Assembly: GCF_924101635.2 (NCBI RefSeq)
Contig: NZ_CAKMAA020000096.1
Span: 1-37,740, forward strand
Direction: 5' to 3'
From: Candidatus Nitrotoga sp. HW29
GTDB lineage: Bacteria; Pseudomonadota; Gammaproteobacteria; Burkholderiales; Gallionellaceae
DNA length: 37,740 nt
Below the pieces are notes generated by a model that saw nothing but the letters and a program-made list of their open reading frames with translations, had not been told where the DNA came from and searched no databases. Each line of letters starts with the position of its first letter. The first letter of the stretch is position 1. This document shows, one piece after another, positions 1 through 37,740 of the stretch. Both the position numbers and the translations under genes were made by a program.

Positions 1-329
1 TTTTCGACCCAAACATTAACCTTAAGTTCAATCTATTTGTGGGCCGAATCTATAGGCATACTTAAATTGCCAAATTGCGACGAATCCTATCAAGTTTAAG
101 TTTCTTATGCCGTGAAATGGGTGGGTGTTATCGTTAAAATATCTAGTTGGTTAATTTTTAGAGATATCTTAAAAATATTTTAACCGCTTATACTTATATT
201 TTAACCATTGGTCAGTATCTGGTCGATGAATTTTGAGGGATGGCGGCTTTCTGGTAAAGTTACGCATAATTGAAAAATAATGTTCATGGCCTTCTTAGAG
301 GGGGCGATAGCTAGGAGACACAAACGTAA
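1..329. other. Non-coding AT-rich leader upstream of the M23 peptidase
   Basis: No convincing coding frame is visible. The stretch is strongly AT-rich between about 120 and 210. It holds three copies of a 10-bp word and a nested palindrome, which are listed separately. It probably carries the promoter of the M23-anmK pair and perhaps that of a divergent gene lying off the left edge. In many betaproteobacteria that neighbour is tyrS, but nothing in the window shows it. Confidence 0.6.
133..205. promoter_or_regulatory. Three phased copies of ATATTTTAAC with nested palindrome
   Basis: The word ATATTTTAAC occurs inverted at 133-142 and direct at 175-184 and 196-205. The start-to-start distances are 42 and 21 bp, about four and two helical turns. 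Between the first two copies, 155-175 forms a near-perfect palindrome (TTTTTA, one extra G, AGATATCT, TAAAAA). This layout is what a multi-site DNA-binding protein would use. The protein is unknown and AT-rich DNA can produce such repeats by chance. Confidence 0.4.
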
Positions 330-1643
330 ATGTTAAGCCAAAATACTCTGATAGAAGAAAAAAAATTAAAGTTGCGTTGGCTTGTTGCCTTATCAAGTTT
401 ACCTTTGCTTGGCGTGGTCACTGCATTTGGAATTGTACCGCAGCCTGATAATGCCCATACGTCTTTTACGATGGTCGCGGAAGAAATCGTCCTGCCTCAT
501 GATACTCTAGCTATTACTGGCGCCACGAATTTGCAAGCTACCACATTCTGGCGCAATGAGCGTGTGCAACGGGGAGATACAGTAACTGAGCTTTTACGTC
601 GTATGCAAATAGAAGATTCCTCTGCCAGCGAATATCTGCGTCGCGATCAGGCTACAGTTTCTTTTCGCCAACTTGCCGTAGGTAAATTCGTACAAGCTGA
701 AACTAATGCGGATGGTAGTTTGCTGGCGTTACGCTACCTTGACAACAATGGTAATCAGGTTGTTATCAGCAAAGGTACCGGTGGCCATAAAACCAATATA
801 CAGCCTTCCTTGGTTGAACAACGTTTGCTTATGCGTACTGGTGAGATCAATAGTACTTTGTTTGCTGCAACCGATGCAGTTGGCTTGCCGGAATCGACCG
901 CCAACCAGTTGGCTGAAATTTTTGGTAGTGATATTGACTTTCATCGTGATCTGCGTAAAGGAGACAAATTCAGCGTGGTTTACGAAATGGATTATAGTAA
1001 TGGTGAGCCGGTTCGTGCCGGACGCATTCGAGCTGCCGAGTTCATCAATCAAGGACAGAGCTATCGTGTGGTGTATTTCAAGGCAGGCAGCAGTCATGGC
1101 GATTATTACACGCCCGATGGTAAGAGCATACGAAAGGCATTTTTGCGTTCACCACTTGAATTCTCACGCATTAGTTCCGGTTTCAGTCTGTCGCGTTTTC
1201 ATCCAGTGCTGAATACATGGCGTGCGCATAAAGGCGTGGACTATGCCGCAGCGCTAGGCACCAAGGTTAAAGTAACTGCCGATGGGACCGTATCTTTTGT
1301 TGGTAAACAAGGTGGTTATGGTAATGTTGTAATAGTGGAGCATCAGCGTCGCCACACTACCGTATATGGGCACCTCTCTCGTTTTGCTGGCGGCTTACGC
1401 CGTGGCCAGCGTGTGGGGCAGGGGGATATTATTGGTTTTGTAGGTATGACTGGCTTGGCTACTGGTCCGCACTTGCATTATGAATTCATGGTTAATGCTC
1501 AACATCGCGATCCGTTACGTGCTGCATTGCCGGATGCTGTCCCTCTGGATAATGTGCAGAAGCTTGCCTTCCAAGAAGCTACCCGCAGCTTGACAGCACG
1601 CTTAGGCTTATTGCGCGATACTAATTTGGCTAAACTTGACTGA
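330..1643 (+). CDS. Membrane-anchored M23 family metallopeptidase (MepM-like)
   Basis: This is a 437-residue murein endopeptidase of the LytM/M23 class, predicted to cut peptidoglycan cross-links in the periplasm. A short basic cytoplasmic end is followed by one membrane segment at about residues 16-35. An OapA/LysM-like region lies around 72-115, and the catalytic M23 domain covers about 278-398. Zinc ligands are visible as H300 and D304 (HKGVD) and the HLH pair H381/H383, with a further H348 in the conserved YGH. AGGAG at 313-317 supports the ATG at 330. The gene overlaps anmK by 8 bases, linking wall cutting with recycling of the released anhydro-MurNAc. The full-length domain has no missing active-site residue. 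E. coli MepM is the closest well-known relative in layout, but orthology is not proven. Confidence 0.9.
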   Translation: MLSQNTLIEEKKLKLRWLVALSSLPLLGVVTAFGIVPQPDNAHTSFTMVAEEIVLPHDTLAITGATNLQATTFWRNERVQRGDTVTELLRRMQIEDSSASEYLRRDQATVSFRQLAVGKFVQAETNADGSLLALRYLDNNGNQVVISKGTGGHKTNIQPSLVEQRLLMRTGEINSTLFAATDAVGLPESTANQLAEIFGSDIDFHRDLRKGDKFSVVYEMDYSNGEPVRAGRIRAAEFINQGQSYRVVYFKAGSSHGDYYTPDGKSIRKAFLRSPLEFSRISSGFSLSRFHPVLNTWRAHKGVDYAAALGTKVKVTADGTVSFVGKQGGYGNVVIVEHQRRHTTVYGHLSRFAGGLRRGQRVGQGDIIGFVGMTGLATGPHLHYEFMVNAQHRDPLRAALPDAVPLDNVQKLAFQEATRSLTARLGLLRDTNLAKLD

Positions 1644-2772
1644 ACAAAACTATGCTGAGCAAACTCAAATAATTCAGAACCATTCTGAATTATTTGTAGG
1701 TATTATGTCTGGCACCAGCCTGGACGGAATTGATGTTGTCTTGGTTGGCTTCTACGCTGGTTATCCCAAGTTGCTCGCTACGTACTTCCACGCTTACGGA
1801 AGCAAGCTTAGGGACGCACTACTAGCTTTGCATCGTCCTGCCAATGATGAGTTACATCAGATGCATTTGATTAGTAATGAATTGGCCAGCTTGTATGCGG
1901 CAGCAACAGCAGTTTTACTGCGCGCAGCTGATATCACGCCCGCTCAAATACGCGCTATCGGTTGCCACGGACAGACTATACGCCATCGTCCTGGCGAAGG
2001 TTATACGCTGCAACTGGGTAATTCGGCCTTGCTGGCCGAATTGAGCGGTATCACTGTAGTCAGTGACTTCCGTAGCCGTGACATTGCCGCAGGAGGGCAG
2101 GGTGCCCCTCTTGTTCCTGCTTTTCATGACAGAGTATTGCGCCACCCAAGCATTCATCGCGTCATCGTCAATATTGGTGGCATTAGCAACCTTACTAATT
2201 TGCCACCCAAAGGTCAAACTACAGGCTTTGATTGTGGCCCGGGCAACTTGTTGATGGATGCATGGGTCGCGTTACAGTGCGGAGAGCTTTATGATCGGAA
2301 TGGTGAGTGGGCTGCCAGTGGACAGGTCATTCCAGCATTATTACAACAGTTGCTGGACGAACCTTTTCTGCATGCCGCGCCGCCGAAAAGCAGCGGGCGT
2401 GATTTATTTAACTTGGCTTGGCTGAACAGTAAGCTTCGTGGTGACGAAGCGTCCGTCGATGTGCAGGCTACTTTGCTTGCATTCAGCAGCTGCGTAATTT
2501 CAGATGCAATCCATCGTTTTTGTGACGGTGCTCAAGAAATTTATTTATGTGGCGGTGGTGCACATAATCAAGCTTTAGTACAAAACTTGCGCATTTCCTT
2601 GCCAGAGTGCCGCATTCAAGCGACTGATACACTAGGCATGGGGGCAGATTGGCTAGAGGCTATCGCGTTTGCTTGGCTGGCACGGCAACGTTTATATGGT
2701 GATGCTGTCAATTTGACCGCTGTTACTGGTGCACGTCACTCCTGCATACTTGGCGCTATTTATTCGGCTTAA
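1636..2772 (+). CDS. anmK: Anhydro-N-acetylmuramic acid kinase
   Basis: AnmK phosphorylates 1,6-anhydro-MurNAc from wall turnover to MurNAc-6-phosphate for peptidoglycan recycling in the cytoplasm. The 378-residue product has the ATP-binding GTSLDGID at 26-33, CHGQTIRH at 110-117, the SRDIAAGGQGAPL segment with the probable catalytic D149, GGISNLT at 181-187, FDCGPGN at 198-204 and a C-terminal CGGGAHN. The start appears to be a TTG at 1636 that overlaps the peptidase gene by 8 bases. The first in-frame ATG lies inside the GIMSGTS strand and would remove part of the nucleotide fold. Overlap with the upstream gene implies translational coupling. The length is normal for the family. Confidence 0.95.
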   Translation: MTEQNYAEQTQIIQNHSELFVGIMSGTSLDGIDVVLVGFYAGYPKLLATYFHAYGSKLRDALLALHRPANDELHQMHLISNELASLYAAATAVLLRAADITPAQIRAIGCHGQTIRHRPGEGYTLQLGNSALLAELSGITVVSDFRSRDIAAGGQGAPLVPAFHDRVLRHPSIHRVIVNIGGISNLTNLPPKGQTTGFDCGPGNLLMDAWVALQCGELYDRNGEWAASGQVIPALLQQLLDEPFLHAAPPKSSGRDLFNLAWLNSKLRGDEASVDVQATLLAFSSCVISDAIHRFCDGAQEIYLCGGGAHNQALVQNLRISLPECRIQATDTLGMGADWLEAIAFAWLARQRLYGDAVNLTAVTGARHSCILGAIYSA

Positions 2773-2822
2773 TTGCATACGGACATGTCTGATATAGTAG
2801 GTGGTATGAGTTTGGTGTGCTT

Positions 2823-2860
2823 CTCCTGCCTGTCGTTGTTAGAATGACGGTGGGCAGGAG
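2823..2860. terminator. Hairpin between convergent anmK and erpA
   Basis: CTCCTGCC at 2823-2830 pairs perfectly with GGCAGGAG at 2853-2860. Inside it, GTCGTT and AATGAC can pair with one G-T wobble, giving a long stem with a small loop. No T-run follows on either strand, so it is not a textbook intrinsic terminator. It could act as a bidirectional end signal or be a REP-like repeat. Confidence 0.4.
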
Positions 2861-2981
2861 GTAGATGGCTAGAGTTGATTTTAAGACTATACGTATAACG
2901 CCTATTGCATGATCTGCAAGAATGACCAAATAAATAGTTTGTTAACGTGTAATGCTACAGAGCACATTTATATTATTGCGG

Positions 2982-3332
2982 TTAAACTGAAAAAGATGAC
3001 CCACAACCGCATGTAGAAGTAGCACTCGGATTCTTGATGACGAATTGCGACCCTTCTAACCCATCCTGATAATCAATTTCTGCGCCCACTAAATATTGGA
3101 AACTCATCGGGTCAATTAATAACTGCACGCCATTTTTATTTAGAACGGTGTCGTCTTCATTGGTTATTTCATCTAAAGTAAAGCCATATTGAAAGCCGGA
3201 GCAACCACCGCCGCTTACGGCAATTCGCAACTTCAAGTTAGCATTATCTTCCTCTTCAATCATTTCTTTAACCTTATTGGCTGCACTGTCGGTAAACACC
3301 AGTGGATCTTGTATTTCCGTGATGTCGTTCAT
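2982..3332 (-). CDS. erpA: Iron-sulfur cluster insertion protein ErpA
   Basis: ErpA is an A-type carrier that delivers Fe-S clusters to apoproteins such as IspG and respiratory enzymes. The 116-residue product has the three cluster-binding cysteines in their usual places: C44 in GGGCSGF, and C108 and C110 in the C-terminal CGCGSSF. The acidic N-terminal stretch and length match proteobacterial ErpA rather than IscA or SufA. A GGAGG sequence lies just upstream of the ATG. It is a single gene, convergent with anmK and divergent from the flavin/PepSY operon. Other Fe-S-related genes in the window (mutY, leuC, the Atm1-like exporter, the SufR-like regulator) are not linked to it in an operon. Confidence 0.95.
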
Positions 3333-3729
3333 GACTACCTCCGTAAATTTAGTTTAACTAATCATTTCCCACTATTTAGATTGAATGCTCTAGCTTATTA
3401 AGTACTAGTCTTACCTTAAGGCAGTTATTTTAAATAATAGAAATTAATATTCAACTATTTTATGATACTTCAAATTAAGTTAGTACGCTATATTTCGTCT
3501 TGTCTAATGTGGCATACGATTGAATAATAACTATATTTACAAGGAGCGATGAGTTTGAAGCGATCCAATTGAGATTAAATTGAAGGAGGTAGGCTGATCA
3601 TCGCAAGAGAGGGTAATCAGCATGAATGAAATAGAGCTTTGTACGATTAGACAGTTTTTCAGTGCCTGTACCTGGAGAGCCGCCATTGCTTCACGGTACA
3701 TCTCAGCGGTATAAAGCTGTTATCTGCCA

Positions 3730-3770
3730 TACCAAATACGGTCTGGTTTATTATAGCGGCCTTTGGTATA
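3730..3770. promoter_or_regulatory. Inverted repeat overlapping the PepSY operon promoter
   Basis: ATACCAAA at 3730-3737 is the exact reverse complement of TTTGGTAT at 3763-3770. The right arm covers the extended -10 region of the promoter and the left arm lies near the -40 position. The spacing of 33 bases between equivalent points is about three helical turns. It may be a repressor site or simply a hairpin-forming pair. Confidence 0.4.
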
Positions 3771-3773
3771 ATG
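3765..3773 (+). promoter_or_regulatory. Extended -10 promoter of the PepSY/flavin operon
   Basis: TGGTATAAT at 3765-3773 is a perfect extended -10 element (TGn plus TATAAT) for a sigma70-type promoter. The -35 region is poor (TGGTTT about 17 bases upstream), as is common when the -10 is extended. Transcription would begin near 3780, leaving a leader of about 43 bases before the ATG at 3823. Confidence 0.6.
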
Positions 3774-3822
3774 CGATTGGTTCTCACTAGCATCAAAAAT
3801 TAAAGTTTCTTTACAAGATTTA

Positions 3823-4449
3823 ATGCAAAAATTACCTGCGCAGCAGAAGCGCGCTTTCTGGCTTCGCCAACTTTATCTATGGCATTGGATCAGTTCTGCT
3901 GGATGTTTGGTGGGTATGCTGCTTTTTGCGGTAACCGGACTCACGCTTAATAATGCCAGTCATATTGAGGCGAAACCAATAGTCAAGAAGTCAACGATTG
4001 TTTTGCCCTCATCACTGTTGATGTATTTAAAAGCTCAGCCCCTTAGCAATAAAGCATCATTACCGCTTGCAGTGGCGGATTGGCTGATGAGTAGTATGGA
4101 TGTTGATGCCGCTGACAAACCAGCAGAGTGGTCGGCAGAAGAGGTTTATGTTTCGTTGCCACGTCCTGGTGGCGATGCTTGGCTGAGCATAAACCGTGAG
4201 AGCGGTGAGATGGATTATGAGATTACCAATCGCGGTTGGATTTCTTACCTGAATGACCTGCATAAAGGCCGCAATACAGGTACGGCCTGGAGCTGGTTTC
4301 TGGATGTCTTTTCATTCATGGCGCTGGTGTTCAGTCTGACAGGTTTATGTCTACTTTACATGCATTCAGCCAATCGCCCATCTACTTGGCCGTTAGTGGG
4401 CATAGGAGTAGTAATACCATTAGTGCTGGCCATTTTGTTTATTCATTAG
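3823..4449 (+). CDS. PepSY-associated TM-helix membrane protein
   Basis: This 208-residue inner-membrane protein opens the flavin operon. Membrane segments are predicted at about 22-43, 158-180 and 187-207, with a periplasmic domain of about 110 residues between the first two. The pattern fits the PepSY-associated TM family found beside iron-uptake and reductase genes. H21 near the first segment, and H147 in DLHKG before the second, are possible heme or metal ligands, as in PepSY/MsrQ-like membrane electron carriers. That role is inference. The ribosome site is weak. The downstream DUF2271, DUF4198, ApbE and flavodoxin-reductase genes are co-directional with short gaps, so this protein is probably the membrane component of their shared redox module. 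Confidence 0.75.
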   Translation: MQKLPAQQKRAFWLRQLYLWHWISSAGCLVGMLLFAVTGLTLNNASHIEAKPIVKKSTIVLPSSLLMYLKAQPLSNKASLPLAVADWLMSSMDVDAADKPAEWSAEEVYVSLPRPGGDAWLSINRESGEMDYEITNRGWISYLNDLHKGRNTGTAWSWFLDVFSFMALVFSLTGLCLLYMHSANRPSTWPLVGIGVVIPLVLAILFIH

Positions 4450-4509
4450 CGAGCAGAGGATAGTTTAAATTCGCTGTTCATTATTAATATTCTTACAGGG
4501 AGTTGATAT

Positions 4510-5028
4510 ATGCGTAACTGGGTTCCCCGATTGATACCGTCGTTGGTGGCTGGCTTGTTCGCCCATCAGGGCGTCGCTGCTGAACTGAATGTCAAGGTAG
4601 CAATACCACAAATCAATACTTCGGAATATCACCGTCCCTATGTGGCGATATGGGTTGAAAAGCCCGATCAAAGTATCGCGAAAAATTTGGCCGTCTGGTA
4701 TAGCCAAAAATCCGGAGCAGAAGGACCGGGAACAAAATGGTTAAAAGATCTCCGACAATGGTGGCGTAAAGGTGGGCGTGATATTCAGATGCCGATGGAT
4801 GGTTTATCTGGCGCAACACGGCCGGTTGGAGATCAGAGTCTAAGTTATAACGATAGCAAATCACCTTTGGCACCGGGCGAATATCGACTGGTGGTGGAAA
4901 CGGCACGCGAAAAAGGTGGCCGCGAATTAGTGCGCATCCCTTTTAGCTTGCCCGTCAAAAAAGCAGAGACTCAAAAAGCGAGCGGGCAGGTGGAGCTAGG
5001 TACCGTTAATCTTGAAATCAAGCCTTAA
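4510..5028 (+). CDS. Exported DUF2271 protein, probable ApbE flavinylation substrate
   Basis: The 172-residue product begins with a Sec-type signal peptide (cleavage probably after GVAA, residue 24) and then a compact beta-rich DUF2271 domain to about residue 150. DGLSGAT at 97-103 matches the Dxx[S/T]GA[T/S] signature to which ApbE enzymes attach FMN, with T103 the expected attachment site. The motif is visible directly, but modification is inferred. An apbE gene lies two genes downstream. A good GGGAG ribosome site precedes the ATG. It sits between the PepSY membrane gene and the DUF4198 gene and would be a periplasmic FMN-carrying electron carrier. The C-terminal tail after 150 is Lys/Glu-rich and may be flexible. 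Confidence 0.8.
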   Translation: MRNWVPRLIPSLVAGLFAHQGVAAELNVKVAIPQINTSEYHRPYVAIWVEKPDQSIAKNLAVWYSQKSGAEGPGTKWLKDLRQWWRKGGRDIQMPMDGLSGATRPVGDQSLSYNDSKSPLAPGEYRLVVETAREKGGRELVRIPFSLPVKKAETQKASGQVELGTVNLEIKP

Positions 5029-5054
5029 ATCTTTATTCCTGACTGGAGACTTCC

Positions 5055-5870
5055 ATGTACAAACCATTTAAATATGCCTTACTGTCAACTGGCTTTGCGA
5101 TTCTTTCCGGACTGACTTCTTTGCCGGCGCAGGCACATAACACATGGCTGCTGCCATCGAGCACCGTGCTATCGTCCCCACAATTTGTCACGTTTGATGC
5201 AGCGGTTTCCGAGGATTTTTTTTACTTCACGCATCGCCCTTTACCCATAGATGCCCTTACTATCACTGCGCCTGACGGTCACAACCTGGTTCCCGCTAAT
5301 GTTGGTAAAGGTGAATTACGCACGGTGTTTGACGTCAAGCTTGAGAAAAACGGTACTTATACATTAGATATTTCGCGTAGCGGCCTGCGAGCCAGCTGGA
5401 AAGTTGATGGTAAACCCAAACGCTTCATGGGGAACGCGGAAGCATTCGCCAAGGAGGTGCCTGTAACCGCGCAGGATTTGGAAATTGGCGAATCCGTGGC
5501 GCATGTCGTCACCTTCGTGACGGTTGGCGCCCCTACAGCAGTCAAACTAACTAACCATGGGTTGGAATTGGTGCCCGTTACGCATCCGAATGATCTTAAT
5601 GTTGGGGAGCCAGCGGAATTCCAGTTTATGGTAGATGGCAAGCCCGCTGCTGATGTTAAAGTCGAAGTAGTGAGTGGCCAAAGTCACTATCGCAATGCGC
5701 TGGGTGAAGCCAAGTATACATCCGATAAACAGGGTAAAGTAAAAATTACCTGGCCGCAGCCTGGTATGTACTTCCTTAATGCTGTGCTCAAGGATAATAA
5801 AGTAAGTGCAAAGCAAGCCAAGGAGCGTAGCCTCTCCTATAGCGTTACTTTGGAAGTGCAAGTGCAATAA
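5055..5870 (+). CDS. Exported DUF4198 (NikM-like) protein
   Basis: This 271-residue periplasmic protein has a clear signal peptide (hydrophobic core about 8-22, cleavage after AQA at 27). The mature protein starts HNTWLLP. A histidine at the extreme N-terminus is typical of the DUF4198/NikM-like group and suggests metal binding, in a way comparable to copper-binding histidine brace or ATCUN ends. Two beta-sandwich domains follow (about 28-160 and 170-270, the second Ig-like with the PAEFQFMVDGKPA repeat type). GGAG lies upstream of the ATG. The function in this operon is not established. Co-occurrence with PepSY, DUF2271 and ApbE genes points to metal or redox handling in the periplasm. It ends 2 bases before apbE. 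Confidence 0.75.
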   Translation: MYKPFKYALLSTGFAILSGLTSLPAQAHNTWLLPSSTVLSSPQFVTFDAAVSEDFFYFTHRPLPIDALTITAPDGHNLVPANVGKGELRTVFDVKLEKNGTYTLDISRSGLRASWKVDGKPKRFMGNAEAFAKEVPVTAQDLEIGESVAHVVTFVTVGAPTAVKLTNHGLELVPVTHPNDLNVGEPAEFQFMVDGKPAADVKVEVVSGQSHYRNALGEAKYTSDKQGKVKITWPQPGMYFLNAVLKDNKVSAKQAKERSLSYSVTLEVQVQ

Positions 5871-5872
5871 TC

Positions 5873-6877
5873 TTGTCGCAACGCAGAGTTATTATTCCGC
5901 CGCAACTGACTGAGTTACCGACTCGCCTGCCAACCGGAAAAGTGCTTGATGTGTCCGGGAAGGCGATGGGCACATACTGGACCGTCAAGTGGGTGAATGA
6001 AGGCGGTGCCAGTCCTGAATCGCTGATTAGCCGGATCGAGCATGTTATTGCGCGAGTCATTGATGAAATGAGCACCTGGCAAGAGAATGCTTTTATCAGC
6101 CGTTTCAATAGTGCTCCGGCTAACAGCGATTTTGCTCTCCCAGTCTGTTTCGCTCAAGTGCTGGAATGTGCGATGCAACTTGCTGCGGATACTGACGGCG
6201 CGTTCGATCCTACCGTCGGGCCTCTTGTGAATCTTTGGGGTTTTGGCCCTGATCGTCCTATTACAGAGCCGCCTGCGCAGACAGATATTGCTGCTGCGCA
6301 AACATTGTGCGGATGGCGCCGTATCATTGTGAAAGAGGGCTATATCTGCCAGCCGGGTGGGCTTTATCTGGACTTTTCTGGTATTGCCAAAGGATACAGC
6401 GTTGATCTGATTGCGGACAGTTTGCGCGGCCAGGGGGTACGTAATTTTCTGGTGGAAGTGGGGGGGGAGCTTTCTGGTAGCGGCATAAAGCCGGACGGGC
6501 AGCCATGGTGGGTCGCACTGGAAACGACGGAATTGCAGGGACAAGTTCAGCAATCAATTGTCGCGTTGTACGGATTAGCGGTCGCAACGTCAGGTGACTA
6601 TCGTCGTTATTTTGATCACCAGAACATTCGTTACTCGCATACCATTGACCCGCGTACAGGCTATCCTGTAGCCGATGCACCGTTTGCGGTCAGCGTATTG
6701 CATCGTTCTTGTATGCACGCCGATGCACTAGCAACGGCGCTGACTGTATTGGGTGTGCAGGCGGGACTAAAATATGCAGAAAATCGCCATGTTGCAGCCA
6801 TATTTACCCAAATGGAGTCGGGTAAAGCGGTGCAGTATCTTTCTCCGGCAATGCTGGAGATGGTAGAGGAAATCTGA
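5873..6877 (+). CDS. apbE: FAD:protein FMN transferase (ApbE family)
   Basis: ApbE transfers FMN from FAD to a Ser/Thr of a target protein. The 334-residue product shows AMGTYW at 31-36, GAFDPTVGPL at 109-118, DFSGIAKGYSVD at 167-178, VGGELSGSG at 196-204, SGDYRRYF at 240-247, HTIDPRTG at 256-263 and the metal-binding ADALATAL at 283-290. The start is a TTG only 2 bases after the previous stop, and no better start is available because an in-frame stop lies at 5840-5842. No signal peptide or lipobox is visible, which is unusual since the likely substrate (DUF2271) is exported. Either the enzyme works in the cytoplasm or export is by an unseen route. It overlaps the reductase gene by one base. 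Confidence 0.92.
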   Translation: MSQRRVIIPPQLTELPTRLPTGKVLDVSGKAMGTYWTVKWVNEGGASPESLISRIEHVIARVIDEMSTWQENAFISRFNSAPANSDFALPVCFAQVLECAMQLAADTDGAFDPTVGPLVNLWGFGPDRPITEPPAQTDIAAAQTLCGWRRIIVKEGYICQPGGLYLDFSGIAKGYSVDLIADSLRGQGVRNFLVEVGGELSGSGIKPDGQPWWVALETTELQGQVQQSIVALYGLAVATSGDYRRYFDHQNIRYSHTIDPRTGYPVADAPFAVSVLHRSCMHADALATALTVLGVQAGLKYAENRHVAAIFTQMESGKAVQYLSPAMLEMVEEI

Positions 6878-8373
6878 TGAACAGGATGATCCTTGCCGGG
6901 CTCATTATCTTTGTTTATGTGGCTTTGAGTGCATGGGTGATTCGCCGACATCGCAAAAAACGATTGGTATTTCAAGGAACGGAGCGAGCAGATGTGTTGC
7001 TGGCTTTTGCCAGCCAAACGGGGCATGCAGAACAACTGGCCGAGCTTACCTCGAAGATGCTGCTTGTTGCGGGGTTGCCGGTACAGGTTAAGCCTTTATC
7101 CGTAGTGACGACTCAAATGCTATCCACTTTTCGTCGTGTATTGTTTGTCGTCAGTACCACTGGTGAAGGTGATGCGCCCGATAATGCGGTAGATTTCGTG
7201 CATGCTGAAATGCATGGAATGCGTAGGCTTGATACGCTTGAATATGGCTTGCTGGCCTTAGGTGATCGACGTTATAGCAATTTTTGTGGTTTTGGTCACA
7301 TGCTGGATATCTGGTTGCAACAATCCCAAGCATTGCCGCTATTTGACATGGTAGAAGTGGATGATGGCGATGCAGGCGCGCTACGTCATTGGCAGTCACA
7401 ATTAGGTCTGTTAACGGGATCGACCGCAACGACTGACTGGAATACCCCGATATACCAATCCTGGCGTCTCAAAGATCGCCAGCTTTTAAATCCAGGCAGC
7501 GCAGGAGAGGCGGTATATCATCTAAAATTGGAAGCTTTGCAGTCCAACGAGAGTTGGCAGGCTGGCGATATTGCTGAAATTGGCCCGCGTAATTCTTCTG
7601 AGGCAATCACGAGCTTGTTAAGCGTGTTGGGATTGGAGGCCGAAGCTGTTGCCAATGACTATGGGGCAACTTTACGTCAATGCCTGGCTGACCGGTTACT
7701 TCCATCCAGTATTGCTGACATCGGTGCATTGCGAGATTTATCGCCTAAGGCGCTGGTGGCAGTATTGAAACCGCTTTCACACCGTGAGTACTCCATCGCT
7801 TCACTGCCGGATGAAGGACTTGAACTCGTCGTTCGTCAATTCCGCCATGAAAATGGGCAGCTAGGACATGGCTCGGGGTGGCTGACAGAATATGCGAAGA
7901 TTGGAGATGAAGTCGCCTTGCGCGTGCGGCGGAACATTGCATTTCATGCGCCTGCAAATGCGACACCGCTGATACTCATTGGTAGCGGTACCGGCATCGC
8001 AGGTTTACGTGCGCACCTAAAAGCCAGTATAGGGGCTGGCCAGCACCGTCATTGGCTGTTTTTTGGCGAACGCAATAAAGCGCACGATGATTATTTTGGC
8101 AGTGAGTTGAAAGTGTGGCATCAACAAGGCGTATTGACCCGATTGGATATTGCATGGTCTCGCGATCAAGATAAGCCGATTTACGTTCAGGATATGATCC
8201 GTAACGCAGTGAATGAATTGCGTATGTGGTTGCATGACGGCGCTACTATCCTGGTTTGCGGTAGTGCCAACAGAATGGCCCCTGCTGTGCATCATGCGTT
8301 GGTTGAGATCATGGGAGATCAGGCAATGGCCACATTAGCGGCTAGCGGGCGATATCGGAGAGATGTTTATTAG
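6877..8373 (+). CDS. Membrane-anchored flavodoxin/NADPH reductase (CysJ/P450-reductase-like)
   Basis: This 498-residue diflavin reductase has an N-terminal membrane anchor at about 4-22 followed by basic residues that place the catalytic part in the cytoplasm. A flavodoxin FMN domain covers about 38-178, with SQTGHAEQL at 46-54, STTGEGDAPDNA at 93-104 and LALGDRRYSNF at 126-136. The FNR-type FAD/NADPH module covers about 190-498, with REYS at 303-306 (FAD), GSGTGIAGLR at 369-378, CGSANRM at 461-467 and the terminal GRYRRDVY. It should take electrons from NADPH through FAD and FMN. Its partner is probably the PepSY membrane protein rather than sulfite reductase, since no cysI is present. It ends the operon. 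Confidence 0.88.
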   Translation: MNRMILAGLIIFVYVALSAWVIRRHRKKRLVFQGTERADVLLAFASQTGHAEQLAELTSKMLLVAGLPVQVKPLSVVTTQMLSTFRRVLFVVSTTGEGDAPDNAVDFVHAEMHGMRRLDTLEYGLLALGDRRYSNFCGFGHMLDIWLQQSQALPLFDMVEVDDGDAGALRHWQSQLGLLTGSTATTDWNTPIYQSWRLKDRQLLNPGSAGEAVYHLKLEALQSNESWQAGDIAEIGPRNSSEAITSLLSVLGLEAEAVANDYGATLRQCLADRLLPSSIADIGALRDLSPKALVAVLKPLSHREYSIASLPDEGLELVVRQFRHENGQLGHGSGWLTEYAKIGDEVALRVRRNIAFHAPANATPLILIGSGTGIAGLRAHLKASIGAGQHRHWLFFGERNKAHDDYFGSELKVWHQQGVLTRLDIAWSRDQDKPIYVQDMIRNAVNELRMWLHDGATILVCGSANRMAPAVHHALVEIMGDQAMATLAASGRYRRDVY

Positions 8374-8685
8374 TCTGTGATGTTAAGTCAGATGTTCGAT
8401 AGACGTGTCTTCGCAGGAATAATGTTTTCTGTTCCAAGTGCAAGACATGGAATGAAGATTGCGATATTGCCAGTAACAGTGAGGGGCAATCTGATTTTGC
8501 AGATATCGTTATTTTGGATGTTGACGCTGTAGAAAATATCTTCTAAGTGAAATAATTTGGTTGGGCTGAATGAAATGAATCCGCCATCTCAATATTTCAC
8601 ACTCGCACCTATTAATCGAAACTGTAATTCGCAGGACAGCACGATCTTCGCGATATCAAAGCATGTCGTAGTTTACCGACATTAT
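8374..8685. other. 312-base spacer between converging reductase and mutY genes
   Basis: I see no gene with a convincing start or composition. One modest hairpin (ATTGCC at 8466-8471 with GGCAAT at 8485-8490) lacks a T-run. An open frame running into mutY on the plus strand is the antisense of the mutY end. Confidence 0.5.
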
Positions 8686-9777
8686 TTACAACGACTTGCG
8701 CCCTGCTTGTATTTCAAGCAAAAGTTTGCGCACCGGTGTAGGGATTGCAGCTCGTAACGCATCATTTACATCCAGCCACACCATGCCTGATTCTTGAGTT
8801 TGTTTGGGTTTATTAATTACCTGCAATAGTATGGGTGTGATATGCAGCTTGAAATGCGTGAAAGTATGCGTGAATGTCGAGAGTGCAAGTGAGTGTATTG
8901 TCTCTGTGCCGAAATGCTGAAGGCAGTAGGTACTTGGATCCGTGGCTGTACTTAGAACTTTAGGATCCACTTGTGGTGGGCACCACAAACTACCCCAGAT
9001 GCCACTTCCCGGGCGCTTTGTCAGTAGGATATCGGAGTCATTAAGCAACAAAAGAAAGGTGCTGTGTTTTTCCGGCAGCACTTTGCGTGGGCGTGGTGTG
9101 GGCAGTTGTGTAATCCGTTCGTTTTGATATGCCGCGCAATCTGCTTGCAGCGGACAGATGGCGCATTGTGGTTTGCTGCGCGTACAAATCAGCGCGCCCA
9201 GATCCATCAGACCTTGTGTATAGACCGCGACATCACGCTTGGGTAGCAATGCTTCGGCTTGTTGCCACAATTGAGCTTCAATTTTTTTTTCGCCAGTGTA
9301 ACCCTCAATGGCATGGTAGCGCGCCAGTACACGTTTGACGTTGCCATCGAGAATCGCGCACCGTTCATGGAATGCCAATGCGCTGATGGCTGCGGCAGTG
9401 GAGCGACCGATGCCGGGAAGAGCAAGGATGTCTTCAAAATGCTTAGGAAATTTTCCCTCATGCCGTTGCATGATGAGTTGCGCTGTACGGTGCAGATTCC
9501 GTGCACGCGAGTAGTATCCTAAGCCGCTCCAATGTGCTAATACTGCATCTTCGCTGTCGGCAGCGAGTGCTGCGATAGTGGGAAAGCGTGCCACGAAACG
9601 GTGGTAATAAGGGATAACGGTGGCTACTTGAGTTTGTTGTAACATTATTTCTGACAGCCATACGTGATAAACGTCCGTGCCCTGCCACGGTAAACCGTGC
9701 CGACCATGTCGTTGCTGCCAGTCTATGATGCGATGAGAAAATAATTCTAGGCGTGGCTTATTTCTATTTTTGATCAA
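8686..9777 (-). CDS. mutY: A/G-specific adenine DNA glycosylase MutY
   Basis: MutY removes adenine mispaired with 8-oxoguanine. The 363-residue product has the catalytic E43 in LSEIMLQQTQ, the helix-hairpin-helix LPGIGRSTA at 120-128 and the catalytic D144 in LDGNVKRVLAR. Four [4Fe-4S] cysteines C198, C205, C208 and C214 follow (C-X6-C-X2-C-X5-C). The C-terminal NUDIX-like 8-oxoG recognition domain covers about 235-355. The start is a TTG at 9775-9777, with GAAGG about 8 bases upstream as ribosome site. That site lies within one arm of a hairpin at 9786-9818, so initiation may be dampened. The gene follows the AsmA-family gene after 72 bases on the same strand, the usual neighbourhood in betaproteobacteria. 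Confidence 0.95.
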   Translation of the reverse strand: MIKNRNKPRLELFSHRIIDWQQRHGRHGLPWQGTDVYHVWLSEIMLQQTQVATVIPYYHRFVARFPTIAALAADSEDAVLAHWSGLGYYSRARNLHRTAQLIMQRHEGKFPKHFEDILALPGIGRSTAAAISALAFHERCAILDGNVKRVLARYHAIEGYTGEKKIEAQLWQQAEALLPKRDVAVYTQGLMDLGALICTRSKPQCAICPLQADCAAYQNERITQLPTPRPRKVLPEKHSTFLLLLNDSDILLTKRPGSGIWGSLWCPPQVDPKVLSTATDPSTYCLQHFGTETIHSLALSTFTHTFTHFKLHITPILLQVINKPKQTQESGMVWLDVNDALRAAIPTPVRKLLLEIQAGRKSL

Positions 9778-9785
9778 GGTATAAA

Positions 9786-9818
9786 CCTTCTCTCTTATCG
9801 CGGACGGAAGAGAGGGGG
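9786..9818 (-). promoter_or_regulatory. Hairpin covering the mutY ribosome binding site
   Basis: CCTTCTCTCTT at 9786-9796 pairs with AAGAGAGGGGG at 9808-9818, with two G-T positions and an 11-base loop. In the minus-strand transcript the downstream arm contains the AGAAGG that serves as the mutY Shine-Dalgarno sequence. It might be a weak terminator after the AsmA gene or a translational brake on mutY. The T content after the stem is low, which favours the second reading. Confidence 0.45.
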
Positions 9819-9849
9819 AGGGGACGCTTTATAATTTATGAGCATGGAA

Positions 9850-12087
9850 TTATTTGAAGAGCCCTCTTAGCTTATCTTGAAGCTGATCCTGTAATTTTGT
9901 TTTAATTCCCTCTTTCTTGGCTTCGATTTTTTGCTTGACCACATCTGAGACTATCGTGCCAAAATCCAATGTATATTTTAAGTTGTTGAATGGCCCGCTG
10001 AAACGTATCGGTAAAGTGACGCCGCCAACGATGTCTTTGCCGCCCTGGCCTTTCAATGTTTTCGCTAGTGTGGCATTAGTCAGATAATTGATAGTGTCGT
10101 TACCAATGTTGATGTCCCCATTGCCTGTTAGACGTAGCAGTGGCGATTTTAACAAAAGGTCATCGTTGCGTGCCACACCGTTGTTAATTTTGAAGCTGGC
10201 TTTTAGTTCGCTGAAATCCGTTTTTTCGGCCTTGTTAATAGTTTGGGTTTGTGTTGTTGTTCCGTTCATGCTCAGTATGCCCTGCGCGTCGCGCAGTGTT
10301 TTTGCAATGTTGATGCCTTTGGCCGCACCATCCGTCAGGCTTAGTGACATGCTGCCGTTGAGTGCTTTCTTAAGCGCACTCATAGTGTTGCCTTGGGCCG
10401 TTAGATTAAATGCGACATTGCCCTTGCCTTCCAGTGTGTCAAAATTGGCAGCATCCTTGAGCAATGGCGCAATGTTGATACCACTTAGATTCTGATTTAT
10501 AGCGATGTGAGGCGTAGCCTGTGCATTTAGTTTCAGGCTGCCGTTCATGCTACCCTGATACAGATTGGTGGAGAGTGGGCTGATTGTTATCAAGCCGTTT
10601 TGTGCTTTCACGTCGAGACGTACTTGTGAAAGTTTCACATTGGCGATCTTAAGCGCGCCAATGCGTAATCCGCCTTCAAGATTAAGTTTTTTCAGGCCAG
10701 CCAAATCAAACGACTGCTCCGCCGGGGTAGATTTATTGGCAACGCCTGCTGTTTCTTTTGGCAAATATAAGTCAGCATCAAACTGGTCTATATCTATGTC
10801 AAAGCGTATGACTGGGTCTTGAAAATTACTCACCGCCACTTTGGCTTTAACCTGGCTTTGTAGTAACCCGCCCACGAGGTTGGTTTGAACGCTCTGGTGG
10901 TTGCCATCTATTTGTATATTACCTTTCATTTCGCTGTTGACTGATTTATTCGGTAGTTTGTCACCACGTACATTTATTGCGAGGGTTAGATTGGAAAGAT
11001 TGAGCAGTTGCTGTTCGACGTTACCAATTACAGGCGAGCCGAGCTTTATTTTAAATGCCTGTTCGGGTTGTTTCATATCAAGCTCTAATGTAAGCGCGCT
11101 GCTCTTGAATGATTGAGGATTACCGGTCAAATCAGATAGAGCAAGACTGGCTACGATGTTGCCGAGTGCGCTATCCAGCTTGGCGTTTAATGTTAGTTTG
11201 TCGCCTGTGAAATTATTCTGAACCAAATTTAATGCAGGCGCATCCAGTTTGACATCGAAGTTATTTTTGCCTTGCAAGCCTGTAGCCGTAACTATTAATT
11301 TCTTTGTAGAAAATTCGTGAGTGTCAAAATTCGCGCTGATATTGCCGTTAGCCAAAACTGCCAGATTACTGATATCGAGTGCCGCTCCCTTGGCCTGCAA
11401 CTCCAGCCCGTCCATTTGAAATAGCTGTTTTTTTAGATCAAAAGTGAGTTTGGCTTTCATTTGGGTGGCTATATCCAGCTTGGGTTTGCTGGATTGAATT
11501 GCTGCAGCGAAATCAATTTTGCCCGGTATACCGTTGGCAATACGTCCGGTATTAAGGTTGAAGTCTTTCAATTTATATTGTGTGCCTGTGCTTTCATCCA
11601 GGTAGGTTAGGTTAGAGTCTTTCACGCGTACTGTGGCTATGTCGAACTCGAGCGGCGTTTTTTCTTCACTATTCTCATTCTTGCCCAACAAGTCGTCAAT
11701 ATTGGTCTTGCCGTTCTTGAATTTCACCAGAGCTGCTTTCAGACCATTGATCGAAATATCGTCCACAACCACATGCTTGGATAGGAGCGGTAATAGCGCC
11801 AGCGAGATATGTGCACCGTCAATATAAATAAATGTTTCATCGCTCTGAAATTCTGATAATGATACTTTGCCAATATCAGCGCCTATGCTGGGAAAGAAAA
11901 CCAGTTTGATATCGCCATCCAGCTTGAGATTGCGATGATGCTTATTTTTTACCAGCTTGATGATTTGATTCTTGTAATCATTGGGGTTAAATGTGGCAGC
12001 GATATAAACTATACCGGCCATCGCAATGGCGACTACCACACCTGCTAACCATAAACTGTATTTTAGAAAATTTTTCATATTACACAT
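9850..12087 (-). CDS. asmA: AsmA family outer-membrane assembly/lipid-transport protein
   Basis: AsmA-family proteins are inner-membrane-anchored periplasmic bridge-like proteins linked to outer-membrane lipid homeostasis. The 745-residue product has one N-terminal membrane segment (about 10-31), the conserved AsmA N-terminal region with FNPNDYKNQI and the IDGA-ISLALLPLL pattern, a long beta-strand-rich middle, and a conserved C-terminal DUF3971/AsmA-2-like domain (about 540-730) with LNGSMSLSLTDGAAKGINI. The last residues are charged and helical. A second Met at residue 4 (12076-12078) is an equally plausible start and neither has a good ribosome site. It sits upstream of mutY on the same strand. 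A candidate promoter lies about 20 bases upstream. Confidence 0.87.
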   Translation of the reverse strand: MCNMKNFLKYSLWLAGVVVAIAMAGIVYIAATFNPNDYKNQIIKLVKNKHHRNLKLDGDIKLVFFPSIGADIGKVSLSEFQSDETFIYIDGAHISLALLPLLSKHVVVDDISINGLKAALVKFKNGKTNIDDLLGKNENSEEKTPLEFDIATVRVKDSNLTYLDESTGTQYKLKDFNLNTGRIANGIPGKIDFAAAIQSSKPKLDIATQMKAKLTFDLKKQLFQMDGLELQAKGAALDISNLAVLANGNISANFDTHEFSTKKLIVTATGLQGKNNFDVKLDAPALNLVQNNFTGDKLTLNAKLDSALGNIVASLALSDLTGNPQSFKSSALTLELDMKQPEQAFKIKLGSPVIGNVEQQLLNLSNLTLAINVRGDKLPNKSVNSEMKGNIQIDGNHQSVQTNLVGGLLQSQVKAKVAVSNFQDPVIRFDIDIDQFDADLYLPKETAGVANKSTPAEQSFDLAGLKKLNLEGGLRIGALKIANVKLSQVRLDVKAQNGLITISPLSTNLYQGSMNGSLKLNAQATPHIAINQNLSGINIAPLLKDAANFDTLEGKGNVAFNLTAQGNTMSALKKALNGSMSLSLTDGAAKGINIAKTLRDAQGILSMNGTTTQTQTINKAEKTDFSELKASFKINNGVARNDDLLLKSPLLRLTGNGDINIGNDTINYLTNATLAKTLKGQGGKDIVGGVTLPIRFSGPFNNLKYTLDFGTIVSDVVKQKIEAKKEGIKTKLQDQLQDKLRGLFK

Positions 12088-12106
12088 GGTTGGTATATGG
12101 GCTGCA

Positions 12107-12134
12107 ATTATAGACGAAGTACAAAATAGTCGAA
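12107..12134 (-). promoter_or_regulatory. Candidate asmA promoter
   Basis: Read on the minus strand, TTCGAC (12129-12134) and TATAAT (12107-12112) are 16 bases apart. The -10 is perfect and the -35 is weak. Transcription would begin around 12100, leaving a very short leader. Confidence 0.45.
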
Positions 12135-12399
12135 GTTCCCTTCATGCCATTTAGCCGAGGAAAGTCGCTGGCAGGTGCTAGTCATATAGCCACGTGTACA
12201 TCCCTATCTTGATGTGACGCATGCTGTTAAGCCGTGTGTGCAATCTGGGTTGACACTGTCTGACGTCAATTCGTAAAACTATGTGTTTTATAGATTGGTG
12301 GGAGCGAGTGCGCTATGAAAGGGTTATTGCTTAATCATAAACTTATAAATTAATTGTTGGCTTTTTAAAACATTTAATATATTTAAACATAAATATATG

Positions 12400-12428
12400 T
12401 TGAATATATTTTATTGTTCACGTAGGAT
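12400..12428 (+). promoter_or_regulatory. Candidate promoter of the ferritin-like gene
   Basis: TTGAAT at 12400-12405 and TAGGAT at 12423-12428 are separated by 17 bases, each matching four of six consensus positions. The predicted transcription start is near 12435, directly at the edge of a palindrome. Confidence 0.4.
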
Positions 12429-12435
12429 GCTATCT

Positions 12436-12458
12436 GGTTCGGTATTAATTAGCGAACC
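12436..12458. promoter_or_regulatory. Operator-like palindrome before the ferritin-like gene
   Basis: GGTTCG at 12436-12441 and CGAACC at 12453-12458 are perfect inverted arms, and the 11 bases between them are partly symmetric and AT-rich. The site lies at the predicted start of transcription, 34 bases before the ATG, where a bound dimeric regulator would block transcription. The SufR-like regulator two genes downstream is an obvious candidate, but this is inference. Confidence 0.45.
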
Positions 12459-12492
12459 AAACTTCACTAGCCACTAAACTTAGGAGCCAACG

Positions 12493-13131
12493 ATGGAAAA
12501 TATTAACAGCGTATCTGACAGTTCTCGTCGCACAGTCCTTAAAACGGGCATTGCCATAAGTGCGCTCGCTGCGCTTAGTTTAACCACTCTCAATAGCGCA
12601 AATGCGAATACGGGTAGTGATACTAAACACGATATGGCCATTTTAAATGCAGCCTTGGACCTTGAAAATCAAGCAATTTGGGCGTATGGCGTGGCAGCAG
12701 AAAAGTTGAGCGGGACCAAGGTGGGAAATGTTATCAAGGCCTTGGCGCTGCGTAATCAGGCTGATCACATTAAACATCGGGATATCTTCATATCCACGAT
12801 TAAAAGCCTGGGCGGGACACCAGTTAATACAAAAGGAGCGTACGATCTTTCTGCTTATATCAAGGCAGGGGAGGGTAATCTTGATAGTGACGCCAATATC
12901 GCTAAGCTGGCACTGGCACTAGAAGTAGATGCGGTGCTTGCTTACGCCAGTGCCGTCGGTAAACTGCGTACCCCCGCGTTGGTTGCTGCCGGACTGACTA
13001 TCTTGCCAGATGAGTCAGCACATGCCGCAGCAATTCGTGCGGTGTTTGGTGCGCTTGATTCGACGGTCCATGCCGTACCAGCTGCTCAACTTAGCAAAGA
13101 AACTCGCAGCCAGTGGATACTGGCCGTGTAA
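12493..13131 (+). CDS. Tat-exported ferritin-like (DUF4439-type) protein
   Basis: The 212-residue product starts with a twin-arginine signal, SRRTVLK at 11-17, then a hydrophobic stretch to about 32 and a likely cleavage after ANA near 38. The mature part is a four-helix ferritin-like domain. Candidate di-metal ligands are E58 in helix 1, D91/H92/H95 in helix 2 (ADHIKHRD), E144 in helix 3 and E174/H177 in helix 4 (ExxH). The Tat signal fits a protein folded with its metal before export. The exact reaction is unknown. It could oxidise or store iron, or consume peroxide, in the periplasm. AGGAG at 12482-12486 supports the start. The cupredoxin gene begins about 15 bases after its stop, so the two probably act together. 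Confidence 0.8.
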   Translation: MENINSVSDSSRRTVLKTGIAISALAALSLTTLNSANANTGSDTKHDMAILNAALDLENQAIWAYGVAAEKLSGTKVGNVIKALALRNQADHIKHRDIFISTIKSLGGTPVNTKGAYDLSAYIKAGEGNLDSDANIAKLALALEVDAVLAYASAVGKLRTPALVAAGLTILPDESAHAAAIRAVFGALDSTVHAVPAAQLSKETRSQWILAV

Positions 13132-13148
13132 TCAGCAAGGCGTGTATG

Positions 13149-13493
13149 ATGAAGCTATCTCATACGTTACTTATGTGGATGTATTTGGGAGTGTCAGCTG
13201 CTTCCAATAATGCAAATGGGGAACTCCATGCTAGCAAGATTCCCATTACGGTTACGATTGATGCTTTTCAATTTCAACCCGATAAGATACGGATAAAACG
13301 TGGGCAAAGCGTCATTTTTATTAACAAGGATGAAGTTCCGCATACGGTGACGCCTGATAAAAATAGTCACTTTGTTCCCTCTGGCATTATAAAAGGTGGT
13401 GAACAACATGAAGTGTTTTTTGAATCAGCGGGAGTGCAGAGTTATTCGTGTGATTTTCATCCCAGTATGCGTGGGCGAGTGATTGTAAAATAA
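13149..13493 (+). CDS. Small exported cupredoxin (plastocyanin/amicyanin-like)
   Basis: This short blue-copper protein has a signal sequence (hydrophobic about 5-18) followed by one cupredoxin domain. Numbered from the ATG at 13149, type-1 copper ligands are visible as H65 (VPHTVTP), C101, H104 and M107 (CDFHPSM), the canonical C-X2-H-X2-M loop. The product is about 114 residues. An adjacent ATG at 13146 is an alternative start, and AAGG at 13137-13140 serves both. It would carry single electrons in the periplasm. It directly follows the ferritin-like gene and presumably exchanges electrons with it or with a terminal oxidase. The partner is inferred from position only. Confidence 0.87.
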   Translation: MKLSHTLLMWMYLGVSAASNNANGELHASKIPITVTIDAFQFQPDKIRIKRGQSVIFINKDEVPHTVTPDKNSHFVPSGIIKGGEQHEVFFESAGVQSYSCDFHPSMRGRVIVK

Positions 13494-13508
13494 AAAATGT
13501 CCAACAAA

Positions 13509-13545
13509 ATCCGTTCATCCTAAGCTTGTCGAAGGATGAGCGGAT
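13509..13545. repeat. REP-like inverted repeat after the cupredoxin gene
   Basis: ATCCGTTCATCCT at 13509-13521 and AGGATGAGCGGAT at 13533-13545 are inverted arms with one mismatch, around a core reading AAGCTTGTCGA. The sequence belongs to the AGCTTGTCGAAGG-type interspersed hairpins that are common in betaproteobacterial and other genomes. It probably also serves as the transcription end for the ferritin-cupredoxin pair. Confidence 0.6.
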
Positions 13546-13683
13546 TTACTTCTTCTGCGGGGGAAATCTGATTGCCCGCACTATTTCATATAAAGCCGTC
13601 TAATTTTTTCTATATACGGTCTGGAGTAAAATGCAAACTGTCTCCTTAGTGAGGAGCGAATGTACCTAACTAAGGAGTATGGC

Positions 13684-14322
13684 ATGCTTGAATTATTAGG
13701 GAATCGTCAGCAAGAGCTTTTAAAGCTCTTACTAAAGAATAAGGGCGGTTTAACTTTAGAAGAATTGTCGGAATATCTAAAAATTACCCGAAACGCCGTT
13801 CGCCAACACATAGCGGCGTTGGAGAACAATGGAATAGTCACTGAAGGAGTGACCCGCCCTTCCGGAGGGCGTCCTGAACAGCTTTATGTGCTTACCGATG
13901 AAGGCAAGGAGTTTTTTCCGCGTAATTACTCCTGGTTTGCTCAGCTAATGATCGAATCAATCGCTCGAGAGTCTGACGTGACGGGAGTGAGGGAAAGATT
14001 GGGTATCATGGGAGACGGAGTTGCTCAACAACTGCTCAGTCAAAATTCAGTATTGAAAACGCGCGAGCAAAAAGTGGAAAAGCTTTCTGAGGTGATGGAA
14101 GCGCTTGGGTATAACACGAGGCGCTTTGCTCTTAATAGCGATGCGCTCATGATTGAAGCGGATAACTGTATTTTTCACAATCTGGCCATGAAAAATCCGG
14201 AGATTTGTCATTTTGATCTGGCGTTGTTATCAACCTTTACAGATAGTACGGTTAATCACGAAGAATGTATGGCTAAAGGTGGGAATGTTTGCCGTTTCAA
14301 GTTTAAAGCAAAGGAGGAATAA
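13684..14322 (+). CDS. SufR-like HTH regulator with four-cysteine C-terminal domain
   Basis: A winged-helix DNA-binding domain occupies about residues 8-75, with the recognition helix in ITRNAVRQHIAALE and the wing at RPSGGRPEQLYVL. The C-terminal half carries C162, C175, C195 and C203 (C-X12-C-X19-C-X7-C), the layout of COG2345 regulators such as SufR that bind an Fe-S cluster. The protein therefore probably senses iron, oxygen or cluster supply. Two starts compete: ATG 13660 (GAGGAG, short spacing) and ATG 13684 (AAGGAG, 6-base spacing). The second is preferred and gives 212 residues. It follows the ferritin-cupredoxin pair on the same strand but after about 190 bases and a repeat, so it may have its own promoter. 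Confidence 0.75.
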   Translation: MLELLGNRQQELLKLLLKNKGGLTLEELSEYLKITRNAVRQHIAALENNGIVTEGVTRPSGGRPEQLYVLTDEGKEFFPRNYSWFAQLMIESIARESDVTGVRERLGIMGDGVAQQLLSQNSVLKTREQKVEKLSEVMEALGYNTRRFALNSDALMIEADNCIFHNLAMKNPEICHFDLALLSTFTDSTVNHEECMAKGGNVCRFKFKAKEE

Positions 14323-14410
14323 TTTTAGAACCGAATTTTTTGTGGTAGCGATGAGTCAAGAAGAAATTTGGCAAGAATTATGAAGCAAGGAGCAACCTGA
14401 CAATATCTTT

Positions 14411-14899
14411 TTAGTCGCGAAAGTTTTGGTATTGCAGCGGAAAGTCAGTGATAGAAGTGCGTATCAACTGGATGGCAGCTTGCAGATCGTCGCGTTTACC
14501 ACCAGTTATGGGCACCGTGTCGCCTTGTATGCTGGCTTGTACTTTCATTTTACTGTCTTTGACAAATTTGACGATTTTTTTCGCCAGCTCAATTTCCACT
14601 CCCACCTTGACGGTGCAAGAACGTTTAACCTTGTTACCGCTGACCTTTTCAATTTTATCGCTAATCTCTAAGCACTTGATGTCAACGCCTCGCTTGGTGA
14701 GCTTAGCATTGAGAATATCCTGAACTTGGTTCAGCTGAAATTCATTATCAGCATGTACGGTCAACACTAATTCTGCTTGTTCCACACGCGCGTCTGACCC
14801 CTTGAAATCAAAGCGGGTACCAACCTCTTTGTTGGTCTGCTCGACTGCATTTTTAACTTCCGTCTTGTCCACTTCGGATACGATGTCGAATGATGGCAT
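14411..14899 (-). CDS. YajQ family nucleotide-binding protein
   Basis: The 162-residue product matches YajQ (UPF0234) over its full length: the [20 protein letters not shown]-terminus, the [10 protein letters not shown] motif, then the [10 protein letters not shown] segment near the C-terminus. The fold has two RNP-like domains and binds nucleotides. In Xanthomonas a homologue is a cyclic-di-GMP effector, but the role varies between species. A strong AAAGGAG lies before the ATG. It is minus-strand and convergent with the SufR-like gene, 88 bases downstream of ppnP. Confidence 0.93.
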
Positions 14900-14987
14900 T
14901 GCAGTTCTCCTTTAAATTTTATTGTTTAACCTTACTTTTCAGGCGGAAGAAATGCTTGATGAGGGGGCTACGAGTGGATTCGATTAC

Positions 14988-15302
14988 CTAACCAAAACTG
15001 CAAACGTAATCGACTGTGTCCTGTGTATGTATTTCAAAGCTGCTATTCGCAGCCACATTGAACTGCATGCCGGCGGTATAGGTTTTTGCTGCGTCGTCGC
15101 CTGAAATTTTAACTTGACAGGTGCCACTGGTAATTTCCATTAGTTCCGGAGTGCTAACGTTAAAAGTGAGCCGGCTGCCCGGCATTATTACACCGACAGT
15201 CTTGCGTGCGCCATCCGGGAACAGGACGGAGTGAGAAACGCACTTGCCGTCGAAGAACACATTGGCTTTTTTTACGACGCTAACGTTATCGAATTGGGAC
15301 AT
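14988..15302 (-). CDS. ppnP: Pyrimidine/purine nucleoside phosphorylase
   Basis: PpnP (formerly YaiE, DUF1255) is a small cupin-type enzyme that phosphorolyses both purine and pyrimidine nucleosides. The 104-residue sequence shows the family pattern: KANVFFDGKCVSHSV near the N-terminus, KTVGVIMPGS, then TSGTCQVKI and the QFNVAANSSFEI segment. Length and motifs are complete. It lies downstream of argG on the same strand after 65 bases and could be read from the arg transcript or its own promoter. Confidence 0.92.
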   Translation of the reverse strand: MSQFDNVSVVKKANVFFDGKCVSHSVLFPDGARKTVGVIMPGSRLTFNVSTPELMEITSGTCQVKISGDDAAKTYTAGMQFNVAANSSFEIHTQDTVDYVCSFG

Positions 15303-15367
15303 GGATACTCCTGATTGGGGATGAGGTCATTGAAATGTATAAAATTTTTGCGAACAGGTATGAACTC

Positions 15368-16585
15368 CTACCCTAGCTTCGCTGCAATGCGCATTCTAAG
15401 AGCGTTCAGCTTGATAAAACCGGCGGCGTCCTTTTGGTCGTAGGCGCCTTTGTCGTCTTCGAAAGTAGCGATGTTCGGGTCGAACAGCGAATTGGTTTTT
15501 GAATCGCGTCCCACCACGATGACATTGCCCTTGTAAAGCTTGATGCGCACCCAGCCGTTAACTTTTTGCTGTGTGTGATCTATCAGTGTTTGCAGTGCGT
15601 GGCGTTCTGGACTCCACCAATAGCCGTTGTAAATCATACTGGCATAGCGCGGCATTAAATCATCTTTCAGGTGTGCAACTTCGCGGTCCAGTGTGATGGA
15701 TTCTATTGCGCGATGTGCCTTGAGCATGATGGTTCCGCCGGGGGTTTCATAACAGCCGCGTGATTTCATGCCGACGTAACGGTTTTCCACTAGATCAAGA
15801 CGGCCGATACCGTGTTTGCCGCCCAGCTCATTAAGCTTGGCAAGTATCTGGGCCGGGCTCATGGGTGACCCGTTGAGGGCGGTAATGTCGCCGCGCTCGA
15901 ATTCAATATCAAGATACTCAGCTGCATCTGGCGCTTGTTCCGGTGATACTGTCCAGCGCCACATGCTTTCCTCAGCTTCAGCTGCGGGGTTTTCCAGATG
16001 ACGGCCTTCAAAGCTGATATGCAGCAGATTTGCATCCATTGAATAAGGCGATCCACCCTGTTTGTGCTTCATGTCTACGGGGATGCTGTGCTTTTCAGCG
16101 TATGCCATTAATTTTTCGCGTGAGAGCAAGTCCCACTCGCGCCACGGCGCAATTACCTTGATGCTCGGGTTAAGTGCGTAATAGCCTAGTTCGAAACGCA
16201 CCTGATCGTTGCCCTTGCCGGTGGCGCCATGCGACACAGCTTCTGCGCCAGTTTGCTTGGCGATCTCAATTTGGCGCTTGGCGATAAGTGGACGCGCGAT
16301 AGATGTGCCGAGCAGATATTCCCCCTCATACACGGTGTTGGCGCGGAACATCGGGAATACAAAATCGCGTACGAATTCATCGCGCAAATCATCGATAAAA
16401 ATGTTTTCCGGTTTAATGCCGAACTGCAACGCTTTTTTGCGTGCGGGTTCAAGTTCTTCACCTTGGCCAATATCGGCAGTGAAAGTTACGACCTCGCACT
16501 GATAGGTATCCTGTAACCATTTCAGGATCACTGAGGTGTCCAGCCCACCAGAGTAGGCGAGGACAACTTTTTTGATTTCACTCAT
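15368..16585 (-). CDS. argG: Argininosuccinate synthase
   Basis: ArgG joins citrulline and aspartate using ATP, the penultimate step of arginine synthesis. The 405-residue product has the ATP-pyrophosphatase loop AYSGGLDTS at 10-18, the [13 protein letters not shown] substrate segment, [18 protein letters not shown] and the C-terminal region expected of full-length bacterial type 1 ArgG. The ATG has a weak GAGA-type ribosome site. It is the last gene of argD-argF-argG. A GC hairpin sits in the 68-base gap after argF and may reduce transcription into it. No argH is in the window. Confidence 0.97.
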
Positions 16586-16623
16586 TTCGTTTTTCTCTGT
16601 TTAATAAATTGCCAATGAAAATA

Positions 16624-16639
16624 GGGTGCGCAAGCACCC
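16624..16639 (-). terminator. Hairpin between argF and argG
   Basis: GGGTGC at 16624-16629 and GCACCC at 16634-16639 form a perfect 6-bp GC-rich stem with a 4-base loop. On the minus strand it is followed by TATTTT, the shape of a weak intrinsic terminator. It probably trims read-through from argF to argG or stabilises the argF end. Confidence 0.5.
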
Positions 16640-16653
16640 CCTGCATTTTTACT

Positions 16654-17574
16654 TTAGTTATTCACATTACCTAATAGCAGATATTCCATCAGTGCTTTTT
16701 GTACATGTAATCTATTCTCTGCTTCGTCCCATACTGCGCTTTGCGGGCCGTCAATGACAGCGGCGTCCACTTCTTCTCCGCGATGCGCTGGCAGGCAATG
16801 CATGAACAGTGCATCCGATTTGGCGACGGACATCATTTCTGTATCCACAATCCAGTCGGCGAACGCTTTGCGACGTGCATCGTTTTCGCGCTCAAAGCCC
16901 ATGCTGGTCCAGACATCGGTGGTAACCAGGTCGGCATTGCGTGCCGCGTCCATCGGATCAGCAAATTCCTCGTAGTGATCTTCGCCGAATAGTCCGGCGC
17001 GTTCTGGTTCAACTTCATAGCCAGGAGGAGTGGAAACATGAACATTGAAATCAAACACTTCTGCTGCTTGTAGCCAGGTGTTGCATACATTGTTTGAATC
17101 GCCGATCCACGCTATGGTTTTGCCCTGAATGGAACCACGTTGTTCGATATAGGTGTAGATGTCAGCCAATATTTGACAGGGGTGATATTCATTGGTCAGG
17201 CCGTTAATCACCGGCACTCTTGAATTTGCGGCAAAGCGTTCGATAATTTCCTGTTCGAAAGTACGGATCATCACTAAGTCACTCATGCGAGAGATAACTT
17301 GCGCAGCGTCTTCGACCGGCTCACCGCGCCCCAATTGCGAATCGCGCGTATTGAGATAAATGGCATTGCCACCAAGTTGTTGCATGCCGGCCTCAAATGA
17401 TAGGCGTGTACGCGTGGAGCTTTTCTCAAAGATCATCACTAAAGTGCGATCCACTAGTGGATGATAGAGCTGGTAGTTTTTGAAGTGTTGTTTGATGATG
17501 CGTGCACGCGTGAACATGTGTTCGAATTCTGCATGGGTAAAGTCTTTGAATTGTAAAAAATGTTTAATGCTCAC
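16654..17574 (-). CDS. argF: Ornithine carbamoyltransferase
   Basis: ArgF makes citrulline from ornithine and carbamoyl phosphate. The 306-residue product has the carbamoyl-phosphate motif SSTRTR at 52-57, the HPCQILAD segment, the DSNNVCNTW region and the ornithine-binding FMHCLPAHRGEEV near the C-terminus. The start is GTG (minus strand, 17572-17574), one base after the argD stop, so translation is coupled to argD. No residue of the active site is missing. Confidence 0.97.
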   Translation of the reverse strand: MSIKHFLQFKDFTHAEFEHMFTRARIIKQHFKNYQLYHPLVDRTLVMIFEKSSTRTRLSFEAGMQQLGGNAIYLNTRDSQLGRGEPVEDAAQVISRMSDLVMIRTFEQEIIERFAANSRVPVINGLTNEYHPCQILADIYTYIEQRGSIQGKTIAWIGDSNNVCNTWLQAAEVFDFNVHVSTPPGYEVEPERAGLFGEDHYEEFADPMDAARNADLVTTDVWTSMGFERENDARRKAFADWIVDTEMMSVAKSDALFMHCLPAHRGEEVDAAVIDGPQSAVWDEAENRLHVQKALMEYLLLGNVNN

Positions 17575-17575
17575 G

Positions 17576-18754
17576 TTATGTGCCTTGCGCTAGGAAATCA
17601 GTAATAAGCGGGCATAGCTTATCCAGCAATTGCAGCGCTTCTGCGGAAGTGAGGATCATTGCGGGTAGCAGCCGAATAACGTTGTCAGCGGTGACGTTGA
17701 TTAACAATCCTTGTGTCAAGGCTTGCTTTACCAGTTCTCCGCAGGGCCTGCTTAATTCAATGCCGATAATCAGCCCTTGTCCCCGAATTTCCACCACACC
17801 AGCTACTGTGGCTAGACGTGTGCGTAAGTTCTGCTGTAGAAATTCACCCACCATAGCGGCATGCGCCACCAGCTGGTCTTCTTCCATTATCGTCAGTGTG
17901 GTTAGTACAGCTACGCATGCCAACGGGTTGCCGCCGAAAGTAGAGCCATGATTGCCAGGCTTAAAGGTACCCGTCGCTTTGCCGGCAGCCAGACAGGCGC
18001 CGACAGGAATGCCGGAGCCGACACCTTTGGCTAGCGTCATTACGTCCGGTAGAATGTTTGTGTGTTGATGGGCGAACCATTTGCCCGTGCGGCCAATACC
18101 GCATTGCACTTCATCCAGCATTAACAACCAGTTGTGTTGATCACAGATGTTACGTAGTTGCTCGAGATAATGGATGTCCAAGGTGCGGATTCCGCCTTCA
18201 CCTTGAATGGGTTCAATCAGCACCGCTACGACGTCGTGGTTGTGTTCGGCGACCTGATGTATGGCATCCAGATCATTATACGGAACGCGCACAAAACCTG
18301 TCACGAGCGGCTCGAATCCCGCCTGTACTTTGCGGTTGCCGGTGGCGGACAGGGTGGCTAATGTACGGCCATGGAATGCTTTTTCCATGACGATAATGGC
18401 GGGGTTATCAATACCTTGCTGATGACCATATAGACGCGCCAACTTGATCGCAGCTTCATTAGCCTCGCAGCCAGAATTGCACAAGAACATCTCTTGCATG
18501 TTGGCCAGCGTACATAATTTGTTGGCTGCGGCTTCTTGTTCGTTTATTTGATACAAGTTGGAAACGTGTATCAGTTTGTTGATTTGCTCAGTAAGCGCCG
18601 TGGTGAAGCGTGGATGGGCATGCCCCAGCGTGTTAACAGCGATACCGGATAGCGCATCAAGGTAGCGTTTGCCATTACTGTCCCACAGCCAAACACCTTC
18701 TCCATGTGTGAAGGAGATTGGCAGGCGAGCGTAGGTGTTCATCAAGTGTGGCAT
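17576..18754 (-). CDS. argD: Acetylornithine aminotransferase
   Basis: ArgD is a PLP enzyme that converts N-acetylglutamate semialdehyde to N-acetylornithine (and may serve lysine synthesis). The PLP lysine lies in TLAKGVGSGIPVGA, and the LDEVQCGIGRTG and NSGCEANEAAIKLAR segments are intact. The frame stays open up to 18838 with a TTG, but homologous proteins begin at MNTYARLP. The ATG at 18752-18754 (MPHLMNTYARLP) is therefore preferred, giving 392 residues. The extra upstream codons contain a strong hairpin and read as leader. It is the first gene of argD-argF-argG. Confidence 0.93.
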   Translation of the reverse strand: MPHLMNTYARLPISFTHGEGVWLWDSNGKRYLDALSGIAVNTLGHAHPRFTTALTEQINKLIHVSNLYQINEQEAAANKLCTLANMQEMFLCNSGCEANEAAIKLARLYGHQQGIDNPAIIVMEKAFHGRTLATLSATGNRKVQAGFEPLVTGFVRVPYNDLDAIHQVAEHNHDVVAVLIEPIQGEGGIRTLDIHYLEQLRNICDQHNWLLMLDEVQCGIGRTGKWFAHQHTNILPDVMTLAKGVGSGIPVGACLAAGKATGTFKPGNHGSTFGGNPLACVAVLTTLTIMEEDQLVAHAAMVGEFLQQNLRTRLATVAGVVEIRGQGLIIGIELSRPCGELVKQALTQGLLINVTADNVIRLLPAMILTSAEALQLLDKLCPLITDFLAQGT

Positions 18755-18768
18755 AGATAGAATGACAG

Positions 18769-18787
18769 ACGGCGGCATGGCCGCCGT
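18769..18787 (-). promoter_or_regulatory. Strong hairpin in the argD leader
   Basis: ACGGCGGC at 18769-18776 and GCCGCCGT at 18780-18787 are perfect arms around a 3-base loop, 14 bases upstream of the preferred argD ATG. No T-run follows. It may affect ribosome access or transcript stability. Confidence 0.5.
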
Positions 18788-18838
18788 ATTAAGTTCAGGA
18801 AAGGGTCTATATTGAGCTAAATTGCCTCGATTGTGCAA

Positions 18839-19227
18839 GAGGAAAATTTATATTGCACTCTAAAGTTAAATTCGCCAAGTATTGGTATTTAATGGCATCA
18901 ATAAGATATCAAAGATATTGTGATGATATCATTTCAAGGTTTATTGTCGAAGGTGTCTCAATAATCCCGAATTACAGTGAGGCTGTTTTGTGTACAAAAC
19001 AGCAAGCCAGGTTTGTGTTTTTGGCCGGATAAGCGCGATGATTAAGTTGCTACTGAGATGCAGCCGAGTTTAATAGTATTGGTGTTTAGCGCGAGTGCGA
19101 AGCCACGGGTGTTAAGTGCCCTGATAGTACAATTATTTGTGTGATTTAGAATTGCTAGTGCGTGCAAATAGTAGATTGGATGTTCGTTGAAGGCGATGAT
19201 TCATGAGTTTGGCAAACCAAAGCACTA
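18839..19227. other. Spacer upstream of argD, with palindromes
   Basis: No gene is supported. It should hold the argD promoter on the minus strand (a TATAAA-like box close to 18850 without a well-spaced -35). GATATC occurs at 18905-18910 and again at 18925-18930, 20 bases apart, the second within the 10-bp palindrome ATGATATCAT (18923-18932). A 22-base palindrome at 18982-19003 is listed separately. Confidence 0.5.
18982..19003. repeat. 22-base palindrome GCTGTTTTGT-GT-ACAAAACAGC
   Basis: Ten-base arms at 18982-18991 and 18994-19003 are perfect inverted copies with a 2-base centre. The tight centre fits a dimeric protein site better than an RNA hairpin, though a 9-bp stem with a TGTA loop is also possible. 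It lies about 230 bases upstream of the argD ATG and does not resemble the ArgR box consensus. Confidence 0.5.
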
Positions 19228-19254
19228 AAGCCGACAGTATTTGGCTGTCGGCTT
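19228..19254 (-). terminator. Intrinsic terminator of rpsT
   Basis: AAGCCGACAG at 19228-19237 and CTGTCGGCTT at 19245-19254 are perfect 10-bp arms with a 7-base loop. On the minus strand a TTTAG sequence follows. It begins 23 bases after the rpsT stop codon. Confidence 0.75.
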
Positions 19255-19277
19255 GTTGGGGTGTTCGGTCGATATTC

Positions 19278-19541
19278 TTAAGCCATTGCCTTGATAGCAG
19301 CAGATAGGCGGCTCTTGTGACGTGCGGCCTTATTTTTATGAATGATCTTTTTGTCGGCGATTGAATCCACGATGCTGGTTGATTCGATGAAAACGGCTTG
19401 TGCCACAGCTTTGTCGCCAACTTCAATAGCTTTAGCTACTTTTTTAATGGCAGTGCGCAGCTCAGAGCGCAGACTCGTATTATGTTCGCGTTGTTTGCTT
19501 GCTTGCCGCGCGCGTTTTCTAGCTTGTGCAGTATTTGCCAT
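19278..19541 (-). CDS. rpsT: 30S ribosomal protein S20
   Basis: S20 binds 16S rRNA during assembly of the small subunit. The 87-residue product is Lys/Arg/Ala-rich, starts [13 protein letters not shown] and contains the conserved [15 protein letters not shown] and the C-terminal [16 protein letters not shown]. The frame is open further upstream, but the ATG at 19539-19541 with AAGGAG 6 bases before it is the true start. It stands alone, with a clear promoter and terminator, divergent from hisC. Confidence 0.97.
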
Positions 19542-19581
19542 GGCAACTCCTTGAGAATTTCTCTCGCAATATAAAGGGCGA

Positions 19582-19610
19582 ATTATACGAAGGCTTGCCA
19601 ACTTTAGCAA
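19582..19610 (-). promoter_or_regulatory. rpsT promoter
   Basis: On the minus strand TTGCTA (19605-19610) and TATAAT (19582-19587) are separated by exactly 17 bases. The -10 is perfect and the -35 matches four of six positions. Transcription would begin near 19575, about 34 bases before the rpsT ATG, consistent with a strongly expressed ribosomal gene. Confidence 0.75.
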
Positions 19611-19775
19611 TTGTTTGTTTTTTCTGTGCTGTGGGCTTTGACTGTGGCTGTGCCCATGTATGACATGGTTTCAAGCGCTGGCCTGGGCAAAAAATATTGC
19701 AATGCCAAAGGAAATTTGGCCGGAATGTAGCAGGATTTAGGATAAAATGTTGTTGTTTAACAGTGCCGATAATTC

Positions 19776-20867
19776 ATGCCTACCAATTTTGGTGTAACAC
19801 CTGAAAACTTGCTCCGTCAAGAAGTGCTTGATTTGAAAGCTTACCCTGTGCCCGATAGTGCTGGCATGGTTAAGCTGGACGCGATGGAGAACCCTTACCC
19901 ATTGCCACAGTCATTGCGTGAGGAGATCGCTTGTCTGGTGGCGGACGCCGCTATCAATCGATATCCTGATGCCGATACTCAGCGACTAAAAACCTGTATT
20001 CGCGCTGTGATCGGCTTGCCACAGGACTGGGATATATTGCTTGGAAATGGGTCGGATGAGATTATTCAGCTGTTGGCGCTTGCAGTTGCTAGGCCAAATG
20101 CTACATTGTTGAGCGTCGAGCCATCATTCGTAATGTATAAAATGATCGCGACTTTTACTGGGATGCAGTATGTTGGTGTACCGCTGACAGAAGATTTTGC
20201 GCTGGATCTGCCTGCCATGATGACTGCCATTCAGCGTCATCAGCCCGCACTAATATTTTTGTCCTATCCAAATAATCCCACTGGAAATCTGTTTGATGTT
20301 GAAGCTATCGCTCAAATTATTGAAGCTGCCCCCGGTTTGGTGGTAGTGGATGAAGCCTATTATGCTTTTACCAATGCCAGTTTTATGTCCATGCTGGCGC
20401 GTTATCCAAATCTGTTGGTAATGCGGACATTCTCCAAGCTTGGCATGGCTGGTTTGCGTTTGGGTTTTATGGTGGGTAGCAAGGCGTGGCTAGCGCAGTT
20501 AGAAAAGCTCCGTTTGCCGTATAATGTGAGTCTGTTGACACAGCAGGTTGCGGAAAGATTGTTGCAGCATCACGATGTGCTATTGCGGCAGGCTGAGCAG
20601 ATCAAACAAGATCGTGCTTGGCTATATGAGCGGCTGGTGGGAGTGGCAGATGTACGACCTTATGTGAGTGATGCCAATTTCATCTTATTTCGTGTGATGC
20701 ATGCTGAAAAGGTTTTTCAGGGGCTGAAAAATCGGGGGGTCTTAATTAAGAATTTGAGTAAATCCCACCCACTGTTGGTTGATTGTCTACGCGTTACGGT
20801 GGGCACTCCGCAAGAGAATGAACAGTTCATACGGGCATTGCAGGAAAGTATTCATCAATTTGTTTAG
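19776..20867 (+). CDS. hisC: Histidinol-phosphate aminotransferase
   Basis: HisC is a PLP enzyme that transaminates imidazole-acetol phosphate to histidinol phosphate. The 363-residue product has the family NPYPLP near residue 39, YPNNPTG at 164-170, DEAYY at 192-196 and the PLP lysine K221 in [14 protein letters not shown]. It begins the his gene run in this window. hisG and hisD, which precede hisC in many relatives, are not here. No strong ribosome site is seen, and a TAAAAT at 19743-19748 may be the -10. hisB follows after 20 bases. Confidence 0.95.
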
Positions 20868-20887
20868 GCTGTCCATTAGGAAAAATT

Positions 20888-21475
20888 ATGCGTAGTGCGC
20901 AAGTTACTCGTAATACTCTGGAAACTCAGATCACAATAAAGCTGGATTTAGATGGTAGCGGTAAGGTTAAATTCGACACCGGTTTGCCTTTCCTCGAGCA
21001 TATGCTCGATCAAGTTGCGCGTCATGGCATGGTTGATTTGGATATCGTTGCCAAGGGTGATCTTCATATTGATGCGCATCACACTGTTGAGGATATTGGT
21101 ATCGCTCTTGGTCAAGCGTTTAGCCAAGCGGTAGAAGACAAAAAGGGATTACGTCGTTACGGCCATGCTTATGTCCCACTGGATGAGGCGTTGTCGCGCG
21201 TGGTGTTGGATATTTCCGGCCGTCCCGGTTTGGTGTTTAATGTGAACTTTGTGCGTTCCAACATAGGTGAATTTGATGTGGACTTGGTTCATGAGTTTTT
21301 TCAAGGCTTTGTCAATCATGCGCTGGTGACATTGCACATCGACAATTTGGTTGGCAAAAATGCTCACCATCAGGCGGAAACTGTATTCAAGGCATTTGGT
21401 CGTGCTTTGCGCATGGCGCTGGAGGTTGACTCGCGTATGGTAGGCATGATGCCCTCCACAAAGGGTACATTGTGA
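20888..21475 (+). CDS. hisB: Imidazoleglycerol-phosphate dehydratase
   Basis: This enzyme dehydrates imidazoleglycerol phosphate in histidine synthesis and uses two manganese ions. The 195-residue product is the single-domain form with both metal-binding repeats, HHTVED at 64-69 and HHQAE at 160-164, and the conserved [11 protein letters not shown] and [15 protein letters not shown] ends. The phosphatase domain found in the E. coli fused HisB is absent. AGGAAA precedes the ATG. A 106-base gap separates it from hisH and includes a small AT-rich hairpin at 21524-21538. Confidence 0.97.
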
Positions 21476-21581
21476 AGACTCTTAAGGCACTTCAATAAAC
21501 AAAGTAATGAATGAGATAATGTGCTCAATAAAATTGAGTGTTGTATGTTGTGGATTTGGATTGTAGAAATCACATACAGCT

Positions 21582-22217
21582 ATGGTAGATATTGCGATAA
21601 TTGATTACGGCATGGGCAATCTACGCTCCGTGCATCAAGCATTGCGCACCGTCGCGCCAACTGCATCCATCATGGTTACTGACGACCCGCAAGAAATTTT
21701 ACAGGCGGCGCGTGTGGTTTTTCCTGGTCAAGGTGCGATGCCGGACTGTATTCGCGAGTTAGAGATGCGCGGGTTGCGAGCGGCAGTACTGCACGCGGCG
21801 CGGACCAAGCCTTTTCTTGGTATTTGTATCGGCTTGCAAATGCTGTTTGAACATAGTGAGGAAGGCGATATTCCGGGGTTGTCCATCCTGCCGGGCAGAG
21901 TAGTGCGCTTCGCCAGCAATCTGTGCGATGCGCAGAATAATAAGTTGAAGGTGCCGCACATGGGATGGAATGAAGTGCACCATGCCAACCATCCGCTGTG
22001 GGAAGGTATAGATCAGAACGCGCGCTTTTATTTTGTGCATAGTTATTATGTGTGTCCCCAGGATGCACAGTTTGTGCAGGCCACTAGTTGCTATCCGCAA
22101 CCGTTTATTTGTGCCGTGGCGCGCGATAATTTATTTGCCGTGCAATTTCATCCGGAGAAAAGCCAGGGTGCCGGACTGATGCTGCTGAAAAACTTTGTGA
22201 ATTGGATACCAGTTTAA
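21582..22217 (+). CDS. hisH: Imidazole glycerol phosphate synthase, glutaminase subunit
   Basis: HisH releases ammonia from glutamine and feeds it to HisF. The 211-residue class-I amidotransferase has YGMGNLRSV at 9-17, the nucleophile C82 in GICIGLQ, and the H190/E192 pair in FHPEKSQG. All three triad residues are present. No strong ribosome site precedes the ATG, so expression may depend on the upstream transcript. hisA follows after 36 bases. Confidence 0.96.
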   Translation: MVDIAIIDYGMGNLRSVHQALRTVAPTASIMVTDDPQEILQAARVVFPGQGAMPDCIRELEMRGLRAAVLHAARTKPFLGICIGLQMLFEHSEEGDIPGLSILPGRVVRFASNLCDAQNNKLKVPHMGWNEVHHANHPLWEGIDQNARFYFVHSYYVCPQDAQFVQATSCYPQPFICAVARDNLFAVQFHPEKSQGAGLMLLKNFVNWIPV

Positions 22218-22253
22218 TTTTTTATTTTTGTTGATCTTGTTAATAGTGCTGCC

Positions 22254-23012
22254 ATGTTGATTATTCCTGCGATTGATTTGAAAGATGGACATTGCGTACG
22301 CCTGCGCCAAGGGATGATGGAAGACGCCACGGTGTTTTCAGAAGATCCGGCAGCGATGGCGTTACATTGGTTAAAACAGGGCGCGAGACGAATGCACCTT
22401 GTTGATTTGAATGGTGCTTTTGCCGGTAGGCCTAAGAACGAGGCAGCTGTCCGCAGCATCGTGGAAGCGGTTGGATTGGATGTGCCAATTCAGTTGGGGG
22501 GAGGGATTCGCGATCTAGAAACCATAGAGCGCTACCTTGATATTGGAGTAACTTATGTCATTATCGGCACTGCAGCGGTGAAAACCCCGGGATTTTTACA
22601 TGAAGCCTGCGATGCTTTCCCGGGGCATATCATGGTAGGGCTCGATGCAAATGCTGGCAAAGTGGCGGTGGACGGTTGGTCCAAGGTGACTGGACATGAT
22701 GTACTGGATTTGGCTAAGCGTTTTGAAAGTTATGGTATTGAAGCGATCATCTATACTGACATCGGACGTGATGGCATGTTATCTGGCGTAAACATTCCCG
22801 CAACTGTGGAGTTGGCGCGTGAACTTACTGTCCCGGTCATTGCCAGCGGTGGTATTACCAATCTTGATGATGTGCATGCGCTGTGCGCGGTACAGGATGA
22901 TGGAATTGCGGGTGCGATAACGGGCCGAGCCATCTATGAAGAGACTTTGAACTTTGCCGCGGCACAAAAATTGGCGGATACACTAACTACCAATAGAAAT
23001 GTGAAGCGCTAA
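22254..23012 (+). CDS. hisA: ProFAR isomerase (HisA)
   Basis: HisA isomerises the ProFAR aminoaldose to the aminoketose PRFAR. The 252-residue (beta/alpha)8 barrel has the catalytic D8 in IPAIDLKDG, the phosphate loop GGGIRD at 82-87, D131 in VGLDAN and the second catalytic D169 in YTDIGRDGM. It is paralogous to hisF, 43 bases downstream. No insertion or truncation is seen. Confidence 0.96.
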
Positions 23013-23055
23013 GTTTCAAGGTTTCTATTCTCTAATATACATTTACTTAAATAAT

Positions 23056-23814
23056 ATGCTGGCCAAACGTATCATTCCTTGTCTAGATGTAACCGCTGGT
23101 CGCGTGGTCAAGGGAGTTCATTTTGTTGAGTTGCGTGATGCGGGCGACCCGGTAGAAATTGCATGTCGATATGACGAGCAGGGCGCAGACGAGTTAACCT
23201 TTCTTGACATCACCGCCAGTTCCGATGACCGTGGTATTTTGTTTCGTATTATTGAGCAGGTGGCCGAGCAGATTTTTATCCCTCTTACTGTAGGTGGCGG
23301 TGTGCGTCAGGTGGAAGATGTACGTAACCTGCTTAATGCGGGTGCCGATAAGGTAAGCATTAACACGTCCGCTGTGCTCAATCCGCAACTGGTGGCGGAT
23401 GCGGCGGGACGCTATGGTTCACAATGTATTGTAGTGGCAATAGATGCAAAGCAGATACAGCCTGGTCGTTGGGAGGTATTCACCCATGGCGGACGCCGGG
23501 CTACCGGTTTCGGTGTGGTGGAATGGGCTACAAAGATGCAGGCACTGGGTGCGGGAGAGATTTTGCTCACCAGCATGGATCGTGACGGCAGCAAAATTGG
23601 TTACGATTTACAACTTGTTCGTGCAGTGACGGATGCGCTGGAAATCCCTCTCATTGCCAGTGGCGGTGCGGGTACTCTTCAGCATTTGGTGGACGGTGTG
23701 CAGTTGGGTGGCGCGGATGCGGTGTTGGCGGCCAGTATTTTTCACTATGGTGAATACACGATACAGCAGGCTAAGCGATATATGGCACAGCAAGGTATTG
23801 AGATGCGGTTATGA
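23056..23814 (+). CDS. hisF: Imidazole glycerol phosphate synthase, cyclase subunit
   Basis: HisF uses ammonia from HisH to make imidazole glycerol phosphate and AICAR from PRFAR. The 252-residue barrel has the catalytic D11 in [14 protein letters not shown] and D130 in VAIDAK, the GGGVR phosphate loop at 80-84 and a second at ASGGAGT. The stop overlaps the hisI start by 4 bases. The ATG lacks a clear ribosome site, as for hisA and hisH. Confidence 0.96.
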
Positions 23815-24209
23815 GCGACACCTGGTTGAATAAAGTAAGCTGGGCGGCAGATGGCTTAGTGCCAGTTATCACACAGGATGCAAGTACAGGTTGCGTGCTT
23901 ATGATGGCATGGATGAACCGCGAGGCTTTTAAGCGTACTGTCCAATCGGGCGAGGCAACATATTGGTCGCGCTCGCGTAAAAAGCTGTGGCATAAGGGCG
24001 AAGAGTCCGGCAATATTCAACGGGTGCAGGAAATTCGTCTTGATTGCGATGGCGATGCGATTTTGTTGAAAGTGCAGCAGACTGGCGGAATCGCTTGCCA
24101 TACCGGGCGAGCCAGCTGTTTCTTTAGTCGTCTGGAAAAAGATAAGTGGGTAGAAATCGACCCGGTATTAAAAGCACCTGACGAAATTTATCAAAAAACC
24201 GCTAAGTAA
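23811..24209 (+). CDS. hisI: Phosphoribosyl-AMP cyclohydrolase
   Basis: HisI opens the adenine ring of PR-AMP. The 132-residue product has the MMAWMNREA and [14 protein letters not shown] motifs, the acidic metal site D78-C79-D80-G-D82 and the zinc cysteines C96 (IACHTG) and C103 (SCFF). It is the monofunctional form. PR-ATP pyrophosphatase is encoded separately by hisE, which starts on the last base of the hisI stop. Confidence 0.96.
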
Positions 24210-24541
24210 TGAAAAACGACATTTTGCAACAATTGACGGAAACAATAGTGGCGCGTAAAAGTGCGGCAGTTGAAAGCTCATATGTAGCCAAATTGTTTAG
24301 CAAAGGCGAAGATGCCATTTTGAAAAAAGTCGGCGAAGAAGCCACTGAAGTGCTGTTGGCCGCTAAAAGCGGCGATAAACAACATTTGATATACGAAACT
24401 GCTGATCTGTGGTTTCATTGTATGGTATTACTGGCGCAACATGGCTTGAGCGCAAGCGATGTATTGAAGGAGCTGGCGCAACGAGTAGGGGTTTCCGGGC
24501 TTGATGAGAAGGCCAGTCGTAAAGGTAGCGATGTCTCTTAA
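24209..24541 (+). CDS. hisE: Phosphoribosyl-ATP pyrophosphatase
   Basis: HisE removes pyrophosphate from PR-ATP, the second step of histidine synthesis. The 110-residue all-helical MazG-like protein has the metal-binding [14 protein letters not shown] and the [13 protein letters not shown] helix. Its start shares one base with the hisI stop, so it is translationally coupled. It is the last his gene, followed by a hairpin terminator. Confidence 0.95.
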
Positions 24542-24572
24542 GATTTTACTTTTTATTATTAGGAAGGAATTT

Positions 24573-24601
24573 ACCGATATGGCGCGTGTCTATCGGTTTT
24601 C
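24573..24601 (+). terminator. Terminator after hisE
   Basis: ACCGATA at 24573-24579 and TATCGGT at 24591-24597 are perfect arms around an 11-base loop, followed by TTTC. This is an intrinsic terminator shape that would separate the his genes from the HIT-tat genes, although a short tail makes read-through likely. Confidence 0.55.
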
Positions 24602-24645
24602 TGACCCGATTATTTAGAATGTTGGGTGGAATTTAGGAGGCAAGA

Positions 24646-24990
24646 ATGGACAACTGTATTTTTTGCAAAATAGTTCGCGGTGATATCCCTTCCCGAAAGG
24701 TGTATGATGACGGTGATCTACTTGCCTTTCACGACATCCACCCGGTTGCGCAGGTGCATATCATATTGATCCCCAAGTTGCACTTGGTATCACTGATGGA
24801 TGCTGATGATAGTCATACGGCGCTACTGGGAAAAATGTTATTGTTGACGTCTAAATTGGCAAAAGAGCAGGGTTTGAACAACGGCTTTCGCACGGTGATA
24901 AACACTGGGAAGGGTGGGGGACAAGAAGTGTTACACCTACATATTCATATTATTGGCGGCAATATTCCACCAATGGTGCGACGGGATTAG
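24646..24990 (+). CDS. HIT family (HinT-like) hydrolase
   Basis: This 114-residue histidine-triad protein probably hydrolyses adenosine phosphoramidates. CIFCKIVRGDIPS at 4-16 and the catalytic triad H97, H99 and H101 in QEVLHLHIHIIGG are intact. AGGAGG lies before the ATG. HIT genes between hisE and tatA are common in betaproteobacteria, with no known functional tie to either pathway. Confidence 0.93.
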   Translation: MDNCIFCKIVRGDIPSRKVYDDGDLLAFHDIHPVAQVHIILIPKLHLVSLMDADDSHTALLGKMLLLTSKLAKEQGLNNGFRTVINTGKGGGQEVLHLHIHIIGGNIPPMVRRD

Positions 24991-25018
24991 CGTCACTTAA
25001 ACTTTAGGAGAAATAAAA

Positions 25019-25252
25019 ATGGGTTCATTCAGTATCTGGCACTGGTTGATTGTATTGTTGGTTGTTATCCTTATATTCGGCACCAAGAAATTGCGCAATA
25101 TGGGTAGCGATTTAGGCGGTGCGATGAAGGGCTTTAAGGAAGGTATGCGATCAGAGCCAGAAGTGTCTAAAGATGATATTCAGAAGCAAGTGGAGCAGGG
25201 TGGGCAGACCATCGAAGGCGAAGTCAAAGACAAGAGTCATACCAACGCATAG
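25019..25252 (+). CDS. tatA: Sec-independent translocase protein TatA
   Basis: TatA oligomers form the pore of the twin-arginine pathway. The 77-residue product has one N-terminal membrane helix at about 5-21, the [24 protein letters not shown] amphipathic helix region and a charged tail. AGGAG precedes the ATG. tatB follows after 15 bases. The window encodes a likely client, the Tat-signal ferritin-like protein at 12493. Confidence 0.95.
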
Positions 25253-25267
25253 ATTGATTTAGCAGCC

Positions 25268-26047
25268 ATGTTTGACGTTAATTTCTCCGAGATGATGGTG
25301 ATTGCGGTGGTTGCCTTCATCGTCATTGGTCCAGAACGTCTACCCAAGGTAGCGCGTACCCTTGGTCATTTGTTGGGCCGTGGGCAACGCTATATTAGTG
25401 GCGTTAAGGCTGACATTGCGCGGGACATGGGAATTGAGGAAATGCGTCAGCTGCAGGAAAAGGTGCAAAAAGAATACAAGAGCGCCGAAGAGGCAGTGAA
25501 TCAGGTTACGCAGACCCTTAACCTGCATGCACAAGAAGTCACGCAGTCACTTAATCAGCAAGTAGAGCAAGCTAGAGAGGGTATTAATCAACAATCGCAA
25601 TTGAATTCTGAGGTACAACCATCCACCGTGCAACAGAGTATTTCTGAGCAGAAAAATTCCCCTAAGGTTAGCGAAAGAGATAACGGTGCATCATTATTAA
25701 GCAAGGGTGATGGTAATATCGAAGGTTCAGCGCGAGCAAGTGGTGAGAGTTCGGCAGAAGAACTTGAATTTAAAAAGCTTTCATCAGCGTATCAAGAGGC
25801 GACACGTAATTTATATGCTCAACAAGAGGCGGCACGCAATTTGCATATTCAGGAGGAAAAATTACGTCAGTTGAGGCAAAAAACAGATCAGCAAGCTGGT
25901 ACTGATGATCAGACGGCACCGCATGATCCATTAGTGCAGCAGCAACCTCATAGTGCCGTATCTCAATCAAAACAAGCCAACGTGCAGCAGGTACAGCCTG
26001 TGTTGCAGACTACTCCCGAGCAAAAAAGATTTCCCATTGATTCATGA
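25268..26047 (+). CDS. tatB: Sec-independent translocase protein TatB with long Gln-rich tail
   Basis: TatB forms the signal-recognising complex with TatC. The N-terminal helix (about 7-22, with IGPERLPKVAR just after) and the amphipathic helix to about 55 are typical. At 259 residues it is longer than many TatB proteins. The tail after about 65 is Gln-rich and includes VTQTLN/VTQSLN near 78-92 and a tandem 10-residue repeat QEATRNLYAQ-QEAARNLHIQ encoded at 25793-25852. The tail is probably coiled coil to about 115 and disordered later. It overlaps tatC by 4 bases. Confidence 0.92.
   Translation: MFDVNFSEMMVIAVVAFIVIGPERLPKVARTLGHLLGRGQRYISGVKADIARDMGIEEMRQLQEKVQKEYKSAEEAVNQVTQTLNLHAQEVTQSLNQQVEQAREGINQQSQLNSEVQPSTVQQSISEQKNSPKVSERDNGASLLSKGDGNIEGSARASGESSAEELEFKKLSSAYQEATRNLYAQQEAARNLHIQEEKLRQLRQKTDQQAGTDDQTAPHDPLVQQQPHSAVSQSKQANVQQVQPVLQTTPEQKRFPIDS
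25793..25852 (+). repeat. Tandem 30-base repeat inside tatB
   Basis: Two consecutive 30-base units, 25793-25822 and 25823-25852, encode QEATRNLYAQ and QEAARNLHIQ. Differences are mostly single bases. This suggests a recent in-frame duplication in a low-constraint tail. Confidence 0.7.
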
Positions 26048-26784
26048 GTACTAGCGAAAGCTTCATTTCCCATCTGCTTGAATTGCGCACTCGCCTCCTA
26101 TACGCTTTTGGAGGGCTGCTGTTGGTATTTATATGTCTTGTTCCGTGGGCAGGTGAGCTTTATGCTTTACTCGCGGAACCAATGCTCGCTAAATTACCAA
26201 AAGGTGGGCAGATGATCGCGATTGATGTTATTACTCCATTTTTTGTGCCGCTTAAAGTGGCGATGATGGCTGCATTTCTTATTGCACTACCTTATATATT
26301 GTACCAAGCTTGGCTTTTCGTCGCGCCCGGAATGCACGCACATGAAAAGCGTTTGATGTTGCCACTCGTTACGGCCAGTGTGGTGTTGTTTTTTTTCGGC
26401 ATGGCATTTGCATATTTCGTGGTGTTCCCCGTGGTATTTGGTTTTTTTAGTGGTGCAGCACCACAGGGCGTCGCGGTGATGACCGATATTGACAAATACT
26501 TGAGTTTTGTAATGGGGATGTTCCTTGCTTTTGGAACGACCTTTGAAGTGCCGGTGGCAGTGGTGGTATTGGTTAAAATGGATGTAGTCACTATCGCCAA
26601 ACTTAAGGAAGCTCGACCTTATGTTATTGTCGGAGCATTTATTCTCGGTGCGCTTCTTACTCCTCCAGACGTGGTGTCACAATTTATGCTCGCCATACCA
26701 TTGTGGCTATTGTATGAAGTAGGTATCGTGGTGGCGGGGTGGATGATGAAAGGCTCGACAGAGGTTGAAACAAAAAACGGATAA
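26044..26784 (+). CDS. tatC: Sec-independent translocase protein TatC
   Basis: TatC recognises the twin-arginine signal and assembles the translocase. The 246-residue product has six predicted membrane segments and the conserved SFISHLLELRTRLL N-terminus, the PFFVPLKVA periplasmic region, and the FGMAFAYFVVFPVVFGFF segment. Its ATG overlaps the tatB stop. It ends tatABC, convergent with the protease gene. Confidence 0.96.
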   Translation: MSTSESFISHLLELRTRLLYAFGGLLLVFICLVPWAGELYALLAEPMLAKLPKGGQMIAIDVITPFFVPLKVAMMAAFLIALPYILYQAWLFVAPGMHAHEKRLMLPLVTASVVLFFFGMAFAYFVVFPVVFGFFSGAAPQGVAVMTDIDKYLSFVMGMFLAFGTTFEVPVAVVVLVKMDVVTIAKLKEARPYVIVGAFILGALLTPPDVVSQFMLAIPLWLLYEVGIVVAGWMMKGSTEVETKNG

Positions 26785-26795
26785 TCATCCTTTTT
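26779..26795. terminator. Weak terminator between tatC and the protease gene
   Basis: GGAT at 26779-26782 and ATCC at 26787-26790 form a 4-bp stem overlapping the tatC stop, flanked by A-rich sequence on the left and TTTTT on the right. It could act in both directions for these convergent genes, but the stem is short. Confidence 0.35.
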
Positions 26796-26826
26796 ATTTT
26801 AGTTTTTAGTCTGAAGTTTTATTCCA

Positions 26827-27984
26827 TTATTCCAGTTTTTTTGGTCTAGGCCGTTTACCAACTTTAACTTCCACTATTACTTCACGCTGATTGCGCAGCA
26901 GCTTGAATACGACAACTTTGCCGGGTGGTAAACTTGAGATGGTTTCCAGCATGGAGCTTGAGTCTGTTAATAGCTGCTTATTATCTATCATGGTGAGAAT
27001 GTCGCCAGCACGCACTCCAGCTTGATCCGCCGGACTGCCGCGCACCACTTCCGAAATTAGCACTCCTTGCGTATTGCTGAGGTTAAACGATTCTGTTAGT
27101 TCTGGAGTGAGTTCCTGCACAGCTACGCCGACCCAGCCGCGCGTCACCGAGCCACTTTGGATAATCTGCTCCATAATTTTTTTTGCTGTGCTAACAGGAA
27201 TAGCGAAACCGATACCGAGTGAGCCCCCATTGGGCGAGTAAATCGCACTGTTGATGCCAATTAGATTGCCATTTACATCTACCAGCGCGCCGCCCGAGTT
27301 GCCTGGATTGATTGCTGCATCGGTCTGGATAAAGTTTTCAAAAGTGTTCAGTCCGAGATGATTGCGTTTCACAGCACTGACAATGCCCATCGTCACCGTT
27401 TGCCCTACACCGAATGGGTTGCCAATAGCTAACACGATATCACCCACTTGCGCTTGGTCCGGGCGACTAAAGGTGATGGTCGGGATGGTGCCAGGCAGAT
27501 CGATTTTGATGACGGCAAGATCGGATTCTGGATCGGAACCAATAATGCGTCCTTTGGCCTTGCGCCCATCGGCCAGAGCCACTTCGATCTGATCGGCAGC
27601 TTCAATCACATGATGATTGGTAAGAATGTAACCGTCATGGCTGATGATGACGCCAGAGCCTAAATTGGAACCGCGTTGTGGAGAATTATCGAATTCTTCG
27701 CCAAAAAAGAAATGGAAGCGTGGATCATCCATGAGCGGATGCCTGGGTTTCTTTATTTCGGTGCTGGTAAAAATATTAACCACGGTGGGCATAACTTTGC
27801 GCGCCGCAGTGCTGAAGCCTGCTGTAGGAACTTGGCTGGTGCTGGTGGTTACGTTTTCATGTAGTGTAACGATACCGTTACGTGTAGCAGAGGATAGTAG
27901 ACTGGGTTTCAGGGTATTGATTATAAATAATATAGCCAGCCCGACAGTGGTGGCTTGTGCGAATAAAAGCCAGAATTTACGCAT
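26827..27984 (-). CDS. Membrane-anchored trypsin-like protease, DegS/HtrA family
   Basis: This 385-residue periplasmic serine protease has an N-terminal anchor at about 8-25, a trypsin-like domain at about 60-275 and a single PDZ domain at about 285-372. The triad is H125 (TNHHV), D155 (SDLAV) and S230 (GNSGGAL). One PDZ domain plus a membrane anchor resembles DegS more than the two-PDZ, secreted DegP/DegQ. DegS cleaves RseA in the sigma-E response, but no rse or rpoE gene is here, so orthology is uncertain. It converges on tatC and diverges from the NIF3-family gene. Confidence 0.9.
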   Translation of the reverse strand: MRKFWLLFAQATTVGLAILFIINTLKPSLLSSATRNGIVTLHENVTTSTSQVPTAGFSTAARKVMPTVVNIFTSTEIKKPRHPLMDDPRFHFFFGEEFDNSPQRGSNLGSGVIISHDGYILTNHHVIEAADQIEVALADGRKAKGRIIGSDPESDLAVIKIDLPGTIPTITFSRPDQAQVGDIVLAIGNPFGVGQTVTMGIVSAVKRNHLGLNTFENFIQTDAAINPGNSGGALVDVNGNLIGINSAIYSPNGGSLGIGFAIPVSTAKKIMEQIIQSGSVTRGWVGVAVQELTPELTESFNLSNTQGVLISEVVRGSPADQAGVRAGDILTMIDNKQLLTDSSSMLETISSLPPGKVVVFKLLRNQREVIVEVKVGKRPRPKKLE

Positions 27985-28240
27985 GATTATGACTGTTTTA
28001 TGTTGTTCACAGATCTATTTATCTAACTCGAATGTTTTATAAATTCGTATGATGATCTGCTGAGATTGATGAGTTTGGAAAAATACGTCGCATCTGTGAT
28101 GCCACGCGTGTGTGTTGAGTAATTAATTTTTCAATTTAACTTGTTGTGTCATTGTTACTGTATAAAAAACATAGAGGAGATTTAGTTTTAGTGTGGCTGA
28201 TTTAAAGTAGAATCGAAACAATTAATTTAAAAATAATATT

Positions 28241-28987
28241 ATGCTGTTGAATGAGTTGCGCGATTATATCGCAAGCCTGCTGGAGCCTGGTCGTTTTCGT
28301 GACTATTGTCCAAATGGCGTGCAAGTGGAAGGTAGAGCAGAAGTCCGCCGCATCGCCAGTGGTGTAACGGCCTCCCAGCGTTTATTGAAAGCAGCCGCTG
28401 CATGGAATGCGGACGCCATCCTGGTTCATCATGGTTATTTTTGGCGTAATGAAGATGCTGCCATAACTGGTATTAAGAAACAACGTATTGCACATTTGCT
28501 TCAGCATGATGTTAGTTTGTTGGCTTATCACCTGCCGCTGGATGCGCATGCCGAACTTGGCAACAATGCGCAACTCGGTCAACGCTTAGGTTTTATGGAG
28601 CATGGGCGTTTTGGTGAGCAAGGTATTGCTTGTTATGGAGAGCTGGTGCAAGTACAAACATTGGCACAGCTGACGCGGGAAATTGCGCTCAGCTTACAGC
28701 GTACGCCACTGGTGATAGGTGAAGGTAATCCTACTATTCGCCGGATCGCTTGGTGTACCGGTGCGGCGCAAGGCTATTTTGAAGCGGCAATCGCGTTGGG
28801 CGTGGATGTCTTCCTCACCGGCGAAATTTCCGAGCAGAATGTGCATGTGGCGCAAGAAACGGGAGTGATATTTATTGCGGCTGGCCACCACGCCACTGAG
28901 CGTTATGGTGTACAGGCTTTGGGTGCGCATCTCGCCGAGAATTGCGGTATAGAGCATCGATTTTTCGATCTGGAAAATCCGGTTTAA
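28241..28987 (+). CDS. NIF3/DUF34 family dinuclear-metal protein
   Basis: This 248-residue protein of the YbgI/DUF34 family has metal ligands H63/H64 (LVHHGYFW), D101 (LPLDAH) and H216, H217 and E220 (GHHATERYG). It is annotated elsewhere as GTP cyclohydrolase 1 type 2-like, but its physiological reaction remains unsettled. The ATG lacks a good ribosome site. It is divergent from the DegS-like gene and ends 9 bases before the converging unknown gene. Confidence 0.9.
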   Translation: MLLNELRDYIASLLEPGRFRDYCPNGVQVEGRAEVRRIASGVTASQRLLKAAAAWNADAILVHHGYFWRNEDAAITGIKKQRIAHLLQHDVSLLAYHLPLDAHAELGNNAQLGQRLGFMEHGRFGEQGIACYGELVQVQTLAQLTREIALSLQRTPLVIGEGNPTIRRIAWCTGAAQGYFEAAIALGVDVFLTGEISEQNVHVAQETGVIFIAAGHHATERYGVQALGAHLAENCGIEHRFFDLENPV

Positions 28988-28996
28988 GGGCATAAT

Positions 28997-29629
28997 TTAA
29001 CGTTCGAGGTTTACACGCAATTTGTCGAGTGAAACCACTGAAATTGCAGCGCTTCTGGAAGATTCGCGTAGAGCGGTGTTGGCAAAATGTAGAACATCGC
29101 GATGCGTCACTAACAGGTTTTGTATCAAACCCGAGGCTTCATTTAGCAGTGTATCTGGAGTGGTGGAAAAACGCAGAAGGAAATCCATGTTGCGCGGGTA
29201 ATAAGCCGTCCATTGCCAAGCCAGGAAGCTCTCATTGCTCTTAAAGCCTGCTTCTTGGAAAGTATTATGCAGTGTTTTAATGGCGTTCAACTGTTTCTGT
29301 TCGGGTGTAGGCACCACGCTCCACATCAGTCCATAGTAAATACGTAGGGTGTCGCCCAGATATTGTTGTTCCAGCATAGGACGTAGGTAGAATTTCTGTT
29401 CTGTTTCAGGTTGAAGATACAGTCCAACTAAACATTCAGTCGCGTTGCGATCTTCGGTAGTTGATACGCGCCACTCGGACGTGCTTGCTACGATACGTTT
29501 GCTTAATGTCAGCCAGAAGTCATTGTTCAACTTCTGGCGTATTCCATCTACTTGATTTGCCACACTGAGCGCTAAAGGCAGGTTTTCTTTTTGGGCGAAA
29601 AAATTTAGCACAGCTTGTTCTTCGTTCAT
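28997..29629 (-). CDS. Conserved-looking protein of unknown function
   Basis: I do not recognise this 210-residue product. It has no signal peptide or membrane segment and a mixed helix/strand composition with many Trp and aromatic residues around SEWRV, YYGLMWSVVP and FLAWQWTAYYP. The N-terminus MNEEQAVLNFFAQKENLPLAL looks helical. Codon use resembles its neighbours and the frame is long for random DNA, so it is probably real. It is single on the minus strand between the NIF3-family and spoT genes. Any function would be a guess. Confidence 0.75.
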   Translation of the reverse strand: MNEEQAVLNFFAQKENLPLALSVANQVDGIRQKLNNDFWLTLSKRIVASTSEWRVSTTEDRNATECLVGLYLQPETEQKFYLRPMLEQQYLGDTLRIYYGLMWSVVPTPEQKQLNAIKTLHNTFQEAGFKSNESFLAWQWTAYYPRNMDFLLRFSTTPDTLLNEASGLIQNLLVTHRDVLHFANTALRESSRSAAISVVSLDKLRVNLER

Positions 29630-29907
29630 CTACCCATCCTTTGAGTTAGAAATAAAGTTATATGGATTAATTATTATCCTAAATAATTATAATTAGTCTT
29701 GCTATTTTTTATGTAGAGTTCAAGTTTAGTGGCCTACAACATAGACAGTTCATAGGTTGGATATCCGTTATATACAGTTTTTATATCTGAACCGGGTTAT
29801 TTTTATTTAAGAAACTTTTTATAAATTAAGTGCAAAGTTGGAATAAATGCTTTAGCAGACAATTTGCACAGTGGATGCTCGCCAATCTAAATTTTAAAGG
29901 TACATAT

Positions 29908-32028
29908 ATGTCCGACGCCGAAATGCTCCTGCAGGAGGTTTCCACTTACCTGAAGTCCGAGGATGTCGAATATATCCGGCAGGCGCTTAAATTTAGTGGT
30001 CAAGCACACGAAGGTCAATTGCGCAAGTCTGGTGAGCCCTATATTTCGCATCCCATTGCTGTTGCTCGAATTCTTACCCCGCTGCACCTTGATGCACAAG
30101 CTATTATGGCGGCATTGCTGCATGATGTGGTGGAAGACACCCATTTTAGCAATGAAGACGTAGCCAATATATTTGGCAAGTCGGTGGCTGAATTGGTTGA
30201 TGGTTTGAGCAAGCTAGACAAGATTGAATTTCAGACCAAAGAGGATGCACAGGCGGAAAATTTCCGTAAAATGCTGCTGGCGATGGCGCGTGATGTACGT
30301 GTTATTTTGATTAAACTGGCTGATCGCCTGCACAACATGCGTACGTTAAAGTCGATGTCGCGTGAAAAATGTGAACGCATTGCGCGTGAGACCATGGAAA
30401 TTTATGCACCCATTGCCAATCGTCTGGGCCTTAATGTCGTCTATCAGGAATTGGAAGATTTAGGTTTTAAGCATCTATACCCTAAGCGCTATGAAGTTCT
30501 ATCCAAGGCTCTTAAAGTCGCACGTGGTAATCGTCGTGAAGTTGTAGGTAAAATCCAGGAAGCCATTCGCCAGCGCCTGGAAGAGCATCACCTCACTGCC
30601 CAGATACAAGGGCGCGAAAAGCATCTATATGGCATCTACCAGAAAATGCAAGCAAAATCGCTTGCTTTTGCCCAAGTGCAGGACATTTATGGTTTCCGCG
30701 TGATGGTGGATGATGTCCCCTCTTGCTATTTGGCGCTGGGATTGTTACATGCGCTATATAAACCGATTCCCGGTAAGTTTAAAGATTACATCGCTATCCC
30801 TAAAGCAAACGCTTATCAGTCGCTGCATACTACACTGTTTGGACCATACGGGACGCCTGTCGAAGTGCAGATTCGCACTCAGGAAATGCACAAAATCGCT
30901 GAGGCTGGTGTCGCCTCGCACTGGCTATATAAGACCGCGCAGACATCATTCAATGATTTGCACAAAAAAACTCACCAGTGGTTGCAAAGCTTATTGGAAA
31001 GCTTAAGCCAGAGCGGCGATTCGATGGAATTTCTTGAACACTTGAAGGTTGATCTATTCCCGGATGAAGTTTATGTATTCACTCCTAAAGGAAAAATTCT
31101 TGCGCTGCCACGTGGTGCAACGGCTGTGGACTTTGCCTATAGTGTGCATACCGACATCGGCAATCGCTGTGTGGCTGTCAAAGTAAATTTTGAGCTGGCA
31201 CCATTACGCGTCGAGATGAAAAATGGCGATCGTGTGGAGATCATCACCGCGACGCATGCTCATCCTAATCCCGCATGGCTTAGTTATGTCGTTACCAGCA
31301 AGGCACGCAGTCAGATTCGGCATGCTCTTAAAACGATGCACTTTGACGAGTCCACTGCACTGGGAGAGCGCCTTCTGAACCAGGCCTTATCTTCACTGGG
31401 TCTTAAGAAACAGGACATTGAAAACAGCCATTGGGAAAAATTGCTTAAGGATACCGGAGTAAAATCGCGCGAAGAAATTTTCGCTGATATTGCTTTGGGG
31501 CGTCGTCTTAACATGGTTATTGCACGCCAACTCGCACGTATCGGAGAGACCGGTACACAAGAGCATCCCGCGCTCAGCGGCGTAATTACTATCCTCGGCA
31601 CGGAAGGTATGGCAGTGCAGTTTGCCAAATGCTGTCGCCCTATTCCAGGCGACTCTATCATTGGCATTATCAAAAAAGGCCAAGGGTTGGTTGTTCACAC
31701 ACATGATTGTCCGGTGTTATGCAAGGGGCGGGGCGGCATGGATAAATGGCTGGACGTGGTGTGGGACAAGCACATCAACAGACCCTTTGAAGTGAGTATT
31801 AAATTAATCGTAGCCAATCAGCGGAGGGTTTTGGCAAAGGTGGCAGCAGCGATTGCCGACGCCGAGTCCAACATTGAAAATGTTCATTTCACCAATGAAG
31901 GTAATTATACTACGTTGTATTTTACCTTGCAGGTGGGCAACCGTATACACTTGGCTAACGTGATGCGTGGTTTGCGTAGAATATCCGAGGTAATACGTAT
32001 TTCCAGGATCAAGAGCATACCTGTCTAA
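29908..32028 (+). CDS. spoT: Bifunctional (p)ppGpp synthase/hydrolase SpoT
   Basis: SpoT makes and degrades the alarmone (p)ppGpp. The frame opens at a GTG (29830), but the ATG at 29908 (MSDAEMLLQ) has AAAGG 7 bases upstream and matches homologues, giving 706 residues. The HD hydrolase domain is intact, with H48, H72-D73 and E76-D77. The synthetase domain contains KFKD at 290-293 where bifunctional enzymes have RxKD and monofunctional RelA has ExDD. TGS (about 385-445) and C-terminal ACT (about 630-700) domains follow. The intact HD site and the KFKD motif argue for a SpoT/Rel-type enzyme rather than RelA. rpoZ is not adjacent. Confidence 0.93.
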   Translation: MSDAEMLLQEVSTYLKSEDVEYIRQALKFSGQAHEGQLRKSGEPYISHPIAVARILTPLHLDAQAIMAALLHDVVEDTHFSNEDVANIFGKSVAELVDGLSKLDKIEFQTKEDAQAENFRKMLLAMARDVRVILIKLADRLHNMRTLKSMSREKCERIARETMEIYAPIANRLGLNVVYQELEDLGFKHLYPKRYEVLSKALKVARGNRREVVGKIQEAIRQRLEEHHLTAQIQGREKHLYGIYQKMQAKSLAFAQVQDIYGFRVMVDDVPSCYLALGLLHALYKPIPGKFKDYIAIPKANAYQSLHTTLFGPYGTPVEVQIRTQEMHKIAEAGVASHWLYKTAQTSFNDLHKKTHQWLQSLLESLSQSGDSMEFLEHLKVDLFPDEVYVFTPKGKILALPRGATAVDFAYSVHTDIGNRCVAVKVNFELAPLRVEMKNGDRVEIITATHAHPNPAWLSYVVTSKARSQIRHALKTMHFDESTALGERLLNQALSSLGLKKQDIENSHWEKLLKDTGVKSREEIFADIALGRRLNMVIARQLARIGETGTQEHPALSGVITILGTEGMAVQFAKCCRPIPGDSIIGIIKKGQGLVVHTHDCPVLCKGRGGMDKWLDVVWDKHINRPFEVSIKLIVANQRRVLAKVAAAIADAESNIENVHFTNEGNYTTLYFTLQVGNRIHLANVMRGLRRISEVIRISRIKSIPV

Positions 32029-32252
32029 ACATATTCTTATACTTTTGCTGTCGTCCATCTCGCCCCTCCCTTTTCGTTTGTTCGGCGGCTTATGATTCAG
32101 AGTGTTGCAGATGGACTCCCTTAAATATCAAACTTCTACTGCCACCCCAGTGTGACCGGGAGATTTTCTATGTTGGATTAAATACATCGAAGCGCACCAT
32201 TTTACTGATTGCTTACATTTTATTTGTGGAATCGTGCATTGAGTGACGCGGC

Positions 32253-32258
32253 TATAAT
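32253..32258 (+). promoter_or_regulatory. -10 element upstream of the ABC exporter
   Basis: A perfect TATAAT at 32253-32258 lies 27 bases before the ATG of the exporter. No good -35 is visible at 16-18 bases. A start near 32265 would leave a leader of about 21 bases without a Shine-Dalgarno sequence. Confidence 0.45.
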
Positions 32259-32285
32259 ACGCATATTCATTTTCCTCACACCATA

Positions 32286-34064
32286 ATGCGCCCTCGTCCT
32301 GCTTCCTCTACTCCTGCGTCTCGTGGTGATTGGAATATCATTCGCACGCTCCTGCCTTACCTGATGGAATTTAAGGGGCGCGTTGTACTGGCGCTGCTAC
32401 TGCTGGTGCTGGCCAAACTGGCTAACGTGACGGTACCGCTGTTGCTTAAAGAGATCGTGGATACTCTGGATAAGCCAAAGGCAATGTTGTTGGTGCCGGT
32501 GTCACTCGTGGTTGGCTATGGTTTGTTGCGGCTCTTCAGCACACTGTTTGGCGAGTTGCGCGATGCAGTATTTGCCAAAGTAACCCAGCGTGCCATACGG
32601 CGCGTGGCACTCAAACTATTCGTTCATCTGCATAGCTTAAGTCTACGCTTTCATCTGGAGCGACAGACTGGTGGTGTATCGCGTGATATTGAACGTGGTA
32701 CGAAAGGAATTAGTTTCTTACTCAATTTTATGCTGTTCAGTATTCTGCCAACGTTGCTGGAAATTGGCCTTGTAGCAGGAATCCTGTTTTATAAATACAA
32801 CGCGTGGTTTGCGGTTATCACTTTTATCACGCTGATTGTGTATATCGTTTTTACCTTATTTATTACCGAGTGGCGCATGATATTCCGCCGTACGATGAAT
32901 GATATGGATTCAAAGGCAAACACGCGCGCTATAGACAGCCTGCTTAATTATGAAACAGTAAAATATTTTGGTAACGAGGACTATGAAGCACGACGCTACG
33001 ATGAGCATATGGCAAAGTGGGAAACTTCGGCGGTGCAGAATCAAACTTCGTTGGCAACCTTAAATTCTGGACAGAGCGCTATTATTGCTATTGGCATGAC
33101 CGCGTTGATGCTGTTGGCATCGAATGGGGTGGTAAAAGGCGAGCTGACCCTGGGCGATTTGGTTTTAATCAATGTTTTCATGTTGCAGCTTTATATGCCA
33201 TTGCATTTTCTTGGATTCGTTTATCGCGAGATAAAACATTCTCTGGTGGACATGGAAAAAATGTTTCGCCTGCTCGATGAAAATCGTGAGATACAAGATG
33301 TACCAGGTGCGGTTGCGCTGAAAGTTGATCAAGCTTCATTACATTTTGAGCAGGTGTGTTTTTCTTATGAATCGAAGCGGCAAATTTTATTCGATATCAA
33401 TTTTGATATTCCGTCTGGACATACAGTCGCCGTGGTGGGTTCAAGTGGGGCGGGTAAATCTACCTTGTCGCGGTTACTGTTTCGTTTCTATGATGTAAAT
33501 TCAGGACGCATCCTGATAGACAATCAGGATATTCGCAAGGTATCGCAGGCCAGTTTGCGCGCCGCAATCGGTATCGTGCCACAAGACACGGTGCTGTTTA
33601 ATGATAGTATTTATTACAATATAGCCTATGGTCGCCCCGAAGCCACGCGTGAGGAAGTGCTGCATGCGGCGCAGTCGGCCCATATTCACGATTTTATAAA
33701 ATCGTTACCGGATGGCTACGATACCATGGTGGGCGAGCGTGGATTGAAGTTGTCTGGTGGAGAGAAGCAGCGAGTGGCAATTGCGCGCGCTATTCTTAAA
33801 AATCCTGCCATTCTGATTTTTGACGAGGCGACTTCTGCGTTGGATTCAAAATCCGAGAAGGTGATTCAGAATGAATTACGCAATGTTGCCCGTAATCGTA
33901 CCACATTGGTTATCGCTCATCGCTTGTCCACTATCGTGGACGCACACCAAATATTGGTAATGGACGGTGGGCGCATTGTGGAGCGTGGTACTCACCGTGA
34001 GTTGTTGGTGAAGCAGGGCGTATACGCGCAAATGTGGGCTTTGCAACAGCAAGAAGAAGAGTGA
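32286..34064 (+). CDS. Atm1-type ABC exporter (permease-ATPase fusion)
   Basis: The 592-residue half-transporter has a six-helix membrane domain (about 30-320) and an ATPase domain (about 350-590). It carries Walker A GSSGAGKST at 385-393, Q433 (VPQD), signature LSGGE at 489-493, Walker B ILIFDE at 509-514 and H545 (AHRLSTI). The NYETVKYFGNE block at 221-231 is characteristic of the Atm1/ABCB7/HMT1 group, which exports glutathione-linked sulfur or metal compounds linked to Fe-S and heavy-metal handling. It would work as a homodimer in the inner membrane. It is separated from spoT by about 257 bases and from leuC by about 280. Confidence 0.88.
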   Translation: MRPRPASSTPASRGDWNIIRTLLPYLMEFKGRVVLALLLLVLAKLANVTVPLLLKEIVDTLDKPKAMLLVPVSLVVGYGLLRLFSTLFGELRDAVFAKVTQRAIRRVALKLFVHLHSLSLRFHLERQTGGVSRDIERGTKGISFLLNFMLFSILPTLLEIGLVAGILFYKYNAWFAVITFITLIVYIVFTLFITEWRMIFRRTMNDMDSKANTRAIDSLLNYETVKYFGNEDYEARRYDEHMAKWETSAVQNQTSLATLNSGQSAIIAIGMTALMLLASNGVVKGELTLGDLVLINVFMLQLYMPLHFLGFVYREIKHSLVDMEKMFRLLDENREIQDVPGAVALKVDQASLHFEQVCFSYESKRQILFDINFDIPSGHTVAVVGSSGAGKSTLSRLLFRFYDVNSGRILIDNQDIRKVSQASLRAAIGIVPQDTVLFNDSIYYNIAYGRPEATREEVLHAAQSAHIHDFIKSLPDGYDTMVGERGLKLSGGEKQRVAIARAILKNPAILIFDEATSALDSKSEKVIQNELRNVARNRTTLVIAHRLSTIVDAHQILVMDGGRIVERGTHRELLVKQGVYAQMWALQQQEEE

Positions 34065-34239
34065 GCAAAATTTATTGCCTGTTGTTCATGCTTGTTCAGT
34101 TTTTTCAAAAATGAATTAGCTGGGGTGTCGTTGTTTCGGACTATTGTCACTAGGCTGAAGTGTGGTTTACTTGGTTTAATGTAGCCTCAATAACGTTCAG
34201 CTGTGGCTGATTTCATACTATTCCTTCCTGCCCAGGATT

Positions 34240-34275
34240 ATTGAGATACAGTTCTTCTTTAGATTCTGTATCAAT
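34240..34275 (+). promoter_or_regulatory. leuC leader hairpin 1
   Basis: ATTGAGATACAG at 34240-34251 pairs with CTGTATCAAT at 34266-34275 except for a 2-base bulge, with a 14-base loop. It is the first of two adjacent hairpins in the leuC leader. No Leu-rich leader peptide is visible. Confidence 0.45.
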
Positions 34276-34278
34276 AGA

Positions 34279-34299
34279 GGCTGTCCGTGGCGGACAGCC
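34279..34299 (+). promoter_or_regulatory. leuC leader hairpin 2
   Basis: GGCTGTCC at 34279-34286 and GGACAGCC at 34292-34299 form a perfect 8-bp stem with a 5-base loop, directly after hairpin 1 and 43 bases before the preferred leuC ATG. No T-run follows, so it is not a complete terminator by itself. Confidence 0.5.
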
Positions 34300-34342
34300 C
34301 ACATGCTGTGGCATAATCATGCGCTATAAAACGAAAGCGAGC

Positions 34343-35746
34343 ATGGGTACACAAACTCTTTACGACAAACTTTGGAACAGCCATGTGGTGCACGAAGAGC
34401 CCGATGGCACCACGTTGATTTATATCGATCGCCATTTGGTACATGAAGTGACCAGTCCACAAGCATTTGAGGGTTTGCGGCTGGCTGGGCGCAAGCCCTG
34501 GCGTATAACTTCCATGCTCGCCGTAGCAGATCATAATGTACCGACTACAGATCGTACGCAGGGTATTGCCGATCCGATTTCACGGCTACAAGTGGAGACT
34601 TTGGACAGTAATTGTGATGAGCTTGGTATTACCGAGTTCAGAATGGCGGATGTGCGCCAAGGCATTGTGCATGTCATCGGACCGGAGCAGGGTGCGACCT
34701 TGCCGGGCATGACCGTGGTGTGTGGTGATTCGCACACTAGTACGCATGGTGCGTTTGCTGCGCTGGCGTTTGGCATTGGTACATCAGAGGTCGAGCATGT
34801 GATGGCGACACAGTGTTTACTGATGAAAAAAGCCCGTGTTATGCAAGTGTTAGTGGAAGGCACGCTTGGTAAAGGTGTGACTGCCAAAGACTTGGTGCTG
34901 GCGGTGATCGGCAAAATTGGTACGGCGGGTGGAACGGGCTATGCGATTGAATTTGCAGGTAGCGCGATTCGAGGGCTGTCCATGGAAGGGCGAATGACAG
35001 TATGCAACATGGCTATTGAAGCAGGTGCCCGCGCTGGCATGATAGCGGTGGATGACACTACGATCCGCTACCTCAAGGGACGGCCTTTTGTGCCGCAAGG
35101 TGAACTATGGGACAAGGCGGTAGATTACTGGCATACCTTGCATAGCGACGAAAATGCGCAGTTCGACAAGGTGGTAAAACTAGATGCTGGGGAAATAAAA
35201 CCGCAAGTAACTTGGGGCACCTCGCCGGAAATGGTGGTGGCGATAGATGGCAATGTACCTGATCCGGCACGTGAGAGCGACCCCGTGAAGCGCAGCAGTA
35301 TGGATCTTTCTTTAAATTATATGGGATTGCGGCCGAATACGCCGATTATCGAAATTCAGATTGATAAAGTATTTATCGGTTCCTGTACCAATGCTCGTAT
35401 TGAAGATTTGCGCGCTGCGGCAGAGGTGGTGCGCGGCAAGCATATTGCTGTCAATGTGAAGCTGGCGATGGCGGTGCCTGGTTCTGGGTTAGTCAAGCAG
35501 CAGGCTGAGCGCGAAGGCTTGGACAAAATATTTGTCGAGGCGGGTTTCGAGTGGCGCGAGCCAGGATGTTCTATGTGTCTTGCAATGAATGCGGACAAAC
35601 TGGAGCCAGGTGAACGATGTGCTTCAACTTCCAACCGCAATTTTGAAGGACGGCAGGGGCCGGGCGGCAGGACCCATTTGGTGAGTCCTGAGATGGCCGC
35701 GGCAGCAGCGATTGCCGGTCATTTTGTAGATGTCAGAAGCTTTTAG
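34343..35746 (+). CDS. leuC: 3-isopropylmalate dehydratase large subunit
   Basis: LeuC with LeuD isomerises 2- to 3-isopropylmalate in leucine synthesis. Starting at the ATG at 34343 ([11 protein letters not shown]), which matches homologues, the product is 467 residues. An upstream open stretch to 34241 looks like leader. The [4Fe-4S] ligands are C348 ([10 protein letters not shown]), C409 and C412 (PGCSMCLAM). [11 protein letters not shown] and [12 protein letters not shown] substrate motifs are intact. Two leader hairpins precede it, and a small lipoprotein gene lies between it and leuD. Confidence 0.95.
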
Positions 35747-35773
35747 TATTGCTTTGTGCACAGGAGAAAAGTA

Positions 35774-35923
35774 ATGAGAATGCTTAAATTTATGTTGGTG
35801 GTAGTGTTGTTCTTGGGGATGGCAGGATGTAATACCGTAGGAGGATTTGGCAAGGATTTGTCTAAAGTCGGCGATAAGATTGAGAAAACAGCGGATGAGG
35901 TAAAGAATAGCAATGGGAAATAG
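35774..35923 (+). CDS. Small entericidin-like lipoprotein
   Basis: This 49-residue gene has a signal peptide ending in the lipobox-like MAGC (C19), then [17 protein letters not shown], typical of the entericidin EcnA/EcnB family. AGGAG precedes its ATG. It starts 27 bases after leuC and ends 2 bases before leuD, so it is co-transcribed with the leu genes. In E. coli entericidins are a toxin-antidote pair of membrane lipoproteins. The role in this operon is unknown, but the same arrangement is reported from several betaproteobacterial genomes. Confidence 0.85.
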
Positions 35924-35925
35924 TA

Positions 35926-36564
35926 ATGGATAAGTTTGTCTGTGTTAATGGTTTGGTTGTACCGCTCGACCGTGCCAACGTGGATACGGATGCGATCATT
36001 CCCAAGCAGTTTTTAAAATCGATTAAGCGTGCCGGTTTTGGCCCTAACTTGTTTGACGAGTGGCGTTATCTTGATCACGGCGAACCGGGTATGGACAATT
36101 CCAGGCGGCCGCTGAATCCGGATTTTGTGCTGAACCAGACGCGTTATGATGGTGCACAAATTTTGTTGGCCCGTGAGAATTTTGGCTGTGGCTCATCGCG
36201 TGAGCACGCGCCGTGGGCACTGGATGATTACGGTTTTCGCGCTATCATTGCGCCCAGCTTTGCAGACATTTTCTGTAATAACTGTTTTAAAAATGGTTTA
36301 TTGCCAATCGTGCTGGATACTGCAAGTGTCGATGACTTGTTCCAGGCGGTAACCGCAACGCCGGGCTATCATCTCCAGATTGATCTGGTGCAACAGAGCA
36401 TTATTGCGCCCAATGGGGTGGTGTATAACTTTGAGGTAGATGCTTTTCGTAGAAATTGCTTGTTAAATGGATTGGATGACATTGGGCTGACCTTGCAGCA
36501 TGTGAAGGAGATCAAGGAATATGAAACACGGCGTAAATCTGAAGCACCGTGGTTGTTTGCTTGA
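35926..36564 (+). CDS. leuD: 3-isopropylmalate dehydratase small subunit
   Basis: LeuD provides the substrate-binding domain of the isopropylmalate isomerase. The 212-residue product has the [15 protein letters not shown] substrate motif at 85-99 and the N-terminal [12 protein letters not shown] region. It starts 2 bases after the small lipoprotein stop and precedes leuB by about 34 bases, without frameshift or truncation. Confidence 0.96.
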
Positions 36565-36598
36565 GCCAATTGCGTAGAACGAAAAGAAAGTTGAGTTT

Positions 36599-37684
36599 AT
36601 GAAAATTGCTGTATTGCCGGGTGACGGCATTGGGCCAGAAATTGTTGCACAAGCTGCCAAGGTGCTAGAGGCCTTGCGACGCGAGGGGGTGTCGTTAGAG
36701 CTGGAATATGCACCTATTGGAGGTGCGGGATATGATGCTTCGGGTGATCCGCTACCGGATGCTACGCTGAACTTGGCACAGCAGTCGGATGCCGTATTGC
36801 TTGGAGCAGTGGGGGGCTATCAATATGACGCACTGCCGCGCTTGCTACGTCCGGAACAAGGTCTGCTGCGTATTCGTAAAGGGCTCAATCTGTTTGCTAA
36901 TTTGCGCCCGGCGCAGCTGTATCCGGAGTTGGCAAGTGCATCTCCGTTACGTCTGGAATTGGTGTCTGGGTTAGATATTATGATTCTGCGGGAATTGACC
37001 GGTGATATTTATTTTGGCCAGCCGCGCGGCATTCGGACGCTTGATAATGGTGAGCGTCAAGGTTTTGATACCATGGTTTACAGTGAATCTGAGATTTCCC
37101 GTGTAGCGCATGTCGGCTTTCAGATTGCCATGAAACGCGCTGGCGAAAATGGTATAGGAAAAGTTTGTTCGGTGGATAAAGCTAATGTGCTGGATACGAG
37201 CATGTTTTGGCGTGAAATAGTGACGGAGGTAGCAAAGGCGTATCCCACAGTTGAGCTGTCGCATATGTATGTGGACAACGCTGCGATGCAATTGGTGCGG
37301 GCACCCAAGCAGTTTGATGTCATTCTTACCGGTAATATTTTCGGTGATATCCTGTCGGATCAAGCTTCCATGTTGACTGGTTCCATCGGTATGCTGCCTT
37401 CCGCTTCATTGGATGCAAACAACAAGGGTTTATATGAGCCTTGCCATGGTTCCGCACCAGATATCGCAGGTAAAAATGTTGCCAATCCATTGGCAACAAT
37501 TTTGTCATTAGCAATGATGATGCGTTATACATTTGCCCGTGCAGATATCGCACAACGCATTGAGTCCGCAGTACGTAAAACTCTGCAGCGGGGTTTACGT
37601 ACTGCGGACATTGCTGAGGCGGGTATGGATAAAATTGGTACGGATGCGATGGGTGATGCTGTGGTTGCGGCGTTGTTAAATTAA
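36599..37684 (+). CDS. leuB: 3-isopropylmalate dehydrogenase
   Basis: LeuB oxidises and decarboxylates 3-isopropylmalate using NAD. The 361-residue product has GDGIGPE at 8-14, the arginine-rich [10 protein letters not shown] region, catalytic K194, metal ligands D226, D250 and D254 ([17 protein letters not shown]) and the [11 protein letters not shown] loop. AAAGAAAG lies before the ATG. It is the last gene in the window. The remaining 56 bases hold no recognisable element, and the next gene (asd in many relatives) is out of view. Confidence 0.96.
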
Positions 37685-37740
37685 TTTAACCTGATTAGTT
37701 ACCTGCCTCAGTTGGATGCAATTTTCTACGCACAAGCTCA

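Follow-up and report, generated by a model that had tools for sequence, protein, structure and literature searches.

What does the five-gene flavin cassette of Candidatus Nitrotoga sp. HW29 reduce, and where does its carrier protein acquire its flavin? The window, a stretch of 37,740 nt, contains five closely packed genes at positions 3823–8373, as read from ORFs and Pfam matches. An earlier note had described co-directional genes for a membrane PepSY protein, exported DUF2271 and DUF4198 proteins, an ApbE flavin transferase and a diflavin reductase; all five are present on the plus strand, each with a Pfam match. They form a PepSY/DUF2271/DUF4198/ApbE/diflavin-reductase operon of an already known type, here in another bacterial group, that probably moves electrons over the inner membrane and frees periplasmic iron.

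The homologue search for this gene order that the earlier note had called for showed that the set is conserved. Of the 80 best among 559 confirmed relatives, a set of near relatives with many Xanthomonadaceae, 76 keep the five-gene order; the order is therefore not due to chance. It is also kept at all four same-genus loci that carry the cassette. Outside the genus, the full order occurs at only 5 of the 10 loci L037–L046, which weighs against our preferred explanation. Loci L047 and L048, fetched on PF10029 matches, encode no window-like DUF2271 and stand outside the order and receptor counts. According to the published gene table, Caulobacter crescentus CC3059–CC3063 (CCNA_03155–03159) has the same order of transporter, DUF2271, DUF4198, ApbE and sulfite reductase flavoprotein genes; that operon has been classed as PepSY-like and has an EDTA fitness defect. 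The cassette likewise resembles the PepSY-like flavinylation systems in the relevant passages of Meheust et al. (2021, PMC8238504), which combine a PF16357 PepSY protein with three TM helices, DUF2271, DUF4198 and ApbE: here too a PF16357 gene lies beside ApbE and DUF2271 genes, and the DUF2271 target has an export leader, judged by eye and by hydropathy score. In those passages 1077 of the PepSY genes encode a NAD-binding domain themselves; in the window the reductase is a separate gene.

The PepSY_TM_like_2 membrane protein (3823–4449, + strand; PF16357, 1.7e-82) has three TM segments, and conservation and a structure model predict a two-heme cytochrome. The four candidate ligands are conserved in the alignment (H21 in 92/93, H147 in 93/93, H181 in 90/93 and H208 in 91/93 sequences), and the three long helices of the model (pLDDT 91) would place them at opposite membrane faces. 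Conserved His on both faces are likewise found in the PepSY_TM proteins FoxB, HiuB and CrpH; these His are heme ligands in the FoxB structure, and FoxB and HiuB have been linked to ferrisiderophore reduction. Unlike these proteins, the window PepSY has three TM segments and its last predicted ligand, H208, is the C-terminal residue. FoxB is absent among the structural matches listed for the PepSY model, and a PDB sequence search returned nothing significant for PepSY or DUF2271.

DUF2271 (4510–5028, + strand; PF10029, 3e-47) has a Sec-type leader and is the predicted covalent FMN carrier. The sequence DGLSGAT lies at residues 97–103, as the earlier note had it (4798–4818, + strand), fits the flavinylation motif [S/T]GA[S/T] with an acceptor Thr, and is the sole match to this motif among the five cassette proteins. 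T103 is invariant in 94/94 aligned DUF2271 proteins, 39 of which depart from [ST]GA[ST]. The flavinylation passages of Meheust et al. (2021, PMC8238504) report that the DUF2271 protein of A. ursilacus is flavinylated by ApbE at the motif Thr and that a T-to-A change abolishes the modification. By motif scan, alignment and analogy with this homologue, Thr103 is the predicted covalent FMN site. Twin-arginine export was considered and rejected: RR occurs near the leader in 19/94 DUF2271 proteins, the window protein not among them, and by eye none of the 19 has a full Tat motif.

The CysJ-like diflavin reductase (6877–8373, + strand) comprises an N-terminal membrane anchor and flavodoxin, FAD and NADP domains (PF00258, PF00667 and PF00175). 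Its residues S428, R429, Y436, V437 and Q438, which we take to mark NADPH use in CysJ, are kept in 87–88 of 89 aligned sequences. The periplasmic DUF4198 protein (5055–5870, + strand; PF10670, 5e-52) is predicted to bind metal: its model matches the metal-bound IsDUF4198 (PDB 9GCB) and Zcp (9MHI–9MHO) structures, at only 15–16% identity, and cleavage after the conserved A25-x-A27 would leave His28 (codon 5136–5138, + strand) as the mature N-terminus, the combination of fold and N-terminal His typical of the metal-binding family. The second ligand of IsDUF4198 is His18, whereas in the mature window protein the next conserved His are at positions 33 and 150. The solved IsDUF4198 binds metal, with Ni stabilizing most, and iron is not among the metals given in the consulted section of its description (PMC12537917); this preference weighs against an explanation based on iron.

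We consider it likely that these components form an iron-limitation-type operon. The membrane-anchored reductase would oxidize NADPH on the cytosolic side, and two b-hemes on the four PepSY His, paired as H21/H181 at the cytosolic end and H147/H208 at the periplasmic end, would carry electrons across the inner membrane. Electrons would then arrive at FMN covalently bound to Thr103 of exported DUF2271, which may hand them to a periplasmic ferric complex, while DUF4198 may hold the metal or hand it on. The path from NADPH through reductase and PepSY to DUF2271, as proposed in the earlier note, agrees with the domain content, with residue conservation and with the published PepSY-like model; the overall reading of the note is partly supported. 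With this cassette an iron-starvation reductase module, so far studied part by part, is confirmed for a further group of bacteria.

Where the flavin is attached depends on ApbE (5873–6877, + strand), which starts at TTG and matches PF02424 over its full length (6.9e-82), yet lacks the recognizable signal peptide of conventional ApbEs. Its reading frame extends no more than 10 codons ahead of the TTG, and nothing in this stretch resembles a leader. The enzyme looks cytoplasmic, the one surprise of this operon given that its DUF2271 target is exported; the earlier note did not remark on the missing leader. By eye, 85/87 operon ApbEs lack an export signal; this is a judgement, and counting by score only yields 79 to 84. 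At a hydropathy score of 1.8, 3/87 operon ApbEs, 75/94 DUF2271 and 89/94 DUF4198 proteins pass; at 1.6, the numbers are 8/87, 92/94 and 94/94. Among the eight passing ApbEs we accepted lipoprotein-like leaders by eye in L146 and L149 only; L150 passes from a start within the upstream gene, and in L109, L155, L083, L138 and L084 the stretch is short and interrupted by proline, as in VLIPLSLSAPP. The ApbE of L042 (G373) reaches 1.54 when read from a start far upstream. Of the 25 control ApbE rows, 10 repeat an operon ApbE; among the 15 others, 12 pass the leader score, L161 resembles a lipoprotein on inspection, and L180 and L181 have no leader. The split that best separates 85/87 operon ApbEs from these 15 has a support of 0.04, and we claim no clade. 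The description of PepSY-like systems in PMC8238504, in the passages concerned, does not discuss a leaderless ApbE.

No second ApbE was found in this genome. In eight genomes, its own included, the operon ApbE is the only one and a search for FMN_bind gave no match; there the question concerns a single substrate. A single leaderless ApbE, a leadered DUF2271 and no FMN_bind match therefore predict flavin attachment before export. We tentatively propose that in this widespread operon family ApbE loads FMN onto DUF2271 in the cytosol and that Sec afterwards exports the flavinylated precursor. If so, the chain would need no periplasmic FAD supply, and covalent flavin would be loaded before export by an enzyme family mainly described as periplasmic. 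A cytosolic ApbE would also mean that Sec must translocate a protein with covalently attached FMN, a point relevant to cofactor transport across membranes and to where bacteria must export FAD. That ApbE instead enters the periplasm by an unrecognized route and flavinylates DUF2271 there, like conventional lipoprotein ApbEs, is unlikely, as the window protein has neither a leader-like stretch nor space for one and its genome holds no other ApbE; this route would nevertheless suit the leaders of L146 and L149, the Sec-type leader of the ApbE-DUF2271 fusion L046, the operons without ApbE at L090, L137 and L144 (L147 is cut by a contig end), and G311, whose operon lacks ApbE and which has one leadered ApbE elsewhere. 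It would also suit a Salmonella ApbE that, in the relevant part of a review, failed to replace the native enzyme when expressed in the cytosol.

The acceptor, which the earlier note had left open, appears less open in the light of regulation. Upstream of PepSY a putative −10 element, TATAAT (3767–3772, + strand), overlaps a weak Fur-like site, TGCGATTGGTTCTCA (3772–3786, + strand), with three mismatches to the Fur consensus; the position is kept in 4/4 same-genus loci. Sites of this quality match four times in the window, a count reached by 13/100 shuffles; the shuffle fraction is 0.15 for the window site and 0.02–0.05 for those of the three congeners. The window site is thus not significant alone and counts against our preferred explanation. 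A scan of all 93/93 PepSY loci found sites with at most two mismatches before PepSY in 57/93 and a shuffle fraction of at most 0.05 in 64/93. Caulobacter CC3059–CC3063 is a direct, Fur-repressed and iron-induced target that Fur binds and whose induction is 12- to 51-fold (microarray, lacZ, EMSA); compared with it, the window site is weak. Because Fur-like sites stand upstream of PepSY, ferric iron would be, by analogy, the likeliest acceptor.

The statement that related operons usually sit with TonB-dependent receptors holds for near relatives, with a receptor nearby in 44 of the best 80 of 559 and at 8 of the 10 loci L037–L046, but not for a wide survey, where the relevant passages give 231 of 3220 clusters (Meheust et al., 2021, PMC8238504). 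With a receptor profile home-built from six ORFs, none was found beside the window cassette or at any of the four same-genus loci; by these counts such absence is common. FeoB_C had no match in this genome or in three cassette-bearing congeners, which, together with the missing receptor, weighs against iron as regards the entry of reduced iron into the cell. It is improbable that the chain reduces another periplasmic substrate, such as copper for oxidase assembly or nickel/cobalt via DUF4198, given the Fur regulon membership of the same five-gene Caulobacter operon, the Fur-like sites in most relatives, and the receptors near 44/80, even if receptors of this kind may also take up other metals.

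Quite improbable is a leaderless ApbE that modifies a cytosolic protein and leaves DUF2271 a non-flavinylated partner: a convincing leader in only 2/87 operon ApbEs beside a leadered DUF2271, the 39/94 departing motifs, and a Klebsiella cytosolic ApbE with a cytosolic target (in the passages describing it) would fit, but T103 is invariant in 94/94, the other four cassette proteins lack the motif, this genome has no FMN_bind match, and a homologous pair stripped of signal peptides is, in the published passages on it, functional on coexpression in E. coli.

We dropped an ammonia-oxidizer reading, as four genomes gave no AMO match, though the controls matched nothing either. A mobile origin was likewise set aside: no plasmid match was obtained at megablast sensitivity. 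An empty-site comparison did not find erpA beside mutY in seven cassette-lacking stretches, two of them only ~2.8 kb long. In a tree of ApbE proteins the window sequence clusters with those of its congeners, next with Methylobacillus (support 0.74), then with Methylovorus and Methylophilus (0.95), and we therefore do not argue for a recent foreign origin of the cassette. Its GC content is 0.497, compared with 0.465 in the remaining window.

Five co-directional genes occupy positions 3823-8373 of the window, with Pfam matches to PepSY_TM_like_2, DUF2271, DUF4198, ApbE and a CysJ-like diflavin reductase; gene positions and matches thus bear out the families and common direction proposed in the earlier note. 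By hydropathy, the PepSY protein has three TM-like segments and the reductase an N-terminal anchor; across loci, 68/89 reductases score high enough for such an anchor. DUF2271 and DUF4198 start with leaders, judged by score and by eye, and by the same measures the window ApbE has no recognisable leader. The cassette is flanked, on the opposite strand, by two genes named here by recognition: one resembling erpA lies upstream and one resembling mutY downstream.

Given the available passages of three papers (PMC8238504; PMC3751524; PMC12004947), this operon type is already known, and the window cassette is a further case of it. Among 3220 PepSY-like clusters, 2833 contain DUF2271 and 1500 contain DUF4198 (PMC8238504). 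CC3059-CC3063 matches the window cassette in all five genes and in their order; its promoter is bound by Fur, and the table values for iron limitation and fur loss run from 12 to 51 (PMC3751524). An EDTA fitness defect is also reported (PMC12004947).

DUF2271 scores above the cut-off in 4/19 genomes of the genus, 4/150 of the family and 13/369 of the class, the HW29 genome included each time. The homologue search suggested earlier found the five genes conserved together: their order is identical in all four same-genus loci and complete in 76 of the best 80 of 559 confirmed relatives. Three operons among these 80 (L090, L137, L144) lack ApbE, and locus L147 shows three genes before it ends at a contig end. 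Outside the genus, five of the ten loci L037-L046 keep the full order. At 8591-10063, L046 encodes a secreted protein in which a weak ApbE-like domain is fused to DUF2271, with DUF4198 and TonB receptor genes near.

T103, the threonine of the DUF2271 motif DGLSGAT (residues 97-103), is invariant in 94/94 aligned sequences, and a Thr-to-Ala change abolished flavinylation of A. ursilacus DUF2271 (PMC8238504). The motif reads [ST]GA[ST] in only 55/94, GPT in 34/94 and otherwise in 5/94, which shows that even these proteins do not all follow the published motif. L037-L039 carry TGPT and L042 carries TQPT in place of SGAT, each with Thr kept.

Leaders were called from a hydropathy score (thresholds 1.8 and 1.6) and by eye. 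Only 2/87 ApbEs encoded inside such cassettes (L146 and L149) have an accepted leader; on score alone, 3/87 pass at 1.8 and 8/87 at 1.6. The same score is exceeded by 75/94 DUF2271 proteins at 1.8 and 92/94 at 1.6, by 89/94 and 94/94 DUF4198 proteins, and by 12/15 ApbEs that the same set of genomes encodes outside the operon. A genome search found two ApbEs outside the cassette, L180 (G058) and L181 (G495), that have no leader, start with F-x-AMA and are possibly cytosolic.

Fifteen genomes were put through both FMN_bind and ApbE searches. Eight of them (HW29, its cassette-bearing congeners G055, G026 and G064, and G373, G423, G161 and G314) encode one ApbE each, the operon's, and FMN_bind (PF04205, the one alternative substrate family covered) has no match in these eight. 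Among nine cassette-free genomes of the genus, four (G008, G033, G039, G047) carry one ApbE, which is leadered, four carry none and G058 carries two, one leadered. Because the only ApbE of HW29 is the leaderless operon copy, the sole enzyme available for DUF2271, if this protein is flavinylated, is predicted from sequence to be cytosolic.

Published coexpression of DUF2271 and ApbE in E. coli worked with signal-peptide-truncated proteins (PMC8238504), which suggests that flavinylation can take place in the cytosol. Since the same source calls its ApbE signal-peptide-truncated, the cognate A. ursilacus enzyme may have had a native leader. The available part of a review describes cytosolic ApbE for a soluble fumarate reductase and for no other target; it also reports that Salmonella ApbE made cytosolic did not replace the native one. 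Discussion of leaderless ApbE in such operons was not found in the literature listings and passages covered; the eLife supplement contains signal-peptide predictions.

Of the PepSY histidines, H147 is kept in 93/93 aligned sequences, H21 in 92/93, H181 in 90/93 and the C-terminal H208 in 91/93. The AlphaFold model (mean pLDDT 91, pTM 0.72) has three long helices, which would set H21 and H181 close to one face of the membrane and H147 and H208 close to the opposite one. FoxB, CrpH and HiuB, as far as the passages on them go, likewise place His on both faces; we infer heme binding and His pairing for PepSY.

About 50 bases 5' of the PepSY start, a TATAAT is overlapped by a Fur-like site, which in the window has three mismatches and is not significant. 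The three congeners have two mismatches and shuffle fractions of 0.02-0.05 (60 shuffles per locus). Across 93 loci, 57 sites have two mismatches or fewer, and in 64 the shuffle fraction does not exceed 0.05. A relaxed Fur pattern matches the HW29 genome 79 times versus 51 for the reversed control, so single sites weigh little. FeoB_C has no match in HW29 or these congeners, and the same search does find a match in E. coli and Caulobacter.

The earlier note described the cassette as lacking a TonB-dependent receptor and related operons as usually having one. The first point stands, our own receptor profile finding none in the window. The second is fair for near relatives outside the genus, with a receptor ORF within 5 kb in 44 of the best 80 of 559 relatives and in 8/10 loci L037-L046, but not within the genus (0/4). 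Nor does it fit the wide survey of PMC8238504, in which 231/3220 PepSY-like clusters contain PF03544, there called TonB receptor. HW29 has ten receptor matches; the eight among the matches listed are all on contigs other than the window's. On its contig 37 (42659-48119), a second, weaker PepSY_TM_like_2 gene lies on the same strand as, and close to, two TonB-dependent receptor genes, an arrangement also present in G055, G064 and G026. Within the window, 12493-13493 encodes, by eye, an exported, possibly ferritin-like protein starting MENINSVSDSSRRTVLKTG, followed by a small cupredoxin-looking protein.
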